From positions 1-46,038 of the forward strand of contig MFCA01000026.1 in the NCBI GenBank assembly GCA_001775095.1: a stretch of DNA of 46,038 nt. Reading direction: 5' to 3'. Position numbers and translations under genes: made by a program. The stretch is from Candidatus Curtissbacteria bacterium RIFOXYA1_FULL_41_14 (GTDB lineage: Bacteria; Patescibacteriota; Microgenomatia; Curtissbacterales; GWA2-41-24). A model generated the notes under the pieces. It did not search any database. It was not told where the DNA came from and was given only the letters and a program-made list of their open reading frames with translations. This document shows, piece after piece, positions 1-46,038 of the stretch; position 1 is the stretch's first letter, and every line of letters begins with the position of its first letter.

Positions 1-453
1 CCCGGCATTTTTAAAAGTCAGTTTAATTTGCGGGGAAATCTCGACGGGTTCGTTGTACGAAATTGATTCGAAAAGCTCCATTGCATTATCAATGTCATCA
101 TCAGTAAAAAAAAGAGGGTGGTTGTTTTTTTCCGCTTCTTCCCGGGCCAGTTTTGCGCTGTCTTCGAGAACCAATCTTGTGAGCTCTTTTGTAGGCGCTG
201 TAGCATAAATCCTGCCGCGAAAACCTTCTTTCACTAGTTTTGGCAGCTTCCCGGTATGGTCAAGATGTGCGTGTCCGATAATCACGAAGTCAATTTCTTT
301 GGGATTATACGCAAAAGGAGAGAAGTTGCGTTCTTCTGAAAGTTTTAGGCCCTGAAAAATGCCGCAATCCAGAAGTATCTTCTTGCCTGCAGTTTCAACT
401 AAAATGTTTGATCCTGTGACTTCCCGACAAGCTCCATAAAAAGAAACGCGCAT
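1..453 (-). CDS. MBL-fold beta-CASP type RNA nuclease, partial
   Basis: The gene runs off the window; 151 N-terminal residues are visible, starting at the ATG at 453. The N-terminus has GACREVTGS (residues 8-16), typical of the beta-CASP branch of metallo-beta-lactamase RNA nucleases (CPSF73/TTHA0252-like). The zinc-binding motif HAHLDH is at residues 61-66, in a GHAHLDHTGKLP context. The family cleaves or trims RNA in the cytoplasm with two zinc ions. The beta-CASP domain and C-terminal metal ligands lie outside the window, so the exact subfamily cannot be fixed. A possible -10 (AATACT) lies only 6 nt upstream of the ATG, as for many other genes here. Confidence 0.85.
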   Translation of the reverse strand, partial: MRVSFYGACREVTGSNILVETAGKKILLDCGIFQGLKLSEERNFSPFAYNPKEIDFVIIGHAHLDHTGKLPKLVKEGFRGRIYATAPTKELTRLVLEDSAKLAREEAEKNNHPLFFTDDDIDNAMELFESISYNEPVEISPQIKLTFKNAG

Positions 454-559
454 AATATTAGTATTGTCCGATTAAGGATGAAGGATCAAGGATTAAAAGA
501 AGAGTACGAAGTCAATTGTCAGTTGTCAAATGTCAAATGTCAAAGGATAAATTAGTCTA

Positions 560-663
560 TTGAAAACCTTGTTATTCTTCGAACAAAGTGAGAAGTCTAA
601 TAGTTCTCGCTACGGAGAGTATCAGACGGTACTCTCCTACGCTCGAACAATATAGGTTTTCAA
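560..663 (+). repeat. Cloverleaf-like palindromic repeat, copy A
   Basis: The outer arms are TTGAAAACCT (560-569) and AGGTTTTCAA (654-663), followed inward by the imperfect pair TTATTCTTCGAAC / GCTCGAACAATA. Inside are two hairpins: AGTGAGAA / TTCTCGCT, and GGAGAGTA / TACTCTCC with an 8-nt loop. About 79 nt of the core appear identical to copy B at 961-1064. It lies downstream of the glutaredoxin gene. Six copies occur in the window and no transposase lies nearby. Confidence 0.9.
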
Positions 664-681
664 GAAACTCGAGGTTAAATG

Positions 682-933
682 TCAGACAATTCCCAGCGCC
701 TGATCGATCTTAGGCTTGTCAAATCCTAAAATTGTAACTTTTGACCCGTCATTTTTTTCGATAACAGTAAAGGGAACGCCCATTTGTCCCGAAATGGCAA
801 TCATCTCGTCGGCCCTTTGCGGGTTTTCATCAACGAATACTTCCTCATAGGCAATATTCTGGGAATTAAGGTAATCCTTTTCCATTTTGCAAAAAGGACA
901 AGTTTTGGTAGTGTATAGTGTGACTTTATACAT
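682..933 (-). CDS. Glutaredoxin-like thiol-disulfide oxidoreductase
   Basis: An 83-aa single thioredoxin-fold protein of normal glutaredoxin/NrdH length. The redox motif CPFC is at residues 12-15 after a beta strand (VTLYTTKT). The cis-proline segment MGVPFTVI lies near residue 52 and a glycine (ILGF) near residue 69, as expected for the family. It probably transfers electrons in the cytoplasm, for example to ribonucleotide reductase or in disulfide reduction. A TATAAT at 942-947 lies 8 nt upstream of the ATG, so the message is probably leaderless. The gene sits between two near-identical copies of a 104-bp palindromic repeat (560-663 and 961-1064). The -35 region falls at the edge of the upstream copy. 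Confidence 0.9.
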   Translation of the reverse strand: MYKVTLYTTKTCPFCKMEKDYLNSQNIAYEEVFVDENPQRADEMIAISGQMGVPFTVIEKNDGSKVTILGFDKPKIDQALGIV

Positions 934-960
934 TAATATTAATTATATCAATCTCGCGCG

Positions 961-1064
961 TTGAAAACCTTATTATTCTTCGAACAAAGTGAGAAGTCTA
1001 ATAGTTCTCGCTACGGAGAGTATCAGACGGTACTCTCCTACGCTCGAACAATAAGGGTTTTCAA
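961..1064 (+). repeat. Cloverleaf-like palindromic repeat, copy B
   Basis: Same element and orientation as copy A. The outer arms are TTGAAAACC (961-969) and GGTTTTCAA (1056-1064), the core appears identical to copy A, and the flanks differ slightly. It lies between the glutaredoxin promoter and the 3' end of the next minus-strand gene, whose stop is at 1076. Confidence 0.9.
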
Positions 1065-1075
1065 CAAGCTCTTGA

Positions 1076-1987
1076 TCAGAGTTCACTAGCCGGAATTCTT
1101 TGCCAAAATATCCAATTATGTCTATCTTCTTCCCAGTCACATTCGTTATGTTTTGACATCGCCTCGATTGTTTTTGCGCTGAACCTTCTTTTTAAATATT
1201 CAAGTATCTCCTCTGCCCTAGATTCATCCGCAATATTTCCGAAAATAAATCTATGTAAATCATTGCCGATTTCTCTAACACAATCAGCATATAGATCTGC
1301 AAAAAGTCTAATGTTCGAATGGAGTGCAAAATCCCAACCATTCATCCTCCCTATTTCTCGCGGGTAGTGATAAGCACCTGCTTCGAGAATCGGTATTGGC
1401 AAAGGGTGTTGTTGTATTCCATGAACTTTTTCATGCAAGCTACAACCGCCGATAGCTAATGTGCGTTCAAATGATTCAATCAGATCAAGGTACGTAGGAA
1501 TATCTTCCAACGCATCAGCCTTCTCATCAAAATCTGCTTTTGTCATTAGAAGTTCAGCATCCACAGCATGGATCGCGCCTTGTCCCAAGGGGAAAATTGC
1601 AATTCTTCCCGCCCAATAGTGCCTAACCGGAAACTCTCCAGCTTTATGAGATGGCCTTTTCCCGTCTTCTACAATTGTATAGTTCGTATAGACATATCCG
1701 TCGATTGAAGACTTTTGCAGATTAATAGTTTTTTCCCCTTTTTCCCAAAATTTAGAAAATCTTAATGCGGTGCTATCGTCCGTGAAAAGGATATGAACAG
1801 ATGTCATATACTCGAGTTGCTCTTTCGTGAGATATTGTCCGAATGCCTCAACGAATGCTTTTCCAACGCGAATTTCTAATTCTCTGTAATTATCCCTTAA
1901 ATTCGGAGGAATAACGCTAGTTTGCTCTTCTAGACTAGTAAAAGCATCTGGATCATCAAGCAAGAACGGCCGTATATTTTCAGGCAT
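1076..1987 (-). CDS. Unknown protein with HExxH motif, possible zinc metalloprotease
   Basis: A 303-aa soluble protein I do not recognise as a named family. It contains HEKVH at residues 185-189, matching the zinc-protease signature HExxH, with a possible third ligand E202 in LEAGAYHYPRE. The surroundings are rich in aromatic residues, His and Arg. No signal peptide or membrane segment is visible. The start codon overlaps the 3' end of the upstream GIY-YIG gene by 8 nt, so the two are probably co-transcribed. A peptidase role is an inference from one motif only; the motif could be fortuitous. No Shine-Dalgarno is visible, consistent with coupled translation. Confidence 0.6.
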   Translation of the reverse strand: MPENIRPFLLDDPDAFTSLEEQTSVIPPNLRDNYRELEIRVGKAFVEAFGQYLTKEQLEYMTSVHILFTDDSTALRFSKFWEKGEKTINLQKSSIDGYVYTNYTIVEDGKRPSHKAGEFPVRHYWAGRIAIFPLGQGAIHAVDAELLMTKADFDEKADALEDIPTYLDLIESFERTLAIGGCSLHEKVHGIQQHPLPIPILEAGAYHYPREIGRMNGWDFALHSNIRLFADLYADCVREIGNDLHRFIFGNIADESRAEEILEYLKRRFSAKTIEAMSKHNECDWEEDRHNWIFWQRIPASEL

Positions 1988-2252
1988 TAAAGAAACTGTT
2001 AAAATAGTCTTTTAACATTGTCATCAGAGTCGTTCTACCTTTATTGCTTTTAAGGTACACTTCTCGCCTTTTTGCATCTGATTTTGCTAAATATGCTTCA
2101 TAGAAAATTAACTTTAGTGGTTTATACACTTTTGTAGATCTTACCTCGCCTGAATTATGTTCGTAATATCTTTTTTTGAGATTTTCCGAATAACCTATGT
2201 AGATAAAGTTTTTACTAGGATTGTGAAGAACGTAAACATAGAAGAATTTCAT
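1980..2252 (-). CDS. GIY-YIG nuclease-superfamily protein (YhbQ/UPF0213-like)
   Basis: A 90-aa single-domain protein. The first strand YVYVLHN and the second strand FIYIGYS form the GIY-YIG core (residues 5-22). They are followed by LKKRYYEHN with the catalytic-type Arg and His, and by AKRREVYLKSNKGR with the conserved Glu. The length fits the small stand-alone UPF0213 class, which is common in CPR genomes. These proteins have a nuclease fold, but their cellular role is poorly defined. The gene is the first of a two-gene unit with the HExxH protein, overlapping it by 8 nt. Confidence 0.88.
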   Translation of the reverse strand: MKFFYVYVLHNPSKNFIYIGYSENLKKRYYEHNSGEVRSTKVYKPLKLIFYEAYLAKSDAKRREVYLKSNKGRTTLMTMLKDYFNSFFNA

Positions 2253-2258
2253 ACACTT

Positions 2259-2330
2259 GACAGGTACAATTCTGCACCTGTCTCAGATACCATTCGCCTA
2301 AGATGCGGAGCCAGATATCGAATGGTATCT
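2259..2330 (-). terminator. Two hairpins downstream of tRNA-Glu
   Basis: Immediately 3' of tRNA-Glu is a perfect 12-bp stem, AGATACCATTCG / CGAATGGTATCT (2285-2296 / 2319-2330), followed by a second stem GACAGGT / ACCTGTC (2259-2265 / 2276-2282). There is no clear U-tract. They may serve as a tRNA 3' processing or termination structure. The second stem lies just before the start of the GIY-YIG gene. Confidence 0.5.
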
Positions 2331-2404
2331 GGCAGCCCCGAGGGGAGTCGAACCCCTGTTAACAGATTGAAAGCCTGTTGTCCTAACCGCTAGACGACGG
2401 GGCC
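2330..2404 (-). tRNA. tRNA-Glu (anticodon TTC)
   Basis: A 75-nt cloverleaf. The acceptor stem is GGCCCCG / CGGGGCT with a wobble first pair. The D arm is GTCT/GGAC, the anticodon loop is CTTTCAA with TTC at positions 34-36, and the T arm is AGGGG-TTCGACT-CCCCT. The discriminator is G73 and CCA is encoded in the DNA. Confidence 0.95.
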
Positions 2405-2457
2405 ATCTACGGCCAATTTTAGCCTATGCATTTTAACATATTAGGGGCCTTACTTGG

Positions 2458-3129
2458 CTATTTTTTAAACTTATCCCACCACGCCTCCAAAATTGCCCGT
2501 GCTGTACCTTGACCGCCTAAGCCGAAAGCTAAACCGCCGGCGACCGCAATCATTGCAATGAGTCCGCCGAAAAGAATCCTTAAAAGTTCCGGTGCCACAC
2601 CTAACTGATGGAGAACCAGAAAACTGACGAAAATAACCAGCGACCATTGGGCTACTAAAGACACAACATGGGCTAAATGGGTACCCAGAGAGCGACTGGC
2701 GCTATACGAGACACGGTAAGCGAGTTTGCTGATAGCCAAACCCACGATCGCCAATATTACGGCAACGATAACATTAGGTATATAAAGAATCACCCTATTT
2801 AAAACAACATTAACCGCGTCAAGCCGCCAGGCCTGCAAAGTCGGTATCAAAAAGACGATTATGATCGACCAACGGGCAAGCTCTGCCAGTATTTCACCCC
2901 ATTCGATATCCCTGCCTTCAATTTTTGTTATTCCGTATCTTGCCAACAATTTTTCAACCTGCGCGGCCTTTAAAACACCGACGACGACCCTATAGGCGAC
3001 GGCAGCGATAATTAGCCCAAGCGTCAGAACGATCAGTCCTCCAATTAATGCCGGAATAAAATTCAAAAAATTGACCAGGGAACCTAAAACAACCGTAGCA
3101 ACTGTTGTTGATAAATCTTCAACGCTCAA
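2458..3129 (-). CDS. Membrane protein with conserved TM-helix repeats, MscS-related
   Basis: A 223-aa protein with about five membrane segments (roughly residues 18-45, 85-105, 112-140, 158-183 and 190-215). The C-terminus GLAFGLGGQGTARAILE matches the pore-lining helix of the conserved-TM-helix/MscS-like family, but the cytoplasmic beta domain of MscS is absent. It is probably a small mechanosensitive-type channel or scaffold in the inner membrane. Translation starts at TTG (3129). This is chosen because a strong Shine-Dalgarno, GGGAGGTGA, lies about 6 nt upstream. It is one of the few genes here with a clear Shine-Dalgarno. Confidence 0.82.
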   Translation of the reverse strand: MSVEDLSTTVATVVLGSLVNFLNFIPALIGGLIVLTLGLIIAAVAYRVVVGVLKAAQVEKLLARYGITKIEGRDIEWGEILAELARWSIIIVFLIPTLQAWRLDAVNVVLNRVILYIPNVIVAVILAIVGLAISKLAYRVSYSASRSLGTHLAHVVSLVAQWSLVIFVSFLVLHQLGVAPELLRILFGGLIAMIAVAGGLAFGLGGQGTARAILEAWWDKFKK

Positions 3130-3440
3130 CTTTTCTCACCTCCCTTCAATAAAGATGTTTCTTATTCCATTTAAGATAAAGCCGGGACAAAAATCAACTA
3201 AATTTTGTTGGATCAAGAAAAGAGAACAATTCAAAGTCAATCAGTGGAGCAGTACGGTCGTGGCCCATTATGGCCTTATAGCTCCAGAGAGCAGTGTACC
3301 ACTTTGAGGCTAAATGGGACAAATGGGACAGTATAAAAAAGGACTGTCCCAAAATTGCTGGTTGATATAGTTTGATATATTAAAATCATGGGATATATTT
3401 TATGGTAAGATGAAAATCCAGGACTCTTATGAAGACCTTT
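3130..3440. other. Intergenic region with short hairpin
   Basis: No gene is evident here. The notable structure is GGGACAGT / ACTGTCCC (3325-3332 / 3343-3350), preceded by the short direct repeat TGGGACA. It lies downstream of the 219-aa membrane protein gene and may end its transcript, but there is no clean U-tract. The open frame on the plus strand has no recognisable features and is rejected as a gene. Confidence 0.5.
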
Positions 3441-4100
3441 TTATTCTCCCCTTTGATACTTCAAATATTCTAAATATCCGGCATAAGCAAAGCTACTCGC
3501 ACCAAACATTTCAAAGGATTCCTCAAAAGTCATTAAAATCTGATAAGTGAACCAACTGTGTCCTTTCCAAGAGTTGATCACTTCAAAAACTATAACAAGC
3601 AAGAATAAAATTGAACCAGCCGCAAGCGACGGAAAAGAATCATATTTTTTAAGCTTTGCGTATAAGCCGGTGAAAAAGATGTAGCCAAGAGTTATTAAAA
3701 GAAACGGAGCAAGATAAATAACCCACCTTGAGGATTGATAGCCTAAAGCCATAATCCAGTTCTCGATTGTAAACGCAACTGAAGGGAAATGGTTTTTAAT
3801 AACCGAGCTAAAATTTTCGTGAATCTGGACAATCTCATCAATTCCGAGATAAAGAAGCAATATTGCAAGAGGAATTAAAAATATTAGACGTCCTTTAAAA
3901 AATACGACAAAAAGAAAAAAACCAACAATGAGAAGTTTTATACTCTGATAATACGTAGGAAGATTATTTTCAATATCCAGGTTGAAAAAATCTGTTCGGT
4001 AACCCAACAGAAGATGCAGGGCGAGAACAATTAAATCCAAAAAAATGAAAAGAAGCAGAAAATAGAAACTGCGAAAAGAGAAAAAAGTTTTAAATTGCAC
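3441..4100 (-). CDS. Polytopic membrane protein of unknown function with DE/HE motif
   Basis: A 219-aa, very hydrophobic protein with five or six likely membrane helices. Conserved-looking polar residues lie at helix ends: GIDEIVQIHENF near residues 86-97 and FEESFEMFG near residues 192-200. These Asp/Glu/His clusters resemble metal or lipid-substrate sites in membrane enzymes, but I do not recognise the family. The start is GTG at 4100, with GATAAT (4108-4113) only 7 nt upstream, again suggesting a leaderless mRNA. The gene is divergent from the 4180 gene. Confidence 0.7.
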   Translation of the reverse strand: MQFKTFFSFRSFYFLLLFIFLDLIVLALHLLLGYRTDFFNLDIENNLPTYYQSIKLLIVGFFLFVVFFKGRLIFLIPLAILLLYLGIDEIVQIHENFSSVIKNHFPSVAFTIENWIMALGYQSSRWVIYLAPFLLITLGYIFFTGLYAKLKKYDSFPSLAAGSILFLLVIVFEVINSWKGHSWFTYQILMTFEESFEMFGASSFAYAGYLEYLKYQRGE

Positions 4101-4179
4101 AAAGAATATTATCTTCTAACAAACAGAAAAATGCCATCGGGCGGGTTTCACGAAAATATGAGTATAATATTTCTAACAG

Positions 4180-4581
4180 GTGTTGAATTTAAAAAGAAAA
4201 AATATCCTGCTGTTTTTGCAGTTTTTAATCCTAGGTCTGAGTGTAGGAATAATTGAAGACCTAATTGCCGTTACTCTTGCAACCGATACCAAGATATCCT
4301 ACCATCTCATCGGAATTGTCTTTCTGGTCACCCTGCCGTTTTCAATAATCGGCGAATTGATAGTAGACAAAATCGATGTACCGCATTTAGGCCATAAAAC
4401 AGAACTCTTCCTGGAATTTTTAGCCTTCGGAGTAGTTATGGGAATTGTCGAAGATATTATCGCCATAAAAATTGTTACCGGCGAAGCAATAACTCTGCAC
4501 ATATTGGTGCTAATCACCCTGGTAGCCATACCTTTTGCCGCCTTCAGCGAACTAATTGTTGACAGATTTAAAATCGCCTGA
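4180..4581 (+). CDS. Four-helix membrane protein with internal duplication
   Basis: A 133-aa protein built from two similar halves. Residues about 12-62 and 70-128 each follow the pattern G-x-x-x-(I/V)ED(L/I)IA, then a histidine (YH or LH), then PF and ELIVD. Each half has about two membrane helices, so the protein is an internal tandem duplication that could form a pseudo-dimer. I do not recognise the family. The start is GTG at 4180 (TTG at 4183 is an alternative). TATAAT is at 4163-4168, 11 nt upstream. The stop codon abuts the GTG of the CDF transporter, so the two are translationally coupled and the protein may assist metal transport (inference). Confidence 0.72.
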   Translation: MLNLKRKNILLFLQFLILGLSVGIIEDLIAVTLATDTKISYHLIGIVFLVTLPFSIIGELIVDKIDVPHLGHKTELFLEFLAFGVVMGIVEDIIAIKIVTGEAITLHILVLITLVAIPFAAFSELIVDRFKIA

Positions 4582-5502
4582 GTGGCAAATATGAAAAAAG
4601 CGACAATATCCGCAAAGAAAGTTCTGGTAACATCATTTCTCGTTGATCTTTTAGATATTGCAATGAACTTGGCCGTAGCAATAATCACAGGAAGCGTGGT
4701 AATGCTTGCCGAACTTCTGCAGGGTATTGCGGATCTGACTGCCGCCGGATTTCTTTTAATCGGTCTTAAGCGTTCAGAAATACCGGCCGACAAAACTTAC
4801 CCCTTTGGCCACGGGCGTGAGATGTATTTCTGGACATTACTTTCCTCTGTTGTAATGCTGGCAGTAACAGCAGGGCTTTCTTTTTATTTTGGATTTAAAA
4901 GGTTCTTATCCCCTAAGTTTATAGATAACCTCTTCCTTGCTTATATGGCTCTCACAATAGCCATCGCCTCGAACGGCTACTCATTAAGCCTTGGAATAAG
5001 GCGCTTATTAAACGGGGAAAAATTAACAAAAATTTTTCACAGATTTGCCCATTCCTCAAAAGTCGAAACCAAAGCGACTTTTATTCTTGATCTGATTGGG
5101 ACAACTTCGGCTATTTTAGGTCTTTTCGCACTAACTCTTTTTGGAGTAACCGGAAACTTAAGATATGACGGTCTTGGCGCAATGATCATCGGTATCGCGC
5201 TTGGCGTACTTTCTCTTCTCCTCTTGTTTTCGGTCAGGAGTTTTTTAATTGGAAAAAGTGCGCCTTTTCAAACGCAGAAACAAATAATAGAATCCGCAAA
5301 AAGTATTCCAGGAGTCCTCGACGTTCTGGACTTAAAAACCGCATACGTTGGGCCGAATAAGCTTCTGGTGAATATTGAGATACATATAAAAAACAATCTT
5401 GATACCGACTCAATTGAAAAAATAATTGATAAAGTAAAAAGTAAGGTTCGCAAAGATACTCCCGATGCCTTCCACATCCAAGTCGAGCCCGAAACGCCTT
5501 AA
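4582..5502 (+). CDS. Cation diffusion facilitator family transporter
   Basis: A 306-aa protein of usual CDF length, with six membrane helices (about residues 14-220) and a C-terminal cytoplasmic ferredoxin-like dimerisation domain (about 230-306, ending in HIQVEPE). YPFGHGREMYFW after helix 2 is the classical CDF loop motif. The usual metal site (H/D)xxxD in helices 2 and 5 appears altered. Helix 2 has AELLQGIADL (Q47, D51) and helix 5 has ATFILDLIG (T166, D170). This may shift specificity away from zinc (inference). It probably exports a divalent metal across the inner membrane. The start is GTG directly after the upstream TGA; an ATG lies three codons later. Confidence 0.9.
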   Translation: MANMKKATISAKKVLVTSFLVDLLDIAMNLAVAIITGSVVMLAELLQGIADLTAAGFLLIGLKRSEIPADKTYPFGHGREMYFWTLLSSVVMLAVTAGLSFYFGFKRFLSPKFIDNLFLAYMALTIAIASNGYSLSLGIRRLLNGEKLTKIFHRFAHSSKVETKATFILDLIGTTSAILGLFALTLFGVTGNLRYDGLGAMIIGIALGVLSLLLLFSVRSFLIGKSAPFQTQKQIIESAKSIPGVLDVLDLKTAYVGPNKLLVNIEIHIKNNLDTDSIEKIIDKVKSKVRKDTPDAFHIQVEPETP

Positions 5503-5546
5503 CTGGACTTCTGATTGGTTTCGTCAGTGCGGTAAAATAGACCTCG

Positions 5547-6812
5547 ATGAAATTAATTAAATGCGCTCTACCTTTGATCATTTTCACTTTACTTTTTATG
5601 CCTTTAGGCACAGAAGCAGTTGAGGAAAAAGGTAGGGTTGTTATTGTTGAAGTTAACAGCGAGATTAAAGCGGGTACGGCCCAATTTATTAAAAGAACAC
5701 TTGATGAAGCCGAAAAACAAGGGGTCAGCCTTTATTTAATAAACCTTAATACTCCCGGAGGACTATTAAAATCAACGGAGGAAATTACCAGGGCGCTTTT
5801 GGATAGTGGGGTAAAAACGGCTGTTTTTGTCGATAAGGCCGGCGGGTGGGCTTTTTCCGCCGGTACTTTTATTCTGATTTCCGCGGAAGTTGCCGCCGCC
5901 CATCCCGAATCTTCCATCGGTGCTGCCCAGCCCCGACTACTGGGCATGGAGGAAATTGGCACGCCTGACGAAAAGGTCATTGAGGCAACCGTTTCCTGGA
6001 TTAGAAATCTGGCTGCCGCAAGAGAAAGAAACCAGGAAGTTTCGGAAAAATTTGTAAGGGAAAATTTGACACTTGACGGTAAAGAAGCGCTTGATGAGGG
6101 TATTGTCGATTTTACGCCAACTTCTGAAGAGGAACTTTTGGCAAGTCTTGGTCTTGACGATTCCGAGCTTATTCATCTTTACCCAAGCCTTATCGAATCA
6201 CTGCTTTCCTTTTTCTCAACCCCGCAAATTGCATCTCTTCTTTTGACAATAGGCGGCTTGGGAATAATTTTGGTTTTCAGAACGGGAGAATTCGAGACTT
6301 TAGGTATTATCGCCATTGCCGGGCTGCTGCTCGGCCTTTGGGGATTGGGTGCCATCTCTCTTTCAGTTTTAGGAGTGGCCTTTCTGGTTGTCGGCGCCGG
6401 ACTTTTGCTTGTCGAAATTACAAATCCCGGATTTGGAATCTTCGGTGTTGCCGGTACTGTTTCAATTTTGTTTGGGGTACTATTTTTCGGCCAGGAGCCT
6501 TTTTCCGCTCCTGTTTTGGCAAGAACGACCACATATCTGGCGTTGGGCGCAGCATTGGCCACAGCTTTGGCCTTTTTATTTGCCGGCAGGCTCTCGTTTG
6601 GCGCATTAAGGTCAACGGTCAAAAGCGGGATGGAATCTTACGTTGGTAAGGTTGGTGTTGTTTTGGAAAAGCTTGAGCCCTATGGTAGAATTCAAATTGA
6701 TTCCGAGGACTGGCGCGCAAAAAGCATCGGCAAGAAAATAAACAGACGTCAAAAGGTAAAAGTAGTTTCTTTTTCGGGAAATACTTTAATCGTTAAAAAG
6801 GCTTATAAATAA
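5547..6812 (+). CDS. NfeD-family membrane serine protease (long form)
   Basis: A 421-aa protein. A signal peptide (residues 1-24) is followed by a ClpP/SppA-like protease domain (about 28-205). NTPGG is at residues 68-72, the likely catalytic Ser104 lies in WAFSAGTF, and Lys143 lies in TPDEKVIEA, giving the Ser-Lys dyad of NfeD1b proteases. About four membrane helices follow (225-335), then a C-terminal OB-fold NfeD domain (about 365-421). The family cleaves slipin/stomatin partners at the membrane, and a slipin gene follows with no gap. TAAAAT at 5533-5538 is 8 nt before the ATG. This is a classical NfeD-slipin operon. Confidence 0.93.
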   Translation: MKLIKCALPLIIFTLLFMPLGTEAVEEKGRVVIVEVNSEIKAGTAQFIKRTLDEAEKQGVSLYLINLNTPGGLLKSTEEITRALLDSGVKTAVFVDKAGGWAFSAGTFILISAEVAAAHPESSIGAAQPRLLGMEEIGTPDEKVIEATVSWIRNLAAARERNQEVSEKFVRENLTLDGKEALDEGIVDFTPTSEEELLASLGLDDSELIHLYPSLIESLLSFFSTPQIASLLLTIGGLGIILVFRTGEFETLGIIAIAGLLLGLWGLGAISLSVLGVAFLVVGAGLLLVEITNPGFGIFGVAGTVSILFGVLFFGQEPFSAPVLARTTTYLALGAALATALAFLFAGRLSFGALRSTVKSGMESYVGKVGVVLEKLEPYGRIQIDSEDWRAKSIGKKINRRQKVKVVSFSGNTLIVKKAYK

Positions 6813-7571
6813 ATGGAGGGGATTTTAATTAATTTATTTTTTTCGGGTTTGGGCTTTGTTATTGTCCCCCTTTTACTGTTGCTTTGGGCGATAAGAATCG
6901 CCCGGGAGTATGAAAGAGGCGTAATTTTTCGCTTAGGCAGATTAATGGGAGTTCGGGGTCCCGGAATTTTTTTCCTAATCCCGATTCTTGAGTCTATGGT
7001 CAAGATAGATCTGCGGGTAGTAACTCTGGACGTACCAGCCCAGGATGTAATCACCAAGGACAATATTCCGGTAAAAGTCGACGCGGTTTTGTATTTTAGG
7101 GTTTCCGATCCGGCAAAGTCGATTGTTGAGGTTGAGGACTATATGCAGGCGACTGCCCAAATAGCCCAGACTTCCTTAAGAGGTGTTGCGGGAACCACGA
7201 CTCTAGACGAGATTCTTTCTGAGCGTGCAAAAATTAACAGCCAGCTGCACAAGATAATAGATTCGGCCACAGACCCTTGGGGTATAAAAGTCACGGCTGT
7301 CGAAGTAAAACACGTTGAAATCCCGGAAGCTATGCAAAGGGCAATAGCCAAACAGGCAGAAGCAGAACGGGTCAGGCGAGCAAAAATTATTTTGGCGGAA
7401 GGTGAATTTCAGGCTTCGAAAAAACTTAGAGACGCCGGTAAAGTTTTATCCGCCACACCAATTACTCTGCGTTACCTGGAAACATTGTCAGAGGCTGCTA
7501 AAGAGCCCAACACCACTATCATATTTCCAGCCGAAATGCTTGGCCTCTTCAAAAAGCTTGGCGGAAAGTAA
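6813..7571 (+). CDS. Slipin / SPFH (band 7) family protein
   Basis: A 252-aa protein with one N-terminal membrane hairpin or helix (residues about 5-27), then an SPFH domain. [12 protein letters not shown] and GPGIFFLIP are stomatin/slipin signature segments, and ALYFRVSD-like text (VLYFRVSDP) is also present. The C-terminal helix around [17 protein letters not shown] is a coiled coil for oligomerisation. It forms membrane microdomain assemblies and is the usual partner and substrate of NfeD proteases. The ATG directly follows the nfeD stop, so the pair is co-translated. Confidence 0.93.
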
Positions 7572-7672
7572 AAAGAGATTTTTGAGTAAGAGTCTATGGT
7601 ATTCTAAATAAACTTCCTTTAAAAACCTTATGGAGACTCCTGTTCATCCAAAACGCCCCTTCATTATTAGAA

Positions 7673-7921
7673 ATGGCCCAACCCCAAACAATTAAAATAA
7701 CCGACAAAATAACAAGAAGTATGGAAGCCTACAGAAAAGTCAGGGACGAAGTATTGCTTCACAAAAACGTAGACCCGGATGACGAACCGATATCTTTTCT
7801 GGAATATGCAAAGTACGCGCTATTTAACGGAACAGTTCAGGAAAAAAGGGATATAATTCTCGCATTTAACAAACAACTTTATATCAGAAACAGAAGCATA
7901 GTTTCTTCACCAAGCTATTAA
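7673..7921 (+). CDS. Small protein, possibly a serine-recombinase C-terminal remnant
   Basis: An 82-aa acidic/basic soluble protein. The stretch EYAKYALFNGTVQEKRDI and the following AFNKQLYIRNRSIV resemble the last segment of large serine recombinases common in CPR genomes, where an LEEKREIL-type helix precedes a final hydrophobic strand. No catalytic domain is present upstream, so it is either a decayed remnant or a stand-alone domain. The resemblance is from memory of the family and is weak. No promoter or Shine-Dalgarno stands out. Confidence 0.4.
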   Translation: MAQPQTIKITDKITRSMEAYRKVRDEVLLHKNVDPDDEPISFLEYAKYALFNGTVQEKRDIILAFNKQLYIRNRSIVSSPSY

Positions 7922-7933
7922 GAAATAATCCCT

Positions 7934-7991
7934 AAAAAAGCTCAACTGACGTGACTATCTTGCGACAGATAATACAGTAGGCAGTTGAGCT
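7934..7991 (-). terminator. Strong intrinsic terminator (minus strand)
   Basis: On the minus strand AGCTCAACTG pairs with CAGTTGAGCT (10 bp), followed by six T residues. An inner hairpin CTGTC-GCAA-GATAG with a GNRA-type loop sits inside the loop. The nearest minus-strand transcript start is tRNA-Lys at 8275, so the tRNA-Lys transcript probably extends about 210 nt past the tRNA to this point. Confidence 0.8.
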
Positions 7992-8198
7992 TGCTACTCG
8001 AGTTTCAGTCTCCAATTTCACTATATCATAGGGCCCCGGACAGCGAGGCTACGGTGAAACGCGTCCGTGTTCCATTGTCTCTCAGTTTGAGGGTAAAGTT
8101 AACTTTTTGCGGTTCCATACTTTTGTCTGGAAAAGTGGACGATTAGCAAGCCCCCTCAAGACGTTTGAGAGGACACGGTCGCTTTGGGGTGCCCGTGT
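7992..8198 (-). ncRNA. Candidate structured RNA between tRNA-Lys and its terminator
   Basis: There is no gene in these 207 bases on either strand. Read on the minus strand the segment can fold: CCTCTCAA / TTGAGGGG makes an 8-bp hairpin, CCGTGTCC can pair at long range with GGAACACGG, and TTCC/GGAA and GGAC/GTCC stems also occur. It ends in a strong terminator at 7934-7991. I could not match it to RNase P RNA, SRP RNA or tmRNA signatures. It may be a tRNA-linked non-coding RNA (6S RNA is one possibility not excluded) or an unstructured trailer. Confidence 0.35.
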
Positions 8199-8275
8199 TG
8201 GTGGGGGCACAGGGACTCGAACCCTGAACCAATCGCTTAAAAGGCGAGTGCTCTGCCGAATTGAGCTATACCCCC
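8199..8275 (-). tRNA. tRNA-Lys (anticodon TTT)
   Basis: A 77-nt cloverleaf. The acceptor stem is GGGGGTA / TGCCCCC. The D arm is GCTC/GAGC, the anticodon loop CTTTTAA gives TTT, and the T arm is CAGGG-TTCGAGT-CCCTG. The discriminator is A73 and CCA is encoded. The base pair 27-43 is a C-T mismatch. Confidence 0.95.
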
Positions 8276-8296
8276 TCGTCGAAATAGACTCCGCTT

Positions 8297-8326
8297 ATTA
8301 TACTCAAATGAGCCCTCAGGCTTCAA
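8297..8326 (-). promoter_or_regulatory. Promoter of tRNA-Lys
   Basis: On the minus strand TTGAAG (8326-8321) and TATAAT (8302-8297) are separated by 18 bp. Transcription would begin about 15 nt before the tRNA. The remainder of 8276-8416 has no gene. Nearer the plus-strand gene it contains a TATAAT (8367) and a degenerate tract of CTAAAC/CTAAACTCTAAA units at about 8382-8414. Confidence 0.7.
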
Positions 8327-8416
8327 TAATATACTCGGTGCATTTTGTAAATCTAAATTCATAAATTATATAATGTCAATCTAAACCCTAAGCTCTAAAC
8401 ACTAAACTCTAAAATA

Positions 8417-9373
8417 ATGAATTGGGTCGATTTAGTTATTTTACTTGTAATTTCGGTCTTTATTCTCGAAGGACAAAAGCGCGGTTTCTTTGCCCAAATT
8501 TTAGATATTTTAGGGTTTTTATTTTCGCTGATTTTGGCATTGATCTTCTATCCGCAGGCGGCAGAGCTTTTCATAAAGGTTTTTAATATCCCCAAAATTG
8601 CTGCAAATCCCATCGGATTTCTATCAATCTGGATTATTGCCGAAGCAATTTTTTTCAGCTTGCTTTCTATATTTGTCGGTAAAATAATTCACTTTTTGTC
8701 AAAAACTAAAATAAACCAATATCTTGGCTTTATCCCTGCTGTCGCTAACGGCCTGCTTTTTACAGCTTTTATCTTATTATTTGTTGTATCGCTGCCAGTA
8801 AGACCGGATATTAAAAAGGACATATTTGATTCCAAAATCGGATCAAACCTGGTTGAAAAAGCTCAGGTTTTGGAAACTCCTCTCAGTGGCGTCTTTGGTC
8901 CTATTGCTAAGCAAACATTAACCTTCCTGACAGTTAACCCCCATGAGACAGGTTCGATTCCCTTAGAATTCACTCAAAACCAGCTGACTGTTGATGCAGT
9001 TTCAGAACAAAGAATGTTTGAACTGGTAAATCAGGAAAGAGTTAAATTTGGCGTCAAACCATTGATCTGGGATGAGCGTCTGGCAGAAGTCGGCAGAGAA
9101 CACTCAAAAGATATGTTTAAAAGGGGCTACTTTTCTCATTATTCTCCCGAGGGCAAGGATGTAGGAGACCGGCTCGAGGACTCCAGCATAAACTATTCTC
9201 TTGCCGGAGAAAATTTAGCTCTCGCGCCGGATGTTATCCGTGCCCACAACGGCTTGATGAATAGCGAAGGCCATCGGAGAAATATCCTGGACCCGGCATT
9301 TTCCAAGATTGGTATTGGCGCAATTGATGGGGGAGTCTACGGCAAAATGTTCACTCAGGTGTTTACTAATTGA
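8417..9373 (+). CDS. CvpA-like membrane domain fused to extracellular CAP domain
   Basis: A 318-aa protein. The N-terminal half (residues 1-135) has four membrane helices with the CvpA-family start NWVDLVILLVI and the GQKRGFFAQ loop. The C-terminal part (about 190-318) is a CAP/SCP domain: MFELVNQERVKFGVKPLIWD, the REHSKDM histidine, then HNGLMNSEGHRRNIL. CAP domains act outside the cell in envelope or surface functions; CvpA domains are linked to colicin V secretion and to envelope homeostasis. The fusion is seen in some CPR and Gram-positive proteins. Its precise role is unknown. Confidence 0.88.
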   Translation: MNWVDLVILLVISVFILEGQKRGFFAQILDILGFLFSLILALIFYPQAAELFIKVFNIPKIAANPIGFLSIWIIAEAIFFSLLSIFVGKIIHFLSKTKINQYLGFIPAVANGLLFTAFILLFVVSLPVRPDIKKDIFDSKIGSNLVEKAQVLETPLSGVFGPIAKQTLTFLTVNPHETGSIPLEFTQNQLTVDAVSEQRMFELVNQERVKFGVKPLIWDERLAEVGREHSKDMFKRGYFSHYSPEGKDVGDRLEDSSINYSLAGENLALAPDVIRAHNGLMNSEGHRRNILDPAFSKIGIGAIDGGVYGKMFTQVFTN

Positions 9374-9381
9374 ACCCGGTA

Positions 9382-10179
9382 CTAGAGAACAAAATTATTG
9401 CCCTTTAATTTATTATAAAGTTTATCATTAAGCATATTAGACTTACATGGTGTGATCGAAATTAGCGAATGTTGAATAGCACCAGCATCTGTATTGATTG
9501 GAAACTTAATTTCTTTAGGCTTTGATGAATAAGTAAAAGTGCTTGTTTCCCCATCAAGAAGAGGACTCAGGTAGAACTTTCCTTTATCAGCGAGAGGTTG
9601 TGTAAAAATAGCCTTATTTGTCGGTTTCTCAGGAAAGTTGATATTCAGAAGCTCTGAACCCCAAAAATTATTTTCTATAATTTTCTTAATAAGTTTGTGC
9701 ATAGTTTCGCCAGGATAATTTATGTAGGGGGAGATGTCATCTTCTTCGCTGTGATTGCGGAACCAGTATTCTGTTGGCAAGTCCCAGCCAACAGACATAA
9801 CGTTACTAGAAAGTCCCAAAGACAGAATTCGTGTAGCGGCGGCTACTGTACCGGAAGATATCATTGCCCCGCCTGAAACATTGGCCCCTAAATTGATACC
9901 TGATACGGCAAAGTCAAATTTTTTATTATAGTAGCATTTTGCAAATTCCACAGCGTCAACCGGTGTACTATCTACCCAGACCGCTTTTATTCCGTCTACT
10001 TTTGTTTCATGCCAGGCGATCTTTTCGTTCAAATTCATTTTTCCTCCAATACCGCTCTGCTGAGTCTTAGTAGCGCAAATTGTCAGTTCATACTCGTTTT
10101 TAAGGAAATGAATAAGAAGCCTTGTGCCTATTGAGTTATAACCGTCATCACCTGTTATTAATATATTTTTAACATCCAT
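9382..10179 (-). CDS. surE: 5'/3'-nucleotidase SurE
   Basis: A 265-aa protein of family length. The N-terminus ILITGDDGYNSIGTR carries the DD metal ligands; the usual Asn before DDG is Gly here. A Ser ligand region (QQSGIGGK) and VSGINLGANVSGGAMISSGT, holding the Asn ligand and the conserved glycine-rich loop, follow. It is a metal-dependent phosphatase that removes phosphate from nucleoside monophosphates in the cytoplasm. It lies 16 nt after dinB on the same strand and is probably the last gene of the dinB operon. A TATAAT at 10195-10200 may give it an additional promoter. Confidence 0.92.
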   Translation of the reverse strand: MDVKNILITGDDGYNSIGTRLLIHFLKNEYELTICATKTQQSGIGGKMNLNEKIAWHETKVDGIKAVWVDSTPVDAVEFAKCYYNKKFDFAVSGINLGANVSGGAMISSGTVAAATRILSLGLSSNVMSVGWDLPTEYWFRNHSEEDDISPYINYPGETMHKLIKKIIENNFWGSELLNINFPEKPTNKAIFTQPLADKGKFYLSPLLDGETSTFTYSSKPKEIKFPINTDAGAIQHSLISITPCKSNMLNDKLYNKLKGNNFVL

Positions 10180-10195
10180 ATAATCTCGTTAAATA

Positions 10196-11449
10196 TTATA
10201 TTACTATTTCCTCAAGCTCTTTTACGCCTCCGAAGGCAATTCGGTCAATAACTACATTGTCAGTCCCCAGCATTCCGCCGGGCGTAATCACAAAATTACC
10301 CCATCTTTCGTTTATCAGATCAATCGCGTTAACCAATTTCTGCTTCTTGTCAAAATCCTCCAAAAAGGAAAGTTGCATATTTTTGACTCTTTCTAAATTG
10401 AAACAAGAAACAGCCAAATTTCTGACTGGACTTCTGTAGGGGCTCATATTTAAAAGCTTAAAAGCTACTTTGTAAATATCGCGGGAATCAAAAATATAGT
10501 CCGGTAAGCTTACCCCTTTATGCCAAAAACTGTTGTCCCTGTAAGCAATTGCCAGATGGACTCCCCTGGCAACGTACCCTGCTTTTCTCATCCTCATACC
10601 TGTTTTTTCCGTTAACTTTTGCAAGATCGGTGCAAGTTCCTCCACTCTCAGTAATGGCTTTGGGAGCGCAAATGAATTACCGTAGCTGCGTCTGCCGAAG
10701 GTAACGTTGTCTATTTCCCAACCGTGAAGTCTGACGTACCAGTAATAGGCGAGTATTGACCCAAATGCGGCTTTTAGTTTTTGTACAGATGCCTTGTAAA
10801 AATCCAGTACGGTATAAACGCCGGCATTGTTTAACCTGATTGCGTTTCTTGTTTTGATTCCGCAAAGATCTACCAAGCTTAATTTAGAATAAATATCTCT
10901 GAAATTATTTTTATCAATAACATCCAAACCATCGGGTTTATTAAGACCCGCTCCAACTTTGGCAAGAAATCTATTAGTTGAAATTCCGACCGATACTGTT
11001 AGCCAGCCGCCGATTTCTCTTTTTATTTTTTCTTTAATCTCCCGAGCAACATTTATCATACCTTTTCGGTAAGCAGGATAACCTTCAAGGTCCAAAACAA
11101 ACTCGTCAATAGATCTTGGAATTGCCTTATCTGTATAGTTTTCCAGTAACTTCCTAAATTGCAGATGGACGTTGCGGTATTTGGCAGGATCTGGTGTCAG
11201 TACGATAAGATGCGGACATAACATTTTTCCGTCTCTTACCCTCATTCCGACTGTAACCCCATATTTTTTGGCTTCTATTGACGGTGCCACGATACAACCT
11301 GCCGGTGAGTCGTATGCCGCTACAGCAATGGGTTTTCCTCTAAGCCTCGGGTTTGCTTGTTGTTCAATTGTGGCAAAACATGAGTTAAGGTCAAGGTGCA
11401 AGAGTGTCGGCGACTTGGGATTAAAGGAAAAATCAATCAACTTCTCCAT
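10196..11449 (-). CDS. dinB: Y-family DNA polymerase (DinB/Pol IV-like)
   Basis: A 417-aa protein. The palm begins with LLHLDLNSCFATIEQQ (catalytic D20 and the aromatic steric-gate position). IVAPSIEAKKYGV is the fingers motif, and the second catalytic motif is RSIDEFVLD (D115, E116). LTVSVGISTNRFLAKVG follows, then the helix-hairpin-helix thumb region LCGIKTRNAIRLNNAGV and a little-finger domain. QLSFL at residues 359-363 is a beta-clamp binding motif. It is a translesion polymerase, likely for damage tolerance. It follows, with a 17-nt overlap, an 86-aa DUF6504-like gene. Confidence 0.95.
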   Translation of the reverse strand: MEKLIDFSFNPKSPTLLHLDLNSCFATIEQQANPRLRGKPIAVAAYDSPAGCIVAPSIEAKKYGVTVGMRVRDGKMLCPHLIVLTPDPAKYRNVHLQFRKLLENYTDKAIPRSIDEFVLDLEGYPAYRKGMINVAREIKEKIKREIGGWLTVSVGISTNRFLAKVGAGLNKPDGLDVIDKNNFRDIYSKLSLVDLCGIKTRNAIRLNNAGVYTVLDFYKASVQKLKAAFGSILAYYWYVRLHGWEIDNVTFGRRSYGNSFALPKPLLRVEELAPILQKLTEKTGMRMRKAGYVARGVHLAIAYRDNSFWHKGVSLPDYIFDSRDIYKVAFKLLNMSPYRSPVRNLAVSCFNLERVKNMQLSFLEDFDKKQKLVNAIDLINERWGNFVITPGGMLGTDNVVIDRIAFGGVKELEEIVI

Positions 11450-11693
11450 CTGAAATTTCCTCCAAAGTCCACCCCAGATTATTGGTATTAAGCCTAAGTC
11501 TAAAGAAAAGAGAAGAGGTATCGACTGAAAAAATATGGAAAAGAGTTCTTCCCTCGCGAAAAGTGTGATGATAACCTACCCTGACTACAGGATAGTCTTG
11601 GTCGTCCCAATGAACCAATTTAGGTAACACCTTTCTGGATTTACTGTTGTATTCTAAAGTTACCGAAACAGGGACGCTGATTACTTGACGCAT
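11433..11693 (-). CDS. DUF6504-like small protein, partner of the Y-family polymerase
   Basis: An 86-aa mostly beta-strand protein: a PVSV strand, then LPKLVHWDDQDYPVVRVG, HIFSVDT, and a C-terminal WTLEEISDGEVD. The pattern of prediction-like strands and the tryptophans resembles DUF6504 proteins, which neighbour ImuB/DinB-type polymerases in other bacteria. This assignment is from memory and not certain. It is the first gene of a dinB-surE operon and overlaps dinB by 17 nt. A good promoter (11703-11731) ends 9 nt before the ATG, so the mRNA is probably leaderless. Confidence 0.65.
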   Translation of the reverse strand: MRQVISVPVSVTLEYNSKSRKVLPKLVHWDDQDYPVVRVGYHHTFREGRTLFHIFSVDTSSLFFRLRLNTNNLGWTLEEISDGEVD

Positions 11694-11702
11694 TTCGAGC
11701 TA

Positions 11703-11731
11703 ATTATACCCAAATAAAACCCGAATAACAA
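11703..11731 (-). promoter_or_regulatory. Leaderless promoter of the dinB operon
   Basis: On the minus strand TTGTTA (11731-11726), a 17-bp spacer and TATAAT (11708-11703) are followed by only 9 nt before the ATG at 11693. Transcription would begin at or within a few bases of the start codon. No LexA-like dyad overlaps it. Confidence 0.75.
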
Positions 11732-11751
11732 GAAGCATTTTGAATCAAAAA

Positions 11752-11780
11752 TTGATCTTAATGAAGTAATCAATTAGAAT
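11752..11780 (+). promoter_or_regulatory. Promoter of the rhomboid gene
   Basis: TTGATC (11752-11757), a 17-bp spacer and TAGAAT (11775-11780) precede the ATG at 11806, giving a short leader of about 20 nt. It is divergent from the dinB operon promoter. Confidence 0.65.
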
Positions 11781-11805
11781 AACCGGATCATTTAAACAAC
11801 CTAAA

Positions 11806-12453
11806 ATGTTTCCGATACGCGATACACAAAATTCGCAAAAATTTCCCCTGGTAAATCTTGGCCTAATTGCCTTTACAATCTATGTTTTTATACAGGAGCT
11901 ATTCACGCCCAATATAGATTTGTTTATTGCAGAATACGCGCTTATCCCTGCGAAAATTAATTTTTTCCAATTTGAAACTCTAACACCATTTATAACTTCA
12001 ATATTTCTGCATGCCGGATTTTTGCATATTCTTTCAAACATGTGGTTTCTATGGATTTTCGGCGATAATGTCGAGGCGGCAATGGGACATGTCAAGTATT
12101 TAATCTTTTATCTATTTTGCGGAGTAGCAGCCAGTTTTATTCAATACTTATTTATCCAGAATTCATTTCTACCGATGCTGGGAGCCTCTGGCGCAATTGC
12201 TGGAATTCTCGGAGCATACCTGAAATTCTTCCCTCACAACACAATCGACACAATTATACCTATTTTTGGCCTACCTTTAATTATTGCCCTGCCTGCCGGA
12301 CTTATGCTTGTTTATTGGTTCTTTACGCAGGCGTTTAATGGAGTAGCGGCAGTCTTTACCGCTACTGCCTCCATTGGCGGGATTGCTTACCTTGCTCATG
12401 CCGGCGGTTTTGCCTCAGGCTACATTACTTCAATCATTACCCGCAAGGGCTAG
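11806..12453 (+). CDS. Rhomboid-family intramembrane serine protease
   Basis: A 215-aa protein with about six membrane helices. FLHAGFLHILSNMWFLWIFGDNVE is the conserved loop and helix 2 region with HxxxN-type residues. LGASGAIAGILGAYL contains the catalytic Ser in GASG. YLAHAGGFASGY supplies the catalytic His in the last helix. It cleaves transmembrane substrates within the inner membrane. The neighbours downstream are membrane-anchored extracytoplasmic proteins, which might include substrates (inference). Confidence 0.93.
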   Translation: MFPIRDTQNSQKFPLVNLGLIAFTIYVFIQELFTPNIDLFIAEYALIPAKINFFQFETLTPFITSIFLHAGFLHILSNMWFLWIFGDNVEAAMGHVKYLIFYLFCGVAASFIQYLFIQNSFLPMLGASGAIAGILGAYLKFFPHNTIDTIIPIFGLPLIIALPAGLMLVYWFFTQAFNGVAAVFTATASIGGIAYLAHAGGFASGYITSIITRKG

Positions 12454-12511
12454 CATTGGACGTTCCCTGTCAAAACGAGCTAGAATAAAAACAGATTATT
12501 CGCATACCAGA

Positions 12512-13543
12512 ATGCTCGCTGAATCATATAAAGATTACTTACGTTTTCTGGAAAAGTCACCGCGCCTCCAAATTTTCCAAAAGGTTCTGGTAATTATCAT
12601 AGGTCTAATGCTAATAGCAGGAGGAGGTTCTACCGCCCTTTTCTACTGGCGTTATCAGAAAGAACAACCAATACGACTCGAAAATAGCTATTTAGAGATA
12701 GCCGGCAGCGGATTCTTTTCTGCACAACAATCGGTTAATGATTTACTTGCTGGATTTCAAGTAGCGGGCACAAAAACAGATATTGTGAATGATTTAAAGG
12801 AGGCCTCAGCGTCTTCATCTGGATTCTTTGTGCTGGCCGACCAGCTAGATAGAACTATTGCCAGTATTGAAAGTGCCGGGGAAAACGTCTCCTTTCAAAA
12901 AAACCAACTCCGGCAAACACAAACTCCGTCAAGATTTACTGATTTAAATAACCGATTGCTTTCTTTTTATGACAAAAGCATAGGAGTTTTTGATAGCTTA
13001 AAAAGCCGCCATCAATTTGCCAAAGAGTTCCTCCTGTCAGCAGGTCCGAATTTTTACCTGCAGGTATTATCCGACGAAGCGTTGTGGCAAACAGGTAAAA
13101 ATGAAGAAATTATTGCTTACTTTGAAAATATCAAAACAGAGGCCAATGATTCTTTGAGGAAGCTATCAGAATTGGAACCGCCTGAAGATTTTAAAGGGCA
13201 GTTTCAAACTCAAGTGTCATATATGGAGCTTCTGGTTAAGATGGCTGACAATATAATAAGTATTCTTTCGCAGCAAGAGGATCTAAATGTGGAGAATGCC
13301 ACGCAACTTGAAAAAGCCTATCAAGTATTAATTGGGGCAAGAAGAGAAAATGAAATATTTAGGGAAGAACTTATTAGTGCAAGATCAGAACTTTTCTCAC
13401 CCGAAGGAAATTTATTGCAATTTGGACCCTTAAGGATCGATGAGAATACACTAACTTCAGATTTAGAAAATATCAACATACAAAGAAAACAGGTAAAAAC
13501 ATATAAATTACCTGTATTTTTACAAAAGTTGACCACCCATTAG
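12512..13543 (+). CDS. Membrane-anchored helical extracytoplasmic protein, unknown function
   Basis: A 344-aa protein beginning at the ATG at 12512. An upstream open frame overlaps the rhomboid gene in another frame and is not counted. There is one membrane anchor near residues 20-42 (KVLVIIIGLMLIAGGGS). A long outer part of about 300 residues follows, rich in Glu, Gln, Ser and Leu, helical and partly coiled-coil in character (for example around FDSLKSRHQFAKEFLL). No enzyme motif was recognised. It follows rhomboid by 58 nt on the same strand. Confidence 0.68.
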   Translation: MLAESYKDYLRFLEKSPRLQIFQKVLVIIIGLMLIAGGGSTALFYWRYQKEQPIRLENSYLEIAGSGFFSAQQSVNDLLAGFQVAGTKTDIVNDLKEASASSSGFFVLADQLDRTIASIESAGENVSFQKNQLRQTQTPSRFTDLNNRLLSFYDKSIGVFDSLKSRHQFAKEFLLSAGPNFYLQVLSDEALWQTGKNEEIIAYFENIKTEANDSLRKLSELEPPEDFKGQFQTQVSYMELLVKMADNIISILSQQEDLNVENATQLEKAYQVLIGARRENEIFREELISARSELFSPEGNLLQFGPLRIDENTLTSDLENINIQRKQVKTYKLPVFLQKLTTH

Positions 13544-13604
13544 TTTTGGGGGTTTACAAAACACTAAACATTTTTGGTAAAATTTAACCAAAGGAGGAAA
13601 ATTG

Positions 13605-13838
13605 ATGGACCCAAACGATCAAAATCCAACGGCACCTTCTGGTGATCCAGGTACGATAACACCGCCGCAAGATCAAGGTGTACCTGCGCCGGATGCGGGA
13701 CAAGAACCGCCGGCACCTGAAGCACCTCCAGAAGCAGGAGCAGGAGAAGTTTCTCCTCCTCCTCCGGTGGTTCCTGGCGAAGATGGCCCCGAGTCATCAG
13801 GCGGACAGGAGCCTTCTGGTGGCGCGCCAGCCGTTTAA
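13605..13838 (+). CDS. Small proline/glycine/glutamate-rich disordered protein
   Basis: A 77-aa protein starting MDPNDQNPTAPSG. The composition is dominated by Pro, Gly, Glu, Ala and Asp, with no Cys, Trp, Tyr, His, Lys or Arg visible, so it is strongly acidic and almost surely disordered. There is no signal peptide or membrane helix. A strong Shine-Dalgarno AGGAGG (13592-13597) lies 7 nt before the ATG; a TTG one codon earlier is less well spaced. A TAAAAT at 13578-13583 could be its -10. Such an optimal ribosome site in a genome with few of them suggests high expression. Function unknown. Confidence 0.6.
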   Translation: MDPNDQNPTAPSGDPGTITPPQDQGVPAPDAGQEPPAPEAPPEAGAGEVSPPPPVVPGEDGPESSGGQEPSGGAPAV

Positions 13839-13930
13839 ATTTATTCCCCCAGATTTTAATTGACAAAGGGTAGAAGTAATTTCTATTCTTAAAGAAGAGC
13901 ATTATTAAAATAATTATTTGGGGAAATAAA

Positions 13931-14602
13931 TTGACGCTTACCAGCCTAAAGTCTAAAGCAAAAGTTTATACAATCATCATCCTTCTCATAATATATGGAG
14001 CGGGAGCTTACTTTGTGGGAAGGTCTTCTGCTTTTGGCCAGATTCTCAAGATCAGAAAAGAAGTACCCCAAAGAGCGATTGTAGCCCCCATTGAATCTCC
14101 CATGCCGTATGCGGATACGCAGTCAGGTTCAGTTATATCAGCTCATGTTAAGTTATGCTCTAATACGGTCTACGGCTTTGAGATAGCCTATCCGAATAAT
14201 TGGTTCACCACATTTCTCACAGACGAACAAAAGTGTAATTTCTTCGCACCTTACTCGTTTGTTATACCTAAAGATACAAACGAAAATTTTGTGCCAATCA
14301 AAATCGAAATCATGAATGTTGACCAGTGGCCGGGTATGGTCAAATTTTACGAGAACCCAAATGACTTTCGAAACATAATTAGCGTGCAAAATATAAATAT
14401 TGGTGAAAAAATTATTCATAAAGTAAAAGCGAGCACAACAGATGAAGGTCTGTTACCCAGAGATTACGATATACTGAATTACTTAGTGTTTGATTCTAAA
14501 ACACCTATCATAATTTCGTATCAGCAACTTTCAGAGGAAGATGATTTCGCTTCCTTCGAAAAGGCAATTGAGGAAATTGTTAATAGTTTGAGGTTTTTTT
14601 AA
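13931..14602 (+). CDS. Membrane-anchored extracytoplasmic protein, unknown function
   Basis: A 223-aa protein. It has one N-terminal membrane helix (residues about 12-30) and a periplasm-like C-terminal part, which begins with a VYGFEIAYPNNW segment similar to the start of PsbP-like domains seen in many CPR proteins. This resemblance is loose. Two Cys (VKLCSNT and EQKCNFF) could form a disulfide. The start is TTG at 13931, after a GGGGAAA purine stretch. Its 3' end faces a candidate minus-strand small RNA. Confidence 0.6.
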   Translation: MTLTSLKSKAKVYTIIILLIIYGAGAYFVGRSSAFGQILKIRKEVPQRAIVAPIESPMPYADTQSGSVISAHVKLCSNTVYGFEIAYPNNWFTTFLTDEQKCNFFAPYSFVIPKDTNENFVPIKIEIMNVDQWPGMVKFYENPNDFRNIISVQNINIGEKIIHKVKASTTDEGLLPRDYDILNYLVFDSKTPIIISYQQLSEEDDFASFEKAIEEIVNSLRFF

Positions 14603-14603
14603 C

Positions 14604-14691
14604 AAAAAAGACAGGTGCCGTACGGTACCTGTAAAAGAAAAGGCCTCTCTTGCGAGAAGCCCTTTCAAGTTGCCTATCTTGCGATAAGCAA
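14604..14691 (-). ncRNA. Candidate small RNA with two GCAA-tetraloop hairpins
   Basis: Read on the minus strand, about 88 nt fold into three stems. Stem 1 is TTGCTTATC-GCAA-GATAGGCAA (14691-14670), 9 bp. Stem 2 is AAAGGGCTTCTC paired around a GCAA loop (14665-14638), about 12 bp. Stem 3 is ACAGGTACCG / CGGCACCTGT (14632-14611), followed by CTTTTTT, an intrinsic terminator. In stems 1 and 2 the non-Watson-Crick pairs are G-U on this strand but would be A-C on the other, supporting a minus-strand RNA. The promoter at 14697-14725 is near consensus. No open frame explains it. Similarity to a known RNA family is unknown. Confidence 0.65.
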
Positions 14692-14696
14692 AAGTA

Positions 14697-14725
14697 TTTA
14701 TACATCGGGAAAAAAATCTTGTCAA
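14697..14725 (-). promoter_or_regulatory. Promoter of the candidate small RNA
   Basis: On the minus strand a perfect TTGACA (14725-14720), a 17-bp spacer and TATAAA (14702-14697) are seen. The predicted start is about 14690, at the base of the first hairpin. Its -35 box overlaps, on the opposite strand, that of the xseA promoter. Confidence 0.75.
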
Positions 14726-14747
14726 CCCCCCAAAATATAGCTAAAAT
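14719..14747 (+). promoter_or_regulatory. Promoter of the xseA operon
   Basis: TTGTCA (14719-14724), a 17-bp spacer and TAAAAT (14742-14747) precede the ATG at 14780, giving a leader of about 25 nt. A second -10-like GATACT at 14765-14770 would give a leaderless start. The -35 shares five bases with the divergent small-RNA promoter. Confidence 0.6.
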
Positions 14748-14779
14748 GCATTTGATTAGCAAAAGATACTCCAGACATT

Positions 14780-16051
14780 ATGAAAAACATTGCCGGTAAA
14801 AATGTTTATACGGTTTCAGAAGTCAATTCTCTGGCACGTCAGACTCTAGAAGGATTGACTTTTTGGGTAGAGGGCGAGATTTCTTCTTTTAGGGGTTTAA
14901 ATAACCATTATCGATATCTCTATTTTGATTTAAAAGACCCAGGGACAGGATACAAACTGCCGTGTATTTTAGAGCCTGAAATTTTTACGTCTCTAGGATT
15001 TCAATTGGCAGACGGAGGAAAGATCCTTGCCCTGGGAAACCTAACTTTATGGGAAAAAGAAGCAAAATTTCAAATGTACCTTTTCAAAATAGAAGATTTC
15101 GGAGAAGGATATTTGCTTGCTCAACTAGAGGAACTCAAAAGGAAGCTGGAAAGTAAGGGTTATTTCAACCTGGAAATAAAAAAAAGCCTGCCAGCATACC
15201 CTACCAATATAGCTGTAATTTCCTCAAAAGTTTCTGACGCATGGCAGGATTTCAAAAAACATACCATCGATAAGTTTGGTGTTATTAATGTGACCTTTTT
15301 TGATGTGATGGTCCAAGGCCAGAAGTGTGTAACTTTACTTTGTCAGGCAATAAAAAAAGCCGACCCTTTGAATTTTGACGTGATAGTTTTGATTCGCGGA
15401 GGCGGATCGATTGAGGATTTGGCAGCGTATAACGACGAACAAGTTGCCGAGACGATTTATCGGGCAAAAACCCCGATCTTAGTAGGTGTGGGCCATGAAA
15501 AGGACGTGACTATTGCCCAGTTGGTTGCCGATATAGCCGCCTCGACACCCACAGACGCGGCTAAAATCATAAGCTCCGATTTTTTACTTTTAGATGAAAA
15601 ATTATCCTCAATTGCCCAAAAAATGGCTCTTGCAGTTACAAATCGCCTAACTGGCAGTGCCCAACAACTAGACCTGCTTTTTCAAAAACTTTCTTATTTT
15701 GTAAAGAGGCATCGTGAGATACCAAAAGCGCTAGTTCACATACGACAGTCGCTAAGTCATTTGCAAAAAACAATAATTTTAGGAAAGAAACAAAGGCTTC
15801 TTGTCTTGCAATCGTCTTTGAAAAGTAAATGGGTCTTTATTCTTCAAGAGAATTCAAATAGCCTGAATAACCTTAGAACAAGACTGGATTTGCTTTCTCC
15901 CCAAAACATTCTAAAACGTGGATACAGTATTGCCTATTCACCCGCAGGCAAAATTATCAAAGACGCAGACCTAATTGCTATTGGCTCAAAACTTAAAGTA
16001 AAATTGGCGAGAGGGGAACTGTCGTCAAAGGTTTTAGGAAAAAAGATATAA
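14780..16051 (+). CDS. xseA: Exodeoxyribonuclease VII large subunit
   Basis: A 423-aa protein of normal length. The N-terminal OB fold runs over residues 1-105 (VYTVSEVNSLARQTLE, FWVEGEISSFR). The catalytic domain includes NIAVISSKVSDAWQDF, then VIVLIRGGGSIEDLAAYNDE and TPILVGVGHEKDVTIAQLVAD, which are the conserved blocks of XseA. A long coiled coil (about 270-370) binds the small subunit. ExoVII degrades single-stranded DNA in repair. The ATG of xseB overlaps the xseA stop by one base. Confidence 0.96.
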   Translation: MKNIAGKNVYTVSEVNSLARQTLEGLTFWVEGEISSFRGLNNHYRYLYFDLKDPGTGYKLPCILEPEIFTSLGFQLADGGKILALGNLTLWEKEAKFQMYLFKIEDFGEGYLLAQLEELKRKLESKGYFNLEIKKSLPAYPTNIAVISSKVSDAWQDFKKHTIDKFGVINVTFFDVMVQGQKCVTLLCQAIKKADPLNFDVIVLIRGGGSIEDLAAYNDEQVAETIYRAKTPILVGVGHEKDVTIAQLVADIAASTPTDAAKIISSDFLLLDEKLSSIAQKMALAVTNRLTGSAQQLDLLFQKLSYFVKRHREIPKALVHIRQSLSHLQKTIILGKKQRLLVLQSSLKSKWVFILQENSNSLNNLRTRLDLLSPQNILKRGYSIAYSPAGKIIKDADLIAIGSKLKVKLARGELSSKVLGKKI

Positions 16052-16257
16052 TGTCGAAAGATATTAACTTTACTAAAGCACTCAGCCGTCTTGAAGAAAT
16101 CGTCAGCAAACTGGAAAGCCAGGAGCTGGATCTTGAGGAAAGCGTCCAACTTCTTGCAGAAGGATTAGCTCTTCACAAAAAATGCCAGGACAAACTTGGA
16201 GTTGCCCAAGATAAAATCGACAAATTGCTATCTGTCAAAGGGGGTGATTTAAAATAG
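16051..16257 (+). CDS. xseB: Exodeoxyribonuclease VII small subunit
   Basis: A 68-aa helical protein with the family pattern LEEIVSKLESQELDLEESVQ followed by a second helix GLALHKKCQDKL. It wraps around the coiled coil of XseA. The start is the ATG overlapping the xseA TAA. The stop TAG (16255-16257) overlaps the probable ATA start codon of the next gene. Confidence 0.95.
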   Translation: MSKDINFTKALSRLEEIVSKLESQELDLEESVQLLAEGLALHKKCQDKLGVAQDKIDKLLSVKGGDLK

Positions 16258-16511
16258 CCAATCAAAAAATAGGGACAGTAACCCATTACTATGACAAAAT
16301 AGGAGTTGCTGTGATCAAACTTGATAAAGGCGACCTGAAAGTTGGTGATTCGGTCAAAATAGTCGATAAAGCGGGTAATGAATCAACCCAAGAGGTAAGA
16401 TCAATGCAGATTGAACACGCGGATATTGACATTGCCAAATCGAAAGACCAATTCGGTCTTAAAGTTACATCACCAGTCAAAGCCAACTCTGAAGTATTCA
16501 AAGTTAAATGA
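16254..16511 (+). CDS. EF-Tu domain 2-like beta-barrel protein with probable AUA start
   Basis: An 85-aa protein if translated from ATA at 16254. The N-terminal strand KIGTVTHYYDKIGVAVI, then LKVGDSVKI, QEVRSMQI and FGLKVTSPVK match the second domain of translational GTPases as a stand-alone 'elongation factor-like' protein found in CPR genomes. The GTG at 16311 would give 66 aa but remove the first two strands. ATA is favoured because GGGGGTGA (16240-16247) lies 6 nt upstream and the ATA overlaps the xseB TAG. The GTG also has an AGGAG 5 nt upstream, so both starts remain possible. Function is unknown. Confidence 0.7.
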   Translation: MANQKIGTVTHYYDKIGVAVIKLDKGDLKVGDSVKIVDKAGNESTQEVRSMQIEHADIDIAKSKDQFGLKVTSPVKANSEVFKVK

Positions 16512-17197
16512 TATTTATTCTACATGGTCAGGATCGAGAAGCCTCATATAATCGCTTGCTGCAAATTTTCAAAAATTATCCCAAATACCACAAGGTAAAG
16601 CTGACAAAAAATGACCGTCAAGAGGCGTTTTATCTGGCTGTATTCGCGCAAGATTTGATAGAAAAAGAAAAAATAGTCAGTTGTGAAAATTTCCTAAGTG
16701 ACAAAAAAGTTAAATTTGCAACCGTCAAAACTATTCCAAGAGAAATAACTGTAATATTTTGGGAACATAAACAACTGGCACCTGCGCAAGTTGGGCAGTT
16801 TCAGAAAATTGCCACGGTTGAAAATTTTTCCTTATCACAAATTTTTCGATTTTTGGACTCTATATCTCCGAATGCCCATATCTCACTCGAACACCTTCAT
16901 TCATCCAAGCTGGGATCAGAACAGAATCTAATCTGGCAACTAACCAATCGCCTGTTTTTATTAATTCTCGCGAAAAATAAAGCAAATTATGAAACGGCAA
17001 GTAAACTGGCTTCTTCAAAACTTCTAAATTGGCAGTGGCAAAAGGTTATCACGCAAGCACAAAAGTTTGACCTTAAAACTCTTTACGCAATCTATCATGG
17101 TGCCATAAAGCTGGATTTTATGTTAAAAACGGGCGCTGCCAATTTAGACAAAAACAGTCTCGTTTCCCTTCTACTAATTAAGTATTTAGCCCTTTGA
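16508..17197 (+). CDS. holA: DNA polymerase III delta subunit-like protein
   Basis: A 229-aa protein, shorter than the typical 330-340 aa. The N-terminus IFILHGQDREASYNRLLQIF resembles the first strand and helix of HolA clamp-loader subunits, and EITVIFWEHKQL matches the end of its AAA-like domain. The C-terminal helical part, FDLKTLYAIYHGAIKLDFMLKTG and LLLIKYL, fits the delta collar domain. The middle domain seems reduced. It would open the sliding clamp during loading. The ATG overlaps the upstream stop as ATGA, so it is co-translated. Confidence 0.72.
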   Translation: MIFILHGQDREASYNRLLQIFKNYPKYHKVKLTKNDRQEAFYLAVFAQDLIEKEKIVSCENFLSDKKVKFATVKTIPREITVIFWEHKQLAPAQVGQFQKIATVENFSLSQIFRFLDSISPNAHISLEHLHSSKLGSEQNLIWQLTNRLFLLILAKNKANYETASKLASSKLLNWQWQKVITQAQKFDLKTLYAIYHGAIKLDFMLKTGAANLDKNSLVSLLLIKYLAL

Positions 17198-17198
17198 A

Positions 17199-17296
17199 GC
17201 ATCATTATTCTTCGAACAAAGTGAGAAGTCTGATATAGTTCTCGCTGCAGAAGAGTACCGTCCGGTACTCTTCTGCGCTCGAACAATAATAAATGC
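17199..17296 (+). repeat. Cloverleaf-like palindromic repeat, copy C
   Basis: It begins 2 nt after the holA stop. The outer arms are GCATCATTATTCTTCGA and TCGAACAATAATAAATGC; these differ from copies A and B but are still mutually complementary. The first hairpin is GTGAGAA / TTCTCGC. The second is a 14-bp perfect stem, GCAGAAGAGTACCG / CGGTACTCTTCTGC, with a 2-nt centre. The downstream end touches TACAAT (17297-17302), a possible -10 for ppsA. Confidence 0.9.
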
Positions 17297-17332
17297 TACA
17301 ATCAAATTAGACTCCGGCGGAGTTTACTGCCA

Positions 17333-19594
17333 ATGAAAAACGTTGTTTGGTTTAAAGATGTAAACAAAGATGATGTTAACCTAGTCGGGGGGAAAGGTGC
17401 CAATCTTGGTGAGTTATATAATCTTAACGTCCCTATTCCAAATGGTTTTATTGTCACATCTGGTGTTTATTTTGAAAGTTTAAAAGCGTCAGGCGCACTC
17501 GATCGAATAAAAGCTGCTCTCTTCGGCCTCCCAATTGATGACCCCACCATACTTCAGTCAAAAGCCCTTATATGTCAAAAAGAGATTAAAAGTATTGTCA
17601 TTGACAAAAAAATTGAGAATAGAATTTATAAATTCTACAAAAAACTCTCGGGTCCCAATGACGCGTATGTCGCTGTTAGGTCATCAGCGACCGCTGAAGA
17701 CTTGCCCGAAGCATCATTTGCCGGACAACAGGCTACGTTTCTTAATGTCAGAGGAAAAAGTGAGCTTAAGGAAAAAATTCTTGAGGCATGGGCCTCGCTT
17801 TTTGAGGCTCGCGCAATTTTTTACAGGGCTCAGAAGAATTTTGATCACTTTAAGGTAGGAATAGCAGTTCCCGTCCAGAAAATGGTCCAATCGGAAGCAT
17901 CCGGCGTAATGTTCACAGTAGACCCGGTTACCAATAAGAATGACAAAATCGTAATAGAAGCAATCTTTGGACTAGGAGAATTAATTGTTGGCGGCCAGGT
18001 CACTCCCGACCACTACGAGGTTAACAAAAAGGATTTTCAAATAGCGGATAAAATAATTGTTGCGCAAGAAAAACAATTGATAAGAGATAAAGTCGGTAAT
18101 AAATTAGTATCGATCTCAAAACCTTATCGTCAAACTCAAAAACTTGAAGATCAAAAAATAGTCGAACTTGCTAAAATCGGAAGATCCGTAGAAAAGCATT
18201 ATTTCTTCCCTCAAGATCTTGAATGGGCAATGGCCGAAAATTCACTTTTTATCGTTCAAACTAGGCCGGTTACTACATATACGAAAGCCCAAAAGAGTAA
18301 AACCCTTCAGGAAGAAAGAAAATATCCGTCAAATGAAGTTTTACTTCAAGGTTCTCCCGCATCGCCTATTATCGGAACGGGAAAAGTTGTTATCATCAAA
18401 AGTCCTAAGGAACTTTCAAAGATTCAAAGGGGAGATGTTTTGGTTTCTGAAATGACTAATCCTGATTATGTTCCTGGTATGAAAAAGGCTGTTGGTATTA
18501 TTACCGACAAAGGAGGTAGAACTTCCCACGCCGCCATCGTTTCAAGAGAGCTTGGAATTGCTTGTGTTGTTGGAACGGGTAATGCAACTAAAAAACTTCA
18601 TGACGGAATGGTAGTAACTGTTGATGGTACAAAAGGGCTAGTTTTCAAGGGTCAATTGGTCAAAAATAAAAAAAATCTGGAAAGTGGAAGCGAGACAAAG
18701 ACTGCCAAATATACTAAAACTGCGACCAAACTATATGTGAACTTGGCAGAACCGGACTTGGCAGCGTCAGTCGCTTCTAAAAACGTGGATGGGGTAGGCT
18801 TACTTAGAGCAGAGTTTATGCTGGCTCAAATAGGAATTCACCCAAAATTATTTATTGAAAATAATAAGGAAGACAAGTTTGTTAATAAATTGACTGAAAA
18901 ACTTATGATGTTTTGTAAGGCATTTGGTAAACGCCCGGTAATTTATAGGGCAAGTGATTTAAAGTCAAATGAGTATCGCAATCTTAAGGGTGGAGATAAA
19001 TATGAACCTAAGGAATCAAACCCAATGTTGGGTTATAGAGGAGCCTTTCGTTTTGTAAAAGATCCGGATGTTTTTAAGTTAGAACTGGCAGCAATTGAGA
19101 AAGTAAGAAAAAAATACAAAAATCTAGATCTCATGATTCCCTTCGTACGCAATGTCCAGGAACTGAAAAGTGTCAGAAATATTGTTAGAGAGACGGGACT
19201 TTTTGAAGACGAGTCGTTTAAGTTTTGGATGATGGTAGAAATCCCAGCAAATGTTATTTTACTTGACAAATTTATTGAGGTAGGAATTGATGGGATTTCG
19301 ATCGGGTCTAATGATTTAACGATGTTAATGCTGGCAACAGACAGGGACAATGAAGAAGTCGCAAGTGAATTTTATGAGCTTGATGATTCTGTACTCTGGG
19401 CCCTGGAAAGAGCTATAAAAGGCGCCATTAAAGCAAAAATCTCCTGTTCAATTTGCGGTCAGGCGCCATCAACATATCCTCAGCTAACGAGTAAACTAAT
19501 TTCCTGGGGAATAACATCAATATCGGTAAATCCTGACGTGATTGATTCAACAAGAGAGATTATTAGGGAGTGTGAGAGCAAACTTGTTTCATAA
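17333..19594 (+). CDS. ppsA: Phosphoenolpyruvate synthase
   Basis: A 753-aa protein of usual length (about 790 in E. coli). The ATP-grasp N-terminal domain starts VVWFKDVNKDDVNLVGGKGANLGE and includes AVRSSATAEDLPEASFAGQQ. The phosphohistidine domain has GGRTSHAAIVSREL with catalytic His399. The C-terminal barrel has LRAEFM, NPMLGYRG and SICGQAPS with the catalytic Cys. It interconverts pyruvate, ATP and water with PEP, AMP and phosphate. It heads an operon with eno (9-nt gap) and gpmI, suggesting lower-glycolysis/gluconeogenesis flux. Confidence 0.96.
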   Translation: MKNVVWFKDVNKDDVNLVGGKGANLGELYNLNVPIPNGFIVTSGVYFESLKASGALDRIKAALFGLPIDDPTILQSKALICQKEIKSIVIDKKIENRIYKFYKKLSGPNDAYVAVRSSATAEDLPEASFAGQQATFLNVRGKSELKEKILEAWASLFEARAIFYRAQKNFDHFKVGIAVPVQKMVQSEASGVMFTVDPVTNKNDKIVIEAIFGLGELIVGGQVTPDHYEVNKKDFQIADKIIVAQEKQLIRDKVGNKLVSISKPYRQTQKLEDQKIVELAKIGRSVEKHYFFPQDLEWAMAENSLFIVQTRPVTTYTKAQKSKTLQEERKYPSNEVLLQGSPASPIIGTGKVVIIKSPKELSKIQRGDVLVSEMTNPDYVPGMKKAVGIITDKGGRTSHAAIVSRELGIACVVGTGNATKKLHDGMVVTVDGTKGLVFKGQLVKNKKNLESGSETKTAKYTKTATKLYVNLAEPDLAASVASKNVDGVGLLRAEFMLAQIGIHPKLFIENNKEDKFVNKLTEKLMMFCKAFGKRPVIYRASDLKSNEYRNLKGGDKYEPKESNPMLGYRGAFRFVKDPDVFKLELAAIEKVRKKYKNLDLMIPFVRNVQELKSVRNIVRETGLFEDESFKFWMMVEIPANVILLDKFIEVGIDGISIGSNDLTMLMLATDRDNEEVASEFYELDDSVLWALERAIKGAIKAKISCSICGQAPSTYPQLTSKLISWGITSISVNPDVIDSTREIIRECESKLVS

Positions 19595-19603
19595 CAAAAG
19601 TCA

Positions 19604-20857
19604 ATGGCAAAAATTAAAAAAATAATCGCAAGAGAAATACTGGATAGTCGGGGAAATCCGACAATCGAAGCTATTATTGAACTTAACGATTCATCCGTCG
19701 GCGTAGCCTCAGCGCCCTCGGGGGCTTCAACCAGCAAACATGAAGCGATCGAGTTAAGGGACAAAGATCCGAAAAGATATTTTGGCAGAGGCGTATTGAC
19801 AAGTCTTAAGAAGATTTCGGCAATTATTGCCCCGCAACTTCTTGGTAAAGAAGCAAGTCAACAAAAACAACTGGATGAAGTAATGATTAAACTTGACAGT
19901 ACACCTAATAAAGCAAATTTAGGTGGCAACACAATTTTAGCCCTTTCTTGCGCTATTACAAAAGCTCAGGCCTCTTCTCAAAAAATGCCGCTTTATCAAT
20001 ATATAGCTAATCTCGCAGGGGAAAATACCCACGAGTTTAATATTCCTACACCCATGTTCAATATTTTAAATGGGGGCAAGCATGGGGGGCGAAATGTTGA
20101 TTTTCAGGAGTTTATGGTAGTATCGCCCCAAGCCAATAATTACTCAAAAAATCTTCAGGTCGGCGTCGAAATATATTATGCGCTCAGGGAAGTCATTCAA
20201 AGCCGCAGCTCAATCCCGCTAGTAGGTGATGAAGGGGGTTATGCACCGCTTCTGTATTCCAACCTTGACGCTCTCAAACTGATAGAGGATGCGATTGAAA
20301 AGGCAGGATATAAGCTCGGTCTAGATGCGTTTTTTAGTCTTGATATTGCAGCATCAACTATCATCAAGGGAAGTTCATATAAGTTGAAAGATAAACCTGT
20401 AGCCCTAGATGCAAATGATCTTTTGGATTATTTTGTTACCTTAAACGAACAATACCATCTTCTTTCTCTTGAAGACCCATTTTCGGACGACGATTGGGAT
20501 CACTGGAAAAAGATTACAGAAAGACTTGGCAGAGACACGTTAATAGTGGGCGATGATTTAATAGCTACTAACAAAGAAAGACTTCTAAAGGCTATTGCGC
20601 AAAAAGCCTGTAATGCCACCGTAATTAAACCAAATCAAGTTGGAACAATAACTGAAACCCTGGAAGCGGTAAAGATAGCTAAATCAAACGGGTTAAAAAT
20701 CGTCGTTTCACATCGCTCTGGTGAAACTAACGATGATTTTATTGTTGATTTTGCCGTAGCTGTTCAAGCAGATTACGTTAAATTTGGTGCTCCCGCAAGA
20801 GGAGAACGTGTTGCTAAGTACAATAGACTCTTGGAAATTGAGCATGAATTGTCCTAA
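19604..20857 (+). CDS. eno: Enolase
   Basis: A 417-aa protein of normal length. AREILDSRGNPTIEA is the conserved N-terminus, APSGASTSKHEAIELRD the flexible loop, and GDEGGYAPLL, SLEDPFSDDDWDHW and GDDLIATN hold metal and catalytic residues. VIKPNQVGTITE has the catalytic Lys342, and SHRSGETNDDFI is the signature. It converts 2-phosphoglycerate to PEP. The gene ends directly before gpmI: the TAA is immediately followed by ATG. Confidence 0.98.
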   Translation: MAKIKKIIAREILDSRGNPTIEAIIELNDSSVGVASAPSGASTSKHEAIELRDKDPKRYFGRGVLTSLKKISAIIAPQLLGKEASQQKQLDEVMIKLDSTPNKANLGGNTILALSCAITKAQASSQKMPLYQYIANLAGENTHEFNIPTPMFNILNGGKHGGRNVDFQEFMVVSPQANNYSKNLQVGVEIYYALREVIQSRSSIPLVGDEGGYAPLLYSNLDALKLIEDAIEKAGYKLGLDAFFSLDIAASTIIKGSSYKLKDKPVALDANDLLDYFVTLNEQYHLLSLEDPFSDDDWDHWKKITERLGRDTLIVGDDLIATNKERLLKAIAQKACNATVIKPNQVGTITETLEAVKIAKSNGLKIVVSHRSGETNDDFIVDFAVAVQADYVKFGAPARGERVAKYNRLLEIEHELS

Positions 20858-22459
20858 ATGTTAAAAGTTACCCACAAGATCAAGCCTCTGGTTCTTTGCA
20901 TACTTGACGGTTGGGGGATTGCCCGGGATAGTCCGGGTAACGCGATAACTCGTGCCGGATGTAAAAACTTTGACGGTCTCTGGTTTTCCTTTCCGCATAC
21001 ATTTTTAATAACCTCCGGCCAGTCAGTCGGACTTCCTGAAGGTCACGTCGGAGATAGTGAGGTAGGACATATCAATCTGGGAGCCGGCAGAATCGTCCTG
21101 CAGGACCTAATGAGAATAAATACTGCTATCGCTGACGGGTCTTTCTTTGAAAATGAATCGCTCATTAAAGCTATTGAACATACTGACGCTAATAAATCAA
21201 ATATCCATATTATTGGTCTTGTCGGCTTAGGCTCAGTCCATAGTGACGTTGAGCATCTATACGCGCTTTTGGCATTTTTAAAAAAAGAAGGCGTGTCGCC
21301 TAACCGAATAAAGCTGCATTTATTTACGGATGGCAGGGACAGTCCGCCAACCTCGGCAAAAATTTATCTCTCACAAATTCAAGATTGGATCATAAAAGGC
21401 CAATACGGTCAGATTGCAACGATTTCCGGCCGGTACTTCGCGATGGATAGAGATAACAGATGGGATAGAACAGCTAAAGTTTACTCTGCTCTGAGAGGAA
21501 AAAGTGAAAACAAATCAACAAGCGCTCTTGACGCGATAGAAGACTCTTATACAGAGGGGATAACTGACGAATTTATTAAGCCAACTGTAATTGTTGATAG
21601 TGGCGGGAATCCTCTAGGTACTATAGAAAATAATGACTGTGTAATTTTTTTCAATTACCGACCAGACCGTGCAAGACAACTAACAAAAGCTTTTGTTTAC
21701 GATAATCTGGAAAATATCAAATCCTTCTCAGGGCAGAAAGTAAAAACATTCGCACGAGGATCAAAACCTGAGAATCTATTTTTTGTAACTTTGACAGAGT
21801 ATGAAAAGAATTTGCCCGTATCCGCTGTCGCTTTCAAGCCGCAAAAAGTCGAGATGCCGCTTGCTCGGGTTTTATCCGAAAGAAATTTATATCAGCTCCA
21901 TATAGCCGAGACTGAGAAATATGCGCACGTTACCTATTTTTTTAACGGCGGCCATGAAGCCCCGTATCATGGAGAGGACAGGATCCTTGTTGATTCCCCT
22001 AAAGTTGCCTCTTACGATCTGAAGCCGGAAATGTCAGCCACGCAAGTGACTAAACGACTCGTCGACAAAATAAACAGCCGGGTTTACGACTTCATCGTAG
22101 TAAATCTGGCAAACCCTGATATGGTAGCTCACACCGGTAATTTTGAAGCTACGGTTAAAGCTGTACAGGCTGTTGATTTCCATTTGGGGATAATTGTCCA
22201 AGCAGCGCTTGCAAAAAATGGTGCCGTCATAATTACTTCTGATCACGGCAATGCCGAAGAATTGATTAATCAAAGAACAGGTCAGATTGACACAGAGCAC
22301 AATATTAACCCCGCTCCCTGCATTTTTGTCATACGGCAGTTTCAAGGACAAAATGTTCAATTACCTCAAGGTTTACTTGCAGATGTTGCGCCAACAATTC
22401 TGGAAATTTTAAATATCACTAAACCCTCCCAAATGACCGGCCGCAATCTACTAAAATAA
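20858..22459 (+). CDS. gpmI: 2,3-bisphosphoglycerate-independent phosphoglycerate mutase
   Basis: A 533-aa protein of family length. LVLCILDGWG carries the first metal-binding Asp, and EGHVGDSEVGHINLGAGR holds the catalytic Ser67. FTDGRDSPP, SGRYFAMDRDNRWDR and NYRPDRARQL are conserved. ITSDHGNAEEL has the C-terminal metal ligands. It is a manganese-dependent enzyme that interconverts 3- and 2-phosphoglycerate. It is the third gene of the ppsA-eno-gpmI operon. The 33 nt after it hold only a weak CCTTTAAAGG palindrome before the convergent rsmI. Confidence 0.97.
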   Translation: MLKVTHKIKPLVLCILDGWGIARDSPGNAITRAGCKNFDGLWFSFPHTFLITSGQSVGLPEGHVGDSEVGHINLGAGRIVLQDLMRINTAIADGSFFENESLIKAIEHTDANKSNIHIIGLVGLGSVHSDVEHLYALLAFLKKEGVSPNRIKLHLFTDGRDSPPTSAKIYLSQIQDWIIKGQYGQIATISGRYFAMDRDNRWDRTAKVYSALRGKSENKSTSALDAIEDSYTEGITDEFIKPTVIVDSGGNPLGTIENNDCVIFFNYRPDRARQLTKAFVYDNLENIKSFSGQKVKTFARGSKPENLFFVTLTEYEKNLPVSAVAFKPQKVEMPLARVLSERNLYQLHIAETEKYAHVTYFFNGGHEAPYHGEDRILVDSPKVASYDLKPEMSATQVTKRLVDKINSRVYDFIVVNLANPDMVAHTGNFEATVKAVQAVDFHLGIIVQAALAKNGAVIITSDHGNAEELINQRTGQIDTEHNINPAPCIFVIRQFQGQNVQLPQGLLADVAPTILEILNITKPSQMTGRNLLK

Positions 22460-22492
22460 CCCTTTAAAGGAGACTGCTAAGAAAAGGTGGTG

Positions 22493-23179
22493 CTAGAAAA
22501 GAATTGTGAGTTCACCTTTTGGAGGGATTTTGGAAAAATGTTCAGTAGCCTCTGATACTTTCTCACGTCTGACCTCTTCGTGTATTTTCGTTAACTCCCG
22601 GCAGACAACTATGTCAACATCTCCAAATACTTCTTGTAGATCCTTTAACATGGTTAAAAGCCGGTACGGTGACTCATATATAATCACCGTCGGCTTCAGT
22701 TTTTTACCCATCATAGTCTGGAGTATAGTAAATAATGATCGAAGTGTTTCCTTTCTTTTCCCTTGTTTCTTAGACAGATAACCAAGAAAAAGGAATTTAT
22801 CGGGAGGAAGTCCTGAAACTGTCAATGCGCTTATAGCTGCTGACGGACCGGGGATTGCTTCAACCTTAATTCCTTTTATGACACATTCCCGGACTAATTT
22901 ATATCCGGGATCAGAAATAAGCGGAGAGCCGGCATCTGATATCAAAGCTACTGATTTTCCAGCGGCAATATCGCTGACTACATTCCCCGTCTTAAAATTC
23001 TCGCTGAATTCGTTAAAAGAGATGAGGCTTTGTTTAATGGCATAATGGCTTAAAAGTTTACCGGCGACTCTGGTGTCTTCACATAAAATATAATCGACAC
23101 TTCCCAAAACCTCAATTGCCCTGTAAGTGATATCTTTTAAATTGCCAATCGGTGTGGCTACAATATACAAAGTACCCAT
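22493..23179 (-). CDS. rsmI: 16S rRNA (cytidine1402-2'-O)-methyltransferase
   Basis: A 228-aa protein. The tetrapyrrole-methylase fold starts LYIVATPIGNLKDITYRA, with EDTRVAGKLL, ALISDAGSPLISDPG and AIPGPSAAISALTVSGLP, the hallmark blocks of RsmI. It ends at GELTILF. The C-terminal extension of E. coli RsmI (286 aa) is missing, as in other compact members. It modifies the ribosomal decoding site. TATAAT lies 7 nt upstream of the ATG, so the mRNA is probably leaderless. Confidence 0.95.
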   Translation of the reverse strand: MGTLYIVATPIGNLKDITYRAIEVLGSVDYILCEDTRVAGKLLSHYAIKQSLISFNEFSENFKTGNVVSDIAAGKSVALISDAGSPLISDPGYKLVRECVIKGIKVEAIPGPSAAISALTVSGLPPDKFLFLGYLSKKQGKRKETLRSLFTILQTMMGKKLKPTVIIYESPYRLLTMLKDLQEVFGDVDIVVCRELTKIHEEVRREKVSEATEHFSKIPPKGELTILF

Positions 23180-23282
23180 TAGAGTAATTATACATGTGTA
23201 TAATTCAATTTCTAATTTCTAATTTCTAAATCCTAAACAAATTCTAATGACCAAAATCCAAATATCAAAAACGTACGATAAA

Positions 23283-23379
23283 TATATTGTTCGAGTGCAG
23301 GAGAGTACCGGACGGTACTCTCCTGCAGCGAGAACTCAAACTTCTCATTTTGTTCGAAGAATCAGGTTTCCAATAGACT
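23283..23379 (-). repeat. Cloverleaf-like palindromic repeat, copy D
   Basis: Inverted relative to copies A-C. It has ATATTGTTCGA, then a perfect 14-bp stem GCAGGAGAGTACCG / CGGTACTCTCCTGC, then GCGAGAA / TTCTCAT and TTCGAAGAAT. The right flank AGGTTTCCAATAGACTA resembles the reverse complement of the left flank of copy A; the left outer arm has diverged. It lies between divergent rsmI and dedA. The rest of 23180-23492 holds ATTTCTAATTTCTAA repeats and a degenerate TTTAGAGTTTAG tract (about 23420-23454). Confidence 0.85.
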
Positions 23380-23492
23380 ATCATTTTTTGATCATTTGAA
23401 CATTTGAATTTTGAAATTGTTTAGAGTTTAGAATTTAGAGTTTAGGATTTATTAGATCAATTAGATATTAGGTTAATTAAGTTAATTTTTTT

Positions 23493-24137
23493 ATGGAACA
23501 ATCCTTTCTGGAAACCATTGTCTTCTGGGTGATGGATATCATATCAAACCTGGGATACCCCGGAGTGTTTCTTCTGATGACAGCCGAATCCGCGCTTATT
23601 CCAATTCCCTCCGAAATCATCATGCCGTTTTCGGGCTTCCTGGTTTCGGAAGGCAGATTTGACTTTTGGTTGGTAGTCCTTATGGGTGCTTCAGGCAATC
23701 TTGCAGGTTCCTGGTTAGCGTACAGTCTTGGTTATTTTGGGGAGAAATCCTTGGTCAGAAAAATCATTGTCAAATACGGTAAATTTATTCTATTGACTGA
23801 AGAAGAATATGATCAGGCCCTCAGACTATTTTCTAAATACGGCCAGTGGCTGGCAGCGGCAGCCAGGGTCTTACCGGCGATAAGAACAGTTATCTCTTTG
23901 CCTGCGGGCGTGGCCAAACTTTCTTTTTGGCGATTTTCGGCGCTCACCTTTTTCGGATCTTTTGTCTGGTCAGCGTTTTTAGCTTATCTCGGTCTAATTT
24001 TGGGCGAAAATTGGGAAAGTATTAGGCCATACTTTCGAAAATTTGACATAGTCATAATTCTGGCGACTATAATTTTAGTTGGAGCTTACTTATACCACAA
24101 GCTTCATAAGAGTAAAGTAAGTGCGAAAAAAACTTAA
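23493..24137 (+). CDS. DedA-family membrane protein
   Basis: A 214-aa protein with about five membrane segments. GYPGVFLLMTAESALIPIPSEIIMP is the DedA signature region with the conserved Glu and Pro. AAARVLPAIRTVISLPAGVAKLSFWRF contains the RxxPxxR-type motif of the family. DedA proteins are half-transporters linked to undecaprenyl phosphate or phospholipid movement across the inner membrane. The NRAMP-like gene overlaps its 3' end by 17 nt, so the two are probably an operon. Confidence 0.92.
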   Translation: MEQSFLETIVFWVMDIISNLGYPGVFLLMTAESALIPIPSEIIMPFSGFLVSEGRFDFWLVVLMGASGNLAGSWLAYSLGYFGEKSLVRKIIVKYGKFILLTEEEYDQALRLFSKYGQWLAAAARVLPAIRTVISLPAGVAKLSFWRFSALTFFGSFVWSAFLAYLGLILGENWESIRPYFRKFDIVIILATIILVGAYLYHKLHKSKVSAKKT

Positions 24138-25380
24138 AAAAATCTTCTCCAAATTCGGTCCTGGAATTATCACAGGCGCATCCGATGACGATCCCTCCGG
24201 CATAGCAACTTACTCTCAAGCAGGAGCTTCCCAAGGTTACGCGCTTCTTTGGACAGCTCTTCTAACTTTTCCACTAATGGCGGCAATTCAGGAAATGTGT
24301 GCCAGAATTGGTATAGTCACCGGCAAAGGTTTAGCAGGGAATATTAAAGCCCACTATAAGTCAAAAATACTTCTATATTTTTTAGCCCTTCTGTTAATAG
24401 TTTCCAATACGATAAATATCGGTGCGGACCTTGCAGGAATGGCCGCTGCTACCAGACTTTTAATTCCCATTAACCAGCTGTTAATAGCCGTTGTTATAAC
24501 AGCTTTAATAATAATTCTGCTGTTGTATTTCCCATACAAAATCATTGCATCCAATCTGAAGTGGCTAACGTTTGCCCTCTTTGCTTATATCGCATCGGCC
24601 CTGGTTACGCAACAAGATTGGGTTAATATTCTTGTCAGTACAGTTGTTCCTTCAATAAGTCTCAATAAAGAATTGATAACTCTGGTTGTTGCTATTTTAG
24701 GAACCACAATTTCTCCTTACCTTTTCTTTTGGCAGACATCAGCAGAAGTTGAAGAAATCAAGGAGGAACAGAGAGAAAAACATATAAAAATAATAGTCAC
24801 GAAACATGAACTCAAACAAGTAGCCGAAGATGTAGGTTTAGGCATGCTTTTTTCAAATTTAGTGATGTTTGCGATTATTGCGACAACTGCCTCAACTCTC
24901 TTTAGATTCGGCATTAATGAAATTACAACCGCCGATCAGGCGGCAAAAGCTCTTGAGCCGATAGCCGGCCGCCTGTCGTCATTTTTATTTACAATTGGGA
25001 TAGTCGGAACCGGAATGTTGGCAATCCCGGTCTTAGCCGGATCCGCAGCATACGCGGTTTCTGAGGTTTTCGGGGCTAAAGAGGGTCTAACAAAATCATT
25101 CCGGCAGGCCAAGCTATTTTATGCTGTAATAATACTTTCGACATTTGTTGGCCTGTTGATAAACCTTCTAAACCTTAACCCGTTTAAAACTCTATTTTAT
25201 ACTGCAGTCATTTATGGTTTGATATCACCAATTCTTATCCTTTTTATCCTTCTTTTAGCTAATAATTCAAAAGTCATGGGTAAGTATAAAAATAACGCTG
25301 TAACTAATGTCTTAGGGGGATTTACACTGCTTTTAATGTCTGCTGCTGCTGTTACCTTCTTGATTTTGACGTTCTTCTGA
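24121..25380 (+). CDS. NRAMP-superfamily metal transporter, divergent metal site
   Basis: A 419-aa protein with about eleven membrane helices. Helix 1 has GPGIITGASDDDPSGIATYS, where the canonical NRAMP DPGN is DPSG. Helix 6 has GTTISPYLFFWQTSAEVEE in place of the canonical MPH motif, so the metal-coordinating Met is absent. Loss of this Met is a feature of NRAMP-related transporters for harder ions such as magnesium (family knowledge), so the substrate may not be iron or manganese. The start is GTG at 24121, inside the dedA end. Confidence 0.85.
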   Translation: MRKKLKKIFSKFGPGIITGASDDDPSGIATYSQAGASQGYALLWTALLTFPLMAAIQEMCARIGIVTGKGLAGNIKAHYKSKILLYFLALLLIVSNTINIGADLAGMAAATRLLIPINQLLIAVVITALIIILLLYFPYKIIASNLKWLTFALFAYIASALVTQQDWVNILVSTVVPSISLNKELITLVVAILGTTISPYLFFWQTSAEVEEIKEEQREKHIKIIVTKHELKQVAEDVGLGMLFSNLVMFAIIATTASTLFRFGINEITTADQAAKALEPIAGRLSSFLFTIGIVGTGMLAIPVLAGSAAYAVSEVFGAKEGLTKSFRQAKLFYAVIILSTFVGLLINLLNLNPFKTLFYTAVIYGLISPILILFILLLANNSKVMGKYKNNAVTNVLGGFTLLLMSAAAVTFLILTFF

Positions 25381-25385
25381 GCTAG

Positions 25386-25490
25386 CTAGAAACCTATATT
25401 GTTCGATCGCAGGAGGGTACCGGCTGGTACTCTCCGCAGCGAGAACTATCAGACTTCTCACGTTGTTCGAAGAATAACAGAATTTTCAAT
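25386..25490 (-). repeat. Cloverleaf-like palindromic repeat, copy E
   Basis: It fills the gap between the convergent NRAMP-like (stop 25380) and lexA (stop 25494) genes. The left arm is AACCTATATTGTTCGA and the right arm is TTCGAAGAATAACAG plus TTTTCAA. The second stem is GGAGGGTACC / GGTACTCTCC, which contains a G-T position that pairs as G-U only in plus-strand RNA. GCGAGAA pairs with TTCTCAC. Confidence 0.88.
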
Positions 25491-25493
25491 GGA

Positions 25494-26114
25494 TTAGTAG
25501 TTATAGCGCCTGATTACTCCGACGCATTTACCCTGAATAATTACGTTTTTGGCAAAAATTGGCTCCATTGAGGAGTTGGCCGGTTCCAGCCGGACACGAT
25601 CTTTTTCTTTGAAAAATCGTTTTAAGGTTACAACTCCGTTATCAATCATTGCCACCACAATATCACCATCCCGTGCTTGATTTGCCTCCTCGACAACCAC
25701 AAAATCCCCATCTAAAATTCCCTCCTCAATCATTGATTCGCCTTTGACCTGTAGAACATATGATTTCTTGCTTGGCGAAATCATATTGTCAGGAACAGTA
25801 AACCGGGAATTAGGGTCAGTATAAGGTTCAATAGGAGCTCCGGCTGCAATAAAGCCCAAGATCGGCAATTCTATACCTTTAACTAACTTCCCAATACCTT
25901 GATCAATTAGCTCAATTCCTCGGGAAATACCAGAAATTTTCTTTATCAAACCTTTCTTTTCAAGGACTTGGAGATGCTCATGTACCGTAGCCAAAGACCT
26001 AACTCCCAGATGTTTGGCGATTTCAACCAGAGTAGGTGCATGACCGAATTTTTCGATATAACGGTTTAGAAAATTAACTATTTGCTTTTGCCTTCTATAC
26101 AAAACTGTAGCCAT
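25494..26114 (-). CDS. lexA: LexA SOS repressor
   Basis: A 206-aa protein from the ATG at 26114; a TTG seven codons upstream is possible but is not aligned with the usual LexA start. The winged HTH covers residues 7-65 (RQKQIVNFLNRYIEKFGHAPT, SLATVHEHLQVLEKKG). The cleavage site is A91-G92 in FIAAGAPIEP. The catalytic Ser127 is in KGESMIEEGI and Lys165 in VVTLKRFF. It represses DNA-repair genes until cleaved on RecA filaments. It is divergent from uvrB; a dyad between them (26152-26184) is a candidate operator. Confidence 0.95.
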   Translation of the reverse strand: MATVLYRRQKQIVNFLNRYIEKFGHAPTLVEIAKHLGVRSLATVHEHLQVLEKKGLIKKISGISRGIELIDQGIGKLVKGIELPILGFIAAGAPIEPYTDPNSRFTVPDNMISPSKKSYVLQVKGESMIEEGILDGDFVVVEEANQARDGDIVVAMIDNGVVTLKRFFKEKDRVRLEPANSSMEPIFAKNVIIQGKCVGVIRRYNY

Positions 26115-26151
26115 TTGTAATAATATACCAAACAAAACCCGAAGTTGTCAA

Positions 26152-26184
26152 GCCCTGAAACTAGAATGCAATTCTGTTCAGGGC
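26152..26184. promoter_or_regulatory. Nested dyad between lexA and uvrB, candidate operator
   Basis: The outer arms GCCCTGAA and TTCAGGGC (8 bp) enclose the inner arms AGAAT and ATTCT around GCA. It is the only strong dyad in the divergent lexA-uvrB region. It does not match the known LexA boxes CTGT-N8-ACAG or GAAC-N4-GTTC. It may bind LexA of this lineage or be an RNA hairpin in an antisense leader. Confidence 0.4.
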
Positions 26185-26344
26185 GAAGACCGACCGAAAA
26201 TCGCAGCATGAGCCGTATACGGATAGTATTGAAAAGACGAATGCTAAGATTAGGTGGGTCAATAACCAACTTCAAGATATCTCAGTAAGTCGATTTCTAT
26301 TGCAGTGCGTGACAAGGCGACTTGCTGATATAATTGTAATTTCT

Positions 26345-28411
26345 ATGAAATTTAAATTAACTTCCGTCTACAAACCAACTGGAGATCAACCGCAAGCCAT
26401 CACAAGACTGGTGGAGGGGCTAAATAGAGGCTATCAGTATCAAACACTTCTGGGTGTTACCGGATCAGGAAAAACCTTCACTATGGCCAATGTCATCAAC
26501 CAAATTCAAAGACCAACCCTGGTAATCTCCCATAATAAAACACTGGCAGCTCAACTTTATCAGGAATTCCGGGAATTTTTCCCCAACAATGCTGTTTGTT
26601 ATTTCGTTTCTTATTACGATTATTACCAGCCGGAAGCTTATCTTCCTACAACAGATACATATATCGAAAAAGAAACAGAAGTCAATGAAGAAATTGACCG
26701 GTTAAGACTAGCCGCGACCACATCTTTGGCAACAAGAGAAGATGTGATAGTCGTAGCATCGGTCTCCGCAATATATAATCTTGGCTCTCCACAAGAGTAC
26801 CAAAATGCGTGCCTTATTTTAAAAAAGAACCAGGTTTGGGTAAGAGATGAATTATTGCGAAACTTCGCCAAACTCCAGTACGAAAGAAATGATGTCGATT
26901 TCGCCAGAGGCACTTACAGAGTCAGGGGTGAAAACATTGAGATATTGCCTGCCTATGAAAACAATGGCTTAAGGTTAACATTTGCCGGCAAAACTATCAA
27001 AAAAATAGAGTGGATTCATCCAATAACCGGCCAGCCGATCACTTTAGCACACTCCCGGAGTGCGCATAGTCATGACCGGGCACACTCCGGGAGTGAAACA
27101 GGCCAAGACCTCGCCGCAATCTACCCTGCAAAACATTACATTGCCTCGGAGCAGTCAACCCAGACAGCGATCGGATCCATCAAGAAAGAGCTCGCCCAAA
27201 GGTTAAAAGTATTTCAAAAAGCTGGCAAAGAACTTGAAGCATACAGGCTTAAATCGCGCACGAAATACGATCTTGAAATGATCGAAACCTTTGGCTACTG
27301 CAAAGGAATCGAGAACTACTCCAGGTACTTTGACGGCCGCAAACCCGGAGAACCACCGTACAGCTTACTTGAACATTTCCCAAAAGACTATCTGATGATA
27401 ATTGATGAATCACACATGACTGTTCCGCAAATCAACGGGATGTATAATGGCGACCGCTCCAGAAAGGAAATGCTTGTGGATTTCGGGTTCCGTCTGCCAT
27501 CAGCTTACGATAATAGACCTTTAAAATTCGATGAGTTCTCACGAAAAATAAATCGGGTAATTTATACATCTGCTACCCCATCGCAATATGAAATAAGCAT
27601 TTCAAGTCAAGTAGTACAACAGCTTATCAGGCCAACAGGTCTGCAAGATCCGCAAATATCGATAAAACCATCAGAGGGCCAAATCAAGGATTTAATTGCC
27701 GAAATCAAAAAAAGAGTAAAAAAAAGTCAAAGAGTGTTAGTTACAACATTAACTAAAAGAATGGCCGAAGAACTGTCGTTATACTTAGAAGAAAAGAGCA
27801 TAAAAGTTCACTACCTCCATTCTGAAATTCAGACACTGGAAAGAACGGACCTTTTGGATGACTTAAGACTGGGTAACTATGATGTTCTTGTCGGAATAAA
27901 TTTACTCAGAGAGGGTTTAGATCTGCCTGAGGTATCTCTTGTTGCTATTCTTGACGCGGACAAAGAAGGTTTTTTGAGATCTGAAACGTCTTTGATCCAG
28001 ACAATGGGCCGGGCAGCCCGACATGTAAATGGACAAGTTATTCTTTACGCAGATACTATAACTGGGTCAATAGAGAGAGCTATTAAAGAAGTTGAGAGGA
28101 GACGTCAGATCCAGCTTGACTATAACAAAAAGTATAATATTTCTCCAAAGTCAATTGAAAAGCCTATTCGGGCAAAACTTGTTGAAAGAGAAAAAGTCTA
28201 TGAGGAAAGTAAACAGATATACAGGGATACAGTAATACAGTTGGCCCTTGAAAGGGCAACTGAGGGTTCGCTTCTTGCGGAAGACAGGCAAAAATATATA
28301 AAAATTCTGACCCGGGAAATGAAAAACGCAGCACGGCTTTTAGACTTTGAACAAGCGGCGATTTTGCGCGATCAAATACAAAGCCTAAAATTCCCAAATC
28401 AAAATTCATAA
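26345..28411 (+). CDS. uvrB: Excinuclease ABC subunit B
   Basis: A 688-aa protein from the ATG at 26345, which precedes the conserved N-terminus [17 protein letters not shown]. The Walker A motif GVTGSGKT is at residues 38-45. The beta-hairpin [12 protein letters not shown], the DEAD-type box [16 protein letters not shown] and [23 protein letters not shown] are all present, with a C-terminal UVR motif. It verifies damage in nucleotide excision repair. About 19 extra residues around 235-251, rich in His and Ser, come from a palindromic insertion. TATAAT (26329-26334) lies 10 nt before the ATG; the -35 is poor, fitting a regulated promoter. Confidence 0.97.
27047..27096 (+). repeat. Palindromic repeat inserted in frame in uvrB
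   Basis: Two 33-bp-spaced copies of GCACACTCC(C/G)GGAGTG (27047 and 27080) contain the 13-bp palindromes CACTCCCGGAGTG and CACTCCGGGAGTG, which are reverse complements of each other. They encode the residues [17 protein letters not shown] in place of a normally short linker before IYPAKHY. The reading frame is kept. Confidence 0.75.
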
Positions 28412-28428
28412 AGTATGAAAGGTTTAAA

Positions 28429-31332
28429 ATGGATAAAATAATTATTAAAGGCGCTCGAGTACACAACCTTAAAAACATCACTGTCGAAATTCCAAAAAAT
28501 AAATTAGTTGTTTTTACCGGGATTTCAGGATCTGGAAAGTCCTCTTTGGCCTTTGACACAATTTACGCAGAAGGCCAAAGGCGGTATGTCGAGTCGTTAG
28601 CATCGTACGCCCGTCAGTTTCTGGGGGTAATGGATAAACCTGACGTTGATTCGATAGATGGTTTATCTCCGGCAATTTCAATTGATCAAAAATCAACCTC
28701 CCATAACCCAAGATCAACTGTCGGCACAATTACCGAAATCTACGACTACCTGCGGCTTTTATACGCCAGAATCGGCCATCCCCATTGTCCGATATGCGGA
28801 CGGGAAATATCTCATCAATCGTTAGAGCAGATTGTCCAGGAAATTCAAAAACTTTCAGCAAATAGTCAAAAAGTCTCAACAAGAGTTCTGCTACTAGCAC
28901 CGATAGTCAAAGACCGGAAGGGTGAATTTAACTCTCTTTTTGCCGATCTTGCCAAAAAGGGTTATCGATACGTCAGGGTAGACGGTCAAATCAGATCAAT
29001 TGATGAAGAATTTGTACTCATTAAAACTAATAAGCACACAATTGATGCCGTCATCGACAGGCTAACTCTTCCCGCTGAAAAAAGCCGTCTAACTCAATCA
29101 GTTGAGCAAGGATTAAAACTGGGTGAAGGAACAGTAATTGCCGCCAAAATTTTGGATAAAACATTTGAAATCCCCCAATTCCCCAAATATCTGGAAGATC
29201 ATCTTTTTTCTGAAAAGTTCGCCTGTCCAGTTGATAATATCTCCCTGCCGGAGATTGAGCCTAGAACATTCTCATTTAATTCTCCTCATGGGGCATGCCC
29301 GGTATGTAACGGCATTGGCTCAATACGCAAAGTCGACCCAGATTTGGTGATTAACCCCAACCTTTCAATACTGGAAGGCGCAATATTACCATGGTCAATG
29401 ATTGTTGAATCAGATTCTTGGGCATGGAGATTAGTCGAAACGGTAGCTAGAGAAGAAAATATATCAATGGACTTACCCTTCGAAAGACTTCCAGAAGAAT
29501 CAAAAAAGATTATTCTTTACGGTAATGGCACAAGAATTTATAGAGTCAAAGGACTAAACAGGCTCGGCAGGGGCACATTCTGGGACAGCGAGTTTGAGGG
29601 TGTAATCGCTAATCTCAAAAGGCGATATTCTCAGAGCGAGTCTGATTACGTTAGGGGAAAAATTGAGAAATTTATGCGAATAGACACCTGCGCCGCCTGT
29701 AAAGGGGCAAGACTTAAAGACGAAGCACTTTCAGTCACGATAGATAATAAGTCAATTGCTCAAGTCGCACAATACGCCGTTTCACACTTTTTTAGCTGGA
29801 TATCGGAGCTTTTGAAAGACTCTGAAAAAATACTGTCCGAACGCGAAAGAATCATTACCAAACCAATCGTCAAAGAGCTAACCAGCCGTGTCCAATTTCT
29901 ACTAGATGTAGGCCTTGAATATTTAACGATCAATAGAACAGCATCGACATTAGCAGGCGGTGAAGCCCAAAGGATAAGACTTGCTTCACAAATAGGTTCA
30001 GGATTATCCGGGGTACTTTACGTTTTAGATGAACCTTCAATTGGCCTGCATCAAAGGGATAATAACCGTCTTATTCATACCCTTAAGCGATTAAGAGACA
30101 TCAATAATACGGTTATAGTCGTTGAACACGACAGAGAAATAATGATGGCATCGGATGAAATTCTGGATTTCGGCCCCGGCGCTGGCAAACAGGGAGGTGC
30201 AATTATTGCTCAAGGCAGTCCGCCTCAAATTATGAAATTACAGGCCTCATTAACAGGCAAGTATTTATCCGGGAGAAAGAATGTAACAGTCCCTAAAACA
30301 ATACAGGCCGAGGATAACGGAAACCCAAATAATCAAGATTACCTAATAGTCACAGGAGCTCGCGAACACAATCTGAAAAATATAGAGGTAAGTTTTCCTC
30401 TTGGAAAATTTATTTGTGTTACCGGAGTATCCGGATCAGGTAAATCTACGCTTGTTCACGATATTTTATTTAAAGCGCTTGCAAGTGAACTTTACCTGTC
30501 AAGAATAAAGCCTGGTGACTTTGATCATATTAACGGAGGAGAAAAAATTGACAAGGTAATTCTCATTGATCAATCACCTATAGGCAGAACACCAAGAAGT
30601 AATCCGGCAACCTACACCGGGGTTTTTACCTTTATCAGGGATCTTTTCGCCAAAACTACCGATGCCCGCATCCGCGGGTATAAACCAGGCAGATTCTCTT
30701 TCAATGTTAAAGGAGGACGGTGCGAAGCATGTGAGGGAGAAGGACAGGTTAAAATCGAAATGCAGTTCTTACCCGATGTCTATATCGACTGCGAAGTTTG
30801 CGGCGGAAAAAGATACATCGAAGAGGTACTTGAAATACGTTACAAAGGTAAAAATATCGCTGATGTGCTAGCCATGACAGTTGAAGAAGCACTTACCTTC
30901 TTTGAAAATATACCCCAGATCAAACAAAAACTGGAAACCATCTATGACGTTGGATTAGGCTACATCCAGCTCGGACAACCTGCACCAACTCTCTCAGGTG
31001 GAGAAGCTCAGCGTGTTAAACTGGCGACAGAACTTTCCAAAAGAGCTACAGGTAAAACTCTATACATATTGGACGAGCCAACAACAGGACTTCATTTCGC
31101 CGATATAGAAAGATTATTATTAATTCTGAGACGACTTGTCGAACAAAATAATACAGTCATTATTATTGAGCACAATCTGGACGTTATCAGAAATGTTGAC
31201 TGGGTTATCGATCTGGGTCCAGAGGGCGGCGATAAAGGGGGGTTTGTCGTAACTACCGGCACTCCTCATCAAGTAAGTCAGGAGAAAAAATCCTACACCG
31301 GCCAATTTCTCAAGAAAGTACTGGAAGCATAA
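28429..31332 (+). CDS. uvrA: Excinuclease ABC subunit A
   Basis: A 967-aa protein (about 940 in E. coli). Two ABC ATPase halves are visible, with Walker A motifs GISGSGKSS (residues 31-39) and GVSGSGKST. The ABC signatures are [12 protein letters not shown] and [12 protein letters not shown], and the Walker B regions are [11 protein letters not shown] and [11 protein letters not shown]. Zinc modules CPIC, CPVC, CAAC, CEAC and CEVC are intact. It recognises DNA damage with UvrB. It follows uvrB by 17 nt with a weak AAGG ribosome site. A palindromic repeat begins at its stop codon. Confidence 0.98.
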
Positions 31333-31433
31333 TATTGTTCGAGCGAAGGAGGGTACCGTCCGGTACTCTCCAAAGCGAGAACTTACAAGACTTCTCACTT
31401 CGTCGAGTCTGACTCGACTTCGTTCGAAGAATA
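31331..31433 (-). repeat. Cloverleaf-like palindromic repeat, copy F
   Basis: It begins at the uvrA stop. AATATTGTTCGAGCG and CGTTCGAAGAATA form the outer stem, and GGAGGGTACCG / CGGTACTCTCC the main hairpin, with a G-U type position on the plus strand. GCGAGAA pairs with TTCTCAC. It has an extra 17-nt palindrome, GTCGAGTCTGACTCGAC (31403-31419), which is absent from the other copies. Confidence 0.88.
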
Positions 31434-31454
31434 AAAAAGTATTAGATAACCTGC

Positions 31455-31483
31455 TTGACAGAGGAAGCTCGGACATTGATACT
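31455..31483 (+). promoter_or_regulatory. Leaderless promoter of the transglutaminase-like gene
   Basis: A perfect TTGACA (31455-31460), a 17-bp spacer and GATACT (31478-31483) are followed by 7 nt and the ATG at 31491. This places the transcription start at the start codon. Confidence 0.8.
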
Positions 31484-31490
31484 TGACCAT

Positions 31491-33386
31491 ATGAGATTCC
31501 TTACCCGCTTTTTTCTTCTAGCGTTTTGTCTTTTCTCACTATTTACTATTCACTATTCACTATTCATCGCCCCCGCCTTTTCTCAAGGAGAATTTGAGAC
31601 TGACTACGATGTTCTTTATACGGTCGGGCAAGACGGTAAAACTAACGTCACTCAAAAAATTGTACTTAAAAATAAAACCTCAAATTATTATGCCGAGAAA
31701 TTCGAATTAAAAATAGGATCAACCAAAGTAGAAGATGTAAAAGCTACTGATAATATAGGGCCCCTGGAAACAAACGTTAAGTTTGACCAAAATACAACCT
31801 CAATCGAAGTAAAATTTAATCAAAAAGTAATAGGTATTGGTAAAACTCTGCCATGGGAACTTACCTACACTTCCTCAGAACTTGCCACAAAAAGCGGCCA
31901 AATATGGGAGATTTCAATACCAAGGCTTGCTAAAGCAGCAGATATTGGAGCATACAAAGCAAACATCTCTGTTCCTTCGTCATTCGGTCCAGTAGCTTTT
32001 ACAATACCGCAACCAAAGACTACCAATAAGGCCTTAAACCGGCAAGAATTTAGCTTCGACAAGGAACAGTTAATTCAGACCGGCATTGCAATGTCATTCG
32101 GTCAAAAACAGGTATTTTCTTTTAAACTTAATTATTTTCTTCAAAATAACAACCTGACAAATCAATTCAGCCAAATAGCTCTGCCCCCTGATAATAATTA
32201 CCAAAAAATTGTCATTGAAAAAATAGAGCCAAATCCAGTTAACATAGATGTTGACAAAGACGGCAATCTTCTCGCGAAATATAAATTAGCCCCCCATAGC
32301 GATTTAGATGTAGAGGTTTCCGGTTTTGTTGAGGTTTTTAGTAAGCCGTTTCGCAAAATTAATGCCGAATTATCGCAAGAAGAAAAAGAGCTTTATACTC
32401 AGCCTCAAAAATATTGGGATACAGCAAATGCCCAGATTAAAGAAACAGCCTCTACACTTAAAACTCCCGAACAAATCTATGACTTTGTCACAACTACTTT
32501 AAGTTACAGTAAAGAAAGATTAAGTCAGCCCAAAATCGAAAGGCTAGGTGCTGCCGGAGCGCTACAGTTTCCTAAAGATGCTGTTTGCATGGAATTTACG
32601 GATTTGTTTATTGCTCTTGCTAGGGCATCTCACATACCTGCAAGAGAAGTTGAAGGCTTCGCATATACTCAAAATGAAAGGTTAAGACCTCTATCACTTA
32701 CCCTTCCGGAGGGGGACATTTTACACGCGTGGCCAGAGTATTGGGACGATGAACTGGGCTGGGTGCAAGTCGATCCGACCTGGGGTTCAACCTCTGGGGG
32801 TTTAGATTATTTTAGCAAATTGGATTTTAACCATATAACATTTGTCCAAAGGGGAGTTTCGTCAACCTCTCCTTACCCAGCTGGGTCTTATAAACGTGAA
32901 GAAGATTCCCAAAAAAAAGGCGTATTTGTCTCATTCGCTCAAGATTTACCCACACTAACAGCAACCCCGCAGTTATTACTCCTGTCGCCGCAAAAAATAA
33001 TATCGGCATTTCCCGTAAAGGTACAGGCTAAAGTTTCTAATGTGGGGTCAACCTCTTTAATTGGACAGAAAATTTCCCTAAGTACCGGAAAACTCAAAAA
33101 TTTGTCGTCAGGAGATACTGAAATTCCGATCCTGCCTCCTTTTTCCACCCGCGAGTTCGAATTTAATCTTCAGGCAAACGCTTTATTTTTAAATACAGAA
33201 GATACGTTAATTTTAAGCTATGCGGATAGTCAGATATCAAAGCCAATAAGGATTCTTCCTATTTACCAAATTTTCTTCTTTAAATCTTTTTCCCTTTCAA
33301 TACTTATTGCAATAATTATCTGCGCAACAAGTTACTTCATCTACAAGAAGATCAAAAAGAGCAAGGTGAAACTCCCCGCGTATTAG
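31491..33386 (+). CDS. Secreted/membrane-anchored transglutaminase-like domain protein
   Basis: A 631-aa protein starting at the ATG at 31491. An N-terminal signal sequence or anchor (residues 1-30) is followed by a beta-rich region with repeated VKF/EVKF strands. The transglutaminase-like core has its Cys in KDAVCMEFTDLFIALARASH, its His in ILHAWPEYWDD and its Asp in WVQVDPTWG, completing the triad. A C-terminal membrane helix (SILIAIIICATSYFIY) precedes a Lys-rich tail. Such proteins act at the cell surface as peptidases or cross-linkers. It sits between uvrA and uvrC; the uvrC GTG overlaps its TAG by one base. Confidence 0.88.
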   Translation: MRFLTRFFLLAFCLFSLFTIHYSLFIAPAFSQGEFETDYDVLYTVGQDGKTNVTQKIVLKNKTSNYYAEKFELKIGSTKVEDVKATDNIGPLETNVKFDQNTTSIEVKFNQKVIGIGKTLPWELTYTSSELATKSGQIWEISIPRLAKAADIGAYKANISVPSSFGPVAFTIPQPKTTNKALNRQEFSFDKEQLIQTGIAMSFGQKQVFSFKLNYFLQNNNLTNQFSQIALPPDNNYQKIVIEKIEPNPVNIDVDKDGNLLAKYKLAPHSDLDVEVSGFVEVFSKPFRKINAELSQEEKELYTQPQKYWDTANAQIKETASTLKTPEQIYDFVTTTLSYSKERLSQPKIERLGAAGALQFPKDAVCMEFTDLFIALARASHIPAREVEGFAYTQNERLRPLSLTLPEGDILHAWPEYWDDELGWVQVDPTWGSTSGGLDYFSKLDFNHITFVQRGVSSTSPYPAGSYKREEDSQKKGVFVSFAQDLPTLTATPQLLLLSPQKIISAFPVKVQAKVSNVGSTSLIGQKISLSTGKLKNLSSGDTEIPILPPFSTREFEFNLQANALFLNTEDTLILSYADSQISKPIRILPIYQIFFFKSFSLSILIAIIICATSYFIYKKIKKSKVKLPAY

Positions 33387-34651
33387 TGACAAATTTAAAA
33401 AAGAAACTTACCAATCTCCCAGATTCACCGGGTGTATACCGATTTTACGACGAAAAGAAAAATATTATTTACGTGGGTAAATCCTTATCGATCAGAAAAC
33501 GCGTAAGTACGTATTTTCAGACCAGAATTTTGGGACCAAAAACCAGATTAATGGTATCAAAAATAGCCAACCTTGATTTCATCAAAGTCTTTTCGGAATT
33601 TGAAGCTTTACTTCTCGAAGCAAAATTAATCAAAGTTAATCAACCTTTTTTTAATACCGTAGCAAAGGATGATAAAAGCCCTCTGTACATAAAAATTACG
33701 CAGGATAAGGTACCCTTAATTACAGTTACCAGAAGAGAAAAGCCCAGAAGGGGTGTTTTTCTGAAAGGTCCTTTTCCTTCTGCAAAAACCACTCGTGAAG
33801 TCCTAAAAATAATTAGAAAAATTTTCCCTTACTGCCATCATAAAAATCCCAGAAAACCTTGCCTTTATGTTCACTTGGGTCTTTGCCCATACCCTTACCA
33901 GTCACAGCAATCGTTAGTCCTATATCTTGATAATGTCAAAAAGATTAAAAAGCTTCTCATGGGCAAAAGTCAGATTCTTATTCGCGATTTAACTCGCGAA
34001 ATGGCCAGACTTAGCAGCATCCAAAAATATGAGCAAGCGCAAGAAGTTAAAGAACAAATCAGAAAAATAGAAGCTATCGTAACTTCTTATCACTCCCCGT
34101 CTGAATTTTTAGAACATCCCGGCCTGGTAGATGATCTGTCAATATCAAGACTGAACGAACTTAAGGAAATCCTTAACCTCAAAAAAAAACTCGGAAGGAT
34201 CGAATGCTATGACATTTCAAATATTGGTGGAAATCTTGCTACGGGTTCAATGGCAGTTTTTACCAGCGGGCAACCCGACAAGGATCAATACCGCAAGTTC
34301 AGAATTAAATTTACTCATACACCGGACGATTACCAGATGATTGGGGAAATTTTAACAAGGAGATTTCATAATGATTGGCCGGTACCTGATCTTGTCATTA
34401 TTGATGGAGGCAGGGGCCAGCTAAATACCGCGCTTACTGTAATCAATAAGCTTAAACTTAAAGTTGTCCCTATCGCGATTGCTAAAAGATTCGAATATAT
34501 ATTCCACCCTGATAAACCCAGTCCAATCTCTCTCCCTAAGGATAACCCAGCCAGGCAGTTGGTTGCCCAAATTCGTGATGAGGCACATAGATTTGCTCTT
34601 TCTTACCACAGATTATTGCGTTCAAAAGCTATGTTGACTGAAAAAATTTGA
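33386..34651 (+). CDS. uvrC: Excinuclease ABC subunit C, short form
   Basis: A 421-aa protein. The GIY-YIG domain (about residues 10-95, GVYRFYDEKKNIIYVGKS) makes the 3' incision. A UVR motif lies near 215-240 (YEQAQEVKEQIRKIE). The RNase H-like domain has ECYDISNIGG, LVIIDGGRGQLN and RDEAHRFALSYHR for the 5' incision. The normal C-terminal tandem helix-hairpin-helix domain (to about 600 aa) is missing; the frame ends soon after RDEAHRFALSYHR. The GTG start overlaps the stop of the upstream gene. All three Uvr genes lie within 8.5 kb of lexA. Confidence 0.94.
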   Translation: MTNLKKKLTNLPDSPGVYRFYDEKKNIIYVGKSLSIRKRVSTYFQTRILGPKTRLMVSKIANLDFIKVFSEFEALLLEAKLIKVNQPFFNTVAKDDKSPLYIKITQDKVPLITVTRREKPRRGVFLKGPFPSAKTTREVLKIIRKIFPYCHHKNPRKPCLYVHLGLCPYPYQSQQSLVLYLDNVKKIKKLLMGKSQILIRDLTREMARLSSIQKYEQAQEVKEQIRKIEAIVTSYHSPSEFLEHPGLVDDLSISRLNELKEILNLKKKLGRIECYDISNIGGNLATGSMAVFTSGQPDKDQYRKFRIKFTHTPDDYQMIGEILTRRFHNDWPVPDLVIIDGGRGQLNTALTVINKLKLKVVPIAIAKRFEYIFHPDKPSPISLPKDNPARQLVAQIRDEAHRFALSYHRLLRSKAMLTEKI

Positions 34652-34684
34652 TAAGATAGATTATAGAAGTCAATAGGTCAGCGT

Positions 34685-34717
34685 TTAGCGTCTATTTTTC
34701 TATACGCTAGACGCTAA
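34685..34717 (+). terminator. Hairpin after uvrC
   Basis: TTAGCGTCTA pairs with TAGACGCTAA (10 bp, 13-nt loop) and is followed by TTTACTAGACACTAATTTT. A third related copy, TAGACACTAA, lies 15 bp on. The U-tract is weak. It may end the uvrC transcript. Confidence 0.45.
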
Positions 34718-34736
34718 TTTACTAGACACTAATTTT

Positions 34737-35135
34737 ATGCGTCATTACCTAAAATCTTTAATAATCGCAACAGCCTCATTTTATCTTGCCTACACAATGG
34801 TTCCAACAATTAGCTTCGGCGGTAACCCAAAAAATCTGGCATTTATAATCGGCGGTCTTTTTTTAATTTCTTTAATTATCAACCCAATTTTTTCATTTAT
34901 CCTTCTTCCAATAAACTTTTTAACATTTGGGTCTGTTTCGCTGATTTTAAATGGAATTTATTTCTTTTTTCTCCCGAGGTTTGTAGATTTTTCAATTGGG
35001 GCATACAATTTTCCAGGTGCCACTATTGAAGGAATTATTATGCCGGCAGTTAATTTTAACGCGGTTGCGGCTATTATTTTGGTTACATCAATAGTAACCT
35101 TATCGCAAAAAATTCTCCATTTTATTTTTGAGTAA
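34737..35135 (+). CDS. Phage-holin-family-4-like membrane protein
   Basis: A 132-aa protein with four membrane helices. LPINFLTFGSVSLILNGI is the typical block of the 'phage holin family 4' (PF04020) cellular proteins. No lysin or other phage genes are nearby, so it is a chromosomal membrane protein of unknown function and not a prophage relic. Confidence 0.85.
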   Translation: MRHYLKSLIIATASFYLAYTMVPTISFGGNPKNLAFIIGGLFLISLIINPIFSFILLPINFLTFGSVSLILNGIYFFFLPRFVDFSIGAYNFPGATIEGIIMPAVNFNAVAAIILVTSIVTLSQKILHFIFE

Positions 35136-35139
35136 TAGC

Positions 35140-35168
35140 TTGCTCTCAGAACACTAAGGGGTTATATT
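35140..35168 (+). promoter_or_regulatory. Leaderless promoter of yvcK
   Basis: TTGCTC (35140-35145), a 17-bp spacer and TATATT (35163-35168) are followed by 6 nt and the ATG at 35175. The start of transcription would be at the start codon. Confidence 0.7.
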
Positions 35169-35174
35169 ACCATC

Positions 35175-36176
35175 ATGTTGAAATCGTTTTTCAGACACTA
35201 CCTGGAATTACCCACAAGGCCTAAAAACGTTGTCTGTCTGGGCGGAGGAATTGGTACTTCCCAAATCCTCAAAGGCCTAAGAGACTTCCCGTGTGATTTG
35301 GCAGCCATAGTTTCAATGGCCGACGATGGTGGTTCAGCCGGAAGACTTAGACGCGCGTTTTCCGTTCCGCCTCCTGGCGATTTGGTGAATTGCTTAGCGG
35401 CCCTTTCAGACGAAGAGTCAATCCTTAAAAAACTTTTTGTCTATAGATTTGAAGGTAAGCGCTATGGTAAGGATACCGATCTCGGAGGACAAAAATTGGG
35501 TAATCTAATTTTTGTAGCTCTCACTAATATTTATAACGGGGACACAAGCCGTGCGCTTGAAGAATTTTCAAAAATTATTTCTTCGAAAGGCAGGGTATTG
35601 CCAGCAACTATTGGGAACGTTAACATTTGGGCTTTAACAAAAACAGACCAAAAGGTGTACGGGGAAGAAAAAATTGACTTGGGTAAATATTCCGGCGGCC
35701 GATCCCTAAAAGAAGTTTTTTTAGATCCCCCTAATATTAGGGCGTACGAGAAAACCATGGAAGCTCTTAAAAAAGCCGACATTGTCATTGTCGGTCCTGG
35801 AGATCTTTTTAGCACCATTTTACCAGTACTTATCGTACCTCAAATTAAACGTTTAATTAAAAGACTTACCAAGCAAAAAATATTTATCGTAAACATTGCC
35901 AATAAACCTTTCGAAACTTTCGGTTTTAAGGTTTCTGATTACCTTCACGCTTTAAAAAAACACCTGGGTGGAGATGTTTTTGATACAATATTAGTCAACA
36001 CGAACCAGAAACCTAAAATACCGAAAAATCTAAACTATAAATATGTTTTGTACGATAAAAATAATTTAGAGCAGTATCAGGCAAACATTGTTACTGGTGA
36101 TCTTGTCAATCAAGAGTACCCTTTATATCATGATAGCGACAAGATCGCCAAAGAAATAATTAATTTCATAAAGTGA
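35175..36176 (+). CDS. yvcK: YvcK-like gluconeogenesis factor
   Basis: A 333-aa protein of family length. NVVCLGGGIGTSQILKGL is the nucleotide-binding loop of the CofD/YvcK family. SMADDGGSAGRLR, PPPGDLVNCLAAL, LGGQKLGNLIFVALTNI and VIVGPGDLFSTILPVL are family blocks. YvcK binds UDP-sugars and controls central carbon use and cell-wall synthesis. Having it in the same window as ppsA-eno-gpmI fits a gluconeogenic need, though they are not one operon. Its stop overlaps the GTG of secG. Confidence 0.93.
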   Translation: MLKSFFRHYLELPTRPKNVVCLGGGIGTSQILKGLRDFPCDLAAIVSMADDGGSAGRLRRAFSVPPPGDLVNCLAALSDEESILKKLFVYRFEGKRYGKDTDLGGQKLGNLIFVALTNIYNGDTSRALEEFSKIISSKGRVLPATIGNVNIWALTKTDQKVYGEEKIDLGKYSGGRSLKEVFLDPPNIRAYEKTMEALKKADIVIVGPGDLFSTILPVLIVPQIKRLIKRLTKQKIFIVNIANKPFETFGFKVSDYLHALKKHLGGDVFDTILVNTNQKPKIPKNLNYKYVLYDKNNLEQYQANIVTGDLVNQEYPLYHDSDKIAKEIINFIK

Positions 36177-36388
36177 AAATTTTTCTTCTTGTTATTCAAA
36201 TTGCAGTATCTGTGGCGCTGGTAATCGTTATACTGATGCAGTCTAAAGGATCAGGTATCGGAACTGTTTTTGGCGGATCGGATAGTTTTTACAGGTCAAA
36301 ACGGGGAGTGGAAAAGCTTTTTTTGTATTTAACAGTATTCCTGGCTGCAGTTTTCGCAATTACTTCCATAATACTTGTAGTTATATAA
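36173..36388 (+). CDS. secG: Preprotein translocase subunit SecG
   Basis: A 71-aa protein with two membrane helices. The loop LMQSKGSGIGTVFGGSDSFY and RSKRGVEKL are the SecG signature. It associates with SecYE to aid protein export. It starts at GTG overlapping the yvcK stop (GTGA), so the two are co-translated. An exported binding-protein gene follows 7 nt after its stop. Confidence 0.95.
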   Translation: MKIFLLVIQIAVSVALVIVILMQSKGSGIGTVFGGSDSFYRSKRGVEKLFLYLTVFLAAVFAITSIILVVI

Positions 36389-36395
36389 ATTTAGA

Positions 36396-37766
36396 GTGTT
36401 AGCAGAAAGAACCAGGGCTCGAAGAGTCAAATTTTGGTGGAATTTATCCTTAGCCTATATAGACAGATATAAGCAACGCTTTATATTAACGGCCGTTTTT
36501 TGTTTTCTTCTTGTATTTGCGGGCTATAAAATACTTCCTCTGGTATTTCGGGCAAATGTTGTAAGCCTAGGCTATGTTGGGACATATACACTTGATTCGA
36601 TTCCAACACAAATTCTTTCATTGGCGACTCAATCTTTAATTTCTACCGGGGACGACGGAAAACCGAAAGCGAACTTGGCCTCCCATTGGACCATCTCCGA
36701 TGATGGAAAGACATATATTGTCTATCTCAAAGATAATTTAAAATGGCATGACGATTCTCCTGTAAGCGCCCAGGATATCTCAATTGCCATTTCCGATGTT
36801 CAAATTCAGGCTATAAACAATAAAACGCTCGAATTCAAGCTTCCAAACCCTATTTCCTTTTTCCCTTTAGCTTTAGACAGGCCGGTATTTAAATCAAAAA
36901 GTTTTTACGGAACGGGCATGTTCAGAATTGTTGATATAGACCAGGTTGCAAATGTCGTTAAGAAAATTAGTCTCTTACCGAAGGATAAAAAATTACCAAA
37001 AGTTGATATCAAGTTTTACCAGACGGAACAACAGGCAGTAAATGCTTTAAAAATAGGGGAGATAAAAAGTGTCAACCTACCAAACGCAGAGTCATTTGTA
37101 GGCTGGCCCAACTTCAACGTCCAAAGGAAAGCTGACCGCTCTGAAATAGTCACCATTTTTTATAATAATGGCGATCCCTTGCTGGCATCCAGAGAAACCA
37201 GACAAGCGTTAAGTTACGCAATCAATAAATCAGAATTTGATGGAGAATTGGCAGGCGGTCCTATATCTCCCGACAACTGGACTTATAACAACAACGTCAA
37301 AAGATACGAATACAATACTTCAAAAGCTAAAGAGCTTTTATCAAAATCAACTCCCGCAGGTCCTAAAATAATATTAACCGTTTTGCCCGGACTAGAAAAT
37401 CTTGCTCAAAAAATTAAAGACGATTGGCGGGAAGTAGGGATTGAGGTTACTCTAAAGCTGGAAAAATCAGTACCTGAAAATTATCAGGCGCTTTTAGCCT
37501 TTAATAAGGCGACTGCGACGCTGGACCAATATTCCTTGTGGCATTCAACTCAAAAATCAAATATTACCAGATATAAGGATGTTAAGATCGATAAACTTCT
37601 TGAAGACGCAAGAACTACCCAAGATGAGTCACAAATAAAAGATCTCAGAACCGATTTTCAGAAGTTTTTGGTTGAAGATGCCCCCGCAACATTCCTCTAT
37701 TTCCCATATCGTTACAATATTACCTATAAAAATATAGAGCCTTTAATTGCCAAACTGCCAAAATAA
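36396..37766 (+). CDS. ABC-type peptide-binding protein (SBP family 5), membrane anchored
   Basis: A 456-aa protein, shorter than the usual 520-550. It starts at GTG with a basic N-terminus and one membrane helix (about residues 28-50) and no lipoprotein Cys, so it is a membrane-anchored receptor. LASHWTISDDGKTYIVYLKDNLKWHDDSPVSAQDI is the signature region of extracellular solute-binding family 5. QALSYAINKSEF follows. No ABC permease or ATPase lies in the window, so substrate and partner are unknown. It may act with distant permease genes or as a sensor. Confidence 0.86.
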   Translation: MLAERTRARRVKFWWNLSLAYIDRYKQRFILTAVFCFLLVFAGYKILPLVFRANVVSLGYVGTYTLDSIPTQILSLATQSLISTGDDGKPKANLASHWTISDDGKTYIVYLKDNLKWHDDSPVSAQDISIAISDVQIQAINNKTLEFKLPNPISFFPLALDRPVFKSKSFYGTGMFRIVDIDQVANVVKKISLLPKDKKLPKVDIKFYQTEQQAVNALKIGEIKSVNLPNAESFVGWPNFNVQRKADRSEIVTIFYNNGDPLLASRETRQALSYAINKSEFDGELAGGPISPDNWTYNNNVKRYEYNTSKAKELLSKSTPAGPKIILTVLPGLENLAQKIKDDWREVGIEVTLKLEKSVPENYQALLAFNKATATLDQYSLWHSTQKSNITRYKDVKIDKLLEDARTTQDESQIKDLRTDFQKFLVEDAPATFLYFPYRYNITYKNIEPLIAKLPK

Positions 37767-37785
37767 ACTCCTGAAATATAAATCG

Positions 37786-37814
37786 TTGATATTTTCAGTC
37801 CTATAGTTTAATAT
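37786..37814 (+). promoter_or_regulatory. Leaderless promoter of the 214-aa gene
   Basis: TTGATA (37786-37791), a 17-bp spacer and TAATAT (37809-37814) are followed by 8 nt and the ATG at 37823. Confidence 0.75.
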
Positions 37815-37822
37815 AAAACATT

Positions 37823-38467
37823 ATGTCGCCAGAACGAGCTACAAAAACGCCTTTTCAGTTAATCGATTTGCTGGAAGCTAGCGAGGAAGAATTAAGAACG
37901 CTTGCAGACAAGATTCAGGCAAAATCAGGGTTTTTGCAGGTATTAGTCCACCCCTTTTATGACGACGGCGTAAGATTTTCAACCCAATACGAAAACTATA
38001 AAATCAGACGTGACAGATTTATATCGGCCTGCTTAAATCACAATATACCATTGGTCATTTTTGAAGAAGAAGATAAACTTGATACTCTGAAAGATAGACT
38101 CCCTAAAGATATTTCTTGTCCGATTTTTGTTGTGATGACGGAAAGCACAACGCCTGTGCCATATGGGAACCATGATATGAACTCCGTGATCCAGTTACTT
38201 AGGAAAATTAGAGCAAAGAAAGTATGTGTCGGAGGTCAATATATGTATGTTGGCAGAATGGTTAATTCAAAAGAACCGTATCCAGGTCTGTACGATAAGC
38301 TACGCTGGACTAGAGAAGCTAACAAGGTACCGTGTAGATGGATTGACGCGAGCATATCACCATATGGCTGTGCAGGAGGCGTAGCGGTCGATTTGTATTT
38401 GGAGCGCTTCCAGGTAGTACTATCTTTCACAAGCTATCCCGAAAATATGAGCAGGTTCGTGAAGTAA
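37823..38467 (+). CDS. Conserved-looking protein of unknown function
   Basis: A 214-aa soluble alpha/beta protein with no membrane segment. Alternating strands and helices (QVLVHPFYDD, IPLVIFEEED, CPIFVVMTEST, KVCVGGQYMY) suggest a Rossmann-like fold. Cys residues occur at CLNH, CPIF, VCVGG, CRWI and YGCAGG; the C-terminal PCRWIDASISPYGCAGGVAVD is distinctive. I do not recognise the family. It stands alone with a good leaderless promoter, upstream of a convergent tRNA cluster. Confidence 0.65.
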   Translation: MSPERATKTPFQLIDLLEASEEELRTLADKIQAKSGFLQVLVHPFYDDGVRFSTQYENYKIRRDRFISACLNHNIPLVIFEEEDKLDTLKDRLPKDISCPIFVVMTESTTPVPYGNHDMNSVIQLLRKIRAKKVCVGGQYMYVGRMVNSKEPYPGLYDKLRWTREANKVPCRWIDASISPYGCAGGVAVDLYLERFQVVLSFTSYPENMSRFVK

Positions 38468-38489
38468 GCCGATTGCGAATAAAAAAATG

Positions 38490-38564
38490 GGAGGTCGAGG
38501 GGACTTGAACCCCCAACCATTCGCTCCACAAGCGAACGCTCTAACCAATTGAGCTACGACCTCC
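38490..38564 (-). tRNA. tRNA-His (anticodon GTG)
   Basis: The cloverleaf has an eight-pair acceptor including G-1 opposite C73 (GGAGGTCG / CGACCTCC), the identity mark of tRNA-His. The anticodon loop TTGTGGA gives GTG. The T arm is GGGGG-TTCAAGT-CCCCT with a wobble closing pair. The 3' CCA is not fully encoded. Confidence 0.95.
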
Positions 38565-38569
38565 ACGAG

Positions 38570-38642
38570 TACCCCAGGAGGGATTCGAACCCCCAACCAA
38601 TCGCTTAGAACGCGACTGCTCTATCCGTTGAGCTACTGGGGC
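38570..38642 (-). tRNA. tRNA-Arg (anticodon TCT)
   Basis: A 73-nt cloverleaf. The acceptor is GCCCCAG / CTGGGGT, and the anticodon loop GTTCTAA gives TCT. The T arm is GGGGG-TTCGAAT-CCCTC. The discriminator is A and no CCA is encoded. It lies five bases from tRNA-His. Confidence 0.93.
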
Positions 38643-38646
38643 CCAG

Positions 38647-38719
38647 AGCGGGTGAGGGGATTCGAACCCCTGACGTTCAGCTTGGAAAGCTGACATTCTA
38701 GCCGCTGAATTACACCCGC
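38647..38719 (-). tRNA. tRNA-Gly (anticodon TCC)
   Basis: A 73-nt cloverleaf. The acceptor is GCGGGTG / CACCCGC, the anticodon arm is TCAGC-TTTCCAA-GCTGA giving TCC, and the T arm is AGGGG-TTCGAAT-CCCCT. The discriminator is T and no CCA is encoded. It is the first gene of a Gly-Arg-His tRNA operon on the minus strand. Confidence 0.95.
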
Positions 38720-38761
38720 AAAGTCATACTTTCTATTTACGTATTTTACCAAAATTGGGGT

Positions 38762-38827
38762 GTCATCGCGAGTCCCGATGAAATCGGGACGTGGCGATCT
38801 ATTTTAAGATTGCTTCGTCGCAATGAC
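38762..38827. repeat. GTCATTGCGA-type palindromic repeat
   Basis: The ends GTCATCGCGA and TCGCAATGAC enclose a perfect hairpin GTCCCGAT-GAA-ATCGGGAC and GATTGCTTCGTCGCAATGAC. This repeat type is widespread in many bacterial genomes. It overlaps the 3' end of the EEP gene and supplies its last codons and stop. Confidence 0.85.
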
Positions 38828-39604
38828 GGGGAGAAGTTCTGCCACAACCGGCAAATGGTCGGAAACCGTAACCTCGGGGACATCCAAAGATAAGACTTTA
38901 AAATGCTCGGAAGTAAAAATATAGTCAACTAAGTAATTCTTTGGTGCAATTGAATGAACCTTTGGATTTAAGCTGTAAGTAAAACCAGACCCGTGCATCA
39001 AATTATTACTGACACTTCCAATCATCTCAATAACTTTTGTACCAGGCGGCATATTTAGATCTCCGCCCAAAATAAACGGTTCCCCGTTTTTATTTAACTG
39101 GCCTAAATAATCTTTTATTAATTTTGCCTGCCTAAGATTCTCTTTTGTATCGGCCGGCGGCGCCGTCCAGGCGCCGTGGACAGAAATTGCGTGAAGTTCT
39201 CCCAGAGGTGCATCAACTAGCACATCCAGCATATGCCTTGGAATCTGCGGTCTTATCTCATTAGCACTGCGTCCGTCTAATTCGTCAAGAGTAACGGATT
39301 TAAATTTTTTTAAGGTAACAACCCTGCTTTTTTTAATTTTGGATTTTGTAAAAACTGCGTTCCCAAACGTCGATCCGGGTGATCCGGTTAATTCCAAATC
39401 GCCGTGATAAACCCCATTTAGCTTTAGCTTATCCTTCAATATCTCAAATAAATTAGCTGACAAGTCCCCTGTCAGATTAAATCCGCCAACAGTAACCTCC
39501 TGCATAGTAATGACGTCCGGCGATTCTTTGTTTAAAAAATCAATAAGCTGCGCAAGATATTTGCCTTTGTAAATATTAATCTGGATGACTTTGAGTTTTA
39601 GCAT
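38804..39604 (-). CDS. Endonuclease/exonuclease/phosphatase (EEP) family protein
   Basis: A 266-aa protein. The EEP fold is shown by IQINIYKGK (Asn), ITMQEVT with the metal-binding Glu, GGDLNMPPGT with Asp and Asn, DYIFTS, and the C-terminal VTVSDHLPVVAE with the catalytic DH. Relatives act on nucleic acids, phospholipids or phosphoesters, so the substrate is open. The last residues, VIATKQS, are encoded by an inserted GTCATTGCGA repeat, so the original C-terminus was probably replaced after AELL. No signal peptide is seen. Confidence 0.88.
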   Translation of the reverse strand: MLKLKVIQINIYKGKYLAQLIDFLNKESPDVITMQEVTVGGFNLTGDLSANLFEILKDKLKLNGVYHGDLELTGSPGSTFGNAVFTKSKIKKSRVVTLKKFKSVTLDELDGRSANEIRPQIPRHMLDVLVDAPLGELHAISVHGAWTAPPADTKENLRQAKLIKDYLGQLNKNGEPFILGGDLNMPPGTKVIEMIGSVSNNLMHGSGFTYSLNPKVHSIAPKNYLVDYIFTSEHFKVLSLDVPEVTVSDHLPVVAELLPVIATKQS

Positions 39605-39751
39605 TACTATGAAGTATAACTGATGCTCGAGCCTGTTGAAAACTTAATCCCGCTTCTCACATCAAAAATCTACATATCCCATTTCTCACTTCTCACCTCC
39701 AATTTGAAACATATATCGCCATAGGATAAAATCAAACCTGCATAAATTTGT

Positions 39752-40912
39752 ATGCCTGAAAGACTCCAAACTATTGATCCCGATCATATGAATATAGGAT
39801 TCCTTTCGTCATACGCGATGACTGAAGGTGGGGTTCAAGACCACATCCGTAACTTAGCAGTCAACTTTGAAAGAGAAGGTCATCATGTTTATATTTTTGC
39901 TCCAAGTTTCGATGAGGCTCCAACGGATGAGGGTGTTATTCATCTTGGAAAGGCACGGCAGAGACAACTAGAAGGGACAAGTGCTAATGTAGCATTGGCT
40001 TTTGAAAATAGGTCAAAAATTAGGGCAATAAGACGCAAATACCCGCTCGATATTGCTCTATTGAATGATCCTCAGGTATCGCCTCCGAATTTGCAATATC
40101 TCTGGGGCTCTGAAGCGGCCTTAAATGTAGTCACTTTCCATGTAGTTAAAGAGAGAGTTCTACCATATACCCCTTTTGTCGCTCTTGCTTTTGCTTTCCG
40201 AAATAAAATTGATCTTCGTATAGCTGTTTCGTCCGCATCGTATCAAGTAGTGCGGAAATTCTTCCCGGGAAAATATAAAATTATTCCAAACGGGGTAGAT
40301 ACTGAACGGTTTAACCCTTCAGTTCCAAAAATTGAAAGATTTCAAGACGGCGCGCTAAATATTCTCTTTGTAGGACGGCTTGAGAAAAGAAAAGGGGTCA
40401 ACTACTTACTTGACGCATATGCCAGAGTAAAAAACCAGCTCGAAAATTCAAGATTAATAATTGTTGGAGATGGAACCGAGAGAAAAAACCTTCAAACTCA
40501 AGTAGTAACTCAAGGAATTAGAGATGTGCATTTCGAAGGTAGAATACCAGATGATATGCGACCATTCTATTACGCGAGCGCCGATATCTTTTGCTCTCCC
40601 GCTATGTATGGAGAAAGTTTTGGAATCGTGCTTCTCGAAGCTATGGCGTCGGGGGTTCCAATTATTGCTGGGGATAATTGTGGTTACAGCAGTCTTATCA
40701 GGGAAGGTGAAAACGGTTTTTGTATAGACTCCACTCAAACTGACGAATTTGTCAATTACCTTTTGATACTCGCGCAGCATCCTCACCTCAGGGGACAAAT
40801 GGGGGAGAATGGACGAAAATTAGCAAGAACCTATGATTGGAAGTACATTGCACCAACCCACTTAAGAGTTTACCGCGAAAAACTTAGGGAAAAAGGAGCT
40901 ATTTTGGTATAG
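39752..40912 (+). CDS. GT4-family glycosyltransferase
   Basis: A 386-aa protein. The N-terminal Rossmann domain starts MNIGFLSSYAMTEGGVQDHI, and the second ATG (39788) could be the true start. The C-terminal donor domain has NILFVGRLEKRKGVNYLLDA and ESFGIVLLEAMASGVPIIAG, the EX7E motif of retaining GT-B GT4 enzymes. It likely adds sugars to a lipid or surface glycan at the cytoplasmic face of the membrane. It is convergent with the 157-aa gene, overlapping it by 14 nt. Confidence 0.92.
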   Translation: MPERLQTIDPDHMNIGFLSSYAMTEGGVQDHIRNLAVNFEREGHHVYIFAPSFDEAPTDEGVIHLGKARQRQLEGTSANVALAFENRSKIRAIRRKYPLDIALLNDPQVSPPNLQYLWGSEAALNVVTFHVVKERVLPYTPFVALAFAFRNKIDLRIAVSSASYQVVRKFFPGKYKIIPNGVDTERFNPSVPKIERFQDGALNILFVGRLEKRKGVNYLLDAYARVKNQLENSRLIIVGDGTERKNLQTQVVTQGIRDVHFEGRIPDDMRPFYYASADIFCSPAMYGESFGIVLLEAMASGVPIIAGDNCGYSSLIREGENGFCIDSTQTDEFVNYLLILAQHPHLRGQMGENGRKLARTYDWKYIAPTHLRVYREKLREKGAILV

Positions 40913-41372
40913 CTGCACCCGATCTCTGAGCTGATTGTGCTATTTTTTCTAATTCAGCTTGATCTAGAATTTTGTAATGAATTGTTTCGCCATCTATGCC
41001 AGGTTTTGGTACTTCAGATTTCTCAAGAACTCCATCGTTCCATAAATCATCTAGGGCATCTTCCGTTCTTTGACTTTCGTCAGGAAATCTTCGCCTATAG
41101 TCAGCGCCCTTGGGTAGAACGCCGTAACCCAAGCCTCGAATTACATTAGCAAAAGTAAAATATCTTGGGTTTATGGTGGCTTTACCCCTAATGTGAGAAG
41201 TAATGTGTTTCTGGATCGTAACCGCAACAGAACTATCGTCAATTCCCTCAAGCGGCACACGACCGGGTTCAGAATTTATTTGAGGCTTTAAAATCGTTAC
41301 AATTTCTTTTCCAAATCTTCTCATTCTACCGCTAAAACCCTTGACGCCCACATCTCCTTCTCTACTTTCCAT
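40899..41372 (-). CDS. Protein of unknown function, possible winged-helix fold
   Basis: A 157-aa basic protein. The middle segment HITSHIRGKATINPRYFTFANVIRGLGYG and the end DALDDLWNDGVLEKSEV resemble a winged-helix-like arrangement, but no family is recognised. The stop overlaps the 3' end of the glycosyltransferase gene. Confidence 0.5.
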   Translation of the reverse strand: MESREGDVGVKGFSGRMRRFGKEIVTILKPQINSEPGRVPLEGIDDSSVAVTIQKHITSHIRGKATINPRYFTFANVIRGLGYGVLPKGADYRRRFPDESQRTEDALDDLWNDGVLEKSEVPKPGIDGETIHYKILDQAELEKIAQSAQRSGAAIPK

Positions 41373-41531
41373 GCCTCTATTTTATCATTTACTCGAAAAA
41401 ATAGTTGCCTCCTTTATAATTCTGGCCGATTCGGTCTGAGCTCTTAGAGTCCCAGTCTCAGAGCCGGGGACCTCGCGGTCGAAGACTTGACCAAGATATC
41501 TCGCTTGTTTCCAGTTTTCTCCACCCAAATC

Positions 41532-41624
41532 GTCATTGCGAGTACTTTGATGTCATTGCGAGCGAAGCGAAGCAATCTTTTTTAGATCACCACGTCCTGA
41601 GCTTGTCGAACGGACTCGCGATGA
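41532..41624. repeat. GTCATTGCGA-type repeat with duplicated arm
   Basis: GTCATTGCGAG occurs at 41532 and 41552 and is closed by CTCGCGATGAC (41614-41624). Inside are GCGAAGCGAAGCAATCT and CCTGAGCTTGTCGAACGG, both typical of widespread dispersed repeats. The rest of 41373-41700 has no gene; the greA -10 lies at 41688-41693. Confidence 0.85.
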
Positions 41625-41700
41625 CATATTCATTGGGAAAAGATGAATAGTTACAATCTGTTATATCCGCAAAACATAATTTTTTGTTATAGTAGGATTC

Positions 41701-42162
41701 ATGGCAATAAAACAAAATTTTAATTTCACCAAAGAGGGTTTTGAAAACCTCGGAAAAGAGCTTCAGCAGTTAACAAATAGAAGACCAATTGTCGTAAAGC
41801 ATCTTACTGAGGCAAGAGAGCAGGGCGATCTTTCCGAAAACGCGGGTTATCATGCCGCCAAAGACGAACTTTCCCAATTAGACTCGAGAGTAAGAGAAAT
41901 AAAGTATCTTTTAAGAATTGGGAAGGTTGTTGAGTCAAACGGTCAAGAACAAGTAGGTTTCGGTTCAAAGGTAACTGTCGAGGCAGAAAATTCAAGTAAG
42001 CAATTTACGATAGTTGAGCAGTTGGAAGCAGACCCAGCCGGAGGTAAAATTTCCACCAGTTCCCCAATAGGCAGCGCGCTTCTTGGCAGAAAACTTGGCG
42101 AAACTGTCGAAATCGAAACCCCCCAAGGCAAAACCATCTTTAAGATTATAGAAATCACCTAA
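41701..42162 (+). CDS. greA: Transcription elongation factor GreA
   Basis: A 153-aa protein of family length. The N-terminal coiled coil has LTEAREQGDLSENAGYHAAK with the acidic tip residues D and E that stimulate RNA cleavage by polymerase. The C-terminal FKBP-like domain ends SPIGSALLGRKLGETVEIETP. It rescues backtracked RNA polymerase. TATAGT (41688-41693) lies 7 nt before the ATG. It is convergent with the LuxR-like gene, with 2 nt between the stops. Confidence 0.97.
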   Translation: MAIKQNFNFTKEGFENLGKELQQLTNRRPIVVKHLTEAREQGDLSENAGYHAAKDELSQLDSRVREIKYLLRIGKVVESNGQEQVGFGSKVTVEAENSSKQFTIVEQLEADPAGGKISTSSPIGSALLGRKLGETVEIETPQGKTIFKIIEIT

Positions 42163-42164
42163 CA

Positions 42165-42716
42165 TTAGCTTCCATTCTTTTTGCCCGGCCACCTGTCGTG
42201 TAATTTTAAATAAGCTGCCCGCGCTGCTAGTTGATAGCAATTTCTGGTATCAAATTTGTCGTGAATACTACGCATATGCGCATCTACTGTTCGAGTACTA
42301 ATAGACAAAACACCCGCCATCTCAGGATTCGTTCTTCCTGTATCCAGCAACAGATCGACTATTTCAACTTCACGTTCGGATAAAGGACTAATTACAGTGT
42401 CAGATAAATCATGGCTCAAATAACCATAATAAACACCGTCCCGGATAAGTCCAATAGTAGTAATTCTCTGCTGGTTAGCATAACCATAATTCTCACTAAT
42501 TGAGTAGACGTCCCCAATTGCTATAAGGCTAATTCCATGTATGTGCTTTTCAACAGTTCTGTACGAAATTCCCATCACACTGGCAATCTCGCAAGATGAT
42601 AAACCATCAGCCCGATATTGTAAAACCTCGCGTTGGCGCTCAGTAAGCAAATAAAAAGGAACACACTCAGAAGGGACAGAATCCAAACCTGCATTTCTTT
42701 CTAACATTGTTGACAT
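42165..42716 (-). CDS. Regulator with two LuxR-type HTH domains
   Basis: A 183-aa protein from the ATG at 42716. HTH 1 (residues 23-62) has LTERQREVLQYRADGLSSCE and ISYRTVEKHIHGI. HTH 2 (residues 111-158) has PLSEREVEIVDLLLDTGRTN and ISTRTVDAHMRSIHDKF. Both match the LuxR/GerE DNA-binding domain. No receiver or ligand-binding domain is present, so this is a tandem duplication of the output domain. TATAAT (42726-42731) is 9 nt before this ATG; a TTG at 42788 would add 24 residues. A perfect palindrome covers the -35 region, suggesting self-regulation. Confidence 0.85.
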   Translation of the reverse strand: MSTMLERNAGLDSVPSECVPFYLLTERQREVLQYRADGLSSCEIASVMGISYRTVEKHIHGISLIAIGDVYSISENYGYANQQRITTIGLIRDGVYYGYLSHDLSDTVISPLSEREVEIVDLLLDTGRTNPEMAGVLSISTRTVDAHMRSIHDKFDTRNCYQLAARAAYLKLHDRWPGKKNGS

Positions 42717-42725
42717 AGTTCTAAG

Positions 42726-42757
42726 ATTATAAACTTCCGAGGACTGAAAGTCCTCGG
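42726..42757 (-). promoter_or_regulatory. Promoter and palindromic operator of the LuxR-like gene
   Basis: CCGAGGACT-GAA-AGTCCTCGG (42737-42757) is a perfect 9-bp dyad lying over the expected -35. The -10 TATAAT is at 42731-42726. A half-site, AGTCCTCG, recurs near 42800. The poor -35 (AGGACT) fits activator control. Confidence 0.6.
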
Positions 42758-42926
42758 TATTGTTCTTTAAGTTTACATGAGCGAACAAGAATAAGCATCA
42801 GTCCTCGAAGTATGTATTCTTCTGCCTCTCGTCCGTCGAGTCAGGCTCGATGGAATTCTTGCGAGCGAATATAAACGTGTACGCGAGGATATTCAATTAT
42901 AGGGTACTGGCAGGCAATTTTTTGCC

Positions 42927-43003
42927 TTGTATAAGGCCCCATAGTTGAGTTATAATATGTGCAAACGGTACCTGCCAACTAGCCGCCAAAATGGCGGTTT
43001 TTT
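42927..43003 (+). promoter_or_regulatory. Promoter and terminator-like leader of typA
   Basis: TTGTAT (42927-42932), an 18-bp spacer and TATAAT (42951-42956) start a leader of about 55 nt. In it CCGCC-AAAAT-GGCGG (42983-42997) is followed by six T residues, a complete intrinsic terminator. GGTAC (42967) can pair with GTACC (43004) around it. Upstream, 42789-42926 has no gene. Confidence 0.6.
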
Positions 43004-43017
43004 GTACCTCTAAAATT

Positions 43018-44832
43018 ATGAAAAACATAAGAAACATTGCAATCATTGCCCACGTTGACCATGGCAAAACCACCCTGGTGGACGCCCTGCTTCGCCAGTC
43101 CAATACCCAAATGAAAAAGGAATTTGACCAAAAAAACTTGATTATGGACACTAACGAACTGGAAAAAGAACGGGGCATTACGATTTTTTCCAAAAACGCA
43201 TCCGTTGTTTATAAAGGCACCAAAATTAACATTATAGACACGCCTGGCCATGCCGATTTTGGTGGCGAAGTGGAAAGGGTACTCTCGATGGTAGACGGCT
43301 GCCTGCTTCTGGTAGATGCACAAGATGGCCCTATGCCACAAACACGCTTTGTTCTGAAACAGGCCTTAAAGATGAAACACAAGATTATCGTTGTTATAAA
43401 CAAGGTGGATAAAACAAACGCCAGGGTAAGCTTCGCGTTAAACAGGATATTTGATTTGTTCGTGGAACTCGGGGCAGATGAAGACACAGCTTTTTTCCCG
43501 GTTATTTATGCTGTCGCAAAGGAAGGCAAAGCCAGTTTAACTCCCGAATTATCATCCATGCATAACATTGCGCCTATTTTTAACTCCATCATTGAACATA
43601 TACCCGAACCTGCAGGCGACTCAAACAAGCCATTACAGCTACTGGTCTCCAATATCACCTATGACAACCATAAGGGAAGAATCGCTATTGGTAAAGTATA
43701 TAACGGAACCTTAAATGTAGGAGAGCAAGTGGCCAGAATAAGCCGCGCAGGGGAAATTACCAAGACGACAATTTCTACGCTCGGCACATTCGAAGGCCTT
43801 GAAAAAATTGACGTAAAAACGGCAGAGGCGGGGGATATCGTAGCGGTATCCGGAAATGCCGAAATTACGATAGGCGAAACTCTGACAGACGCCCAAAATC
43901 CCGTTGCGCTATCAGTCTTGAAGATAGAAGAGCCAACCATACGCATGACCTTTAGCGTAAACACTTCTCCCTTTGCTGGCCGTGAGGGAAAATTAACTAC
44001 ATCCCGCCATATAAGCGAGCGCCTTTACAAAGAGCTGGAAACGGATGTTGCATTAAGAGTCGAAGACGGGCCAAAAGGCGATTGGATTGTTTCCGGCCGG
44101 GGAGAACTTCACCTGGCAATTTTAATAGAAAGACTTAGGCGTGAAGGTTATGAGTTTCAGGTGGCAAGGCCTCAAGTCATAACAAAACTTATAGACGGAA
44201 AAAGACTGACACCCTACGAGCAGGTGTTTATCGAGGTTCCGGAAGAATACTCTGGTACGGTTATGCAAAAGATGGGTGCAAGGCACGGTCAGTTAGTAGA
44301 TATGAAGACAGAAGAGAAAGTAGCCTTTTTCGAATTTATAATTTCTACCCGGGAATTATTTGGCTACAGAAGCGAATTCATCGCGGACACAAAAGGCCTT
44401 GGCATACTTAACACCCTCTTTTATGAATACAAAGCCGAGACCAGTAGTCGTTATACACGCGGCCACGGGTCCCTTGTCGCGCACGAAAGCGGAACCACCA
44501 AAACTTACGGGCTCATTAATGCCCAAGATAGGGGAATAATCTTTGTCGGCGCAGGCGAAACGGTCTATAAAGGGCAGGTTATTGGGAAAAACCCAAGAGA
44601 GGAAGATATCAAAATTAATGTTTGCCGCGAAAAAAATTTAACCAACATGCGAAGCAAAGGGGAAGATGTAGCCGCCCGGCTTAAAACACCGGTTAAAATG
44701 GGTCTTGAGGAGGCACTGGAATATATAGATGATACGGAACTGGTAGAAGTTACCCCTAAAAACATCCGCATCCGCAAAATCATTTTAGATGAGGTAGAAC
44801 AACGCAGAAGCAGAATGCTAAATAGAAATTAG
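43018..44832 (+). CDS. typA: Translational GTPase TypA/BipA
   Basis: A 604-aa protein from the ATG at 43018, which precedes IRNIAIIAHVDHGKTTLVDALL. The G domain has HVDHGKTT (G1), RGITIFSKNASV (G2), DTPGHADFGGEVERV (G3) and NKVD (G4). Domain 2, the EF-G-like III and V domains and the BipA-specific C-terminal domain (AHESGTTKTYGL, NPREEDIKINVCREKNLTNMRSKG) are complete. It binds the ribosome under stress and aids 50S assembly. The leader holds a terminator-like hairpin. Confidence 0.97.
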   Translation: MKNIRNIAIIAHVDHGKTTLVDALLRQSNTQMKKEFDQKNLIMDTNELEKERGITIFSKNASVVYKGTKINIIDTPGHADFGGEVERVLSMVDGCLLLVDAQDGPMPQTRFVLKQALKMKHKIIVVINKVDKTNARVSFALNRIFDLFVELGADEDTAFFPVIYAVAKEGKASLTPELSSMHNIAPIFNSIIEHIPEPAGDSNKPLQLLVSNITYDNHKGRIAIGKVYNGTLNVGEQVARISRAGEITKTTISTLGTFEGLEKIDVKTAEAGDIVAVSGNAEITIGETLTDAQNPVALSVLKIEEPTIRMTFSVNTSPFAGREGKLTTSRHISERLYKELETDVALRVEDGPKGDWIVSGRGELHLAILIERLRREGYEFQVARPQVITKLIDGKRLTPYEQVFIEVPEEYSGTVMQKMGARHGQLVDMKTEEKVAFFEFIISTRELFGYRSEFIADTKGLGILNTLFYEYKAETSSRYTRGHGSLVAHESGTTKTYGLINAQDRGIIFVGAGETVYKGQVIGKNPREEDIKINVCREKNLTNMRSKGEDVAARLKTPVKMGLEEALEYIDDTELVEVTPKNIRIRKIILDEVEQRRSRMLNRN

Positions 44833-44874
44833 GCAAAAATCTACTCAAAAATCATATGTTATACTCAATTCATT

Positions 44875-45672
44875 ATGACTCAAAAGAAGACTAATACTAA
44901 CATTCTTATTCATATACCCATAGAGGGAAACGAATTATTGGAAAAAGCTTTAACATCAATAAATAATAATATTGAGATTGTGACTTTATGGAAAGTTATT
45001 AATGTAAATGCGATAAAACGTTTAGGAATAGCAGACCATGGCCCTATCCATTCTCAAATAGTTTCAAATATCGCAGTAAAGTTTACTAGAATGCTGGTAA
45101 ATAAAGGAATCAAAATGTCCGTAACAGAAAATTTTGATTTACCCGATAAATATGCCCAGCTGATAGTTTTACTCGCGAGCCTCTTCCATGATTTAGGATT
45201 GTCTGTTAACAGAGGTGAACATGAAGAATTTGGTCTGTTTTTAGCAAATAACTTAATGCACCAGATTCTCAATTTCCTGCCGACGGATGAAAAAACAATC
45301 GTCACCTCAGAAGTTCTGCATGCAATAATAAGCCACAGAAGTGACGGAAAACCTGTTACTATCGAAGCAGGAATTGTCCGTGTTTCTGATGCCTTGGATA
45401 TGAGTAAAGGCAGATCAAGAATTCCCTACGAATCAGGAAAAATAAATATTCATTCTGTTTCTGCTGCAGCCATTGAAAATGTGGAAATTACAGAAGGGAA
45501 AGAAAAACCCATACAGCTAAATATTACAATGAATAATTCTGCAGGACTTTTTCAACTGGACGAACTTTTAAAAAAGAAGATAATAGGCTCAGGAATTGAG
45601 AAATATATCAGTGTGAGGGCTTTTATAAATCAAAAAACCGAAAAGAGGCTATTGGACGAATACATATTTTAA
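44875..45672 (+). CDS. HD-domain phosphohydrolase-like protein
   Basis: A 265-aa soluble protein. The HD ligands are H59 (GPIHSQIV), H105-D106 (SLFHDLGLS), H154 (IISHRSDG) and D172 (RVSDALDMSKGR), in the order of metal-dependent HD hydrolases. Some relatives act on nucleotides such as (p)ppGpp or dNTPs, but no substrate can be chosen from the sequence. TATACT (44860-44865) lies 9 nt before the ATG. It is not in an operon with typA by spacing (42-nt gap). Confidence 0.83.
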   Translation: MTQKKTNTNILIHIPIEGNELLEKALTSINNNIEIVTLWKVINVNAIKRLGIADHGPIHSQIVSNIAVKFTRMLVNKGIKMSVTENFDLPDKYAQLIVLLASLFHDLGLSVNRGEHEEFGLFLANNLMHQILNFLPTDEKTIVTSEVLHAIISHRSDGKPVTIEAGIVRVSDALDMSKGRSRIPYESGKINIHSVSAAAIENVEITEGKEKPIQLNITMNNSAGLFQLDELLKKKIIGSGIEKYISVRAFINQKTEKRLLDEYIF

Positions 45673-45714
45673 AAAACTACCCTCTTTAACCGCTAATACA
45701 GTATAATTTTCCCC

Positions 45715-46038
45715 ATGTCTGGAGAAAGAACAGGCACAACCTTGAAATATTTCCTGGCAGGCACAGTGGTAGGCGGAGCAGCTGTTGTTGCGGCAGGAAG
45801 ATTCGACGTTGACGAATTATTCGTTGCAAATTTCCGGCACGGTCCAAATAGCACCGGAAGTGTTTCTGTTGAACCAATACCTAGTCGGGAGCCGACACCC
45901 CAGCTTATTCTAAGATTACCTCTTACCGAAAAACCATTAGATTCAGAAATAATTGAAAGAATAAGCCAAAACCTAGTTAGTGTAACTCGAGTCACTCGTC
46001 CAGAATATAAACATCTTGGTCCCACACGTGTAACCTGC
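45715..46038 (+). CDS. Membrane-anchored protein, partial
   Basis: 108 residues are visible before the window ends. There is a membrane helix at about residues 11-28 (YFLAGTVVGGAAVVAAG), then a Pro/Ser-rich linker and the segment SEIIERISQNLVSVTRV. No family is recognised. TATAAT (45702-45707) lies 7 nt before the ATG, indicating a leaderless mRNA. Confidence 0.65.
   Translation, partial: MSGERTGTTLKYFLAGTVVGGAAVVAAGRFDVDELFVANFRHGPNSTGSVSVEPIPSREPTPQLILRLPLTEKPLDSEIIERISQNLVSVTRVTRPEYKHLGPTRVTC

Follow-up and report, generated by a model that had tools for sequence, protein, structure and literature searches.

A conserved two-hairpin small RNA with GNRA loops, predicted upstream of xseA in Curtissbacteria, and its apparent relatives in Microgenomatia

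Yfr1 and CsrB are among the described bacterial small RNAs closest to the element reported here. Yfr1 is a cyanobacterial small RNA of 54-69 nt with two stem-loops, of which the 3′ one is a terminator; its unpaired centre of 16-20 nt carries an invariant ACUCCUCACAC and its loops are unconserved (PMC2190773). CsrB is known to sequester CsrA (PMC5027483). For the group studied here, the literature offered no such precedent, since our search retrieved no work on small RNAs of Microgenomatia and none of direct relevance for Patescibacteria, with Curtissbacteria and Saccharibacteria included. Hfq was not detected in any of the 15 genomes of the order examined (control genomes were positive), which puts in question how, and whether, RNA regulation operates there.

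The stretch of DNA analysed (the window; 46,038 nucleotides from a Candidatus Curtissbacteria genome) holds, on the minus strand from 14725 to 14604, a near-consensus promoter followed by two hairpins with GCAA loops and by U-runs, in an interval otherwise free of genes. The genome is placed in Microgenomatia, and the closest named relative of its XseA is from a Candidatus Curtissbacteria MAG. The features of the locus are as follows.

14720-14725, minus strand: -35 box TTGACA, an exact match, 100% identical in all aligned syntenic copies.
14697-14702, minus strand: -10 box TATAAA behind a spacer of 17 nt; identity between copies is 93% in the box, 55% in the spacer and 29% in the discriminator.
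14633-14691, minus strand: predicted small RNA of about 58 nt, a conserved block in 12 of the 15 genomes of the order, with covariation and a match to covariance model R1 at E about 1e-20.
14670-14691, minus strand: hairpin 1, with which the predicted transcript begins, 9 bp in the fold, GCAA loop at 14682-14679.
14637-14666, minus strand: hairpin 2, 12-13 bp in the fold, GCAA loop at 14653-14650, a probable intrinsic terminator.
14633-14636, minus strand: U-run UUUU closing the conserved block, with identity of about 41% directly downstream.
14604-14632, minus strand: third stem (ACAGGTACCGTACGGCACCTGT) and T-run, a second, genome-specific terminator outside the conserved RNA.
14780-16051, plus strand: xseA, exonuclease VII large subunit (PF02601, E 2.4e-70), the divergent neighbour.
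13931-14602, plus strand: gene for an uncharacterised protein of 223 aa, the convergent neighbour, found next to the RNA in every syntenic copy.

The original prediction had read from the sequence a TTGACA, a 17-bp spacer and a TATAAA on the minus strand, and these are present at 14725-14720 and 14702-14697. The arrangement TTGACA-N15..19-TATAAA occurs only once in the window, with 0.07 occurrences expected from shuffles, and the promoter matches 10-11 of 12 positions in every syntenic copy. No plausible gene was found to overlap 14604-14725 among the open reading frames of the window, as had also been claimed, and the convergent 223-aa protein had no match in Pfam. On the plus strand, a promoter-like site directed toward xseA (TTGTCA/TAAAAT, 14719-14747) overlaps the -35 box of the small RNA. 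A conserved upstream GTATA motif corresponds to TGCTATACT on the plus strand in relatives, an extended -10 element for the divergent gene.

Folding of the minus strand, with both hairpins and the third stem, gave -41.8 kcal/mol (z = -8.3), and none of 200 shuffled sequences was equally stable. The two GCAA hairpins, originally estimated at 9 and about 12 bp, were recovered with 9 and 12-13 bp, joined by a linker of 3-4 nt within AACUUGAAA. The plus strand folded less stably (-34.0, z = -5.5), because the G-U pairs turn into C-A mismatches, and this agrees with the earlier strand argument, based on G-U pairs that exist on the minus strand only. The conserved 59-nt part alone reached -31.7, a value equalled by 2 of 2000 random 59-mers from the window. 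GCAA or GAAA loops were found in 15 of the 29 tetraloop terminators of the fetched loci (the RNA's own copies included); GNRA loops being this common in terminators here, the GCAA of hairpin 2 is by itself unremarkable, and the informative feature is the GNRA loop on hairpins that are not terminators.

The order of the window was represented by 15 genomes (single representatives), and a DNA search located the RNA in 12 of them, with 83-96% DNA identity. Its apparent absence from the other three is no evidence of loss, as two assemblies (G005 and G006) lack both neighbours and the contig of the third (G001; C43, L064) stops just past the convergent gene. It follows that every genome of the order holding the assembled locus has the RNA. 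Every syntenic copy faces the same uncharacterised gene in convergent orientation and is divergent from xseA, which adjoins the RNA, or is separated from it by a UPF0047/YjbQ gene, wherever the contig extends that far; the description of the RNA as divergent from xseA therefore holds in the window, but in three relatives the YjbQ/UPF0047-family gene sits between the two. Between these genomes, identity is 36-70% for XseA and about 37-58% for the convergent protein. The RNA, with a mean column identity of 93% in its alignment, is better conserved than the neighbouring proteins. In the syntenic copies, mean pairwise identity was 43% upstream of the promoter, 100% in the -35 box, 55% in the spacer, 93% in the -10 box and 29% in the discriminator, rose to 93% in hairpin 1, 90% in the linker and 99% in hairpin 2, and fell to 41% downstream, a profile typical of a promoter plus an RNA gene. 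R1 gave a single match in the window genome and no second copy was detected there; a DNA search of the same genome returned only weak matches sharing just short stretches, and an exact match to the RNA core was not found in viral contigs.

The 5′ end is predicted at 14691-14689, at hairpin 1, in line with the proposed start about 14690, and the 3′ end within the U-run. Wherever a copy occupies the ancestral locus, 5-7 nt separate the -10 box from hairpin 1; in the second copy of one genome (G010, described below), an extra hairpin intervenes. Since nothing beyond the U-run of hairpin 2 is conserved, the length is put at about 58 nt and hairpin 2 is assigned as the terminator; judged from sequence, the RNA begins at hairpin 1 and ends at the hairpin 2 terminator. 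This revises the original estimate of about 88 nt, which had included the third stem. That stem (14632-14611, with a U-run behind it) does exist in this genome, but is missing from the other aligned copies. An 88-nt three-stem RNA was accordingly ruled out as the conserved product, and a read-through form of about 88 nt is possible in this genome. An attenuator or riboswitch leader was likewise rejected, as no gene lies downstream on the same strand, where syntenic copies have the antisense of the convergent gene.

Two genomes of the order carry an additional copy. In G010, two copies lie about 200 nt apart (L019:1502-1563 and L019:1680-1760), the second of which (G010b) is preceded by a separate promoter, differs in hairpin 1 and, through one additional hairpin, carries three GCAA hairpins. 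In G007, the second copy (G007b; L020/L042) is diverged and lies at another locus, behind a gene for a repeat-rich membrane protein of 390 aa, with both stems compensated.

In the structural alignment (A2), 97% of cells pair. Five pairs show double changes, where shuffles give 0.3 and shifted partners 0-4; all of them come from the two diverged copies, G010b and G007b, and hence represent few independent events. Four pairs of hairpin 1 changed on both sides. G010b retains GCAA in hairpin 1 while its loop-closing pair changed from C-G to A-U, G007b has a compensated C-G to U-A change in hairpin 2, and in G011 the hairpin 2 loop changed from GCAA to GAAA, still a GNRA loop. The covariance-model search suggested with the original prediction thus returned homologues with compensatory changes. 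A short coding gene would have to use the frame ...LSQDRQLERASRKRGLFF..., which is uninterrupted in the window and in L022. This frame is broken by a CAA to TAA stop in G013 and G014, by a one-base insertion in the first G010 copy (G010a) and by a deletion in G007b, with pairing kept, and no ATG or GTG start lies within the 59-nt RNA; the breaks in frame while pairing persists refute a coding gene, whose probability we consider negligible.

A further alternative is that the promoter and the terminators merely serve the neighbouring genes, as an insulator or a source of supercoiling, the RNA itself being a functionless by-product. The position between a convergent gene and the divergent xseA, the conserved promoter and the terminator nature of hairpin 2 would all fit such a role. 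We nevertheless judge it very improbable, because hairpin 1, which is not a terminator, still shows 93% conservation and compensatory changes, because other loci hold paralogues, and because the related units of other families (see below) have other neighbours.

No described family accounted for the RNA. Searches with Rfam 15 at gathering scores detected only tRNAs in the window and 14 related loci, in keeping with the earlier assignment to an unknown family, and a relaxed threshold yielded no family either. The best score below threshold, 29.1 bits against a gathering score of 80.4, was that of BTnc231 (RF04180), a Bacteroides small RNA whose weak covariance match covers mainly the terminator half; the 5′ half does not fit. 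We therefore class the RNA as a new family within a general kind of small RNA that is already known. It resembles Yfr1 in length, in its 5′ stem-loop and 3′ terminator hairpin, in strong conservation within one large group and in a conserved genomic position, but differs in that its linker has only 3-4 nt, the ACUCCUCACAC motif is absent, and the loops are the fixed part.

The Yfr1-like plan invites an alternative in which the RNA would act in trans as an antisense regulator and pair with mRNAs through the linker (AACUUGAAA) or through a hairpin that has opened, while hairpin 1 guards the 5′ end and hairpin 2 terminates. Size and the order of parts (5′ hairpin, linker, terminator, conserved genomic position) fit Yfr1 (PMC2190773), and the sequence is near-invariant across the order. 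KH proteins of the KhpA/KhpB type, present in 15 of 15 genomes of the order, are tied to small RNAs elsewhere, KhpB binding small RNAs and tRNAs in enterococci (PMC10117718). On the other hand, the linker is short and less conserved than hairpin 2 (90% vs 99%), related RNAs often have linkers of 0-4 nt, and Hfq is absent. On balance we regard an antisense mode of action as unlikely, although it deserves to be kept in view.

To place the RNA in a broader context, we considered the Microgenomatia, of which a partial sample of genomes was covered. R1, built from the order, also matched well in G109 (E 1.8e-7), which belongs to another family of the class. In that family short promoter-hairpin-terminator units with GNRA loops were found, several with a shared gene on one side and tRNA-His on the other. 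A second covariance model (R2) was built from five RNAs of that other family and none from the window's order. R2 matched 70 of 374 genomes of the class, a count that is no proof of absence elsewhere, given that in searches over 40 genomes the filters were tighter and no more than 14 candidates were scored in each genome. At E ≤ 0.001, the sole R2 match in each of the 12 genomes of the order was the RNA described here; the E-values of both models are rough, and the weakest R2 matches (E near 0.001) are to be read as candidates.

Features that R2 does not contain confirm its matches as real units. A promoter with at least 10 of 12 positions lay upstream in 15 of the 17 R2 loci outside the training set, against 2.1% of random control stretches. 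Of 22 hairpins outside the modelled part, 20 had a GNRA loop, compared with 7 of the 733 control hairpins (1%), which came largely from coding DNA; the loci had been chosen in part for a GNRA loop in the modelled hairpins, and the extra hairpins had not been so chosen. In a negative control consisting of weak phylum-wide R1 matches, a promoter was present in 1 of 16, and loops were of the GNRA type in 2 of 31. These phylum-wide matches were rejected as relatives, being mostly plain GCAA-loop terminators without a promoter or upstream GNRA hairpins.

The related units have two to four hairpins and, in the predicted folds of simpler members, linkers that are often of 0-4 nt. The window RNA fits the composition by which the class is defined here, namely a promoter and two to four GNRA hairpins that start near +1, the last being the terminator. 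It thus appears, from these sequence features, to belong to a wider, undescribed class of GNRA-hairpin small RNAs in Microgenomatia. Common ancestry of the class members is likely, with convergence of a simple architecture as the alternative; shared ancestry is the simplest reading because the finds of R1 and R2 are reciprocal. In the other family, five loci (L077 and L080-L083) illustrate such RNAs: several lie behind a shared gene whose product ends in ...KELWKLLPFS, several are placed just before tRNA-His, and some hold two GNRA hairpins inside an outer ACCTGT/ACAGGT stem.

A near-consensus promoter, a single copy in most genomes and high conservation across genera would also suit a structural RNA of a stable ribonucleoprotein or ribosome-associated complex, that is, a housekeeping component and not a regulator. 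Hairpin number and stem sequence differ between families, however, and the 70 of 374 class genomes matched by R2 would be unusual for an RNA of this kind, even with the limited sensitivity of the filters. We therefore hold a housekeeping role to be improbable.

Almost no unpaired sequence, a variable number of hairpins, compensated drift of the stems and a fixed loop type together favour an RNA recognised by its structure (a ligand, decoy or scaffold) over a seed-pairing small RNA. In the explanation that we prefer, a strong sigma-70-type promoter would place the transcription start at the base of hairpin 1, and hairpin 2 would terminate the RNA of about 58 nt. The GNRA-capped hairpins would be docking sites for an RNA-binding protein or an RNA receptor, and the short RNA would work as a structured ligand or decoy, by analogy with titrating RNAs of the CsrB type, and not by single-stranded seed pairing. 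Taken as a whole, this account of a stand-alone RNA gene, a member of the GNRA-hairpin class, whose hairpins dock a partner has in our estimation an even chance of being correct.

Like CsrB, CsrC and RsmZ, though by analogy only, these RNAs string together a variable number of hairpins that share one loop motif, and may be multivalent, with two to three GCAA hairpins per RNA in the order and two to four mostly GNRA hairpins in relatives. They differ in that the loops of CsrB, CsrC and RsmZ present GGA, which is absent throughout the 59-nt RNA; the window RNA has GNRA loops and is much shorter. We tentatively extend the docking explanation to the class, in which modular arrays of GNRA hairpins might titrate a putative GNRA-hairpin-binding protein, a CsrB-like logic with another motif in bacteria lacking Hfq; this extension seems to us possible, but somewhat doubtful. 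KH domains usually bind single strands, for which reason KhpA/KhpB are one candidate partner and no more. Two counterpoints apply to docking. One is that GNRA loops and 5′ hairpins can simply make an RNA more stable, so that loop type need not mean binding. The other is that hairpin 2 is near-invariant, beyond what structure by itself would demand, and this could point to sequence-specific pairing. The RNA may also exemplify a multivalent design of the CsrB kind with GNRA loops as its basis; its conservation beyond that of the neighbouring proteins, together with relatives of variable hairpin number, makes it a concrete bait for an RNA-binding partner, and the covariance model is ready for use in annotation.

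Three further loci were noted. One contig (G254, C8, 4024 bases; L036/L063) ends inside or at the RNA and carries the locus of the order in a genome placed in another family, and is probably mis-binned. In the phylum-wide sample, L048 (G439) was the sole weak match with a promoter (11 of 12 positions) and a GAAA hairpin before a GCAA terminator, and it may be a relative from outside the class. Finally, G011 holds a degenerate relative (L043:1470-1545) with a promoter, a similar terminator and a different 5′ fold, located directly upstream of dsbB, where use as a leader or attenuator is possible.
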